A DNA stretch of 40,411 bases, taken from NCBI GenBank assembly GCA_003650785.1, contig QMRW01000002.1:1-40411 (forward strand), in the 5' to 3' direction. The notes beneath the pieces are model-generated. The model did not search any database. It worked only from the letters and a program-made list of their open reading frames with translations, and was not told where the DNA came from. The translations under genes were made by a program, and so were the position numbers. The DNA is from Thermoprotei archaeon. GTDB taxonomy: Archaea; Thermoproteota; Thermoprotei; Thermofilales; B20-G17. Below are positions 1 to 40,411 of the stretch, in pieces; the stretch's first letter is position 1; each line of letters opens with the position of its first letter.

Positions 1-273
1 ATGCGGTACCCCTCCTATGGAAATTACTGCTCCTCTAAGTATGTCATCATCTCCAATGAGTTCATCTACTATTCTCTTTCCTACAGCATTTATTATAGTA
101 GCTTCTCTCAATATACTAGCTAGCGTGTGTGAGTCGACAACTTCACCTCCATAAAATTCTGGGTTTACATATAATCTCAGGTCACCTTCTTCGAGAGTCT
201 CACCTAGGAGTTCCTTATCGCATACGGCTACTACTGTATCCCGTTCCTTTCTATGCACTTTTACATAGTACAT
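1..273 (-). CDS. DUF424 family protein (3' end outside window)
   Basis: This reading frame is absent from the ORF track because it runs off the left edge. The 91 visible residues begin MYYVKVHRKERD, then VAVCDKELLGETL, then the YVNPEFYGGE stretch, and finish with a glycine-rich ISIGGVPH. This order matches the archaeal DUF424 family (about 95-100 residues), so only a few C-terminal residues should be missing. The ATG at 273 is preceded by a GAGG Shine-Dalgarno-like element 5 to 8 nt upstream. The molecular function of DUF424 is unknown; in archaea it is often found near translation genes. The family call is recognition by eye, not a search. Confidence 0.8.
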   Translation of the reverse strand, partial: MYYVKVHRKERDTVVAVCDKELLGETLEEGDLRLYVNPEFYGGEVVDSHTLASILREATIINAVGKRIVDELIGDDDILRGAVISIGGVPH

Positions 274-412
274 CTTTGCCTCATTGTATTGAGAGACATT
301 CTCATTATTAAGGTTAAGTGAGGCTTTACTTTGGATCACCTATGTTATTCGACATTTTCCAGTGGTACAGAGTTGGATGATATTAACATTTAAATTCCTC
401 GATGCAATCTTA

Positions 413-470
413 GAGTGAGGATGAAGGCTGGTATTTCTGATGAGTGATGAAAGATACCAGAACTGAGTTC
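413..470 (+). ncRNA. Archaeal box C/D sRNA with two mutually complementary guides
   Basis: The element reads box C AGGATGA (418-424, one mismatch to RTGATGA), a 12-nt guide (425-436), box D' CTGA (437-440), a 3-nt spacer, box C' GTGATGA (444-450), a second 12-nt guide (451-462) and box D CTGA (463-466). The 12/3/12 spacing is the classic symmetric archaeal layout. By the N+5 rule the predicted 2'-O-methyl targets are the A in AAAU-A-CCAGCCU (D' guide) and the G in UUCU-G-GUAUCUU (D guide). The two guides can pair with each other (CTGGTAT with ATACCAG), so their targets would be two strands that also pair. It lies just past the 3' end of the ATPase gene. Ends are approximate; no clear terminal stem is visible. 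Confidence 0.83.
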
Positions 471-483
471 TTTAGTTCTTAAA

Positions 484-1176
484 TTACGGAGTTCTGCTCT
501 CCTTGAGCTCTATCCTAATATAGCCATCTTCACTTCTTCTTATGTCGAACTCTATCGTTATTGGGCTAAGATCTCTCCATCTAATCTTCCTTATAGTGAG
601 CGTCCTTATGTACAGATCTCTTCTTGTGAAGAGTTTCAATATGAAAAGTCCATCCGCATATTCTGAGAGTCTATGACCTAATTCTTCATCGCATGTTGCT
701 ATTGTAGTCAAATTTTCTCTCTCCTTAATTCTTCCTAGAAATAATTTTATCATATCCTCTCTGCTATATCTAGTTCCTTGAGGAAACATTGAGGTGAGAG
801 AATCTACTACGAGTCTGGTTCCTTTAATTTTATCCAGTTCCCTATCTAATTCCCTATAGATATTATCTACTCCTTTGTAAGCGTTTTCTCCCATTACAAT
901 GAGATTTATCCTCATGATACTCAGTTGATCATTTTCGATCAATCTTGAAGCATTCCAACCAAGTGATTCCATCCAGGTAGTTATTTTACTAGGCTGGTCT
1001 GTTGAGGTTATATATACAGCGGGTTCTCCTATAGTGGCACCAGTTAATGCAAAGAGAGCTGCTAGTGTGCTCTTGCCACTTCCACTGTCACCAGCTAGAA
1101 TATATATACCGCCTGTTTCAAGTCCTCCTATCAATCTATCTAACTCGCCCCAACCACTCATTATAGCTCTCATCAT
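484..1176 (-). CDS. RecA/KaiC-like single-domain ATPase
   Basis: A 230-residue ATPase of the RecA superfamily resembling archaeal KaiC/RadA-like paralogues. The Walker A motif GDSGSGKST spans residues 29-37, directly after a KaiC-type N-terminus (SGWGELDRLIGGL), and a hydrophobic Walker B strand (TRLVVDSL) lies near residue 120. It has a single RecA domain, without the second domain of true KaiC or the HhH domain of RadA. Its ATG follows the stop codon of the upstream ribbon-helix-helix gene without a gap (TAGATGATG), so the two are translationally coupled. Proteins of this type are usually called signalling or regulatory ATPases; the actual role is not known. A second in-frame ATG is at 1161. 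Confidence 0.8.
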   Translation of the reverse strand: MMRAIMSGWGELDRLIGGLETGGIYILAGDSGSGKSTLAALFALTGATIGEPAVYITSTDQPSKITTWMESLGWNASRLIENDQLSIMRINLIVMGENAYKGVDNIYRELDRELDKIKGTRLVVDSLTSMFPQGTRYSREDMIKLFLGRIKERENLTTIATCDEELGHRLSEYADGLFILKLFTRRDLYIRTLTIRKIRWRDLSPITIEFDIRRSEDGYIRIELKESRTP

Positions 1177-1344
1177 CTAGCCCTCTATTAGAAGCTCTTC
1201 ATCCATAAGTTCCTTTCTTAGTAATTCTCTTACAGCGACCCTAACTATATGAGACTTCGATTGAAAGACTCCATTTCTGACAAGTCTATCCATTTCCCTC
1301 ATTAGACTCTCCGGAAGCCTTATGGATACGCGTCTCATTTTCAT
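1177..1344 (-). CDS. Ribbon-helix-helix (CopG-like) DNA-binding protein
   Basis: This 55-residue gene is too short for the ORF track. The product begins MKMRRVSIRLPESLMREMD, a typical RHH N-terminal beta strand (RRVSIRLPE) followed by two helices with the turn VRNGVFQSKSHIVRVAV, and ends in charged residues. RHH proteins of this size act as dimers that bind short palindromic operators and often repress their own operon. It is coupled to the RecA-like ATPase, and a perfect 7-bp inverted repeat lies 16 bp upstream of its start. A GTG directly before the ATG is an alternative start. Confidence 0.85.
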   Translation of the reverse strand: MKMRRVSIRLPESLMREMDRLVRNGVFQSKSHIVRVAVRELLRKELMDEELLIEG

Positions 1345-1359
1345 CACATCTTCAATGTC

Positions 1360-1376
1360 TCTCCTATGCTAGGAGA
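1360..1376. promoter_or_regulatory. Inverted repeat TCTCCTA-TGC-TAGGAGA, candidate RHH operator
   Basis: A perfect 7-bp inverted repeat with a 3-bp spacer lies in the divergent interval between the RHH gene and endA. The AT-rich element TATTTAAAA (1382-1390) can serve as TATA box in both directions, which puts the palindrome at the expected start of the RHH transcript. Position and symmetry fit an autoregulatory operator for the RHH dimer. This is inference; no binding data. Confidence 0.5.
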
Positions 1377-1381
1377 ACTAA

Positions 1382-1390
1382 TATTTAAAA
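1382..1390 (+). promoter_or_regulatory. TATA box for endA
   Basis: TATTTAAAA lies 25 to 33 bp upstream of the endA ATG, so the transcript should begin within a few bases of the start codon (a leaderless mRNA). The near symmetry of the element could also let it drive the RHH gene on the other strand. Confidence 0.55.
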
Positions 1391-1414
1391 TTTCTAACGT
1401 ACTAAATACATGCT

Positions 1415-1957
1415 ATGGAGAAGTTCAAGGGAGAACTTGTAGGAGATAAAGTTATATTATTTGACAAAGAGGAAGCTAACAGACTCTACAAGCTAGGCTT
1501 TTTCGGGAAATTCGTAGGATATAGAAAAGTAAAGGACTTAGAGTTAAGAGACTATTTAGAACTCTCACTACTAGAGTCATTATATTTAATGGATGAAGGA
1601 CTACTGAAAGTCTATCACATGGGCAGAATTGTTACAAGAGAGGAACTGCTAAATATAGCTAGGAACAAGTATGAACATTTTGATGATATGTACATAGTGT
1701 ACAGAGATCTTAGGAAGAAAGGTTATGTTGTAAAATCAGGACTTAAATTTGGTTCGACCTTCGCAGTCTATGAACATGGTCCTGGTATCGATCACGCCCC
1801 TTTTCTAGTACATGTAATGCCATACAATGAAGCTATAGATCCCATAGAGATAGTAAGAGCAGGAAGACTATCTCATAGTGTAAGGAAGAAGTTTATTCTC
1901 GCAACAGTTAATCCTAATAATGAGATTGAGTATTACTCTTTCTCATGGTTTGGATAA
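1415..1957 (+). CDS. endA: tRNA-splicing endonuclease
   Basis: EndA cuts the bulge-helix-bulge at intron borders in archaeal pre-tRNA. The 180-residue length is that of the single-domain (alpha-type) subunit. The C-terminal catalytic domain shows the family pattern: LKFGSTFAVYEHG with the catalytic Tyr near 119, DHAPFLVHV with His127, and LSHSVRKKFILA with the catalytic Lys at 158 or 159. The N-terminal half has the YRDLRKKGYVVKSG segment that leads into the nuclease core. In Crenarchaeota EndA often works with a second, catalytically reduced subunit, which is not in this window. The gene points at an intron-containing tRNA-Cys only 16 bp beyond its stop, an apt neighbour though probably coincidental. 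Confidence 0.93.
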   Translation: MEKFKGELVGDKVILFDKEEANRLYKLGFFGKFVGYRKVKDLELRDYLELSLLESLYLMDEGLLKVYHMGRIVTREELLNIARNKYEHFDDMYIVYRDLRKKGYVVKSGLKFGSTFAVYEHGPGIDHAPFLVHVMPYNEAIDPIEIVRAGRLSHSVRKKFILATVNPNNEIEYYSFSWFG

Positions 1958-1973
1958 GAATACTAGAGTTTGA

Positions 1974-2061
1974 AGCCGGGGGAGGGATTTGAACCCTCGT
2001 CAACTCGGTGGCTGTGTTCTTGCCACTGCAGCCGAGCCCCTGACCCCTCGGGCACCCCGGC
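1974..2061 (-). tRNA. tRNA-Cys(GCA) with a 16-nt intron
   Basis: On the minus strand the acceptor stem GCCGGGG/CCCCGGC, D stem CCC/GGG, anticodon stem CTCGG/CCGAG, a 5-nt variable loop and T arm GAGGG-TTCAAAT-CCCTC fold as a class I tRNA. The interval between the anticodon stem strands is 23 nt. Removing 16 nt (2010-2025) after position 37 leaves the 7-nt loop CUGCAGA with anticodon GCA. The discriminator base is U73, the identity base of cysteine tRNA. CCA is not encoded. The intron ends TGGC/GCC can pair, as expected of a bulge-helix-bulge substrate; its borders are uncertain by one or two bases. A leucine or serine call is excluded by the short variable loop. Confidence 0.93.
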
Positions 2062-2189
2062 TTCTCCTGTTTGAGTCTATCTAATCTACACCCACTTAAG
2101 TGTTCTAGGGACTCCTATCAGTATGTGACCACTTGTTGTAAATATACCTTTCCACTATTCTATGTAGTGTCTACTAATAGTACCCTATT

Positions 2190-3296
2190 TTACGCAGTCA
2201 CTCCTATGAGATCTCTCTTCTTCTTCAAATAGTATAGGTAATTCTTAAGAGTGACATCAGGAGGGACTCTATGGTCTACATGAGGTATGTACCCTCCCTC
2301 CTCTATTAGGGGTTTCAATCTGTTGAGCTCTTCTTCTATGTACTTTGGTCCAGCTATGAGTGCTGTCTTATCCACACCACCCATTAATAGGACTTCCTTT
2401 CCATACTTTTCTCTTAGTAGTACAGGATCTGCTCCAGCTCTAACTTCACATGGAAGGAAGCAGTTAATACCTGCCTCGAGCCATAGTGGTACCAAAAGGT
2501 CTATGTTACCATCACTATCCATTATATTCAACCATACTCCATGATCTTTCAGGAAATTAGTGATACGTTTATAGTATGGTACCATAAATTCCTTAAAGTG
2601 CTTAAGCGATATTAGTGGTCCTCCTTTCCAGCACATATCCTCCCACCAGCTTGCAAAATCTGGCTTCAGTTGTTTGACTATAGGCTCTATAGCTCTAAGT
2701 ACCATATTTACTCTGAATTCGAACATATCCTTAATAAGTTCCGGCTCTTTGTAAAAAGTCTTACATAACTGTCTCAATCCCATTAACTCTCTCGCCCATC
2801 CAAAGAATCCACCAGCAGATACACCTAGAGGATATTCTCTCTCCCTAGACTTATCTACTAATTCGTTCCAGTTCTCCGGATACTCTACGTTCTCTAGATC
2901 GAATCTATCCTTATAGTCCTCCCAAGTATTCCAGTCCTTAACCGGAAAATCTATGTATCTCGGTATAGAGCTCAGGTTAGTATTCTCTTTGAAGACTACT
3001 TTTACGATTCCAGTCTCATCTCGTACCGTCATTGTCCTTTCATCTTCCTTTAAGACCTTGTATTCAAATTTTCTGAAGGGTATTCTCATAGAGATGACTC
3101 TTCTTATCTCAAATCCAAAGTACCTATCTGCCGTTTCGTTATCTATAATCCATCTGGGTAACCCTTCCTTATGCCACTTTCTTAGTGTCTGAGGCCAGTA
3201 TCCGAATTCAATATCAGGTATGTGATCCACTGGTTCATACTTAAATACTCTTAGAAAGCGTGTCCTCATGTCTAGATCTAGTGTCCTGTCGATCAC
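2190..3296 (-). CDS. Uroporphyrinogen decarboxylase-like (UroD/MtaA family) protein
   Basis: A 368-residue TIM-barrel protein of the UroD superfamily. It opens with the family signature FKYEPVDHIPDIEFGYW and ends with the motif run LLMGGVDKTAL, then GGYIPHVDHRVPPDV and a helical tail. It is likely one of the UroD-like methyltransferases related to MtaA/CmuA that move methyl groups on corrinoids or thiols, rather than the haem enzyme, since no tetrapyrrole genes are near. The substrate is unknown. The track start at 3296 is GTG; an in-frame ATG nine codons later is possible. It is divergent from the 217-residue gene; an AT-rich promoter interval of 133 bp separates them. Confidence 0.83.
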   Translation of the reverse strand: MIDRTLDLDMRTRFLRVFKYEPVDHIPDIEFGYWPQTLRKWHKEGLPRWIIDNETADRYFGFEIRRVISMRIPFRKFEYKVLKEDERTMTVRDETGIVKVVFKENTNLSSIPRYIDFPVKDWNTWEDYKDRFDLENVEYPENWNELVDKSREREYPLGVSAGGFFGWARELMGLRQLCKTFYKEPELIKDMFEFRVNMVLRAIEPIVKQLKPDFASWWEDMCWKGGPLISLKHFKEFMVPYYKRITNFLKDHGVWLNIMDSDGNIDLLVPLWLEAGINCFLPCEVRAGADPVLLREKYGKEVLLMGGVDKTALIAGPKYIEEELNRLKPLIEEGGYIPHVDHRVPPDVTLKNYLYYLKKKRDLIGVTA

Positions 3297-3429
3297 GTCT
3301 GAAAGACATACCGACTCTTTAAATAACTTTCTCCAGCTATGAGGACATCCATCAGTTAGTGGTTATAGTCAACCAATTCACTAATTTTAAATGATATGAA
3401 TTTTAATACCAAATCGAAACCCTATCACG

Positions 3430-4083
3430 ATGTTAAAAGAGGAGCTAGAAGTGCTTGAAACTGAGATTAGAAAGAGAGTAGAACCGGAGTGCCATAGGAA
3501 AATTTCAAAAATCCGTGAAAGAATACTCAATTTATGGAGAAGTGGCGTCATAAAATCAAATCACAGTATAATAGAGTTCGTTCTTGGCTGTTACTTGATA
3601 AGTAAAGGATATGATGTAGAGGTGGAAGTAGGACTCTCTGATGGCCTAGTCTGCGATATATATGCTTCTAATAGTGGTAGAGTGTTGGTAGTGGAAGTTG
3701 AGACGGGATTTGTACCTCCCGAGCATGCTCTAGATCCTGTTAATTACAGATTTGCTAGAGAGTTAAGTAAAATAGCTAGATATAGTAAGTATGCTGATGA
3801 GTTCGGTATTGCCGTTCCACCCTATCACATACTTCAAATACCCTCAATTATTTTAAAACCAGCACCTAAGAGAACTATTGAGGAGTGTAAACGACTTAAG
3901 ACACTATTGGATCTCTACTACAAAAATCCCCCGATATCTATCGAGGATTTAAAAAAAGCAAGACTTGATGTAATTTATGTAGTTACTGTTGATGAGAGCT
4001 CTGTAATAGAGTTTAGACCAGTTGATTACATTAAAATGACTATGCCGTTAATAAAGATGATGAATAACGATATGAAACTATAG
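3430..4083 (+). CDS. Predicted PD-(D/E)XK-like protein
   Basis: I do not recognise a named family. The central part resembles the restriction-endonuclease fold: a helix with Glu49 (IIEFVLGCYLISKGYDVEVEV), then Asp76 in CDIY and a beta strand RVLVVEVETG with Glu89 and Glu91, followed by a helix and a strand FGIAVPP. The ExE in place of ExK is an accepted variant of that fold. Residues 1-40 form a charged helix. Such proteins can be nucleases or catalytically dead adaptors. It is followed after 32 bp by a small unknown gene in the same direction and may share its transcript. The fold call is an inference from pattern. Confidence 0.55.
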   Translation: MLKEELEVLETEIRKRVEPECHRKISKIRERILNLWRSGVIKSNHSIIEFVLGCYLISKGYDVEVEVGLSDGLVCDIYASNSGRVLVVEVETGFVPPEHALDPVNYRFARELSKIARYSKYADEFGIAVPPYHILQIPSIILKPAPKRTIEECKRLKTLLDLYYKNPPISIEDLKKARLDVIYVVTVDESSVIEFRPVDYIKMTMPLIKMMNNDMKL

Positions 4084-4115
4084 GTATTTATCTACCAGCC
4101 ATATTTTATACTCAT

Positions 4116-4385
4116 ATGGAGAGGTTCATAAAACGCGTATCATTAGTCTGTATAACTGATGGAAGCTATATAGTTACTATGAAGAAAGAGCAGGAGAAGG
4201 AAGTTATCAAAATACTGGAAAAGAAGTGTAAAATTCTTGAAAGAATAGAGGGAGTCCTTATACGATTTGAGTACAATGGTGTGGAGATAGAATACCTCGA
4301 TGGTAGCGGTAAGCTGATAGTAAGAGGAGTTACTGGCAATGTGAAAAACGTGCTAAAGGCCATACTATTGAATAGTAATGCTTAA
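4116..4385 (+). CDS. Small conserved-looking protein of unknown function
   Basis: An 89-residue protein with alternating strands and helices: a beta hairpin (KRVSLVCITDGSYIV), a lysine-rich helix (EQEKEVIKILEKKCK), then strands VLIRFEYNGVEIEYLDG and KLIVRG and a final helix. There is no membrane segment and no metal-binding cysteine pair. An AT-rich element (ATATTTTATAC) lies just before the ATG. It sits between the PD-(D/E)XK-like gene and the phosphate transporter on the same strand. I cannot assign a function. Confidence 0.6.
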   Translation: MERFIKRVSLVCITDGSYIVTMKKEQEKEVIKILEKKCKILERIEGVLIRFEYNGVEIEYLDGSGKLIVRGVTGNVKNVLKAILLNSNA

Positions 4386-4425
4386 GTGGTAGTATTGACT
4401 TCATACTCATCAATGGTGAGAGCGT

Positions 4426-5391
4426 ATGGAGCTCTTGTTAATAATTAGTTTATTAATAGCTTTTTACATAGCATGGAGTATAGGCTCAAATGATGAAACT
4501 ATGGCTACCCTAGCCGGTAGTGGATTTATTTCAGTAACATTTGCAGCTCTAATAGGTGCTCTTATGGACTTCTTAGGCGCTGTTTTAGTAGGCCATACTG
4601 TTGAGAAGACAATAGGAGGGGGACTAATAGCTGGAAATATAACGCTAGTAGATGTATGTATTATACTACTGGCTGTAGCGACATGGTTAATTGTGGGCTC
4701 ATATAGGGGATGGCCTATCTCTACAACACACTCTGTCGTGGGTGCTGCTATAGGCCTTGGTATACTTAAGTTCGGATGGACTGGTATAAAGTGGCAATCT
4801 CTTAGTAGGGTTATTCTGGGATGGATAATTTCGCCAATAGTAGGTCTAATAGGCTCTATGCTATTCTACTATATAGCATCTCATCTCACACTGCCTAGAG
4901 TAAGAGGTCTGAGAGGAGTTATAAAATTATCCAGGTATTCTTCCATATTCCTCCTCGTATGGACTTCCTATACAGCGTTCTTCAGAGGTGCTAATGATAT
5001 TGCTAATGCAACAGCATTCTTAAGTGTTCTTTATGGGCAGTCGCTGCTTATACGGGCGATATGTGGTATTGGAATGGCACTTGGATTACTTGTATTTGGA
5101 AGGCGCGTTATAAGGTCCGTGGGTGTTCAATTAGTAGAATTAAACCCTTTCTCTGCTCTTTGTGTCCAAATATCTGTAGCTATAACGCTATGTGTAGGTA
5201 CATTACTAGGTCTCCCCCTCTCCGGTACGCATGTACTAGTCAGTGCTATCTTAGGCTTGGGATTAGCTAGGCATACGTGGATAAACCTTAGGGGGGTATT
5301 TGAAATATTTGTGACATGGATTATAACATTTCCCTCCTCGGCTGCACTTTCCATATTATTCTCGTTACTGGTAGGTTATTTACATATCTAA
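4426..5391 (+). CDS. pit: PiT-family inorganic phosphate transporter
   Basis: A 321-residue integral membrane permease with many hydrophobic segments and the two inverted PiT repeats: IGSNDETMATLAGSG near residue 20 and FFRGANDIANATAFL near residue 186, the second being the classic GANDxANA signature. A WPISTTHS stretch and its partner GLPLSGTHV are the other conserved pair. It imports phosphate with a cation (Na+ or H+). It converges on a DUF47/PhoU-like gene, with only 8 bp between stops; Pit and DUF47 are commonly linked and act together. Slightly short for the family, like other archaeal members. Confidence 0.93.
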   Translation: MELLLIISLLIAFYIAWSIGSNDETMATLAGSGFISVTFAALIGALMDFLGAVLVGHTVEKTIGGGLIAGNITLVDVCIILLAVATWLIVGSYRGWPISTTHSVVGAAIGLGILKFGWTGIKWQSLSRVILGWIISPIVGLIGSMLFYYIASHLTLPRVRGLRGVIKLSRYSSIFLLVWTSYTAFFRGANDIANATAFLSVLYGQSLLIRAICGIGMALGLLVFGRRVIRSVGVQLVELNPFSALCVQISVAITLCVGTLLGLPLSGTHVLVSAILGLGLARHTWINLRGVFEIFVTWIITFPSSAALSILFSLLVGYLHI

Positions 5392-5399
5392 GAGAACTA

Positions 5400-6089
5400 T
5401 TATTTGATTACTCTAACTATTATGACCTTTAGTATATCTCCTACGTCTTCTGAGTAATCGCATATCTTCTCTATTGTCTCTATTAATCTCTCTAGGAGAA
5501 CACTATGTTGTGTAGGACCTTCTTCTGAGCATAGAGTGGCCAACCCTCTTATATAGAGTTCATCCATATCCTCCTCTACTTCCTCCACCTTATGAATAAG
5601 TTTTAAGCTTGCCTCAAAATCATTTATTATACGCTTAATAGCACACTTTATGGTCTCAGTACATAATCGAGCCTTTTCTACCATTTTTAAAAATATATCT
5701 GAAGATTTATGTTCAAGTATTCCTCTCTGAGCATATTGTATTTCTAGTATCCTCGCACTATCTCTGGCACTATCTGCTATCATATCCATTCGTTCTACTA
5801 GCCTTACAAAATCTTCTCTATTCAAAGGTGAGATCACCCCCTTAGCTAGATGCTCAATTATCTTCCTCCTCAATTCATCAGCTTTCTCTTCATTTTTATG
5901 CACTTCTCTCAACCATATTTCAAATTCTTCTATATCTCTTTCCAACAAGTGTGATATAGCATTGTATAACGAGGTTACCGATTCAGTACAAATGTTAGCA
6001 TGTTCAAGCAGAAGTTCTAAAATTTTACTTTCAGAGCTATCTATCTTCCTCCTAAGAATATTCCTTATATTCAGAGGCATCCTGGCCAC
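5400..6089 (-). CDS. DUF47/PhoU-like phosphate transport regulator
   Basis: A 229-residue all-helical protein of the DUF47 (PhoU-like) family, regular length for the family. It has the typical layout of a four-helix bundle with acidic metal-binding positions: helices around LLLEHANICTESV, EFEIWLREVHKNEEKADELRRKIIEHLAKG, REDFVRLVERMDMIADSARDSARI and EEVEEDMDELYIRGLATL. DUF47 proteins are thought to gate or regulate Pit permeases. It is placed tail to tail with the pit gene. Upstream there are a TATA box and an inverted repeat that may control it. Confidence 0.9.
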   Translation of the reverse strand: MARMPLNIRNILRRKIDSSESKILELLLEHANICTESVTSLYNAISHLLERDIEEFEIWLREVHKNEEKADELRRKIIEHLAKGVISPLNREDFVRLVERMDMIADSARDSARILEIQYAQRGILEHKSSDIFLKMVEKARLCTETIKCAIKRIINDFEASLKLIHKVEEVEEDMDELYIRGLATLCSEEGPTQHSVLLERLIETIEKICDYSEDVGDILKVIIVRVIK

Positions 6090-6130
6090 CTATATAACCA
6101 TATTTAGTGTTATATAGATATAATTACACC

Positions 6131-6140
6131 TTTATAAATC
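6131..6140 (-). promoter_or_regulatory. TATA box for the DUF47 gene
   Basis: On the minus strand GATTTATAAA lies about 45 bp upstream of the DUF47 ATG and predicts a transcript start near 6110, giving a leader of about 20 nt. Confidence 0.5.
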
Positions 6141-6153
6141 ATTCTCCCTGCCT

Positions 6154-6177
6154 TAGTATTACATGGCCTTAATACTA
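6154..6177. promoter_or_regulatory. 8-bp inverted repeat upstream of the DUF47 promoter
   Basis: TAGTATTA and TAATACTA are exact inverted copies separated by 8 bp (CATGGCCT). The pair ends about 14 bp upstream of the TATA box of the DUF47 gene, where an activator or repressor could act. A further 16-bp AT-rich palindrome, TATAATTGCAATTATA, is at 6221-6236 in the same 228-bp interval. Confidence 0.35.
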
Positions 6178-6317
6178 CGTTATCTTTACATGAAAAGGAT
6201 TATTCATAGTCAAGTTATAGTATAATTGCAATTATATAACCAGATTATATTCAATATCAATAGTAAAAGGATGTAAAAAGGGGAATAGAATTTATAGGAT
6301 TTCGCTGAGAGAACCTA

Positions 6318-6854
6318 TCACAATTTATATGGAATTTCAAATACTATTTTTTCATAGCCCTCTATTTGGTCTCCTTTCTTTACCCATATTAATAGCGTGT
6401 TTTCTGTAGCCTCATACTCACCACTCATCTGAACCTCTAGTATTCTAACACCACTTGGCATTAACCAGTATACTTCGTAATCGTACTCAGCTACAGTAGC
6501 TTCATATCTATTTTCATAAATATTCATTCCTTCTTCCAATTTTCCCGAGAATCTTATGAAGAATATTATAGAGGGATGTATAAGTTGTCCTCTGAATATT
6601 ATGTCTATGTCCTCTACTGTGGGCTCAGTGATCTCATTATTTATATACACTTCTTCCTCGTCCAGTAGCCCTTGCATGTTTTCCATTAATGATTCCATTT
6701 CAGCTTCTATATCTCCCTCATCCATTAGTCTAGCATAATATAGGGATCTATCCTCGTAATCGAAAATGAGTACCTGAGTTACTTCTCCATAGAGTGTAAG
6801 ATTGAAAATACCTTGAGCGTGTATAGGTCTTAGTTCTTTACCTTCTAGTGCCAT
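6318..6854 (-). CDS. Acidic protein of unknown function
   Basis: A 178-residue soluble, strongly acidic protein that I do not recognise. Residues 10-40 look like beta strands (IFNLTLYGEVTQVLIFDYED), residues 45-70 form an acidic helix (GDIEAEMESLMENMQGLLDEEE), and the second half is again beta-rich with many aromatics, ending KIVFEIPYKL. There is no signal peptide, membrane segment or cysteine motif. It is divergent from the FUN14-like gene across only 49 bp, so the two likely share a compact bidirectional promoter. Confidence 0.6.
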   Translation of the reverse strand: MALEGKELRPIHAQGIFNLTLYGEVTQVLIFDYEDRSLYYARLMDEGDIEAEMESLMENMQGLLDEEEVYINNEITEPTVEDIDIIFRGQLIHPSIIFFIRFSGKLEEGMNIYENRYEATVAEYDYEVYWLMPSGVRILEVQMSGEYEATENTLLIWVKKGDQIEGYEKIVFEIPYKL

Positions 6855-6903
6855 ACTCTAGATGATGTAAAAAACCTTATATTTTTTGAGGCTAAGCTAA
6901 CTC

Positions 6904-7230
6904 ATGATCCCAGGAAGTGGTTATGAGTGGTTATTACCCATTGTAGTAAGTGGTGGTGGAGGATTTGTCATGGGATTTATTGTAGGGTATGCACTTAAGA
7001 AGTTCTTAAAGCTGGCGATGATAATCCTAGGATTATTCCTAGCACTACTACTTCTACTATGCTATATGGGCATAGTGATGGTAGATTATGAAAAGCTTAT
7101 GTCCTTAATAGCTACTTTACTAGATAATTTGAAGGAAGGTGCTGGAAAATTTGTAAACTGGGCTACTGTTAATATACCTTTCTGGGGATGCTTTTCAGTA
7201 GGCGCTTTATTGGGAATTAAAGTTGGATAG
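6904..7230 (+). CDS. FUN14-family small membrane protein
   Basis: A 108-residue membrane protein. A glycine-rich first segment (VSGGGGFVMGFIVGYALKKFLKL) and a second hydrophobic segment (AMIILGLFLALLLLLCYMG) are followed by the amphipathic VDYEKLMSLIATLL and a final hydrophobic GCFSVGALLGIKVG. This matches the FUN14 family pattern found across archaea, bacteria and eukaryotes. Function in archaea is unknown; in eukaryotes FUNDC1 is a mitochondrial outer membrane receptor. Its last 24 bp overlap the end of the convergent protease gene. Confidence 0.8.
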   Translation: MIPGSGYEWLLPIVVSGGGGFVMGFIVGYALKKFLKLAMIILGLFLALLLLLCYMGIVMVDYEKLMSLIATLLDNLKEGAGKFVNWATVNIPFWGCFSVGALLGIKVG

Positions 7231-8817
7231 CTCGATCTCCTTATTTAGTATTCTTCCACAGTAATTACATAAAGTAGAGTGCTTCGATATCTTAGCCTTG
7301 CAGAAGGGACATATCTTGTATTCCTCTTTTACTTCTCCTCTACTCCTTAGATAGAGCACTGTAATCACTATAAGGACTATGATTAGTACAAGCATTATAT
7401 ATTCCATGTTAATAGGGAGAACTTCTGTACTGAAACCCATGTTTCTTAAATCACTATATATTCCCGGTCCTCCTACTCTTGCCATTAGTTCAAAAAGTTT
7501 TGATATTGTTTTTACTTCTCTTGTATTTTTTGCTTCTCTAAATAATTTTTTGTAAAACTCTACTCCTCCATACTTATCTCCTATCCTTTTAACAACATAA
7601 TAGGATGCTGAGTAGTACAGTCCCTCATATGGACCACTATGCCATCTTACAACTTCACCTAGGTTTCGAGATACTTCTCTTTTAAATAGCTCTACTCCTT
7701 TTAACCTATCCTCCTCCATTGAGGTAACATTGACATTTATTTTCTTACACACATAGAATGAGAGATATTCAGCTAATCCTTCATGAAACCATCTTAATTG
7801 AGGTGTGGCTTTAATGCCTATTCTTCCCAATGCAACATGAATATATTCATGTATGAGAGCCTGCTCCGGATAGCCTGGCATAAATCTAGTAAGTGCGAGG
7901 TTCAAATTTATGGGACCACTCTCGCCTGTATTTATTACACTACTGTATATGAAACCAAGTCGATCTAACTCTATAAGATCTGGGAGAAAGAACTTGATCT
8001 CGAGGCTCTCAGGAAAATCTTCGAATATTTTCTCTAAAATAGGTTTAGCTCTCTTAAGTATTCTCACCAATTTATCTGTAAAGTCTCTATAAATGGCCGG
8101 TGTCTCGAATACTATAGTAGAATTATCAATCCTATAGTATATTCTCTCGCTTGGTATATCTTCTGATAGTCTATAATTAATGCATATCCGAATTCCTTTA
8201 CTCAGGTATCTCTCAGTAGTGATTCCTTGATATTTTATAACAACAGGAGATCTCAGTATGTATGTTATATTAGCTCTCGTATCATCTGTACTGAAGTGCT
8301 CGGGTATGTGAGGATATATCTTTACATACCTCTTAAAATTACTAAGCAGTATTATTACGCGAACTGTACTATTGTCACTAACTCCTATTAGTGGTGTCAT
8401 AAACCATGCATCGTCCTCTAGTATTAGGGACGCATAGCGAAAGGTGTAATTTATCACCATAGTAACACTCGAGCTAGAGATGTATCTTATTTTCACTAGA
8501 TTGTAGAAGTAGTATTGTTCTTCTTCTTCGATATCCTGTATAATTACAGTCCCCTCTACTACTGTCAAGGTATATTTTTCGTACTTAGGTAGGTACATTA
8601 GACTAGTTCCATTACCATGAGCTCGGAATATTATACGTATCTTAGCGCTTCCATTTTTCATAACATCTATATACCATGTGTACTCTGGATACTTTAAATC
8701 GACTGAAGGTATTGCCTCTACTTGATGAAAACCTTCGATAATTGATAATAATAATGCTAATGCTACTATAAATAAAAGATCTTTTTTACGTGTTGCTACA
8801 TTAACTTCACATTTCAT
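7207..8817 (-). CDS. Membrane-anchored M1-type (gluzincin) metalloprotease with C-terminal zinc ribbon
   Basis: A 536-residue protein with an N-terminal signal or anchor helix (residues 13-30, LLFIVALALLLSII), a long beta-rich extracellular part and a thermolysin-like zinc site: HEYIH at 323-327, followed by Glu346 in WFHEGLAEYL. The 18-residue spacing between the second His and the Glu is that of M1 aminopeptidases. Near residue 475 there is a transmembrane helix (YIMLVLIIVLIVITVLYL), and the cytoplasmic tail ends in a CPFC...CNYC zinc ribbon. So a secreted catalytic domain is tethered to a cytosolic zinc ribbon. The M1 GAMEN exopeptidase motif is not apparent, so endopeptidase activity is possible. 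Substrate unknown. Confidence 0.78.
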   Translation of the reverse strand: MKCEVNVATRKKDLLFIVALALLLSIIEGFHQVEAIPSVDLKYPEYTWYIDVMKNGSAKIRIIFRAHGNGTSLMYLPKYEKYTLTVVEGTVIIQDIEEEEQYYFYNLVKIRYISSSSVTMVINYTFRYASLILEDDAWFMTPLIGVSDNSTVRVIILLSNFKRYVKIYPHIPEHFSTDDTRANITYILRSPVVIKYQGITTERYLSKGIRICINYRLSEDIPSERIYYRIDNSTIVFETPAIYRDFTDKLVRILKRAKPILEKIFEDFPESLEIKFFLPDLIELDRLGFIYSSVINTGESGPINLNLALTRFMPGYPEQALIHEYIHVALGRIGIKATPQLRWFHEGLAEYLSFYVCKKINVNVTSMEEDRLKGVELFKREVSRNLGEVVRWHSGPYEGLYYSASYYVVKRIGDKYGGVEFYKKLFREAKNTREVKTISKLFELMARVGGPGIYSDLRNMGFSTEVLPINMEYIMLVLIIVLIVITVLYLRSRGEVKEEYKICPFCKAKISKHSTLCNYCGRILNKEIELSNFNSQ

Positions 8818-8913
8818 TATCTCACTTATGTGATATAATCCTCTAGGACTCTATATTAATGTTATTAACTAATGATTGGCGCTTTCCAGTAGGTTTATCT
8901 TTTACTGAAAACT

Positions 8914-9729
8914 TCACTTTACTAGTGGTTTTAGGAATTTTATAGCCTCTTTAGCTTTTTCCTCGGGAGGTATTCTTCTGAAATCCTCAATAGAGAGATA
9001 GCCTCTAAAGCCTATACCTTTAAGTAATAGCACTACTTCCCTCCAGTCAAGTATTCCACTATCGAGTGGAGCTGGAACATACTTTCGAGGATTATTAGGA
9101 TCGTGCTCGTAGTTCTTCACATGAACATGCTTAATATACTCCTTAAGTATATCCACCTGAACTCTAGGTGGCTCCCATCCTTCCCAGACAGCATTTCCTG
9201 GATCGTAAAGTACTCCTATGATTGTAGGCTCTAGGCCTCTTATGAGATCTATTATTATTCCAGCTGAGGAGGCTATACATCCTCCTCCATGCTGTTCTAG
9301 TATTGGCATAGCTTGTAGTGCTCTTTTCTTCAGTTCTTTTGCAAGATCTATTGCTTGCTTTCTAAATGCTTTTCTTATTCCCTCATACCCTCTTTCTGAA
9401 CTATATCCTGCAGCTTGTACCCTGAAGTATGGTGCCTCGAGTATTTCTGCAACTTCAGCAACTTTCAGAGCCATTTTCCTATTGACTACCCACTCTTCCT
9501 CTACAACTCCTAATTTTACATAGGAAGCTAATGCTGAGACCTCGAGTCCTAGGTCTTCTATATACTTCTTAATCTTCCTTACGTATTCTGGCTGGTAATC
9601 AATGGGTATGTGTACTCCATCTGTATGAATTCTAATCTCAATACCATCGTATCCTAGTTCCGCTATAACCTGTGCTGATTCCTCTAATGATCTCTCACTA
9701 AATATTAGTGTATACACGGAGAGCTTCAT
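8914..9729 (-). CDS. Sugar phosphate isomerase/epimerase-like TIM barrel
   Basis: A protein of about 271 residues in the xylose isomerase-like (AP endonuclease 2) TIM-barrel family. Visible family features are the start MKLSVYTLIF, ELGYDGIEIRIH, the metal-site strand MPILEQHGGG, IIGVLYDPGNAVWEG with Asp and Asn, YIKHVHVKNYEHD with two His, and the final GYLSIEDFRR with a metal-binding Glu. Such enzymes isomerise or epimerise sugars or inositol derivatives; the substrate cannot be told. I prefer the ATG at 9729, preceded by GTGAG, over the GTG at 9738 used by the track. It is followed by no gene of an obvious pathway. Confidence 0.83.
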   Translation of the reverse strand: MKLSVYTLIFSERSLEESAQVIAELGYDGIEIRIHTDGVHIPIDYQPEYVRKIKKYIEDLGLEVSALASYVKLGVVEEEWVVNRKMALKVAEVAEILEAPYFRVQAAGYSSERGYEGIRKAFRKQAIDLAKELKKRALQAMPILEQHGGGCIASSAGIIIDLIRGLEPTIIGVLYDPGNAVWEGWEPPRVQVDILKEYIKHVHVKNYEHDPNNPRKYVPAPLDSGILDWREVVLLLKGIGFRGYLSIEDFRRIPPEEKAKEAIKFLKPLVK

Positions 9730-9765
9730 GATTCTCACTCTAGTGAGATCTATGGATTTATAACT

Positions 9766-10209
9766 TTACCTGCACTCTGTTAGATCTATAAGTTTCATGA
9801 GTATATCTCGTAATCTTCCTTTCACTCTCATATAACTGAGTGGTGGTCTCCAATTGGGTATGAGGGATCTCATATCCTTTAAAGTTATCGCTCTTTTGTA
9901 CTTTTTAGGTTTGACTACTTTAATAGCTAGTACATGCTTATGTCCTCTTATGTATGGTATATCTCTTTCATCTACTCCTGAGCTAGGTATTGCTTTCACG
10001 TATTCCCAAATAGTACTGAACTCCCCTACTATCACTTCTCCAGCTATGAACTCTCCTACTATAGCCTTCACAGGATTTGAAGCATACATAATAATTCTAT
10101 CTCCCTGTTTTATAGTGAATATCTTCTTCCTTAACTCGAATGCCTTCCTCCCTTCAAGTATTTGATAAGCGAATACAGGCTTAAATGACATCAATATAAT
10201 ATCACTCAA
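9766..10209 (-). CDS. ASCH/PUA-like domain protein
   Basis: A 147-residue protein with the ASCH pattern in its first hundred residues: SFKPVFAYQILEGRKAFELRKK, then GDRIIMYASNPVKAIVGEF. ASCH domains adopt the PUA-like fold and are predicted to bind RNA or modified nucleotides; some are linked to translation or to nucleotide hydrolysis. The C-terminal 40 residues (SLIPNWRPPLSYMRV and a helix) are an extension. The track start is TTG at 10209; an ATG at 10191 would remove six residues, including part of the first strand, so TTG is plausible. It is divergent from rpoP across an interval with an inverted repeat. Confidence 0.78.
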   Translation of the reverse strand: MSDIILMSFKPVFAYQILEGRKAFELRKKIFTIKQGDRIIMYASNPVKAIVGEFIAGEVIVGEFSTIWEYVKAIPSSGVDERDIPYIRGHKHVLAIKVVKPKKYKRAITLKDMRSLIPNWRPPLSYMRVKGRLRDILMKLIDLTECR

Positions 10210-10248
10210 ACTTCCTCTCCCTTTTCAAGAGTTCTATCGGTTATTAAA

Positions 10249-10265
10249 CTATTAGTTTCTAATAG
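10249..10265. promoter_or_regulatory. Inverted repeat CTATTAG-TTT-CTAATAG
   Basis: A perfect 7-bp inverted repeat with a 3-bp spacer overlaps the likely TATA box of the ASCH gene (minus strand AGTTTAATAA). It lies about 40 bp upstream of that start and 79 bp upstream of the rpoP ATG. A repressor site for the ASCH gene is possible. Confidence 0.35.
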
Positions 10266-10316
10266 CAGACCAAGCCGTTACTTGAATAGGCGGTATAGTG
10301 CTAGTCTAGAGAGAGG

Positions 10317-10327
10317 TTTAAATATTT
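10317..10327 (+). promoter_or_regulatory. TATA box for rpoP
   Basis: TTTAAATATTT, preceded by purines of a BRE-like element (GAGAGG), lies about 25 bp upstream of the ATG at 10344. This predicts a leaderless transcript and supports that start over the TTG used by the ORF track, which lies inside the TATA box. Confidence 0.6.
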
Positions 10328-10343
10328 GAGCTATGTAGGCTTC

Positions 10344-10514
10344 ATGGTGAATGAGTTGGGACTAGAGGTAAAGCACTATATCTGTATGCGGTGTAAGCGG
10401 AGATTTAGTTGGAATGAGATGTTGTACCTCCCAGGTATTCGATGCCCTTATTGTGGACAGAGAATAATAGCTAAAACTAGACCTCTTGTAGCAAAAAGAG
10501 TGAAAGCTATTTAA
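10344..10514 (+). CDS. rpoP: DNA-directed RNA polymerase subunit P (Rpo12)
   Basis: A 56-residue zinc-ribbon protein homologous to eukaryotic Rpb12. The pattern YICMRCKRRFSWNEM, then GIRCPYCGQRIIAKTRP is the diagnostic Rpo12 signature: the CxxC pairs bind zinc and the basic tail contacts the Rpo3/Rpo10/Rpo11 assembly platform. The track begins at a TTG inside the TATA box; the ATG at 10344 is a better start, giving MVNELGLEVKHYIC. The last 8 bp overlap the end of the convergent agmatinase-like gene. Another polymerase subunit, RpoK, is elsewhere in this window. Confidence 0.93.
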   Translation: MVNELGLEVKHYICMRCKRRFSWNEMLYLPGIRCPYCGQRIIAKTRPLVAKRVKAI

Positions 10515-11403
10515 TTCTACTATGAATTCCACTTATGAGTTCGTATATTATCCTAGCAGCCGTAGATGAAGTTATGTTGTTTATATCATAGGGCGGATAG
10601 GTCTCAACTACGTCAAAGCCTACTATACTGCTAGAGAGTATAGTGTGTAAGATGTACATAAATTCCCTGAAGTTATATCCTCCTGGTTCAGGATTACCCA
10701 CTCCTGGAGCAATGGAGGGATCTAGGACATCCATATCTATCGAAATATAGACCTTTTTCACTCTTCCCATGAACTGACGTACTTCATGCATAACCTCTTT
10801 AGTAGGGCTGTATATAGGAATATAGCTTAGTTTCTTTTCTATTTTCACGAACTCCAATTCTTCAGTTGATACTCCTCTAACTCCTACAATCAATATCTCG
10901 TCTACTCCTCTTAACTCTACTATTCTTCTAATGACTGTTGCATGTGTAAATTTATACCCTGGTGGGTATTCATCTCTTAAATCTAAGTGTGCATCGAACA
11001 CCAGTAGCCCTATACTACCGTGTTGTTTAGTGAGTACTTTGACTATAGGTAACGTTATAAGATGCTCTCCACCTATAGCCACTACCGTCTTATGTCCATC
11101 CAGTATCTCCATCATAGTCTCTTCGATAATATTAAGACTTTTGATCGGATCGAGATCATAAACTGTGATATCGCCTATATCACATACACTTAGTTTCTCG
11201 AAATCGACTCCGTATCTTAATGAATAGCTCTCTAAATGCATAGATTCCTTTCTTATACTCTCTGGTGCAAATTTAGTCCCATGGATTCTCGATACTGTAG
11301 AGTCGAGGGGTATTCCTACTATTATGGAAAGTGCTCTATTCACCTCGACAGATTTACCACAGAACTTTACACTAGGCTCACTAAGGTAGAACATTTCACT
11401 CAA
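10507..11403 (-). CDS. speB: Agmatinase/arginase-family ureohydrolase
   Basis: A 298-residue binuclear manganese ureohydrolase. The metal-binding motifs are all present: AIGGEHLI, VFDAHLDLRDEYPP and SIDMDVLDPSIAPGVGNPEPGG, and a late Glu in FDVVETYPPYD. Length and sequence style fit archaeal agmatinases, which turn agmatine into putrescine and urea in polyamine synthesis; arginase or another guanidino substrate cannot be excluded from sequence alone. It is divergent from glycyl-tRNA synthetase, with TATA-like sequences in the 87-bp gap. Confidence 0.88.
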   Translation of the reverse strand: MSEMFYLSEPSVKFCGKSVEVNRALSIIVGIPLDSTVSRIHGTKFAPESIRKESMHLESYSLRYGVDFEKLSVCDIGDITVYDLDPIKSLNIIEETMMEILDGHKTVVAIGGEHLITLPIVKVLTKQHGSIGLLVFDAHLDLRDEYPPGYKFTHATVIRRIVELRGVDEILIVGVRGVSTEELEFVKIEKKLSYIPIYSPTKEVMHEVRQFMGRVKKVYISIDMDVLDPSIAPGVGNPEPGGYNFREFMYILHTILSSSIVGFDVVETYPPYDINNITSSTAARIIYELISGIHSRIK

Positions 11404-11490
11404 CCAATCTTGTTGATTAGGGAAATACTATATAAACTGTTCAGGGTGAATTTATTAAAATGTGATTAGAGTAGGTAAGTGGGGTAGTAC

Positions 11491-13260
11491 ATGGACAAGT
11501 ACGAGAAGATAGTACGACTAGCTAGGCGAAGAGGGTTCTTCTGGCAGGCCTTCGAAATATACGGTGGTGTTAGTGGTTTCATGAGCCTAGGACCCCTAGG
11601 AGTAGCTTTAAAGAGGAATATAATGGATAAGTGGAGAAATACGTTCATAGTACCTCATCAAGATTTCATACTGGAAATAGAGACACCTATAGTCTCTCCT
11701 GAAATAGTTTTTAGGGCATCAGGACATTTAGAGCACTTCACTGACTATATTGTAGAATGTTTAGACTGTGGAAGAAAATATAGAGCAGATCACCTCATAG
11801 AGCAAAATACGAGTCTCAAGAATCTGGAAAGATACAGTACAGTCGAGCTCACTAACATGATAAGGAAGTATAACATTAAATGTCCAGAATGTAATGGAAG
11901 GCTAGGAGAAGTAGGAGTCTTCAATTTACTCTTCAAGACTACAATAGGACCTTATAGTGAAAATATAGGCTATTCTAGGCCGGAAGCTGCTCAAGGAATG
12001 TTCATAAACTTTCATAGAATATATCAAATTATGAGAAGAAAATTGCCCTTAGGAATAGCTCAGATAGGTAAGGTTCTAAGAAATGAAATATCACCTAGAC
12101 AGGGACTGATAAGACTTAGAGAATTTACGATCATGGAGTTAGAGTTATTCTTTGATCCTAAGAATCCTCAATGTCCTCTACTGCATAGGGTAGAGGATAT
12201 TAAGCTCAGATTACTGACAGAAGACTTACAGAGAAAAGATATAGAAGAGCCCATAGAAATCAGTGTTAGAGAGGCTGTCGAAGAGGATCTGATAATTAAT
12301 GAGTGGAATGCCTATTTTATGGCACTAGCTAAGGAGTTCATAGAATCTATAGGTGTACCTCCACATAAACAGATGTTCGTTGAAAAACTTCCTGAGGAGA
12401 GGGCTCATTATGCTGCACAGACTTACGATCAAGTAGTCTATGTTGAACGATGGGGGTGGATAGAGGTATCTGGTCATGCCTATAGAACGGATTATGATTT
12501 AAAAGGTCATATAAAGTACAGTGGTAGAGATTTAAGAGCCCATAGAATACTGAAAGTTCCCAAAGTAGTAAGAAGAGTTGAAGTAAAACCAATAATAGAG
12601 ACTTTAAGGGAAGATTTCCGTGACTTAATGCCTCAACTGATTAAGACACTTGGAGATCTAAATGCTGAGGTTGTAGCTATGGAACTTCAGAATAAAGGTT
12701 ACATAGATGTTAAAATATCTGAAGGAAGTTGCTACAGGCTAACCAGAAGACATATTGCAGTAATTACAAAGGAAGAAAAAAGAGGAGTGGAATCTTTTAT
12801 TCCTCATGTTGCAGAGCCATCCTTTGGTGCTGAGAGAGTCCTATACACGGCCTTGGAATACGCTTATTCTGAAAGAGATGGAAGGATAGTCCTTAAGCTT
12901 CCAAGAGATATAGCTCCCATAAAAGCCTCTGTTTTCCCTATAGTTAAGAAGGACGAGTTTATTGAAATTGCCCTGAGAATATATGATAACTTAAAGAGTG
13001 CAAGCATAAGTGTAGTATATGATGATGAAGGCGCTATAGGAAGAAGATATATGCGAGTAGACGAGATAGGAGTCCCCTTCGCTATTACCGTAGATGGCCA
13101 TACTTTAGTAGATGGCACTGTAACTGTTAGAGATAGAGATACATGGCAACAAGTTAGAGTGCATGAGAAGGATTTAGTCAAGTTCATTAAACTTGGATGT
13201 AAAAATCCTAAGCTCTCAATTCATGAAATTTTAGTCACTATTAGTGCTCAGTGCTCTTAG
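11491..13260 (+). CDS. glyS: Glycyl-tRNA synthetase (class II, archaeal/eukaryotic type)
   Basis: A 589-residue class II synthetase that charges tRNA-Gly. The N-terminus KIVRLARRRGFFWQAFEIYGG, SGFMSLGPLGVALK, motif 2 RNEISPRQGLIRLREF and motif 3 near SFGAERVLYTALE are typical of the alpha2 archaeal enzyme. A zinc-binding insertion is intact (CLDCGRKY with a later CPECNGRLG). The anticodon-binding domain at the end carries LPRDIAPIKASVFPI and DDEGAIGRRYMRVDEIGVPF. The length is normal. Its end overlaps the convergent DUF211 gene by 20 bp. Confidence 0.95.
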   Translation: MDKYEKIVRLARRRGFFWQAFEIYGGVSGFMSLGPLGVALKRNIMDKWRNTFIVPHQDFILEIETPIVSPEIVFRASGHLEHFTDYIVECLDCGRKYRADHLIEQNTSLKNLERYSTVELTNMIRKYNIKCPECNGRLGEVGVFNLLFKTTIGPYSENIGYSRPEAAQGMFINFHRIYQIMRRKLPLGIAQIGKVLRNEISPRQGLIRLREFTIMELELFFDPKNPQCPLLHRVEDIKLRLLTEDLQRKDIEEPIEISVREAVEEDLIINEWNAYFMALAKEFIESIGVPPHKQMFVEKLPEERAHYAAQTYDQVVYVERWGWIEVSGHAYRTDYDLKGHIKYSGRDLRAHRILKVPKVVRRVEVKPIIETLREDFRDLMPQLIKTLGDLNAEVVAMELQNKGYIDVKISEGSCYRLTRRHIAVITKEEKRGVESFIPHVAEPSFGAERVLYTALEYAYSERDGRIVLKLPRDIAPIKASVFPIVKKDEFIEIALRIYDNLKSASISVVYDDEGAIGRRYMRVDEIGVPFAITVDGHTLVDGTVTVRDRDTWQQVRVHEKDLVKFIKLGCKNPKLSIHEILVTISAQCS

Positions 13261-13513
13261 CACTTACTTCATCTATACTCCTAACTGCAATACCACCATC
13301 ATTTAGTAGGGCATTTATGCTTTCTATATCCAGCTCTCTCCCTTCTACAGTGATCCTTATGGTTTCGGTTTTAACATCGACCTCTCTGACGGAGATATTG
13401 ACCTCTTCTACACCTTCTAAACTACATAACATTCTAGCCAATTCTACTATTGAAAATTCTCGTGGTTTTAAAGCATCTATTACAAGTCGAACTACCCTTA
13501 TATCTTCAGTCAA
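13241..13513 (-). CDS. DUF211 family protein
   Basis: A 90-residue protein of the archaeal DUF211 family (usual length about 95), with the ferredoxin-like order of strands and helices: VVRLVIDALKPREFSIVELARML, then VEEVNISVREVDVKTETIRITVEG, then a helix and AVRSIDEVSA. Members form oligomeric rings and are suspected to bind metal or small ligands; no function is established. Two bp separate it from the VIT-like transporter gene upstream on the same strand. DUF211 and membrane-transport genes are a plausible operon pair. Confidence 0.85.
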   Translation of the reverse strand: MTEDIRVVRLVIDALKPREFSIVELARMLCSLEGVEEVNISVREVDVKTETIRITVEGRELDIESINALLNDGGIAVRSIDEVSAKSTEH

Positions 13514-13514
13514 A

Positions 13515-14225
13515 TTATCCCCCTCCTACAACGTTGAGGAGGACTACTGTAAGAAGACCCACTATCAATCCTGATAATAGCATAAGTATACCGTACTTCA
13601 GTATGTTTTCCTCGGAGAGCCTTGCTAAGAATACTCCTAATGAGAATAGAGATACTCCTATTATGACAATAGAGAGTCCTAGTGCTAACTCAGGATGCAA
13701 CATACCATACATGGTGAGGATGAAGGGGCTTACTGAAATTAGTGAAAATAGAAGAGGAGCTGTTGCATCAATTGCCGCAGCTAGAATTGTCGTCGTGTTT
13801 ACGGCTCTCTCTAATATGGATCCACCAAGATCCATGAACATGGATTTCTCTAAATCCTTTATTTCCCTCAATCGCTCTGCTCTTTCTGTCAGTAATGCTC
13901 CACTGAAACCGGATACGGCCATAGCTAGGCTTGCTCCAATGGATGCATACACTATTATCCTTGCATCTATGGTACCACTCATATAGGATCCTAATATTAT
14001 ACCAAAGACTGTTAGAATTCCATCAAATCCATTCATTACGAAGTATCTCCTAAGAATGCCACTAGCGTTCATAAGCCTGAGATGGATGCCTATTTTCTCC
14101 CTAAGGCTATTACTCAGTATTCTTCGGTAATAATGTTCTATGGTATCTCTTCTATTCTTAAGGAAATCGTTTCTACTAGATGAACTCTCATCCATATCCT
14201 GTTCTCTATATTTGTAGGGTATCAC
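13515..14225 (-). CDS. VIT1/CCC1-like membrane protein
   Basis: A 236-residue membrane protein with about five hydrophobic helices after a polar N-terminal tail. The segment YFVMNGFDGILTVFGIILG is the first-helix signature of the VIT1/CCC1 family, which moves Fe2+ or Mn2+ out of the cytoplasm. Next come a glycine- and alanine-rich helix (YASIGASLAMAVSGFSGALL) and a charged cytoplasmic stretch (TERAERLREIKDLEKSM) shorter than the metal-binding domain of plant VIT1. It is followed immediately by DUF211. The GTG start at 14225 adds a ten-residue tail; an ATG at 14195 is possible. Confidence 0.78.
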   Translation of the reverse strand: MIPYKYREQDMDESSSSRNDFLKNRRDTIEHYYRRILSNSLREKIGIHLRLMNASGILRRYFVMNGFDGILTVFGIILGSYMSGTIDARIIVYASIGASLAMAVSGFSGALLTERAERLREIKDLEKSMFMDLGGSILERAVNTTTILAAAIDATAPLLFSLISVSPFILTMYGMLHPELALGLSIVIIGVSLFSLGVFLARLSEENILKYGILMLLSGLIVGLLTVVLLNVVGGG

Positions 14226-14268
14226 ACTATTAAACTTATTCCTCCTAATGTAATACTAGTCAACTAGT

Positions 14269-14679
14269 CTATCTCCTATGTCTCAGTAGTACTCTAAGTC
14301 CACTAAGATCTACTTCAATACCTAGTTCGCCTAGTAAATATATCATTTCAGGAAGAACTTGAATCAAGTACTCCTCTGAGACTGTATGTGCCATTGTACA
14401 TTCATTATCTACAGTTATTATGTTATCCTCGATGAAATATACTATAGGATATATTCTACACCCTTTCGGTCTCCAGCGATATATATTACATTTCCTAGTA
14501 TTTGGATTGTAAAAAACACAATGGTCATTTATGTTCTTCAATCTGAGTAGACCATCCTTAGATATCACTGAGAATTCCTTCAATTTATAGCCTAATTTGG
14601 TTATACGTAATATATCTGTCGGTCCTAGTACCATCTGAGTTTTTACACAACATTTACCACATCTAATGCATTTAAACAT
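14269..14679 (-). CDS. YkgJ-family cysteine-cluster protein
   Basis: A 136-residue protein of the YkgJ (Zn/Fe-chelating CxxCxxCC) family. It begins MFKCIRCGKCCVKTQ and has later cysteines in DHCVFYNPNTRKCNIYRWRPKGCRIYP, the regular eight-cysteine layout. The proteins bind a metal or iron-sulfur centre; their role is unclear. It lies upstream of and on the same strand as the VIT-like transporter and DUF211, so the three could form a metal-related group. An inverted repeat is located 29 bp upstream of its start. Confidence 0.85.
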   Translation of the reverse strand: MFKCIRCGKCCVKTQMVLGPTDILRITKLGYKLKEFSVISKDGLLRLKNINDHCVFYNPNTRKCNIYRWRPKGCRIYPIVYFIEDNIITVDNECTMAHTVSEEYLIQVLPEMIYLLGELGIEVDLSGLRVLLRHRR

Positions 14680-14707
14680 ATAATCTCAATAAGTAATTAT
14701 GATCATG

Positions 14708-14733
14708 GACTATTATTATTAACTGTAATAGTC
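14708..14733. promoter_or_regulatory. Inverted repeat GACTATTA-N10-TAATAGTC
   Basis: Two perfect 8-bp arms with a 10-bp spacer lie in the 112-bp divergent interval between the YkgJ-like gene and the GHL10-like gene. A third partial half-site, AGACTAT, is at 14744-14750. The spacing of about one and a half to two helical turns between arm centres suits a dimeric regulator. Confidence 0.4.
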
Positions 14734-14791
14734 AAGTTCACATAGACTATCCTCGATTACCTGAGAGTAATCCTTATATTACTGCTGTACA

Positions 14792-15778
14792 ATGGTACCT
14801 ACATCGAGAGGTGAAAAAGAATTGTATTTAGGCGTATGGGCTCATCCAGGGGATTTTTCAGATGAATCTGCCGTAGATAAATTACTAAATAAACTGTCTG
14901 AAATAGGTGCTAATAAGCTCGTCGTCAATGTGAAAGATTCATCGGGACGTGTGTACTTTAAGAGTAATGTGGGTATAATGGCTGAGGTTATAAAGCACTT
15001 CGACTTCTTAAGGTATACTACAGAAAGAGCTGGAGAATTCGGTATAGAGGTTCACGCTTGGTTCGTGGTATTTCCCGAAGGAATTAAAGAACTAAAAGGT
15101 TTTCTAGAGCGTCATCCCGGATATGCCTGTATCGAAGAAGGAGGGAAACGCATAGGATGGATGTGTCCCTCTCATGAAGAAGTTCACGACTATCTCCTTA
15201 CACTCTTCCGAGAGGTTATTGAAAATTATAACATCGATGGTATTCATCTAGACTATATAAGATACCCTGAACCCATAGTCTATAAGGCATGCTTCTGTAA
15301 TAACTGTGGCTTAGGAGGTTATATGGATGAGAAATGGATTCTACATGGTTCTGAATATATAAAGTCGTTCGTCGAGAAGTCTTACAAACTCACTAGAGAA
15401 TATGGTATTGAACATAGTGCTGCGGTATTCCCTGACTATCCAACCTGTATTATCACTGTTAGACAGGATTGGGTTGAATGGATTAACCGTGGATTACTTG
15501 ATTGGGTAGCACCTATGACTTATACTAATATTACTAAGATAGTAGAAGAGTTCACTAAGATACATTCATCTCTTGTCTTAGATCGAGCACTATTACTGGA
15601 GGGATTAGGTAAACGAAGCTCTAAATCAAGACTATCTCCAGGTGATCTCCTTAATCAAATTCATAAGGCTCTCTTAAATGGAGCAGATGGGGTCATGATA
15701 TTCAGCTACTCTGGAATGGAAGATCAAGATTTCAGAGCTATTAGTAGATTTATGAGAAGTCTGAGAGGTATACAGTAA
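14792..15778 (+). CDS. GHL10-like glycosyl hydrolase (DUF187-type TIM barrel)
   Basis: A 328-residue protein of the GHL10/DUF187 group of predicted glycoside hydrolases. It has LYLGVWAHPGDF at the start, HAWFVVFPEG, the family signature NIDGIHLDYIRYPEP (with the likely catalytic Asp), and DWVAPMTYTN. There is no signal peptide, so it acts in the cytoplasm unless exported by another route. Substrate unknown. A CTTATATTAC TATA element lies about 20 bp before the ATG. It is followed after 32 bp by the ribosomal protein L6 gene, which has its own promoter. Confidence 0.8.
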   Translation: MVPTSRGEKELYLGVWAHPGDFSDESAVDKLLNKLSEIGANKLVVNVKDSSGRVYFKSNVGIMAEVIKHFDFLRYTTERAGEFGIEVHAWFVVFPEGIKELKGFLERHPGYACIEEGGKRIGWMCPSHEEVHDYLLTLFREVIENYNIDGIHLDYIRYPEPIVYKACFCNNCGLGGYMDEKWILHGSEYIKSFVEKSYKLTREYGIEHSAAVFPDYPTCIITVRQDWVEWINRGLLDWVAPMTYTNITKIVEEFTKIHSSLVLDRALLLEGLGKRSSKSRLSPGDLLNQIHKALLNGADGVMIFSYSGMEDQDFRAISRFMRSLRGIQ

Positions 15779-15810
15779 AGGATAAAAATTAAGGCTCTAG
15801 CATAACAAGG

Positions 15811-16392
15811 ATGGATATGGCAAAGGATGCATACATCAGATTAGAGGTTCCAATACCAGATAATGTGGAATTGAGGGTGGAGGGTAAAGTAGTACTTGTA
15901 AGAGGGCCGCTAGGGCAGCTTAAAAAAGATTTCTCATATGCTAAAAAAGTGAATATATCTAGAGAGAATAATAGGGTAGTCCTTGAGACATACTTCGCTA
16001 GAAAGAGGGATAAGGCTCTTATCGGAATGCTTGCAGGAAAGATAAAGAGTATGATAGAAGGTGTACTGAGGGGATATAGGTATAGGATGTATATAGTGTA
16101 TGCACACTTTCCAATGAATCTAAAGGTATCCAAGGATGAAATAATAGTAGAGAACTTCCTAGGGAGGCGCGATATAATACGAGTAAAGATAGTAGAAGGA
16201 GCTACTGTAAAAGTACTGAAGGATGAGGTCATTATAGAAGGACTGGATAAAGAAGCAGTTGCTCAGACAGCAGCTAACCTTCACCAGGCAACTAAGCTTA
16301 GAGGAAAGAGAAGATTAGCCCCTCATGGAAGAGCTGGTGGCCCTGGAGTACTAGATGGAATATACTTATACAAGGTTGAGCACTTAAGATAA
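15811..16392 (+). CDS. rpl6: Large ribosomal subunit protein L6
   Basis: A 193-residue protein with two L6 repeats, typical of archaea and eukaryotes (L9e). Recognisable are EVPIPDNVELRVEGKVVLVRGPLGQLKKDF, MIEGVLRGYRYRMYIVYAHFP and VEGLDKEAVAQTAANL-type C-terminal sequence (here IIEGLDKEAVAQ), ending in a basic tail. In most archaea L6 is in the spc operon between S8 and L32e; here it stands alone after a glycosidase gene. An AT-rich element (GGATAAAAATTAAGG) about 25 bp upstream suggests leaderless transcription. Its stop directly abuts the stop of convergent L40e, without any gap. Confidence 0.95.
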   Translation: MDMAKDAYIRLEVPIPDNVELRVEGKVVLVRGPLGQLKKDFSYAKKVNISRENNRVVLETYFARKRDKALIGMLAGKIKSMIEGVLRGYRYRMYIVYAHFPMNLKVSKDEIIVENFLGRRDIIRVKIVEGATVKVLKDEVIIEGLDKEAVAQTAANLHQATKLRGKRRLAPHGRAGGPGVLDGIYLYKVEHLR

Positions 16393-16548
16393 CTACCTTC
16401 TATACCTCTTAGGTCTTAGATTGTAGCTTCTGCACCTTCTACACCTTACGGCACTCCAGGAATTTCGAGCACCGCATTCTCGGCATATTTTCACCTTAAA
16501 TGTATGCTCTAGTGCTACTTGCAACTTTACAGGGTCTGTGATTGGCAT
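16393..16548 (-). CDS. rpl40e: Large ribosomal subunit protein L40e
   Basis: This 51-residue gene is too short for the ORF track. The product begins MPITDPVKLQVALEHTFKVK and contains CRECGARNSW, then RCRRCRSYNLRPK, the zinc-binding CxxC pairs and basic tail of L40e. In eukaryotes L40 is made as a ubiquitin fusion; archaeal L40e is free, as here. Length and sequence are as usual for the family. Its stop codon is adjacent to that of L6 on the other strand. Confidence 0.95.
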   Translation of the reverse strand: MPITDPVKLQVALEHTFKVKICRECGARNSWSAVRCRRCRSYNLRPKRYRR

Positions 16549-16654
16549 ATCGATCCCTAGACAATTTCGTTAAGGGGACTCTTATTAGCTTTACTCATGG
16601 TTACAGTAGGTCTTTAATTTAAGTATTTTATAGGAGGAGAGTTATATCAAAACG

Positions 16655-17563
16655 ATGAAAGATATGAGAACTACTATTTTCGGCTGGAGGGGAGTGAGTT
16701 TTGAACTACCAAGAGAGTGGGAACTTGTGAGAGAAGTGGTAGAGAAGAAACATGGTTACTTCGATATGGAAGATGAACTTATGTTGAGACTTAGAGTCTA
16801 CTGGGAAAGAATTCCTTTCGAAAAAAGTCCAGAATTAATAGATCAATTGAATAAAATAATAAAGCAACTTAAGAAGAAGAGTAAGGAGTTAAAAACAGTA
16901 GGAAGGCTAAGAATGAAAGTACATGGTCATGATGCCATCCTCACAAGGGTTAAATTAAGTCCTCCCTTAGAGATGCTACTTCTCGTATGGTATTGTGAAG
17001 ATAGAGAGAGGAGTTATGTCATCCATTTATACTACAAAACTAAAGAATACGAGTACATAGAAGATGTATTTAGGAAAATAGTCAGTAGTTTAAGGTGTCA
17101 TGGAAAAGAGTATCTATGGAGTTTTCAAGGAATTTCAATAAGATTGCCCTCTGAATACGAGGCAGTTGCCTATAGAGTCACTTCCGGATTAAGTTGGCTT
17201 AGACTGTACAATTCTAAAACTAGAGACTACATATTCATTCTCTATAATACTATGGGAAGTGAATTACTAAGAGACTATTATAGAAGTGTTCATGAATGGT
17301 ATTTAGACTTAGTCAAAAAGGAGGTCAGTAAAATAATAGGTAAACGTGTAGAAAGGGGGCGTGAGAATACTAAAATTGCGTACCATAGTGGTATCAAGAT
17401 CAGAGAAGGGACCATGGCTTTGCTTAGAAAAAAAGTGAATACAATTTCATACATCTGGTACTGTGATAAAACTAATAGATTGATCTCAGTAGTCATAGCA
17501 CCATCTAAGGCGAAAGACCTCGAAAAGTTACAGAGAGTCATGGATACTATAAGGTGTCATTGA
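16655..17563 (+). CDS. Two-repeat protein of unknown function (PsbP/Mog1-like pattern)
   Basis: A 302-residue protein that I cannot name. It is an internal duplication: the first unit starts WRGVSFELPREWELV and ends SLRCH (147-149); the second starts FQGISIRLPSEYEAV and ends TIRCH at the very C-terminus (300-302). Each unit also carries a WYC motif (VWYCEDRE and IWYCDKTN) about 40 residues before its end, so each has two conserved cysteines. The F-x-LP-x-x-(W/Y) opening followed by beta strands resembles the Mog1/PsbP fold, as a guess. There is no signal peptide or membrane segment. GGAGGAG lies about 15 bp upstream. Confidence 0.7.
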   Translation: MKDMRTTIFGWRGVSFELPREWELVREVVEKKHGYFDMEDELMLRLRVYWERIPFEKSPELIDQLNKIIKQLKKKSKELKTVGRLRMKVHGHDAILTRVKLSPPLEMLLLVWYCEDRERSYVIHLYYKTKEYEYIEDVFRKIVSSLRCHGKEYLWSFQGISIRLPSEYEAVAYRVTSGLSWLRLYNSKTRDYIFILYNTMGSELLRDYYRSVHEWYLDLVKKEVSKIIGKRVERGRENTKIAYHSGIKIREGTMALLRKKVNTISYIWYCDKTNRLISVVIAPSKAKDLEKLQRVMDTIRCH

Positions 17564-17567
17564 AACA

Positions 17568-18056
17568 CTAGGAGTTCGCAGTTCTCGCCATTAAATAAGC
17601 ATCTTCACCATTGTGGTAATATCTAGGTATGATATTGACTGTCTTAAAGCCGAGTTTTCTATAAAGAGAGATAGCTGGAGTATTCGATTTCCTTACTTCA
17701 AGGTAATATTCACTAACTTTATATACATTCTTCATGGCTTCCATAGCCCTCTTCATAAGTGCTGTACCTATACCTCTTCTCCTAGCCTCTGGAAGTACTG
17801 CTAGAGATATCACGTGACCCTTTTTAACTATGAATCTCTCTCCTACTAGAGATCTTCCATATTCAACCCTGCACATAACATATCCTACAACTTCCCCATT
17901 TAGTTCTGCCACTAAGAAAGCTTTAGGAAAGGATCTATAGTGTTCGACAAAGAAAAAGGGTGGATAGTTCTCAGGTAGTGTTGTACGATTTATATATAAT
18001 ACCCTATCCAGATCTTTGAGTTGGAATTCTCGTATTATAAATCCCTCATTCTTCAC
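17568..18056 (-). CDS. N-terminal acetyltransferase (RimI/Ard1-like GNAT)
   Basis: A 162-residue GNAT enzyme most like the archaeal Ard1/RimI N-alpha-acetyltransferases that modify new protein N-termini. It has the substrate-side segment LYINRTTLPENYPPFFF (a hallmark of the archaeal NatA-like enzymes), the strand GHVISLAVLPEARRRGIGTALM with the acetyl-CoA pyrophosphate loop R-R-R-G-I-G-T-A, and YLEVRKSNTPAISLYRKLGF. It overlaps the end of the signal peptidase gene by 11 bp, so both are in one transcript. Confidence 0.92.
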   Translation of the reverse strand: MKNEGFIIREFQLKDLDRVLYINRTTLPENYPPFFFVEHYRSFPKAFLVAELNGEVVGYVMCRVEYGRSLVGERFIVKKGHVISLAVLPEARRRGIGTALMKRAMEAMKNVYKVSEYYLEVRKSNTPAISLYRKLGFKTVNIIPRYYHNGEDAYLMARTANS

Positions 18057-18534
18057 TCTTTCTACCTCTCTCCCTAATATATTTGATCACTATAATAACT
18101 ACTATAACTATTAATACTGAATACAATAACCATGGTGACCTTGAATAGATTAGCGATAATATTCCAAGATATGGTACTATTAACAGAACTTTTCCTTTAA
18201 CTTTGTTCCTTTCTATGGGTCTTAGATCCTCTGTAGGATTAGCATCTCCTTTGGTGACATATTTACCTGTATCCGTTATCCTTACTAGTCTATGTACTAT
18301 CAGATTAGAACCTCTTTCAAAGACTATGATGTCTCCTTCTCTATAGAGATTACTTCCTACAACTACTATCATATCCCCTATATGTAAGGTAGGATCCATA
18401 CTATAACTTGAAACTGTTGCAAGAGGAACTGGAGTACTCAGTATATTCGATATTATATTCACAAAGAATATAACAATGAGAATTAATAAAACAAGTAGTA
18501 TGTTCTCTAATACCTGCCTCTTCGATATCTTCAG
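18046..18534 (-). CDS. sipW: Signal peptidase I (archaeal S26B type), non-AUG start
   Basis: This enzyme removes signal peptides at the outer face of the membrane. The catalytic serine lies in VSSYSMDPTLHIGD, the archaeal/ER-type histidine (in place of lysine) in NLIVHRLVRI, and TKGDANPTEDLRPI is the conserved box. A C-terminal hydrophobic segment precedes a basic tail. The track start (GTG at 18462) cuts off the N-terminal membrane anchor: the frame continues upstream through a hydrophobic stretch (ENILLVLLILIVIFF) but contains no ATG, GTG or TTG before a stop at 18589-18591. A TATA box near 18569 predicts a transcript start around 18544, just before GGGG and a CTG at 18534, which I use tentatively. 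An ATC at 18540 is the other choice. Confidence 0.8.
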   Translation of the reverse strand: MKISKRQVLENILLVLLILIVIFFVNIISNILSTPVPLATVSSYSMDPTLHIGDMIVVVGSNLYREGDIIVFERGSNLIVHRLVRITDTGKYVTKGDANPTEDLRPIERNKVKGKVLLIVPYLGILSLIYSRSPWLLYSVLIVIVVIIVIKYIRERGRKSEE

Positions 18535-18785
18535 TTCGATCCCCTGTGCTAAGAAAATTAAACTACTATAAATACACTTATCCTGAACTCAGATTATGGA
18601 CCTATACGTTAAATAATGATTCTATATACTTATTTCCGATAACATGATGAAGTCCATTCTTTATCGATGCTGTTCTGGATATATAGTAGCATTTGTGGAA
18701 GACTACTATCTCCTATCTGTATTTTTATTTGTATAATAGTGTTTATCTCAATATATATCATAAGTAACATAGAATTATACCAAAT

Positions 18786-18802
18786 TACATATATTATATG
18801 TA
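18786..18802. promoter_or_regulatory. 17-bp palindrome upstream of the thermosome promoter
   Basis: TACATATATTATATGTA is perfectly symmetric (8-bp arms, 1-bp centre) and lies about 50 bp upstream of the thermosome TATA box. AT-only palindromes arise easily in this base composition, so support is weak; a heat-shock regulator site is one possibility. Confidence 0.25.
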
Positions 18803-18853
18803 GATTTTATACGTACTATTACTACTAAATAGCACACTAGCCCCGAGAGCAAT

Positions 18854-18863
18854 CTATATATAG
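18854..18863 (+). promoter_or_regulatory. TATA box for the thermosome gene
   Basis: CTATATATAG lies about 32 bp upstream of the ATG at 18895, predicting a leader of about ten bases with the purine-rich GTGAGGGTG as ribosome-binding sequence. Confidence 0.55.
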
Positions 18864-18894
18864 AAGCGCTATACAGAAAAGTGAGGGTGTGAGT

Positions 18895-20547
18895 ATGGCA
18901 GGTAGGGGTATGGCAGGTAGAGGTAAGGCTATAGCTATTCCTGCAATAATACTAAAAGAGGGAACACAGAGAACTGTAGGTGCTGAAGCAAGACGGACTA
19001 ACATACTGGCTGCACGCGTTCTTGCAGAAATGCTCTCGACCTCTCTAGGTCCTAGAGGAATGGATAAACTTCTAGTTGATAGCTTTGGAAGTGCGACTAT
19101 AACAGGTGATGGTGCCACTATTCTAAAGGAGATGGATATTCAACACCCTGTGGCGAAGATGTTAGTAGAGGTAGCTAAGGCCCAAGATGAGGAAGTTGGT
19201 GATGGAACTACAAGTGTAGTAGTACTTGCTGGGGAGCTTCTGAAGAATGCAGAGGAACTACTCCTAGAGAATATTCACCCAACCATAATAATGGAGGGGT
19301 ACAAGAAAGCGCTTGAGTATTCACTGAAAGTAATAGATGAAATAGGAATTAAAGTGGACCCACTAGATAGGGAAGTACTCAGACAAGTAGCTGAGACAGC
19401 ATTAGCTAGTAAGGTAGTCTCAGAGTATAAGAGTATGCTAGCAAATCTTGCTGTTGAAGCTATACTACACATAGCACAAAAACTACCAGATGGTACCTAC
19501 AAAGTAGATCTAGATGATGTAAAAGTAGAAAAGAAGAAAGGAGAATCTATAGACCAAACCACATTAGTTAAAGGAATAGTACTAGATAAAGAGGTTGTAC
19601 ACCCAGGGATGCCTAAGAGAGTGGAGAATGCAAAAATAGCCCTACTAAACTGTCCGCTTGAAATAGAAAAACCGGAATGGAGTGCTAAGATAAGAGTCTC
19701 TAGCCCAGATCAGTTAAAAGCATTCCTCGACCAGGAGGCTGAAGTACTAAAGAAAATGGTAGATAAGATAGCCTCTATAGGAGCAAATGTCTTAATAACA
19801 CAAAAGGGAATAGATGACCTTGCACAACACTTCCTAGCAAAGAACGGTATACTTGCCGTTAGAAGGGTCAAGAAGTCTGATGTAGAGAAGATAGCCAAAG
19901 CTACTGGAGCTAAAGTAGTCACGAGTATTGAAGACTTAAAGCCAGAGGATCTAGGGGAAGCTAAACTAGTAGAAGAGAGAAAAGTTGGAGAAGACAAGAT
20001 GGTGTTCATCGAAGGTTGTCCTAATCCTAGAGCTGTTACTATCCTAGTAAGAGGAGGAGCAGAACATATAGTAGATGAGGTAGAGAGAGCTATTCATGAC
20101 GCCCTCTGTGTCTCTCGTAATATAATAAGAGAGCCTAAAATAGTAGCTGGAGGAGGAGCACCTGAGTTCGAAATAGCAAGACGACTTAGGGAATTTGCTA
20201 GTAGTCTCGGTAGTAAAGAACAACTAGCAGTACTCAAATATGCAGATGCATTAGAATCCATACCGACTATACTAGCTAGAAATGCGGGTATGGAGCCTGT
20301 TGATGTGATAGTAGAACTTAGGACTAGACATGATAGAGGAGAACTATGGGCCGGTGTAGATGTACTAAATGGCAGAATAGATGACATGATGAAGCTTAAA
20401 GTTCTAGAGCCTACAATAGTAACGAAACAAAAGCTAAAATCCGCTACTGAAGCAGCCGAAATGATACTCAGGATAGACGACATAATCGCTGCAGCTCCTC
20501 CCAAGGAGAGAGGAAAAGAAAAGGAAGAAGTCCCACCTGAGTACTAA
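18895..20547 (+). CDS. thsA: Thermosome subunit (group II chaperonin)
   Basis: An ATP-driven protein-folding chaperonin that forms double rings in the cytosol. The protein is about 550 residues and shows the group II motifs: [21 protein letters not shown]-type N-terminus, [31 protein letters not shown], and near the end [18 protein letters not shown] and [14 protein letters not shown]. The ATG at 18895 is favoured over the GTG at 18889 because GAGGGTG precedes it at a good distance. The N-terminus is a tandem duplication of five codons ([10 protein letters not shown]). RpoK follows 10 bp later in the same direction. Confidence 0.96.
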
Positions 20548-20557
20548 GTGAAGTCTG

Positions 20558-20821
20558 ATGAGAGATAAGATAAAGAGTATAGTGGGGCCCAAAAAACTAA
20601 CTAGGTATGAGCTAGCTAGGGTAATAGGTGCTAGAGCTTTACAAATAGCTCTCGGAGCACCCGTACTGATAAAAATACCTCCTGGAATAACAGATCCAAT
20701 AGATATAGCAATGCTAGAGCTAAAGAGAGGAATCCTACCAATAATAATAAGGAGGAGACTGCCCAACAACGAGTATCAAGATATCCCAGTAAGCACCTTA
20801 CTAAGTAGTAGCGAGGAATAG
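20558..20821 (+). CDS. rpoK: DNA-directed RNA polymerase subunit K (Rpo6)
   Basis: An 87-residue homologue of Rpb6/omega, which clamps the largest polymerase subunit. Signature sequence: [25 protein letters not shown], then [25 protein letters not shown]. It is 10 bp downstream of the thermosome gene, so probably cotranscribed. A GTG at 20548, in another frame, is not relevant; the ATG at 20558 gives the normal length. Confidence 0.95.
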
Positions 20822-20828
20822 TATTTTT
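20822..20828 (+). terminator. T-run after rpoK
   Basis: TATTTTTC directly follows the rpoK stop and has no hairpin, as in archaeal intrinsic termination at oligo-T. It also marks the meeting point with the convergent arcadin-1-like gene. Confidence 0.35.
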
Positions 20829-20838
20829 CCTATCGCAA

Positions 20839-21177
20839 TCAAATATTCACATCAACTTTGTACTCTTTCCCCCTAATTACTACCTCTATCTCATCTCCTA
20901 TGTCCGGTTTTCTTGGTAATTTACTCCACTCATCCTCACTTAAGTATAATACCAGTCTAGGATATCTCATTCTACCTCTGGCAGTCAGGGACCTAATGAC
21001 CTGGCTAACTACGGGGATGACCTCCCTCATAAGCTCGGATTGAGGACCTTGCATTGTAATTATAGGTCCAGGAACTTCTCTCTCCTCGACAAACTCAAGT
21101 TTTACAAAGTTCTCTCCAGTAGGATCTGTTATTAACGTCTTACTTACCAATACTGCTTTAAATTTAACTTCTAACAT
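20839..21177 (-). CDS. Arcadin-1-like protein (candidate)
   Basis: A 112-residue soluble protein. Its layout is a first strand pair KFKAVLVSKTLITDPTGENF, then FVEEREVPGPIITM, a helix (LMREVIPVVSQVIRSL), then PRLVLYLSEDEWSKL and GDEIEVVIRGKEYKVDV. This order, the length and the EEW motif match my recollection of arcadin-1, one of the four crenactin-associated proteins of Pyrobaculum. The crenactin operon lies 2.5 kb away, supporting the call by neighbourhood. If correct, it is a cytoskeletal accessory protein that forms dimers; its biochemical role is not known. It is divergent from hsp20 and has a good minus-strand TATA box (CTTTTATATAC). Confidence 0.6.
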   Translation of the reverse strand: MLEVKFKAVLVSKTLITDPTGENFVKLEFVEEREVPGPIITMQGPQSELMREVIPVVSQVIRSLTARGRMRYPRLVLYLSEDEWSKLPRKPDIGDEIEVVIRGKEYKVDVNI

Positions 21178-21321
21178 GTGTTACACTCACTTTATCTCGC
21201 TTATAACAGTATATAAAAGCGACGGTAGTACTAAAGACACCACTCTCATTCTATAACTCTCTATGAAGATAACTACAAGTAGATTTTTCTAGATCTGAGT
21301 AAAATAATACTTGGTGAAGGT

Positions 21322-21828
21322 ATGTCTGAGTTCGATGAGTGGTGGAAGAGAACTAGGAAATTCTTTGAAGATATAGATAGGCTTTTCGACGAGCTAATCA
21401 GAGAGTCTCTAGGAGAAGAAAGACGAAGGAGAGTCTTCGGACCATACTACTATGGGTTCAGAGTTACTATAGGTCCTGACGGAGTGCCTAAAGTTGAAGA
21501 ATGGGGTAATGTGAGGCCAGGTCCTATAAGACCTAGAATATCCGAGGCTATTGAGCCCTTTACCGATACGATAGAAGAAGAGGATGTCATAAGGATAGTA
21601 GCCGACATTCCAGGTGTTGAAAAGGAGAAGATAGATATTGAAGCTACTGAGGATACCGTAGTGATATCGGCTTCTAATGAAGATAGAAGGTACTATAAAG
21701 AGGTTCGACTACCAGCACCAGTGAAACCTGAAACAGCTAAGGCTACATATAGGAACGGTGTACTGACTATAACCATAGAAAAGAAGGAAAAGATCAAGAG
21801 AAGAGGATTTAGGATAAAGATAGATTAA
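21322..21828 (+). CDS. hsp20: Small heat shock protein Hsp20
   Basis: A 168-residue alpha-crystallin-type chaperone that binds unfolded proteins without ATP. The N-terminal part is charged (EFDEWWKRTRKFFEDIDRLFDEL); the alpha-crystallin domain contains DVIRIVADIPGVEKEKIDIE, VVISASNEDRRYYKEVRLP and the A-x-x-x-n-GVL motif as ATYRNGVLTITI. The C-terminal I-x-I anchor is FRIKID. It lies between chaperonin and chromatin-protein genes and diverges from the arcadin-1-like gene. Confidence 0.94.
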   Translation: MSEFDEWWKRTRKFFEDIDRLFDELIRESLGEERRRRVFGPYYYGFRVTIGPDGVPKVEEWGNVRPGPIRPRISEAIEPFTDTIEEEDVIRIVADIPGVEKEKIDIEATEDTVVISASNEDRRYYKEVRLPAPVKPETAKATYRNGVLTITIEKKEKIKRRGFRIKID

Positions 21829-21838
21829 TTCATTTTTT
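21829..21838 (+). terminator. T-run after hsp20
   Basis: A run of six T residues (CATTTTTTAA) follows the stop codon within a few bases, consistent with archaeal oligo-T termination. Confidence 0.4.
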
Positions 21839-21926
21839 AAAATACTATCTTAGAACTTTCTCATGTATATACTCAATACTATTGAGACTCTTAGAATACG
21901 TTATCGTAAGACCGAGAAAGGAAAGA

Positions 21927-21934
21927 TTTATATT
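21927..21934 (+). promoter_or_regulatory. TATA box and BRE for alba
   Basis: GAAAGA followed by TTTATATT is a near-ideal BRE/TATA pair 40-47 bp upstream of the alba ATG. It predicts a leader of about 20 nt, in which GGTGAT (21965-21970) can pair with the 16S tail. Confidence 0.65.
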
Positions 21935-21973
21935 ACGATTGACTAAGAGGAAGCAGAGAAAGACGGTGATAGT

Positions 21974-22252
21974 ATGGAGGCACCAACAGGAGAAGTGAGA
22001 GTAGGTGCTAAACCGACAATGAACTACGTACTAGCGACAGTAATACAGTTCAATCAAGGTGCTAAAAATGTAGTTCTAAAGGCTAGAGGTAGAGCAATAC
22101 TGAAAGCTATAAACGCAGCACAGATTACAGTAAATAGATTCCTAAGAGATCAGGTAGAGATCAAGGATGTAAAGATAGGCAGTGAAGTAGTAGGAGAACC
22201 AGATAAACCTAGAAACATATCGACTATAGAAATACTATTAGAGAGGAAGTAG
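21974..22252 (+). CDS. albA: Chromatin protein Alba
   Basis: A 92-residue DNA/RNA-binding protein that coats archaeal chromosomes as dimers. Recognisable family sequence: VGAKPTMNYVLATVIQFNQGAKNVVLKARGRAI (the first Lys being the acetylation-type site in other Alba proteins), INAAQITVNRFL and ISTIEILLERK. It has a strong promoter and a T-run just after its stop, so it is an independent, highly expressed unit. Confidence 0.96.
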   Translation: MEAPTGEVRVGAKPTMNYVLATVIQFNQGAKNVVLKARGRAILKAINAAQITVNRFLRDQVEIKDVKIGSEVVGEPDKPRNISTIEILLERK

Positions 22253-22258
22253 TTTTTC
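22251..22258 (+). terminator. T-run after alba
   Basis: AGTTTTTC directly after the alba stop is a likely oligo-T terminator; it also separates alba from the convergent three-gene minus-strand unit. Confidence 0.4.
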
Positions 22259-22530
22259 TACCATACTCTCATAGCTAAAATCCACGACATAATGATTAGT
22301 ACTACCACTGCTAAAAGATTCACCATACTAGTACCTCCAGGATCTATTATGAAAGCATATACACTTACTATGAGAGTTATTGTAAGGACCTGTCCATAGT
22401 ACTTCATTATCTTAAACCGAACCTCCATTCTACCATCTCTTCTTGCTTTAATAGTCATTATTAAAGCAAGAGCAAATGAAAGTACTGATAGAGATACCGA
22501 TATAACAGTGATGATATATTCTATTACCAT
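22258..22530 (-). CDS. Small three-helix membrane protein, unknown
   Basis: A 90-residue protein with three hydrophobic helices (IITVISVSLSVLSFALALIM, VLTITLIVSVYAFI and MVNLLAVVVLIIMSWILAM) and a basic loop (KARRDGRMEVRFKIMKYYG) after the first. I do not recognise a family. It is the last gene of a minus-strand group of three, starting 10 bp after the stop of the 119-residue gene. Confidence 0.6.
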   Translation of the reverse strand: MVIEYIITVISVSLSVLSFALALIMTIKARRDGRMEVRFKIMKYYGQVLTITLIVSVYAFIIDPGGTSMVNLLAVVVLIIMSWILAMRVW

Positions 22531-22540
22531 AAATTAGACC

Positions 22541-22900
22541 TCATAAGTCTATGAATTCAGGAGATCTCTTAAGCTTGATTATCGGTATATGAATCCATCC
22601 AGGTCTTATACCATCTTCTACTCTTACTTGCTCTTTTGACGTTAAGTTAATCAGAAGATATTTTCCTTTTAACTCACTCTTATTCCTATAATAATAGAAT
22701 ACAGGGATACCATACATTTTGTAGTAGTCTTTAAGCACTGCTAGTAGACCATAAATATATGAGCCATCCCTACCTTTAAACGACATTATATATATGGGGT
22801 ATCCCATACTCGACATTGAAGCGGCGAATCTCGCTAGAGAATCAAGTCCTTCAACCTCTATATTTACACAATGCTTAAACCTTTCATTTAAATTCTCCAT
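22541..22900 (-). CDS. Protein of unknown function
   Basis: A 119-residue alpha/beta protein. It has a helix around LDSLARFAASMSSMGYP, strands (IYIMSFKGRDGSYIYG), a helix LLAVLKDYYKMYGIP, then VFYYYR, KYLLINLTS and a final PGWIHIPIIKL. The repeated aromatic residues and the absence of membrane segments suggest a compact soluble domain. I do not recognise it. Its ATG abuts the stop codon of the cyclophilin-like gene, so the two are translationally coupled. Confidence 0.6.
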   Translation of the reverse strand: MENLNERFKHCVNIEVEGLDSLARFAASMSSMGYPIYIMSFKGRDGSYIYGLLAVLKDYYKMYGIPVFYYYRNKSELKGKYLLINLTSKEQVRVEDGIRPGWIHIPIIKLKRSPEFIDL

Positions 22901-23275
22901 CTATTGAGCCTCCACTTTAATATTTACTCGTAATCCTTCTTTTAAGTTTCTAAGAGTGTGTAGGTACTCATCATGTTCCAATCTGCCTAGAATAGTAACT
23001 CTTCTTGTTAACCTCTGTGACTTAAGTGCGATATAAATGCTCTTAGTAGATGGGGAATAGAATACATCTCCTACCTCTACTCGTGTAGTAGGCTTCTCTA
23101 AAATTGAGGAGGCTCCGAGAGGGATCTCTACAAGTCCCTCTCCTATGCGATATACTCTACACTTACTCGGTATATTCCCTATAAGTTTACTAGTACAAAG
23201 AGGGGCCTTAATACCATCTATTATCAATACTGCTAGCACTCCGTCCTTCGTTTCTAGTATTACCCTATATTTCAA
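22901..23275 (-). CDS. Cyclophilin-like (TM1367/DUF369-type) protein, tentative
   Basis: A 124-residue beta-rich protein. The stretch RVEVGDVFYSPSTKSIYIALKSQ, followed by RRVTILGRL, resembles the cyclophilin-like domain of the TM1367 family, whose members share a fold with peptidyl-prolyl isomerases but lack proven activity. The opening strand YRVILETKDGVLAVLIID also fits. It heads a minus-strand group of three genes and is divergent from the presumed arcade operon, sharing an intergenic palindrome with it. Confidence 0.55.
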   Translation of the reverse strand: MKYRVILETKDGVLAVLIIDGIKAPLCTSKLIGNIPSKCRVYRIGEGLVEIPLGASSILEKPTTRVEVGDVFYSPSTKSIYIALKSQRLTRRVTILGRLEHDEYLHTLRNLKEGLRVNIKVEAQ

Positions 23276-23314
23276 GAGCTACCCCTCGATTATTGAATTG
23301 AAAGGATATATTTT

Positions 23315-23330
23315 TTACTACTCGTAGTAA
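23315..23330. promoter_or_regulatory. Palindrome TTACTAC-TC-GTAGTAA at the arcade operon promoter
   Basis: Perfect 7-bp arms with a 2-bp centre lie in the 75-bp divergent interval. On the plus strand the palindrome directly follows a TATA-like GGATATATTTTTT (23304-23316), hence covers the expected transcription start of the 71-residue gene that leads into crenactin. This is a classic position for a repressor site. Confidence 0.5.
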
Positions 23331-23350
23331 GGATTACTAGGTGACTGTTA

Positions 23351-23566
23351 ATGAATCTCTCTCAGTTTAAAGATCCGAAGGATGCACTAAAATACCTTAA
23401 AAAAGAAAGGAAGAGGCTTGAGAAAGAGATGGAATTATTACTTAAGAAAAGAGATAGAGGAGAGATTGATGATGAGGAGTTCAATAGTAAAAAGAGAGAG
23501 ATTGAGAGAAAATTTATAGAGATAATGGATAGAATAGCCCAAATGAAGTACTTATCTGGTGTTTAA
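23351..23566 (+). CDS. Short coiled-coil protein heading the arcade operon
   Basis: A 71-residue highly charged helical protein. Residues 10-33 form a heptad-like coiled coil (ALKYLKKERKRLEKEMELLLKKRD), then a SHOCT-like turn (GEIDDEEFNSKKREIE) and a second helix. So it looks like a helical hairpin, a form that can oligomerise or bind filaments. Seventy-odd bp separate it from crenactin on the same strand. I do not know it as an established arcadin; a cytoskeletal role is inferred only from position and structure. GGTGACT precedes the ATG. Confidence 0.6.
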   Translation: MNLSQFKDPKDALKYLKKERKRLEKEMELLLKKRDRGEIDDEEFNSKKREIERKFIEIMDRIAQMKYLSGV

Positions 23567-23586
23567 GTGAATAGAAGTAAAATAAT

Positions 23587-23634
23587 ACTTTCACCCTACC
23601 CTCTTCTATCACATTTATTAAGTTAGGTGAAAGT
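23587..23634. promoter_or_regulatory. 9-bp inverted repeat flanking the crenactin TATA box
   Basis: ACTTTCACC (23587-23595) and GGTGAAAGT (23626-23634) are exact inverted copies. Between them is CATTTATTAAG, a TATA-like element for a crenactin transcript starting near 23640. The arms thus fall at about -54 and -10. A regulator bound to both could close the promoter; a hairpin in a read-through transcript from the 71-residue gene is the other reading. Confidence 0.5.
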
Positions 23635-23655
23635 TAACTATTGAGGTGGAAGATA

Positions 23656-24921
23656 ATGAGCGATCTGGAAAAGTATAAACTCAAGTATGCCTTTGCAGAG
23701 GATTATGGTACTAGCTACTATAAATTTGGACCTGTTGGAGAGACACCAGACATAATAGAGAATAGAGGTATAATACTGGACAAAATATCCATAGTTTCAA
23801 AAATCATGGGTATTGAAAAAAATATTATAGTCGGTCCCGAAGTAGCCACCTATATAGGACATAGAGAGGCTATAGGAAGGCATTTAGTATATCCTATGAG
23901 AGATGGTCTAGTGGAAAAAGAGAATGAAAGAAGTTGGAGAGTAATCTACGAGATCACTAAGTACGGACTTAATAAACACAGACCCATAGCTTCAGATTTT
24001 AAAGGATTCTATGTAGCTGCTGCTCTCTCAGCTATAGCACCAGAATACATGTACCGGAGGATCTTCGAAATACATCAGAAGATAGATGAAGAAACGGGAT
24101 TAGTTAAGGCCGTCACTATAATACCTCAGCCCTTAGCTGTTGCTATAGCAGAAAAATCCATAACCTGTATAGTGGTGGAGTCAGGACATGGTAATACGCA
24201 GATAACTCCTATCTCTAGATACCCGATTAGAGAGGCTATACTCTCCCTCAATAGAGGAGGAGCAGAGGCAGATGCCATTACAGCAGAGATCTTAAAGGAT
24301 TGCGGATATGGCGATCTAGCTAGAGAAGAGAAACTGATAAGATGTATCAAGGAGTCGATAGGTCTAATACCTACTGACTTGCAGACTAGTATTGAAAAAG
24401 CAAAAAAGGACCCTGAGAGATTTAGAGCAGTATTCCACATACCGAATACTACTATTACGATAGATTTAGAGGAGAACTCATGGATGAGATTCTTGATAGG
24501 AGAGATAGTATTCGATCCTGAAAACGAAATATTTGAAAGTTTTTACAGAAAAGGAATGCCTAGACCGAGGGATACAATGGTTGGCGATACGAGAATTCCT
24601 GGAACCATAGACATGGCTAGAGCTATTATAATGTCAGCAGAAAGGACATCTTTCGAGGTACAAATGTACCTCTATAGAAAGATAATACTTAGTGGTGGAA
24701 ACTTCTCATGGAAAGTTCCTAGAGGTCTTGAAGATGCAGCAACTGATGCGGCAACTAAAATCATGAGTATGCTTAAGAAATACAACATCGAAGCTAGGGT
24801 AGAGCTAACAAAGGATCCCATGTACTCGGTGTGGAAAGGTGCACTTGTCTATGCAATAGCAGTTCCAGATGAATATGAGTGGAATTGGGAAAGTATGGAA
24901 GGTTGGTATAAGTGGAGGTAG
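23656..24921 (+). CDS. Crenactin, archaeal actin homologue
   Basis: A 421-residue filament-forming ATPase and true structural relative of eukaryotic actin. The phosphate-1 loop is in AFAEDYGTSYYKFGP, the phosphate-2 loop is VVESGHGNTQITPIS (Gly177-His-Gly), and the adenosine region is IILSGGNFSWKVPRGLEDAA. The phrases LNRGGAEADAITAEILKDCGY and FLIGEIVFDP correspond closely to Pyrobaculum crenactin as I remember it. The ORF track starts at TTG 23641; I choose ATG 23656 because GAGGTGG lies 6 bp before it. In Pyrobaculum crenactin forms helical structures along the cell and is linked to rod shape. The downstream gene begins 10 bp after its stop. Confidence 0.95.
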   Translation: MSDLEKYKLKYAFAEDYGTSYYKFGPVGETPDIIENRGIILDKISIVSKIMGIEKNIIVGPEVATYIGHREAIGRHLVYPMRDGLVEKENERSWRVIYEITKYGLNKHRPIASDFKGFYVAAALSAIAPEYMYRRIFEIHQKIDEETGLVKAVTIIPQPLAVAIAEKSITCIVVESGHGNTQITPISRYPIREAILSLNRGGAEADAITAEILKDCGYGDLAREEKLIRCIKESIGLIPTDLQTSIEKAKKDPERFRAVFHIPNTTITIDLEENSWMRFLIGEIVFDPENEIFESFYRKGMPRPRDTMVGDTRIPGTIDMARAIIMSAERTSFEVQMYLYRKIILSGGNFSWKVPRGLEDAATDAATKIMSMLKKYNIEARVELTKDPMYSVWKGALVYAIAVPDEYEWNWESMEGWYKWR

Positions 24922-24931
24922 TGTACTCGAA

Positions 24932-25639
24932 ATGAATTCCATAGAGGACTTTAAAGAAGTAATAATCGAGCACTTTCGTAGAAGAGGATGTACGCGACCT
25001 CAAGTAGATATATCTGAAGATGTCATTAAGCAAGTGGATCTAGTACTTCAGGATGCTAATAACTTATTAGCCTTTAGAATATTTCGTGGTATAGTATACT
25101 CCGCAGCGGAGTTCAGAGTAATGATAGATGAAGAGATACTTAGAGCTACTAAATTAACCGAGGTATTCGATAAAGTGTACATAGTGATTCCAGATACTTA
25201 TACCGACATGGCTAGATCAGTGATAAGTGGTAGAATTCTCGATGAAGTAGGAATAGGGATTATAGCAGTAGATGAACATGGTAATGTAGAAGAACTCCTA
25301 GTACCCAGACCTACAAAACTTACTCGAAGAGAACTAGGAAAGGGAATAGAAGAGATAGTAGGTGACCTAAGGCGGAGAATAGATGAAATAGAACTACTTT
25401 ATAACTCACTAAAGACAGAGTTTGGAGTACTGTCCGAAAAAATTACTAAAATTGAGAGAACTCTTAGCATGCTCAGAGAAGAGGTAGATGTACTCAAAGG
25501 AAAGCTATCTACCCTACCCACTAGGCATGAAATTATTGAAGAAATAGGTGAGAAAACTCTTGCTCCGGTAGAGGAATTACCTTCCTTCGCTAAGAATAAT
25601 CCTTGGCTTGAGATTCTTAGAAAACGGGAGAGAGAATGA
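24932..25639 (+). CDS. Arcadin-2-like coiled-coil protein with a degenerate nuclease-fold domain
   Basis: A 235-residue protein in three parts. Residues 1-125 follow a PD-(D/E)XK-like order (helix, VDLVLQD, LLAFRIF, FDKVYIVIPD, VGIGIIAVDEHG) but have Ala-Phe-Arg where the active E-x-K would be, so it is likely inactive. Residues 131-192 are a coiled coil (IEEIVGDLRRRIDEIELLYNS and on). The C-terminus is a short amphipathic helix, NNPWLEILRKRERE. Arcadin-2 of Pyrobaculum is a coiled-coil protein whose C-terminal helix binds crenactin's hydrophobic groove and limits filaments; the same gene neighbourhood and tail make this the likely counterpart. I start at ATG 24932, after GGAGG; the track's 24869 lies inside crenactin. 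Its end overlaps the next gene by 4 bp (ATGA). Confidence 0.65.
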   Translation: MNSIEDFKEVIIEHFRRRGCTRPQVDISEDVIKQVDLVLQDANNLLAFRIFRGIVYSAAEFRVMIDEEILRATKLTEVFDKVYIVIPDTYTDMARSVISGRILDEVGIGIIAVDEHGNVEELLVPRPTKLTRRELGKGIEEIVGDLRRRIDEIELLYNSLKTEFGVLSEKITKIERTLSMLREEVDVLKGKLSTLPTRHEIIEEIGEKTLAPVEELPSFAKNNPWLEILRKRERE

Positions 25640-25821
25640 CAGAAGTAGATGAAACTAAGTTAATGAGGGAAATCTTAGACTTGATAGATAGTAGAACTGA
25701 CTATGACGAAAGTGTTAAAAAGTTGGCTAAGGATATTCTCATAACCTTCAAGAGAGAGGGGAAGAAGGGAGTTGAAAAAATAATTAACAAGTTAATCGAG
25801 GGAATTAGTTCCGATGTCTAG
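25636..25821 (+). CDS. Small helical protein of the arcade operon
   Basis: A 61-residue all-helical protein, rich in Lys, Asp and Glu: KLMREILDLIDSR, then YDESVKKLAKDILITFKREG and VEKIINKLIEGI. It overlaps the arcadin-2-like gene by 4 bp and the Rad50-like gene by 8 bp, which implies coupled translation and a joint role. I do not recognise a family. Its position next to an SMC-like ATPase suggests an accessory subunit, by analogy only. Confidence 0.65.
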   Translation: MTEVDETKLMREILDLIDSRTDYDESVKKLAKDILITFKREGKKGVEKIINKLIEGISSDV

Positions 25822-28279
25822 AGGTTTTAGAATAGAAAGCCTAGAGATAGAGGGATTTAGAGCATTTAACCTACCTCGTAAGTTCAAGTTAGGAGATGCT
25901 AGATTCATATTACTGATAGGGCCTATAGGCTCAGGCAAATCCTCAGTTCTAAAAGCTATAGAATACGCTCTCTATGGTTCCTCCTACGAGATTACTAGAC
26001 TAGGACCAGTTAGATTAAAACATGAAGATGTGATAAACGATTTCAAGGATATGCTGAACATAGAACTTGTACTAGGAGGAGAACATGAACTAAGAGTGGT
26101 CAGGAGTAGAAAAAGAGGAGGAGTAGGTAAACTAAGAGTTTACATCGATAATAGACCTGTTAAAGGTGAAGCTGAATCCTTTCTCAGAAGCTGTATAGTA
26201 CTGGGTCATGAGGATTTTCTAAGAGAAATAGTCATACACCATCTCATACTAAGAGATATTGTTGAAGGTGGTCCAGTAAGAAGGAGTGTAGCTTTAGATA
26301 GACTCTTTGGCATAGAGATGTTAGAGCAGACATACAAAAGCATACCACTAACCATAGTTGAGAAGAAGATAGATGAACTTAAGATGAGAATAAAGGAAGT
26401 AGATCTAGAACTAGCTAGAATAGGTTCTCTCTACACTCCTCAAGAGTTAAAATCCTTAGAGGCGGACATTGAAAGACTTCGGGAGAAAGTATCAACTATT
26501 CAGCAAGAGTACGACTATATCGAGAATCTACTCACAAAACTTGAAGAAGCTAGACTGAAGTATGGACTACTTCTAGAGAGATACAGTAACTTAGAAAGTC
26601 AACTAGAGGATATAGAGAAGAGACTAGAAGAAGTAGAGGAAGTAAGTACAGTAGAGCTTATTTCAGACATGGAGGATGTACTTGAAAACACAATTTCATT
26701 CCTCCGAGATATGTTATATGAGGATATTATTAAAGAGATCCCGAGAGGAGATGAGATATCGCTTAGTGAAAAAGTACTCAAAAGTACTAGTAAAGCTCTC
26801 GACGTAGTAAGTAGTATAGTAAGAGACCTGGAATTTAAGCTAGAAGACCTAGTGAATGAGAGGATGGAGTATAAGAGAAGGTATGATGTACTACGAAGTA
26901 GAAAACTAGACCTAGAGTCGGAAATAGAGAGGTTACTTCATTATCGCTATGAATATATGAAGCTTGTTAAGAAGTATGGAATACCAGATGACATAGAGAA
27001 GAGAATAGAGCAAAAGGAATCAGAATTTCTAAGACTCAATCGTAAGAGTAGGCAGTTAAGAAATCTGTGGGATCTCCTTAAAATACTAATAGATAGACTT
27101 AGATTGGAAAAAAAGATAGAGTGCCCTGTATGCGGTAGCAAACTCGTAGAGGATGATCTGAAAAAGATATTGGAGAGAAAAGACAGATTGGAAAAGAAAG
27201 AACTAGTAGATACTATTACAAGGATGGAGAGAATAGAAAAAGAGATTGAAAAATTAAGAGAGATTCTGGATAGAATTAAAGAGTTAGAGGAGAAAGTCAG
27301 AAAACTAGAGGAACTGGAGTTAGAGAGAGAAGAACTAGAAAGAAAAACATCGAAGTTAAACAACATACTTCAGCATGCTGAGGAAAATATCCATATAGTA
27401 AGAGATAAAATAGGAAGAGCCAAACATTTAGAAGTAAGATTACAAGATCTAATAAGTAAACTGAGCACCTATCTTGAAAGAAAAGATCTAATTGAGAAGC
27501 AAAAGGAGCTTCATAGTAAATTAAAGAGCATTAAAGAAGAGTTGGAGAAATTGAAGTATGAAGAAGATAGGTACTTAAAATTAAAGAAAAAGAGAGAAGA
27601 GCTGAGGAGGACACTGTTCGAAAATAGAGTTAAGCTGGAGAGTATGCTCAAGGACTATGAAAGAACGAAAAAAGAGCTGGAAAAGGCTCATTATTTATTC
27701 AAAAATAAGGAGCTATTAGAGAAAAAATTAAGAGATCTCGAGACACTACATAAGCGTCTTAAGAGTGTTAGAAATCTCCTAAGAGTAGTACAAGCTGATC
27801 TTAGGACTCGCATGCTAGAGAGGATAAGGAGTAACATGAATAAGACCTTCAGACAACTCTATGTACATCCAGATCTAGTAGAGGTAGATATAAGAGCAGT
27901 CGAGGTAGCCAAGAGGAGTATATACGAAATATATGTAAGACGAAGTAGTGATGGAGAATGGGTGCCTATATACTCGAAACTCAGTGATGGTCAAAGACTA
28001 ATGATAGCTCTATCCCTACTTCTCTCTATATACAAATTATATCCACATAACATAGATTTTATATTACTAGATGAACCCTTTGCTAACATAAATGGAGAAT
28101 GTAGAAAATCTATTCTCAAACTCCTAGCGAGAACCGATAGTCCTCAACAGGTGCTCATAGCAACGCAAGACGAAACTATAATAAGTCTTATAAAAAAGAT
28201 AATCGATAAGGACAAGATAATAGTATACAAACTAACCTATGGAGGAGTAGAAGGCCCTAGAGTTACTAGGATACATTAG
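25814..28279 (+). CDS. Rad50/SMC-like ATPase with zinc hook (arcadin-4-like)
   Basis: An 821-residue ABC-type coiled-coil ATPase. Walker A is GPIGSGKSS (36-44); two long coiled coils flank a zinc-hook CPVC at 437-440 in the exact middle; the C-terminal head has the signature KLSDGQRLMIALSLLLSIY (SDGQ in place of Rad50's usual SGGE) and Walker B IDFILLDEPFANING. No Mre11, HerA or NurA gene is next to it, as would be expected for true Rad50. In Pyrobaculum the arcade cluster includes an SMC/Rad50-like member, arcadin-4; this is the likely counterpart. It may dimerise through the hook and organise DNA or filaments. It is 7 bp from the radical SAM gene. Confidence 0.85.
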   Translation: MSRGFRIESLEIEGFRAFNLPRKFKLGDARFILLIGPIGSGKSSVLKAIEYALYGSSYEITRLGPVRLKHEDVINDFKDMLNIELVLGGEHELRVVRSRKRGGVGKLRVYIDNRPVKGEAESFLRSCIVLGHEDFLREIVIHHLILRDIVEGGPVRRSVALDRLFGIEMLEQTYKSIPLTIVEKKIDELKMRIKEVDLELARIGSLYTPQELKSLEADIERLREKVSTIQQEYDYIENLLTKLEEARLKYGLLLERYSNLESQLEDIEKRLEEVEEVSTVELISDMEDVLENTISFLRDMLYEDIIKEIPRGDEISLSEKVLKSTSKALDVVSSIVRDLEFKLEDLVNERMEYKRRYDVLRSRKLDLESEIERLLHYRYEYMKLVKKYGIPDDIEKRIEQKESEFLRLNRKSRQLRNLWDLLKILIDRLRLEKKIECPVCGSKLVEDDLKKILERKDRLEKKELVDTITRMERIEKEIEKLREILDRIKELEEKVRKLEELELEREELERKTSKLNNILQHAEENIHIVRDKIGRAKHLEVRLQDLISKLSTYLERKDLIEKQKELHSKLKSIKEELEKLKYEEDRYLKLKKKREELRRTLFENRVKLESMLKDYERTKKELEKAHYLFKNKELLEKKLRDLETLHKRLKSVRNLLRVVQADLRTRMLERIRSNMNKTFRQLYVHPDLVEVDIRAVEVAKRSIYEIYVRRSSDGEWVPIYSKLSDGQRLMIALSLLLSIYKLYPHNIDFILLDEPFANINGECRKSILKLLARTDSPQQVLIATQDETIISLIKKIIDKDKIIVYKLTYGGVEGPRVTRIH

Positions 28280-28286
28280 GATCACT

Positions 28287-29996
28287 ATGGACACATTCAT
28301 AATAGTGGATGGCTATACTGATGAGCCAGCTGGTCTAGGTGTCCCACCATATCTTGATGTCTATCCACGATATGTGGCTGGTGCTATATGGAGTGTCATT
28401 CCTTCAGCTAGGATACTCTATTTTACTATAGATGAAGTACGTGCTAAATTCGATGAATTTCTTGGGCTGGCTCAAAAGGCTAGAGTCGTGATTGTAATAG
28501 CTGGAGTTGCAGTACCCGGTAAGTATCTCGGTGGTACACCTATTACACTTTCAGAATTAGAGCTTCTCAGTAGGATTATAGAAAAGCCAATAAAGATACT
28601 GGGAGGACCTGTCGCTATGTTTGGGATTGGAAGTGAAGGAGGGAGAGTTGCAGAACTTCCCGATAGATTGAAAGAAGACTATGACTTGGTAGTCAAAGGT
28701 GATATTGAGCTGGCAGTGTATGAGCTTCTCGTGAACAATTATTCTCTGGAAAAGGTATCGACTGAGATTACTAGAAGAGACTATAGGCTAATTAATACCT
28801 TCGCAAGAAGAGGAGCTAAGATTGTAATGCAACACCCAAATTACTCTAGAAATCTGATAGTAGAGATAGAGACCTTTAGAGGATGTCCACGATACATAGT
28901 AGGTGGATGTTCATTCTGCATAGAGCCCTTGTATGGAAGTGTGGTATTTCGACCTATAGAGGATATTCTCCTAGAAATAGAGGCCCTGTACTCCTTCGGA
29001 GTGGATTGTTTCAGAATAGGGAGACAGACTGATCTATACTCATATATGGCTAAAGATGTTGGAAAAGAGGAATTTCCTAAACCTAATCCCCAGGCTATAG
29101 AGGCCCTCTTTAGAGGTATTAGAAACATAGCCCCTAGATTAAGAGTGTTACATATAGATAATGTAAATCCAGGTACTCTTGCACATCACGAGAAAGAGGC
29201 TAGAGAGATAACCAAGATCATCATAGAATACCATACTCCAGGAGATGTTGCGGCTCTTGGAGTAGAAAGTGCAGACCCCAGAGTGATTAAATTGAATAAT
29301 TTAAAGGCTACTCCCGAAGAGTCTATGAAGGCTATAGAAATCCTCAATGAAATAGGAAGACGTAGGGGATATAATGGATTACCGGAACTACTCCCTGGAG
29401 TTAATTTTGTAGCTGGATTATTAGGAGAGACTAAAGAGACTTATATACTCAACTATGAGTTCTTAAGGGAGGTCCTGGCTAGAGGCCTACTACTGAGACG
29501 TATAAACATAAGACAGGTGCTAGTATTTCCGCATACACGTATGTGGGAAGTAGGTATTAGGATAATTGCAAGGCATAAGAGATACTTCCATGCGTTTAAA
29601 AAGAAGGTTAGGGAAAATATCGATAGGATTATGTTAGAGAGAGTTATTCCTCGCTATACTGTATTAAAGGATGTCTTCACTGAAGCATATAAGGGAGAAT
29701 ATACATTGGCAAGACAAGTAGGTGCTTATCCTATACTAGTTTATATTCCCTATAGAATTCCACTGTTTAGGTATATTGATGTGGCTGTAGTAGATTATGG
29801 CTATAGATCTATTACAGGACTTCCAACTCCCCTGAATATAAATTCAGCTCCCCGTAAAGTCCTAGAGAAGGTGCCTGGTTTGGGTAGATCGACTGTTGCT
29901 GAAATTCTTTCTAAAAGACCTCTTAAGAGATTGAAAGATCTTAATGGTATAGAAACTCCTATCAGATTATCGCTTGAGGATAGATTTAGGTTTTAA
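28287..29996 (+). CDS. Radical SAM protein with C-terminal helix-hairpin-helix (COG1031 type)
   Basis: A 569-residue protein. The N-terminal 190 residues look like a Rossmann/B12-binding-type domain (VVIVIAGVAVPG, PIKILGGPVAMFG). The iron-sulfur site is atypical: ETFRGCPRYIVGGCSFC, that is C-x7-C-x2-C rather than C-x3-C-x2-C, as in the COG1031 group. The barrel continues with LHIDNVNPGTL, ALGVESADPRVI and PGVNFVAGLLGETKETY. At the end, NINSAPRKVLEKVPGLGRSTVAEIL is a helix-hairpin-helix, implying a nucleic acid partner. It closes the arcade operon, 7 bp after the Rad50-like gene; to my recollection a radical SAM protein is also part of the known arcade cluster (arcadin-3), but I am not certain. 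Reaction unknown. Confidence 0.82.
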   Translation: MDTFIIVDGYTDEPAGLGVPPYLDVYPRYVAGAIWSVIPSARILYFTIDEVRAKFDEFLGLAQKARVVIVIAGVAVPGKYLGGTPITLSELELLSRIIEKPIKILGGPVAMFGIGSEGGRVAELPDRLKEDYDLVVKGDIELAVYELLVNNYSLEKVSTEITRRDYRLINTFARRGAKIVMQHPNYSRNLIVEIETFRGCPRYIVGGCSFCIEPLYGSVVFRPIEDILLEIEALYSFGVDCFRIGRQTDLYSYMAKDVGKEEFPKPNPQAIEALFRGIRNIAPRLRVLHIDNVNPGTLAHHEKEAREITKIIIEYHTPGDVAALGVESADPRVIKLNNLKATPEESMKAIEILNEIGRRRGYNGLPELLPGVNFVAGLLGETKETYILNYEFLREVLARGLLLRRINIRQVLVFPHTRMWEVGIRIIARHKRYFHAFKKKVRENIDRIMLERVIPRYTVLKDVFTEAYKGEYTLARQVGAYPILVYIPYRIPLFRYIDVAVVDYGYRSITGLPTPLNINSAPRKVLEKVPGLGRSTVAEILSKRPLKRLKDLNGIETPIRLSLEDRFRF

Positions 29997-29998
29997 AT

Positions 29999-32188
29999 TT
30001 ACTCATATAGAAAGTCCTCAAGTGTTCCTACTCTTCTTCTAGTCATATTTTCATACTTCCCTACATCATCGGCATTCTTGAATATATTAGCTAATACTCC
30101 TGGTCCTATAGACGGTATTGAGAGTAGTTTAGCCTTAGGTGCAGTGAGTATATCACTTAGACTCTTAAAACCATAGTTGTAGAGCATACGCGCTCTTACC
30201 CTCCCTATTCCCTTGATACGTGTGAGCTCTAATAGCTCCTCCTTCACTCCGTACTTTACTCTTTCTCTAAGTGTGGATAGGGGCTTAAGATGATGATGCA
30301 TTCCATAAAGCTTAGCTAGTTCATGTGCTGAATACAGTAGCCATTCAGCTCTCTCTGAAATGGAGTATATATCTCCCGGACCTACATCATATTTCTCTAT
30401 TACTCTATCTTCCGAGAGCTCATTTATCCAGTCATTTAATAGAAGAGCTACCTTAAGCTTAGCTAGGAATACCTCTAGTTCGAATTCGTCCTCTGGTGGT
30501 TTATAAGCCAACTTGTTGTAATTTCTTCTTATCCACTCGTTTAGTTTTCTTCTCTCTCCTCTCCTCAAGTACAGTGTGGGCATATCCGGGGTCTGAACCA
30601 CTATGTGTAGGTAGGCAAATTCATGTGGTTCTTTAAGCTCCTTTAATGAGCTTATGATAAGTTTGGCTGTGAGGGGATCTATGTATAGTTCGGAGACTCT
30701 TCGTCCTAATACTGTAGCTACTATATGTTCACCTTTTACCTCTATGAATTCATTGCTTCTAAGGAAATTTATTATCCTCTTTATCATACTCCTTATCATC
30801 AGTAGTGACCCCTGTCTACTAAACAAACTTCTACCAAGTAGCTTGAATATTTCCTCAATAGTGTTGGCAAATCCAGTGGATAGTATAGCTAATATATGGG
30901 CTCTAAGTATAGGCTCTGCTGATAGTCTCGATATTATGTTCTCTGGCTTGGATAATACATATCTCTCCATTAAATATTCGACTTCATCTCTATTTCTAGC
31001 TATTAGTATGGACTCTCCCCACTTATCGTACTTAGGTCTTCCAGCTCTTCCGCTCATCTGCTTATACTCCATGATAGGAATTTCTTCATAGATTCCAATT
31101 TCGCTGTTATACCTCTTATAGTCGTATATTACGACTCTTCTAGCGGGTAAGTTGACACCTGCTGCTAGTGTAGGTGTTGCAGTAATTACTTTAATTATAT
31201 TCTCTCTAAAGCTATCCTCTATGATCCTTCTACACCTATGGGAGAGCCCTGCATGATGAAAGGCTATACCGCATCTTACACACTTTACAAGTTGCTCCGT
31301 TATTCTATTCCTCTCGCCTTCTAGAATAGCTCTCGAGATATCAAATAGTCTATCTCTCTCCTCTTTCCTGAGTAGTTTTGATACGTAAGGCGTTAAATTT
31401 GAAGCTAGAGTTACTGCTCTCTGTCTAGTACTAGTGAATACTAGTACCTGCCCCCCATTCTCTATAGCTTCGAGTGTTAGGTTTACTATGCTACTCCCAT
31501 AGCTCTTCATTATCGCCTTACATGATCCGTCAGGATATACAATGGTCTGGTCTAGGTACACTCCCTCCTTAAGAGGTACAGGTCTCCAATCACTCCTGAT
31601 TAGTTCCGCATTTAACCATTGGGCTATCTCTTCAGCATTACTTATAGTAGCACTTAAGGCTATGAACTGAGCTTCTGGTAGGAGATGTTTGAGTATTGTA
31701 ATCAGTATTTCAAGTGTTGCTCCTCTTTTTCTACTTCCTACTAAGTGTATTTCATCGATTACTACTGTTCCCACCTTGCGAAGCCATGGAGCTTTATGTC
31801 TAATTAGGCTATCGGCCTTCTCATTTGTTGTCACTATTACATCGTAGTTCTCTAACCATGGATCTGAACTGTCGTAGTCTCCTGTAGTTAATGCTACTTT
31901 AAGACCTAGTTCAGAGTATTTCGATACATCCCTGTATTTTTCCAAAGCTAGTGCTCTCAAGGGGGTCAGGTATATGGCTTTACATCTTTTTTCTAGAAAG
32001 TTCTTTACTATTGCTAACTCTGCTATCAGAGTCTTTCCTGATGCTGTTGGTGCTGAGACTACTATATCTCTACCCTCTAGAACTCCTCTTTCTATAGCCT
32101 CTCTTTGAGGAGGAAAAAGCCTAGTGATTCCGTACTTTTTTAGGATTAATCTTACTCTTTCGTCGATGTCTATTTCCTCTACATTCAT
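29999..32188 (-). CDS. hel308: Hel308-type Ski2-like DNA helicase
   Basis: A 729-residue superfamily 2 helicase that acts at stalled replication forks. Motifs: Q-motif FPPQREAIERG, motif I SAPTASGKTLIAELA, Ia YLTPLRALALEKY, motif II DEIH, motif III LSATISN, motif IV-V region TPTLAAGVNLPARRVV, and motif VI QMSGRAGRP. After a winged helix and ratchet domain comes a helix-hairpin-helix, IKGIGRVRARMLYNYGF. Normal length. It is 4 bp downstream of mcm, an apt partner at the fork, and ends 2 bp from the convergent radical SAM gene. Confidence 0.93.
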   Translation of the reverse strand: MNVEEIDIDERVRLILKKYGITRLFPPQREAIERGVLEGRDIVVSAPTASGKTLIAELAIVKNFLEKRCKAIYLTPLRALALEKYRDVSKYSELGLKVALTTGDYDSSDPWLENYDVIVTTNEKADSLIRHKAPWLRKVGTVVIDEIHLVGSRKRGATLEILITILKHLLPEAQFIALSATISNAEEIAQWLNAELIRSDWRPVPLKEGVYLDQTIVYPDGSCKAIMKSYGSSIVNLTLEAIENGGQVLVFTSTRQRAVTLASNLTPYVSKLLRKEERDRLFDISRAILEGERNRITEQLVKCVRCGIAFHHAGLSHRCRRIIEDSFRENIIKVITATPTLAAGVNLPARRVVIYDYKRYNSEIGIYEEIPIMEYKQMSGRAGRPKYDKWGESILIARNRDEVEYLMERYVLSKPENIISRLSAEPILRAHILAILSTGFANTIEEIFKLLGRSLFSRQGSLLMIRSMIKRIINFLRSNEFIEVKGEHIVATVLGRRVSELYIDPLTAKLIISSLKELKEPHEFAYLHIVVQTPDMPTLYLRRGERRKLNEWIRRNYNKLAYKPPEDEFELEVFLAKLKVALLLNDWINELSEDRVIEKYDVGPGDIYSISERAEWLLYSAHELAKLYGMHHHLKPLSTLRERVKYGVKEELLELTRIKGIGRVRARMLYNYGFKSLSDILTAPKAKLLSIPSIGPGVLANIFKNADDVGKYENMTRRRVGTLEDFLYE

Positions 32189-32192
32189 GGTC

Positions 32193-34298
32193 TCAAGTCT
32201 TCTTTATATATCCACTTCTAGGCTCATATATCTCTCCTTCTCGCTTGAGATGATCAAGTGCTTTTTCTATGAATACCCTATCTAGTCCCTCTTTTTCCGC
32301 TCTTTCATAGAGTACGTCTATCTTAATAGGCTTCCCTTTATTCTCTTCCTCTAGTTTCCTAATTAGTTCCATGAGTCTGATGAATTTCTCTCTCTGAGAT
32401 TTAGGCTTTCCCGTCATGACTATGTCTATATCTATTCTTTTAGTCTCCATATCCATACCTACATTCTTTAGGTAGTACATCATCAACTCTATAGCTACTT
32501 CTACATCCTTGACAGTAACAGTATCGCTTAGTTTCATCTTAGCATTAGCTTCTGCTAATCTTATGAGTGCCTCAAGTTGTCTTGGAGTTATAGTAACTGG
32601 AGCATTAGGATCTTCACCACGTTTCCTCATTTCAACATAGAATCTTACTAGTCTCTCCTCAGCTTCTGGTGATAGCTTTGGATGTATGTACTTCTTCGCA
32701 TATGCAATATACTTCTTGAGCAGATCTAAGGGGATATATTCTGGATATACTCGTTCAAATGCTTTACTATGCATTCTCACTAGATGCTGTGCCAGTCTAG
32801 AGTCTCTTTCCTCCTCAGGTACATCCGTTATGACAAATATGAGGTCGAACCTAGATAGTATTGTTACAGGTAGGTCTATATTCTCAGCTATAGTCCTATT
32901 AGGTAGATATCGTCCATAGGCTGGATTTGCTGCAGCAAGTATAGCAGCCCTTGCGTTAAGTCTAGCAACTATACCTGCCTTAGCTATGCTTACGGTCTGT
33001 TGCTCCATCGCTTCGTGTATACTGACTCTATCCCTAGGATCCATCTTGTCGAATTCATCAATACATGCTACACCTCCATCAGCTAGAACTAAAGCCCCTG
33101 CCTCAAGATAGAATTCCCCAGTGGTCTTATCTCTTACTACCGCCGCGGTAAGGCCGGCTGCAGTGGATCCCTTTCCAGTAGTGTAGATAGCCCTAGGCGC
33201 TAATGATGCTATATATCTTAGTAACTGGCTCTTGGCGGTTCCTGGATCTCCCACTAGTAGTATATTTATATCTCCTCTTACTCTAACACCGTCTGGAAAT
33301 ACTTTAGGCTCTCCACCGAAGAGGAGACAGGCAATACCTTTCTTAATAATATCATAGCCATATATCGAGGGGGCTATGGATTTGACTATTAATTCTTCAA
33401 TATCTTCCCTACTAGCCAACTGTAGGATTTTCTTGACATCATCTGGAGTTAGCTCTACTTCAAAGAATTCTTTACCTTCTACTTCGATAGAGTTGACATC
33501 AATATAGGCGCTAAAGAGAGGAGGTCTATCCTTTCTCAGAGTTCTTTCATGCCTGACCTTGAGGATACCTAAAATCTTCACTCTGTCTCCAGGTCTTATA
33601 ATGTCCACTAAATCCTCCACTAGTACTGCCTCTATAGACCTAGGTATCTGTCCAGGAGGGAGTTCCTCAGGTCTCTCCTGTATTACTACCTTCTGCCATT
33701 CTATGAAATCACTCTCTTCAGGTATAAGCTCGTAGTCTCTTCTCCTAATTCCTATGCTCTTTGTCTCGGATGTCTCTATAGATCCTTCTTGTGGTTGTAC
33801 AAAGCCTCTATCTTGAGGTACTTTGACAATCAATCCCGTTGTCCTATCTATGAACACGGCATTCTTAAGGAGGTACTTTATAGGAGAGATTCTTGTTACG
33901 ATACCTTCTATAGCTATAAGTTTCCCTATATATTGTGCCTTTAATTTTCTGAGGGGGATTATTATATCCTCAGGTGGATTTATCATTCTAGCATAAAACC
34001 TCTTTACCTTAGAAAAGTACCTAGGGTTCTCTATCTGAACGAGATCAGCTAGCGCCTGAGATGCCAGTTCTAGGTACTTCTCTGGATTGTCTACTAGTTT
34101 TGATGCCAGTTCTCTATCGTACTCTATCAAATCATTAAAGTCTATATGGAGGGAAATTTCACCTTCTAGACACATTTCGCGTACCTTATTTCTATACTTG
34201 TACTCATCAGTAGGGGTTTTGAATTTCTTCAAAAAATCTAGAAATCTTTCTTTAAAGTCTTCTTTCTCTACAGTGATTTCTTCAAGCTTCTCACTCAA
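32193..34298 (-). CDS. mcm: Replicative helicase MCM
   Basis: A 701-residue replicative DNA helicase forming a hexamer. AAA+ motifs: Walker A LVGDPGTAKSQLLRY, Walker B VLADGGVACIDEFDKMD, sensor 1 AAANPAYGRY and arginine finger SRFDLIFVI; the C-terminal part ends in a winged helix. The N-terminal part has IEGIVTRISPIKY and PEESDFIEWQKVVIQERPEELPPG. Between them, where most archaeal MCMs have four zinc-binding cysteines, this protein has none (RTTGLIVKVPQ to KSIGIRRRDY). It overlaps the GINS gene by 4 bp and is 4 bp from hel308, so the three form one operon. Confidence 0.96.
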   Translation of the reverse strand: MSEKLEEITVEKEDFKERFLDFLKKFKTPTDEYKYRNKVREMCLEGEISLHIDFNDLIEYDRELASKLVDNPEKYLELASQALADLVQIENPRYFSKVKRFYARMINPPEDIIIPLRKLKAQYIGKLIAIEGIVTRISPIKYLLKNAVFIDRTTGLIVKVPQDRGFVQPQEGSIETSETKSIGIRRRDYELIPEESDFIEWQKVVIQERPEELPPGQIPRSIEAVLVEDLVDIIRPGDRVKILGILKVRHERTLRKDRPPLFSAYIDVNSIEVEGKEFFEVELTPDDVKKILQLASREDIEELIVKSIAPSIYGYDIIKKGIACLLFGGEPKVFPDGVRVRGDINILLVGDPGTAKSQLLRYIASLAPRAIYTTGKGSTAAGLTAAVVRDKTTGEFYLEAGALVLADGGVACIDEFDKMDPRDRVSIHEAMEQQTVSIAKAGIVARLNARAAILAAANPAYGRYLPNRTIAENIDLPVTILSRFDLIFVITDVPEEERDSRLAQHLVRMHSKAFERVYPEYIPLDLLKKYIAYAKKYIHPKLSPEAEERLVRFYVEMRKRGEDPNAPVTITPRQLEALIRLAEANAKMKLSDTVTVKDVEVAIELMMYYLKNVGMDMETKRIDIDIVMTGKPKSQREKFIRLMELIRKLEEENKGKPIKIDVLYERAEKEGLDRVFIEKALDHLKREGEIYEPRSGYIKKT

Positions 34299-34777
34299 TC
34301 TCCCCCACCCACATATCTAGACATATAGTTCTCCCATGCAGCTACGGTTTTACACAGTGTATTATACAGCACTTTCTCTTCAAAACTCATCTTATCCATG
34401 AGTTCCTTAGACGCCCTGGGGTTAGTGCTCACTATTCCTAGAATTTTCTGAAGTCTCCTCCTTAGTAGATCTACAGCAAGACATTCCATCCTATCGGCCA
34501 TCTTTTCATCCTTATTTTCCTTCATTATCTTGATATAGCTTGACAGTCTTGTGTAGAAATCCGCTGGTATAGCCTGAAGTTCGTCTGTACGCTCCTCTTT
34601 CCACAGTAACTTCTTTAGGCCTATGTCCATCGATACAGTCTCCTCTCTAGCTACTTCTTCAGTATAGCCCTCAGTAATTACGGCTAGATCCTTCTCGCTT
34701 CCCATCGATGTCAGTATTCTGTGAAGTAGTTTGAGCATTGCTACCATCGTATATGTAGAGAAGACTACCAAAAACAT
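34295..34777 (-). CDS. GINS complex subunit (Gins51/Gins15 type)
   Basis: A 160-residue protein, a component of the GINS complex that links MCM to the replication machinery (with Cdc45/GAN). The A-domain pattern is clear: ELQAIPADFYTRLSSYIKIM, then helix MECLAVDLLRRRLQKILGI and MSFEEKVLYNTLCKTVAAWENYM. The IPADFY opening in mid-protein after a small N-terminal extension favours the Gins51 (Sld5/Psf1-like) type over Gins23, which is the usual neighbour of mcm in Sulfolobus; I am not sure of the subtype. The start is uncertain: ATG 34777, or ATGs at 34747 and 34738. It overlaps mcm by 4 bp. Confidence 0.82.
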   Translation of the reverse strand: MFLVVFSTYTMVAMLKLLHRILTSMGSEKDLAVITEGYTEEVAREETVSMDIGLKKLLWKEERTDELQAIPADFYTRLSSYIKIMKENKDEKMADRMECLAVDLLRRRLQKILGIVSTNPRASKELMDKMSFEEKVLYNTLCKTVAAWENYMSRYVGGGD

Positions 34778-34927
34778 GATTGTGAGAGATAAGTGAAAGT
34801 ACTAGGTATATGTTCTCTTAGAAATATCTAGCACTAGAATGTTTCTATTTAGCTAACTGGTCACCTGATCATTAACATAAATTTAATCAAGCAATAGCAG
34901 TGTACTACGGGAGCCTCTATAGCAAAA

Positions 34928-34934
34928 TTTATAT
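34928..34934 (+). promoter_or_regulatory. TATA box for the L7Ae gene
   Basis: TTTATAT after a CAAAA-type BRE lies 55 to 61 bp upstream of the L7Ae ATG. The transcript should begin near 34953-34960, giving an unusually long leader of 30 to 36 nt in a window where many genes are leaderless. Confidence 0.6.
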
Positions 34935-34954
34935 CTAGCACATTGGAAAAGATA

Positions 34955-34976
34955 TCCTACGAATGAGCTATGAGGA
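34955..34976 (+). promoter_or_regulatory. Putative kink-turn in the L7Ae mRNA leader
   Basis: The leader can form a C-stem UCC/GGA, a 3-nt bulge UAC, tandem sheared G-A pairs (GA opposite GA), a 2-bp AU/AU stem and a GAGCU loop. This is the kink-turn (k-loop-like) pattern bound by L7Ae itself. Its 3' strand lies inside the Shine-Dalgarno AGGAGGTGAT (34973-34982), so binding would block initiation. Kink-turn autoregulation of l7ae mRNA is known in Sulfolobus and other archaea. The C-stem begins at the predicted transcript start, which is a weak point. Confidence 0.6.
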
Positions 34977-34982
34977 GGTGAT
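34973..34982 (+). promoter_or_regulatory. Perfect Shine-Dalgarno of the L7Ae gene
   Basis: AGGAGGTGAT is complementary over ten bases to the archaeal 16S 3' end (AUCACCUCCU), six nt from the ATG. It is the strongest ribosome-binding site I saw in the window. Confidence 0.75.
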
Positions 34983-34988
34983 ATACCT

Positions 34989-35381
34989 ATGTCGAGCGAA
35001 AAACCATTCTACGTACGGTTTAGTGTACCCCCAGAACTAGCTGAAAGAGCCTATGAAGCTCTTAGGAGAGCAAGAGAGAGTGGAGGAGCTATAAGAAAGG
35101 GAACAAACGAAACTACTAAAATGATAGAGAGAGGACTTGCTAAGTTGGTACTGATAGCTGAGGATGTAGATCCACCGGAAATAGTAGCCCATCTACCACT
35201 TCTCTGTGAGGAGAAGAAAGTACCCTACATTTATGTACCATCTAAGAAGAGACTTGGAGAGGTAGCAGGCATACACTCAGCAGCCTCAGCATGTATAGTA
35301 GATCCAGGAGAGGCTAAACCACTAGTAGATGAAATCATAAGAAAAGTTCAAGAGGTAAAAGTTAAAGGTACTACAGAGTAG
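34989..35381 (+). CDS. rpl7ae: Ribosomal protein L7Ae / kink-turn binding protein
   Basis: A 130-residue kink-turn RNA-binding protein that is part of the large ribosomal subunit, of box C/D and H/ACA sRNPs and of archaeal RNase P. The diagnostic sequence is [32 protein letters not shown], in which GTNETTK contacts the sheared G-A pairs, and [24 protein letters not shown]. Two box C/D sRNAs that need it are in the same window. It opens a translation cluster with S28e, L24e and aIF5B. Confidence 0.97.
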
Positions 35382-35408
35382 CAGTACTCTAGGCAAAACT
35401 TAATTTAA

Positions 35409-35420
35409 CACCTTTTTTAA
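35409..35420 (+). promoter_or_regulatory. TATA-like/T-rich element before S28e
   Basis: CACCTTTTTTAA lies between the L7Ae stop and the S28e ATG. The T-run could end the L7Ae transcript, while TTTTTTAATAC is placed about 20 bp upstream of the S28e start and could act as its TATA box. Confidence 0.4.
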
Positions 35421-35436
35421 TACTCTAGGGATCTAG

Positions 35437-35646
35437 ATGAGTGAAGATGCTACTCCAGCAGAGGTAGTACAGATAATAGGAAGAACAGGAGTATGTGGTG
35501 AGGTAACACAAGTAAGATGTAAAGTTCTCACTGGTAGAGATGCCGGTAGGATACTCACTCGTAATGTAAAAGGTCCAGTTAGAGTAGGAGATATTCTCAT
35601 GCTTAGGGAAACTCAGAGAGAACATAGGAGAATTTCGACCAGATAG
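35437..35646 (+). CDS. rps28e: Small ribosomal subunit protein S28e
   Basis: A 69-residue small-subunit protein found in archaea and eukaryotes. Signature sequence [18 protein letters not shown] and the terminal [10 protein letters not shown]. The L7Ae-S28e-L24e order is a common archaeal cluster. A 184-bp interval with little visible structure follows, so L24e probably has its own promoter. Confidence 0.95.
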
Positions 35647-35830
35647 GTACAACATAGGATTTCAGCTACTAATCAAGACTCTTATTACGAACTTATAGCA
35701 ACGAGTTCTGCTGATTTATCAACTCATAGGTGTAATCAGGATATCAATACAATCCTCTAAAAATTACCATCAAGTTTAAGTATACCTAATAGTACTTACC
35801 CCTGATCCACAACCATAAAGGGGGTCTAAG

Positions 35831-36022
35831 ATGCCAAAGTTGAGAGAATGCTCTTTCTGCGGGTACAAAATACCACCAGGCACAGGGTTATTGTTCGTTA
35901 AGAACGATGGAACTCTACTATATTTCTGCTCTAGGAAGTGTAGGATAAGTTATATGAGGAAGAGAAACCCTATTAAGCTGAAATGGACTAGAAAGTATAG
36001 AAAAGCTAAGTCCAAGAAGTGA
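35831..36022 (+). CDS. rpl24e: Large ribosomal subunit protein L24e
   Basis: A 63-residue zinc protein of the large subunit. Zinc ligands CSFCGYKIPPGTG and FCSRKCRISY are intact, followed by the basic PIKLKWTRKYRKA. AAGGGGGTC precedes the ATG. It is 11 bp upstream of the aIF5B gene. Upstream, AAGTATACCTAATAGTACTT contains a weak TATA-like element. Confidence 0.95.
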   Translation: MPKLRECSFCGYKIPPGTGLLFVKNDGTLLYFCSRKCRISYMRKRNPIKLKWTRKYRKAKSKK

Positions 36023-36033
36023 GGAGATGAAAG

Positions 36034-37818
36034 TTGTCTTATGTAAGATCACCGATAGTCGTAGTACTAGGTCACGTAGATGTAGGAAAAACTACCCTTC
36101 TCGATAAAATAAGAGGAACTGCTGTAACTTTAAGAGAACCTGGTACTATGACTCAGCATATAGGTGCTTCATTTCTACCATGGAGTGCTCTAACCAAAAT
36201 ATGTGGTCCTCTACTTAAATTAGTAAAAAAGGAGATTGAAATACCTGGATTTCTCGTTATAGATACCCCTGGACATGAGGCCTTTGTAAATCTGAGAAGA
36301 AGAGGAGGAAGTATAGCTGATATAGCAATTCTAGTAGTGGATGTAAGAGAGGGGTTTGAGGCTCAGACCTATGAGTCCATAGAAATATTGAGAGCTAGAA
36401 GAATTCCCTTCCTACTAGTTGCTAATAAAATAGACAAAATACCTGGATGGAAATCTAAGCCATATGCTCCATTTATAATTAATTTTAAGCAGCAAGATGA
36501 AAATATTCAGATTAGATTGGAGGAATTACTATATAGGCTAATCGATGAAATGAATAGATTGGGGTTTAACTGTGATAGATATGATAGGGTAAGAGATTTT
36601 TCTAACACCATAGCCATAATACCTATTAGTGCACTAACTGGAGAGGGTATACCAGATCTACTTATGGTATTAGCTGGACTTACACAAAAATTTCTGCTTA
36701 GATCGCTCGTAGTCAGTGAGGGGCCCGCCAAAGGTGTAGTACTCGAAGTGAAGGAGGAAGTTGGTCTAGGAACTACTATAGACACCATAATATACGAGGG
36801 AATTATCAGAAAAGGAGATACCTTAGTCGTAGGAGGGGTAGATGAGCCAATCGTCACTAGAGTAAGAGCCATTCTCATGCCCAGACCTCTAGATGAGATC
36901 AGATCACCGGAGGAAAGATTCCTACAGCTGAATGTGGCTCGTGCTGCTTGTGGTATTAAAATAGTAGCTCCCAATTTAGAGGGGGCTATAGCTGGAGCTC
37001 CAGTTCGTGCCGTATGGACACATACTGAACTTGAGAATATTATTAGGGATATAAAGCACGAAGTCTCTAGTATAAAGCTTAAGAGAGAAGTTAATGGAGT
37101 CATAGTAAAAGCCGATACCCTTGGTACATTAGAAGCCTTAATTGACTACCTAGAGCGAAAGGGAATTCCCGTTAGATATGCAGATATAGGCAATGTTACA
37201 AAGAGAGATGTCATAGAGGCGCAGCTCGTTAAAAAAGAGGATAAATATCGAGCCGTGATATTAGCATTTAATGTCAAGATTACCGAAGAAGCTAGAATAG
37301 AAGCTAAGTACACAAATATACCAATATTTCAAAGCAATATAATATACAGGTTGATCGAAGAGTACCAGAAATGGTACTATAAGACTAGAGAATTAGATGC
37401 TAGAATTGAACTTTCAAAACTTATTCTACCAGCTAAAATAAAGATCCTCCCTGGATACGTCTTTAGGAGGAGTAATCCAGCAATAGTAGGTATTAAAGTA
37501 TTAGCTGGCAGACTCAGATCCGGATATCCTCTATTCAGAGCTAAAGACTGCAAAGTCATAGGTAGAGTACTACAAATACAGGCTCACGGTGAGAACGTAA
37601 GTGAAGCTACTGTAGGTCAGGAAGTAGCCATATCCATAAGAGGTAATGTTATAGTCGGTAGGCATATCAAGGAAGGGGATGTACTATACTCAGATGTACC
37701 GTTTGATCATATGGAGAGAATAAGGACATTAGTTGACTTCCTTACAGAAGATGAAATTAAATTACTTGATGAAATTGAGAAATTAAAACTGGCAAAATTG
37801 AGGAGTAGTAAGGAATAA
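36034..37818 (+). CDS. infB: Translation initiation factor aIF5B (IF-2 homologue)
   Basis: A 594-residue GTPase that promotes subunit joining. GTPase motifs: G1 GHVDVGKTTLL, G3 DTPGHEAF, G4 NKID. Domain II and III features follow (GTLEALIDYLERKGIPV) and domain IV has the strand PAIVGIKVLAGRLRSGYPL. The N-terminal extension of the eukaryotic protein is absent, as is normal. The start is a TTG at 36034; GAGGAG at 36021-36026 gives a well-spaced ribosome-binding site, and no ATG fits before the G1 motif. It ends a cluster with L24e. Confidence 0.95.
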   Translation: MSYVRSPIVVVLGHVDVGKTTLLDKIRGTAVTLREPGTMTQHIGASFLPWSALTKICGPLLKLVKKEIEIPGFLVIDTPGHEAFVNLRRRGGSIADIAILVVDVREGFEAQTYESIEILRARRIPFLLVANKIDKIPGWKSKPYAPFIINFKQQDENIQIRLEELLYRLIDEMNRLGFNCDRYDRVRDFSNTIAIIPISALTGEGIPDLLMVLAGLTQKFLLRSLVVSEGPAKGVVLEVKEEVGLGTTIDTIIYEGIIRKGDTLVVGGVDEPIVTRVRAILMPRPLDEIRSPEERFLQLNVARAACGIKIVAPNLEGAIAGAPVRAVWTHTELENIIRDIKHEVSSIKLKREVNGVIVKADTLGTLEALIDYLERKGIPVRYADIGNVTKRDVIEAQLVKKEDKYRAVILAFNVKITEEARIEAKYTNIPIFQSNIIYRLIEEYQKWYYKTRELDARIELSKLILPAKIKILPGYVFRRSNPAIVGIKVLAGRLRSGYPLFRAKDCKVIGRVLQIQAHGENVSEATVGQEVAISIRGNVIVGRHIKEGDVLYSDVPFDHMERIRTLVDFLTEDEIKLLDEIEKLKLAKLRSSKE

Positions 37819-37839
37819 AAGAGTCATAGGAATTGTTAG

Positions 37840-37898
37840 TATGAATGATGAGTGGTATGGAGCTCTGACTCATGAAGAGTGGGCTAGGCTCTGACTAT
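37840..37898 (+). ncRNA. Archaeal box C/D sRNA
   Basis: In the 117-bp gap after aIF5B: box C ATGATGA (37845-37851), a 13-nt guide, box D' CTGA (37865-37868), 3-nt spacer, box C' ATGAAGA (37872-37878, one mismatch), a 12-nt guide and box D CTGA (37891-37894). By the N+5 rule the predicted targets are the C in AGCU-C-CAUACCAC and the U in AGCC-U-AGCCCAC. It may be processed from the aIF5B transcript. The TATA box of the next gene overlaps its 3' end. Confidence 0.8.
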
Positions 37899-37935
37899 TT
37901 TAATAAGCCTCTATACACCTACTTATATAGGGAGT

Positions 37936-38220
37936 ATGAGCCCTAGGAGAATTGAAAGAAGATTGAGATTGAGGAGAAGACCGGATGTTCCCAGTGGAGT
38001 AGCTAAACTTAATCCACAGGCTATGAAGTACTTAGGAATAATTGACAAAATAGAAATTGTAATCGTAGGTGGAAAACGACTGACTCTAAGAGCCCTGGCA
38101 TTTGAACAAGTCCCTGAAAACGAGGTATGGTGTAATGAAGATGAACTTAGATCACATGGAATAGCCGATCGTACAATAGCTACATGTCGAGCACCACTAA
38201 AGCAGATAATATCTAAGTGA
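37936..38220 (+). CDS. Small double-psi-barrel-like protein, unknown
   Basis: A 94-residue basic protein. After an arginine-rich start (RRIERRLRLRRRP) comes VPSGVAKLNPQAMKYLGIIDKIEIVIVGGKRLTLRA, a pattern like the double-psi beta-barrel of the Cdc48 N-domain and related proteins. Two cysteines are in VWCNEDEL and IATCRAP. Function not known; the arginine-rich head and placing after a translation cluster suggest RNA or ribosome contact, as a guess. ATTTTAATAAG upstream is a likely TATA box. Confidence 0.65.
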   Translation: MSPRRIERRLRLRRRPDVPSGVAKLNPQAMKYLGIIDKIEIVIVGGKRLTLRALAFEQVPENEVWCNEDELRSHGIADRTIATCRAPLKQIISK

Positions 38221-38503
38221 TTGATCAATTATTTTTACTTACATCTAATCGAATCATCAATTTGTAAGAGACTATTACCACTTATGATTATGCTAAATTT
38301 CTCAAGTTTAAGGTCAATAAGGAATATTTATTGAAGTTCAACCGATTTTATTCTCCTACAGGTGTTTTTAACCTTCTTATAACGTATACTAGAAACATTA
38401 ATATGTACATCCGGTATGCTCCTTTCGGTGATGAGGACTGGCCTTAGAGAGAAGAGAGGAACAACTAGCACTTAGATCCACTGCTAACAGAAGGATACAT
38501 GAA

Positions 38504-39115
38504 ATGTTAACTCAACAAGCAGTTAAGATAGATAATATGATGAAAGAGCTCTACAGACTTACGACAGGATTTTTAACACTGGCTCCTGAGGAGTTCGAGA
38601 GAAGTGTAGAAACAATAATTAAGCTGAAGGAATCTATCCAGAGTACTAGGAGAGAACTACTCGATTACATATCTAGATTAGCACCAGCTCTTTTGTATAA
38701 GGAGGAGTGGTTGAGATTGGCCTTTCGTTTTGATGATATAAGCGATAAAATTATCGGCATAGTCTATAGGTTAGAACACTTTGTAAATTATAAACCTAAA
38801 ATGCCACACGAAATAGCCGAGATCATAGAGAAGATAGATGAGAGAGTGCTTGATATAATAAGTACATTTAGAACTGCCCTATCCCTACTATTAGTAGATA
38901 TACATAGATCACTAAACGCTTGTCAAAAAGTTGAAGAATTGGAAAAGGAAATAGATCATCTATATAGGAGGTCCATATTTACAATACTCGATACATCACT
39001 TCCACTTAGAGAAACTATGATGCTAAAGGAGATTGCAGAAATGACAGAGACTATAGCGGATTTAGTCGAGAAGGCATCAAATGATCTCAGGATTATTATA
39101 ATAAATCTCCTATAG
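38504..39115 (+). CDS. PhoU/DUF47-like helical protein (start probably further upstream)
   Basis: A protein of at least 203 residues, all helical, with PhoU/DUF47-like features: EEFERSVETIIKLKESIQSTRREL, FRFDDISDKIIGIVYRLEH and KVEELEKEIDHLYRRSIF, LKEIAEMTETIADLVEKASNDL. The repeated D/E-x-x-D patterns are metal sites in this family. The reading frame stays open upstream of ATG 38504 to a stop at 38432, encoding a plausible extra helix (LALERREEQLALRSTANRRIHE) but no ATG, GTG or TTG; a CTG at 38438 preceded by GGTGAT is the only near-canonical choice. No Pit gene is adjacent. Confidence 0.72.
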   Translation: MLTQQAVKIDNMMKELYRLTTGFLTLAPEEFERSVETIIKLKESIQSTRRELLDYISRLAPALLYKEEWLRLAFRFDDISDKIIGIVYRLEHFVNYKPKMPHEIAEIIEKIDERVLDIISTFRTALSLLLVDIHRSLNACQKVEELEKEIDHLYRRSIFTILDTSLPLRETMMLKEIAEMTETIADLVEKASNDLRIIIINLL

Positions 39116-39207
39116 CCTAAAAGCTCCTCTATAAACTCATGTTTAGGTCATTATCATGAAATGAGTTAGAGATTTATACGCTCAACCATAGTACTAATGT
39201 GCGCCGT

Positions 39208-40224
39208 ATGAGAACTTCGAGGAGAATTGAGCTCAAGCGCTATAAACACCCCATACTTCTGCCAAATAGTGATAACTGGTGGGAGAGTAAGGCTGTATTT
39301 AATCCAGGTGCTATATACGATGATGGAAAATTCTTTCTCTTATATCGAGCAGTTGGAGAATATGAGAACTATATCTCTAGATTCGGCCTTGCAATAAGTG
39401 AAGATGGATTTAATTTCAAAAGAGTGAGTAAGGTACCAGTTTTTGAAGGAAAAGAGTGGTACGATAGAGGAGGTTGTGAAGATGCAAGGATAGTTAAAAT
39501 GGAGGGAAAGTTTTATATAACTTATGCCTCTTTACCTAGATCCCCAGCTGAAGTAGGACCTATTAAGGAGATACTTCAAAAATTAAAGGAGGATATCTAT
39601 TATCCTAGGCTCCATGTCCCCTCATATACCGCTCTATTGACTTCTTATGATCTTATGGAATTTGAAAGATACGGAGTTATAACCCCCCTAGAGATAGATG
39701 ATAGAGATGGTATACTATTTCCAGAGAAGATCAATGGAAAGTACGTTCTCCTACACAGACCTACTGAGTGGATAGGAGAGAATTATGGAACTTCCAGACC
39801 TAGTATATGGATCAGGTTCTCAAGAGACTTAAGAAAGTGGTACGGTGATAAGTTATTGCTTAAGCCAGAATTTAAGTGGGAGATGAGGAAGATAGGAGGA
39901 GGACCGCCACCTCTAAAGACAGATGAAGGATGGTTAATGTTTTATCATGGAGTTGATGAAAATTTCGTATACCGAGTTGGTGTTGCTATGTTAGATTCTA
40001 GAAATCCCACAAAAGTTATTGCAAGACTACCTTATCCCGTCCTAGAGCCGAAGGAAACGTATGAAAAGTATGGTGATATTCCCAACGTTGTCTTTCCTAC
40101 AGGAAACATAGTGATTGATGACGATATACTTGTCTACTACGGTGCTGCTGATAAAGTATGCTGTGTTGCAACGATAAACCTAGATGAACTGCTTGGGGAA
40201 CTCTTAAGGTATAGCACCCTATAG
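39208..40224 (+). CDS. GH130-family glycoside phosphorylase/hydrolase
   Basis: A protein of about 338 residues with the five-bladed propeller of family GH130 (beta-mannoside phosphorylases and related hydrolases). Typical stretches are FNPGAIYDDGKFFLLYRAVG, GGCEDARIVKMEGKFYITY with the catalytic Asp, KIGGGPPPLKTDEGWLMFYHG, and DILVYYGAADKVCCVATI. It is probably a phosphorylase or hydrolase on mannose-containing sugars in the cytosol; the archaeal substrate is not known. The track uses GTG 39199; ATG 39208 is the better codon. TTTATAC about 30 bp upstream predicts a near-leaderless mRNA. Confidence 0.88.
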   Translation: MRTSRRIELKRYKHPILLPNSDNWWESKAVFNPGAIYDDGKFFLLYRAVGEYENYISRFGLAISEDGFNFKRVSKVPVFEGKEWYDRGGCEDARIVKMEGKFYITYASLPRSPAEVGPIKEILQKLKEDIYYPRLHVPSYTALLTSYDLMEFERYGVITPLEIDDRDGILFPEKINGKYVLLHRPTEWIGENYGTSRPSIWIRFSRDLRKWYGDKLLLKPEFKWEMRKIGGGPPPLKTDEGWLMFYHGVDENFVYRVGVAMLDSRNPTKVIARLPYPVLEPKETYEKYGDIPNVVFPTGNIVIDDDILVYYGAADKVCCVATINLDELLGELLRYSTL

Positions 40225-40411
40225 ATCCCTAAGCTCATATATAGCATTCCCAGTATCACTCCAATCCTACAATTTGAACATGAATTTTCAGAATAAGGAG
40301 AACAGAGTTTACTGTACACTTACCTCGTTAGATTTTGTCAAATAGAAATTACTTAAACTACTGTCAAATTCTTCCTCAGCTACAATCAAATTGCCAGTAG
40401 GTTAGAGCATC
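40225..40411. other. No supported gene at the right edge
   Basis: The last 187 bp show stops in all frames within short distances. A 30-codon stretch on the minus strand (40319-40411 region) looks protein-like but lacks a start inside the window. No RNA gene is visible. Confidence 0.4.

Follow-up and report, generated by a model that had tools for sequence, protein, structure and literature searches.

The gene directly downstream of an archaeal actin raises the question of what its product does to that actin and, in particular, whether and through which protein the actin is joined to DNA. The window examined here (the whole stretch of DNA analyzed, 40,411 nucleotides of contig QMRW01000002.1 from a Thermoprotei archaeon) contains a crenactin cluster, and the order crenactin, arcadin-2, arcadin-4 was found to be kept among relatives by synteny comparison:

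23641 to 24921, plus strand: crenactin (phmmer against P. calidifontis 4cj7/5ly3/5mw1; NCBIfam NF053560)
24932 to 25639, plus strand: arcadin-2 ortholog, 235 aa (family alignments A1 and A4; family profile)
25636 to 25821, plus strand: 61-aa ORF in the place of arcadin-3, a candidate by position only
25814 to 28279, plus strand: arcadin-4, a Rad50/SMC-like ATPase (NCBIfam Rkd4/arcadin-4 NF053563; synteny)

The crenactin ORF, whose start codon is likely at 23656, matched the solved P. calidifontis crenactin (4cj7/5ly3/5mw1) at E 2.9e-111 by phmmer and the NCBIfam crenactin model NF053560 at E 4e-184 (612 bits, below the cut-off of 630). The arcadin-4 ORF matched NF053563 at E 3.8e-96 (323 bits, below the cut-off of 860), and a Pfam search with the 61-aa ORF gave no convincing match. 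Upstream of crenactin lie a cyclophilin-like ORF (22901-23275, minus strand) and a 71-aa SHOCT-like coil ORF (23351-23566, plus strand), the places of which are kept in several relatives.

The initial annotation had called the ORF at 24932-25639 an arcadin-2-like protein, and orthologs, synteny and the family profile uphold both the ORF and its assignment. It begins 10 bases past the crenactin stop (24921); an upstream in-frame ATG at 24869 (256 aa) was rejected as the start, as it would overlap crenactin and the orthologs begin near 24932. A profile made from the window protein together with close orthologs (alignment A1) retrieved the crenactin-adjacent proteins of Pyrobaculum/Thermoproteus-type genomes (family f9) at E-values of 1e-14 to 1e-26. 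Three of these are called arcadin-2 by NCBIfam, and proteins named by NF053561 were matched at E 6e-19 (L187) and 2e-16 (L179), leading us to conclude that the window protein is arcadin-2. It is too divergent for a direct match to the NF053561 model, which found none, and the Vulcanisaeta arcadin-2 likewise falls far under the cut-off of that model (E 1e-8). We do not take this cut-off, which serves for naming and belongs to a model centered on Pyrobaculum/Thermoproteus, as a defining feature of orthology. Adjacency to crenactin, as in the arcade cluster, was found in the window (23641-25639) and is conserved in relatives. A PDB sequence search with the whole protein returned noise only, mostly from the coil, and a scan of viral contigs found no relative.

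As far as arcadin-2 of P. calidifontis (Rkd2, NF053561) is described in the excerpted text of PMC5173319, the window protein resembles it in its crenactin-adjacent place, N-terminal core and C-terminal Trp helix; those excerpts do not mention a nuclease-like fold of the core or the presence of its tail on further proteins. Open-access literature searches found nothing on either an arcadin-2 nuclease fold or tail-bearing DNA-binding proteins (subscription papers, e.g., Ettema et al., 2011, lay outside their scope). The notion that the protein is a special fusion new to this genome was not borne out, the same architecture occurring in arcadin-2 across the family. Its parts are the following:

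24932 to 25306, plus strand: residues 1-125, a PD-(D/E)XK-like domain, predicted to be catalytically dead (AlphaFold2; VIA-align)
25061 to 25081, plus strand: the strand of residues 44-50 (NLLAFRI) in the place of the E-x-K motif, with A47-F48-R49 instead (AlphaFold2 secondary structure; column counts)
25328 to 25513, plus strand: residues 133-194, a single long helix with a heptad pattern, probably a coiled coil (AlphaFold2; sequence)
25568 to 25636, plus strand: residues 213-235, the putative crenactin-groove tail, VEELPSFAKNNPWLEILRKRERE (tail profile; place of the P. calidifontis 187-203 peptide, PMC5173319)

The AlphaFold2 model, made with 41 orthologs, had a mean pLDDT of 87.5 and mostly exceeded 90 over residues 1-125, where the order of elements is H4-17, E37-41, E44-50, H58-75, E81-87, H88-97, H100-106, E108-113, E119-123. 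Foldseek placed the XisH-family protein 2okf on top (E 6.7e-4), and VIA-align gave Z-scores for the core of 10.3 for PaqCI, 10.1 for 2okf, 9.7 for 2inb, 8.4 for AF1548 and 7.5 for 2vld, a repair endonuclease from P. abyssi, with BamHI, FokI, EndoMS and the RPB5 N-terminal domain as lower-ranked matches. Structure prediction and structural search thus both returned the PD-(D/E)XK fold that the initial annotation had proposed for these residues. The strand in the E-x-K place does read LLAFRIF, as had been noted, and the alignment columns confirm the missing acid: at position 47, where E-x-K has its E, none of the aligned orthologs (sets of 23 and 41) has D or E. Because this acid is absent from all of them, we read the domain as catalytically dead family-wide, a fold relative and not a nuclease. 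It has the fold of the XisH family, PaqCI and NucS (Z 7.5-10.3) but lacks the acid in the E-x-K strand, and no sequence match was found.

Nucleic acid binding is frequent among PD-(D/E)XK folds, and the excerpted text of PMC9723716 relates a report of arcadin-2 lying between segregated nucleoids; both would suit the earlier view that arcadin-2 itself joins crenactin to DNA via this domain. We consider that quite unlikely, however, because almost every ortholog has an acidic version of the domain (net charge -9 in the window protein; means of -2.8 and -3.9 in two sets), and because the domain has lost its catalytic acid and has a fold also seen in structural proteins, among them the N-terminal domain of RPB5. 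Of the proposed link to DNA or to a partner protein the DNA part is therefore disfavored, and we take the domain as a putative docking module.

Behind the domain the model contains both the long coil and the C-terminal helix that had been foreseen, as a 62-residue helix at 133-194 (pLDDT about 98) and a helix at 224-234. The tail follows the pattern LPSFxxxNPWLxxLxxR, and that of the window matched the 23-column tail profile, of which it is itself one of the 48 rows, at E = 8e-13. The tail is conserved beside crenactin across the phylum, with C-terminal forms like DNEWVRILRSRGR in the f9 arcadin-2 proteins, and in the window protein it is judged not to be a chance resemblance. Its suggested equivalence to the crenactin-binding tail of P. 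calidifontis agrees with its C-terminal place and its predicted Trp-centered helix. For the latter protein the excerpted text of Izore et al. (PMC5173319) reports that the C-terminal 17 residues bind to crenactin in its hydrophobic groove and depolymerize filaments (Kd 31 nM; structure 5LY3, with Trp among the main contacts), that the tail binds crenactin monomers, and that the peptide has the same groove and orientation as ParR on ParM (4A62). Arcadin-2 would most likely dimerize through its long helix, and the helix at its C-terminus would plug the groove in competition with the D-loop, so that crenactin would be sequestered or capped.

Searching 60 relatives with arcadin-2 produced additional places that matched the coil and tail only, and full reading of these matches revealed proteins that differ from arcadin-2. 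Their other domains are helix-turn-helix (HTH), ribbon-helix-helix (RHH), C2H2 zinc-finger, winged-helix-like or membrane, and in 120 of 123 cases no more than 10 residues separate the tail from the C-terminus. The HTH-coil-tail protein of the window's own genome (G000:C6:19513-20025) has GerE over the Pfam cut-off, as are Sigma70_r4_2, HTH_23 and zf-C2H2 in other carriers; carriers with winged helix, AbrB and most RHH have weak Pfam matches only. An RHH_1 match over the cut-off (E 4e-9) was obtained in genome G247, the five tail proteins of which are arcadin-2, an HTH, a C2H2 zinc-finger and this RHH protein, and one unclassified; the RHH assignment among carriers is taken from L216 only, AlphaFold2 of the RHH-like L080 alone being poor (pLDDT 63). 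In genome G133 crenactin is directly followed by a gene (L221:2583-3770, G133:C70, minus strand) that does not encode a nuclease-like arcadin-2; its product combines a coil and a weak tail, DLPDAAKDNPWAGIL, with hydrophobic segments that probably span the membrane.

The HTH-coil-tail protein, the most conserved carrier, is near-universal in the sampled crenactin-bearing Thermoproteia, including the window's and the Pyrobaculum-type genomes. Its profile had a match in 52 of 61 genomes, although in a few (e.g., G008) this is just a coil-and-tail match to arcadin-2, and the tail stands at the end of all 50 HTH proteins read, the divergent f9 form RNVWISLLRSK included. We infer that these other tails bind the same crenactin groove as arcadin-2. 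It is conceivable, if very unlikely, that they bind another conserved partner and that crenactin is bound in arcadin-2 only, the one protein for which binding has been demonstrated; tail-like proteins are indeed encoded by a few genomes in which no crenactin was found, namely four of the window's own order (57-90% complete) and G227 (98% complete), the latter with an 86-aa coil-and-tail ORF (L219:544-804, G227:C4). Against this, the tail co-occurs with crenactin over 397 phylum genomes (72 both, 307 neither, 15 crenactin only, 3 tail only; Fisher p 7e-60, inflated as kinship is ignored, and with much of the signal contributed by arcadin-2 itself). Thirteen of the 15 crenactin-only genomes belong to f9, with divergent tails under the threshold that were confirmed in some by reading arcadin-2, and G133, where a membrane-type protein with a weak tail takes the place of arcadin-2, is also among the 15. 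In addition, a profile search did not find the HTH-tail protein in five genomes of the crenactin-less families f10 and f12, in which no tails were found either. The tails also co-vary by lineage: across 41 genomes, the similarity of arcadin-2 and HTH tails was 51.0 within vs. 44.3 between genomes (BLOSUM62 units, p 5e-5), and the 17 residues upstream of the tail had no such effect (p 0.33). Two tails that track a single partner would be expected to co-vary in this way; alternatively, the pattern could come from tail exchange between genes within a lineage.

Our main reading, to which we assign a probability of roughly 60%, is that the shared tail is a module that binds the crenactin groove, found on several unrelated DNA-binding domains and, in one case, on a membrane-type protein, that it couples crenactin to varied cargoes, most of them bound to DNA, and that its DNA-binding carriers tether crenactin to DNA as ParR does with ParM. 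The occurrence of the tail on DNA-binding proteins suggests a direct physical link between actin and DNA in these archaea. The fuller proposal, in which genome-encoded DNA-binding adaptors, the HTH-coil-tail protein first, hold crenactin by the tail and so link actin to the nucleoid, is tentative, with somewhat less than an even chance of being correct. The likeness to ParR-ParM (4A62), drawn here from sequence, lies in a DNA-binding domain (RHH in L216) followed by a C-terminal helix. ParR-ParM, however, serves plasmid segregation, whereas the tail proteins are encoded in archaeal cellular genomes and have several unrelated DNA-binding domains. The likeness would be one of working only, and we do not file the HTH tail proteins as a ParR system. 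No parC-like repeat array was found beside the HTH-tail gene in the loci inspected, and its neighborhoods in three genomes, judged by eye, had no obvious common neighbor. One 13-bp repeat pair lies upstream of the HTH gene of the window's genome; it is not enriched in the genome, which with one mismatch allowed has seven matches vs. three for a reversed control.

In animals, G-actin binds the RPEL motifs of MRTF and changes MRTF activity. The tail-bearing DNA-binding proteins could similarly be crenactin-sensing transcription regulators whose activity is altered by a free monomer on the tail, with no filament tether. The sigma70-r4/LuxR-type HTH of the most conserved carrier is typical of regulators, partition-site-like repeats were not found near its gene, and the P. 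calidifontis tail binds monomers and depolymerizes filaments according to the excerpts of PMC5173319, all of which would fit such a sensor. We regard it as rather unlikely and favor the tether, because the varied DNA-binding domains and the membrane-type L221 fit a general tether more readily than a single regulon, although sequence alone does not separate the two.

Thermoproteales are said to be without FtsZ and the ESCRT division machinery, crenactin and the arcadins being the most likely candidate only (PMC7617429). Searches of the window's genome found neither FtsZ nor Snf7/CdvB, the Snf7 control being weak (a Sulfolobus match only, below cut-off). If the tether is real, it would constitute a DNA-coupled archaeal actin in organisms for which FtsZ and CdvB/ESCRT are not known. 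The conserved tail would mark probable crenactin partners, giving a list of interactors, many with DNA-binding domains, and the effect of crenactin on the chromosome would become directly testable with short tail peptides.

The number of tails per genome varies. Among the matches listed in the phylum search there was one per genome outside the window's class and two to five within it. The window's genome has a second tail, ELPSFAKNNPWLEVLRRRR (L002, G000:C133:3538-3630), on a protein cut by the contig end, and a Pyrobaculum-type genome has a second, weak match to the arcadin-2 model (E 7e-4) in an 83-aa ORF (G042:C1:301765-301887). The arcadin-2 of G010 (L121:1486-2247, minus strand) has the crenactin tail twice in tandem at its end.
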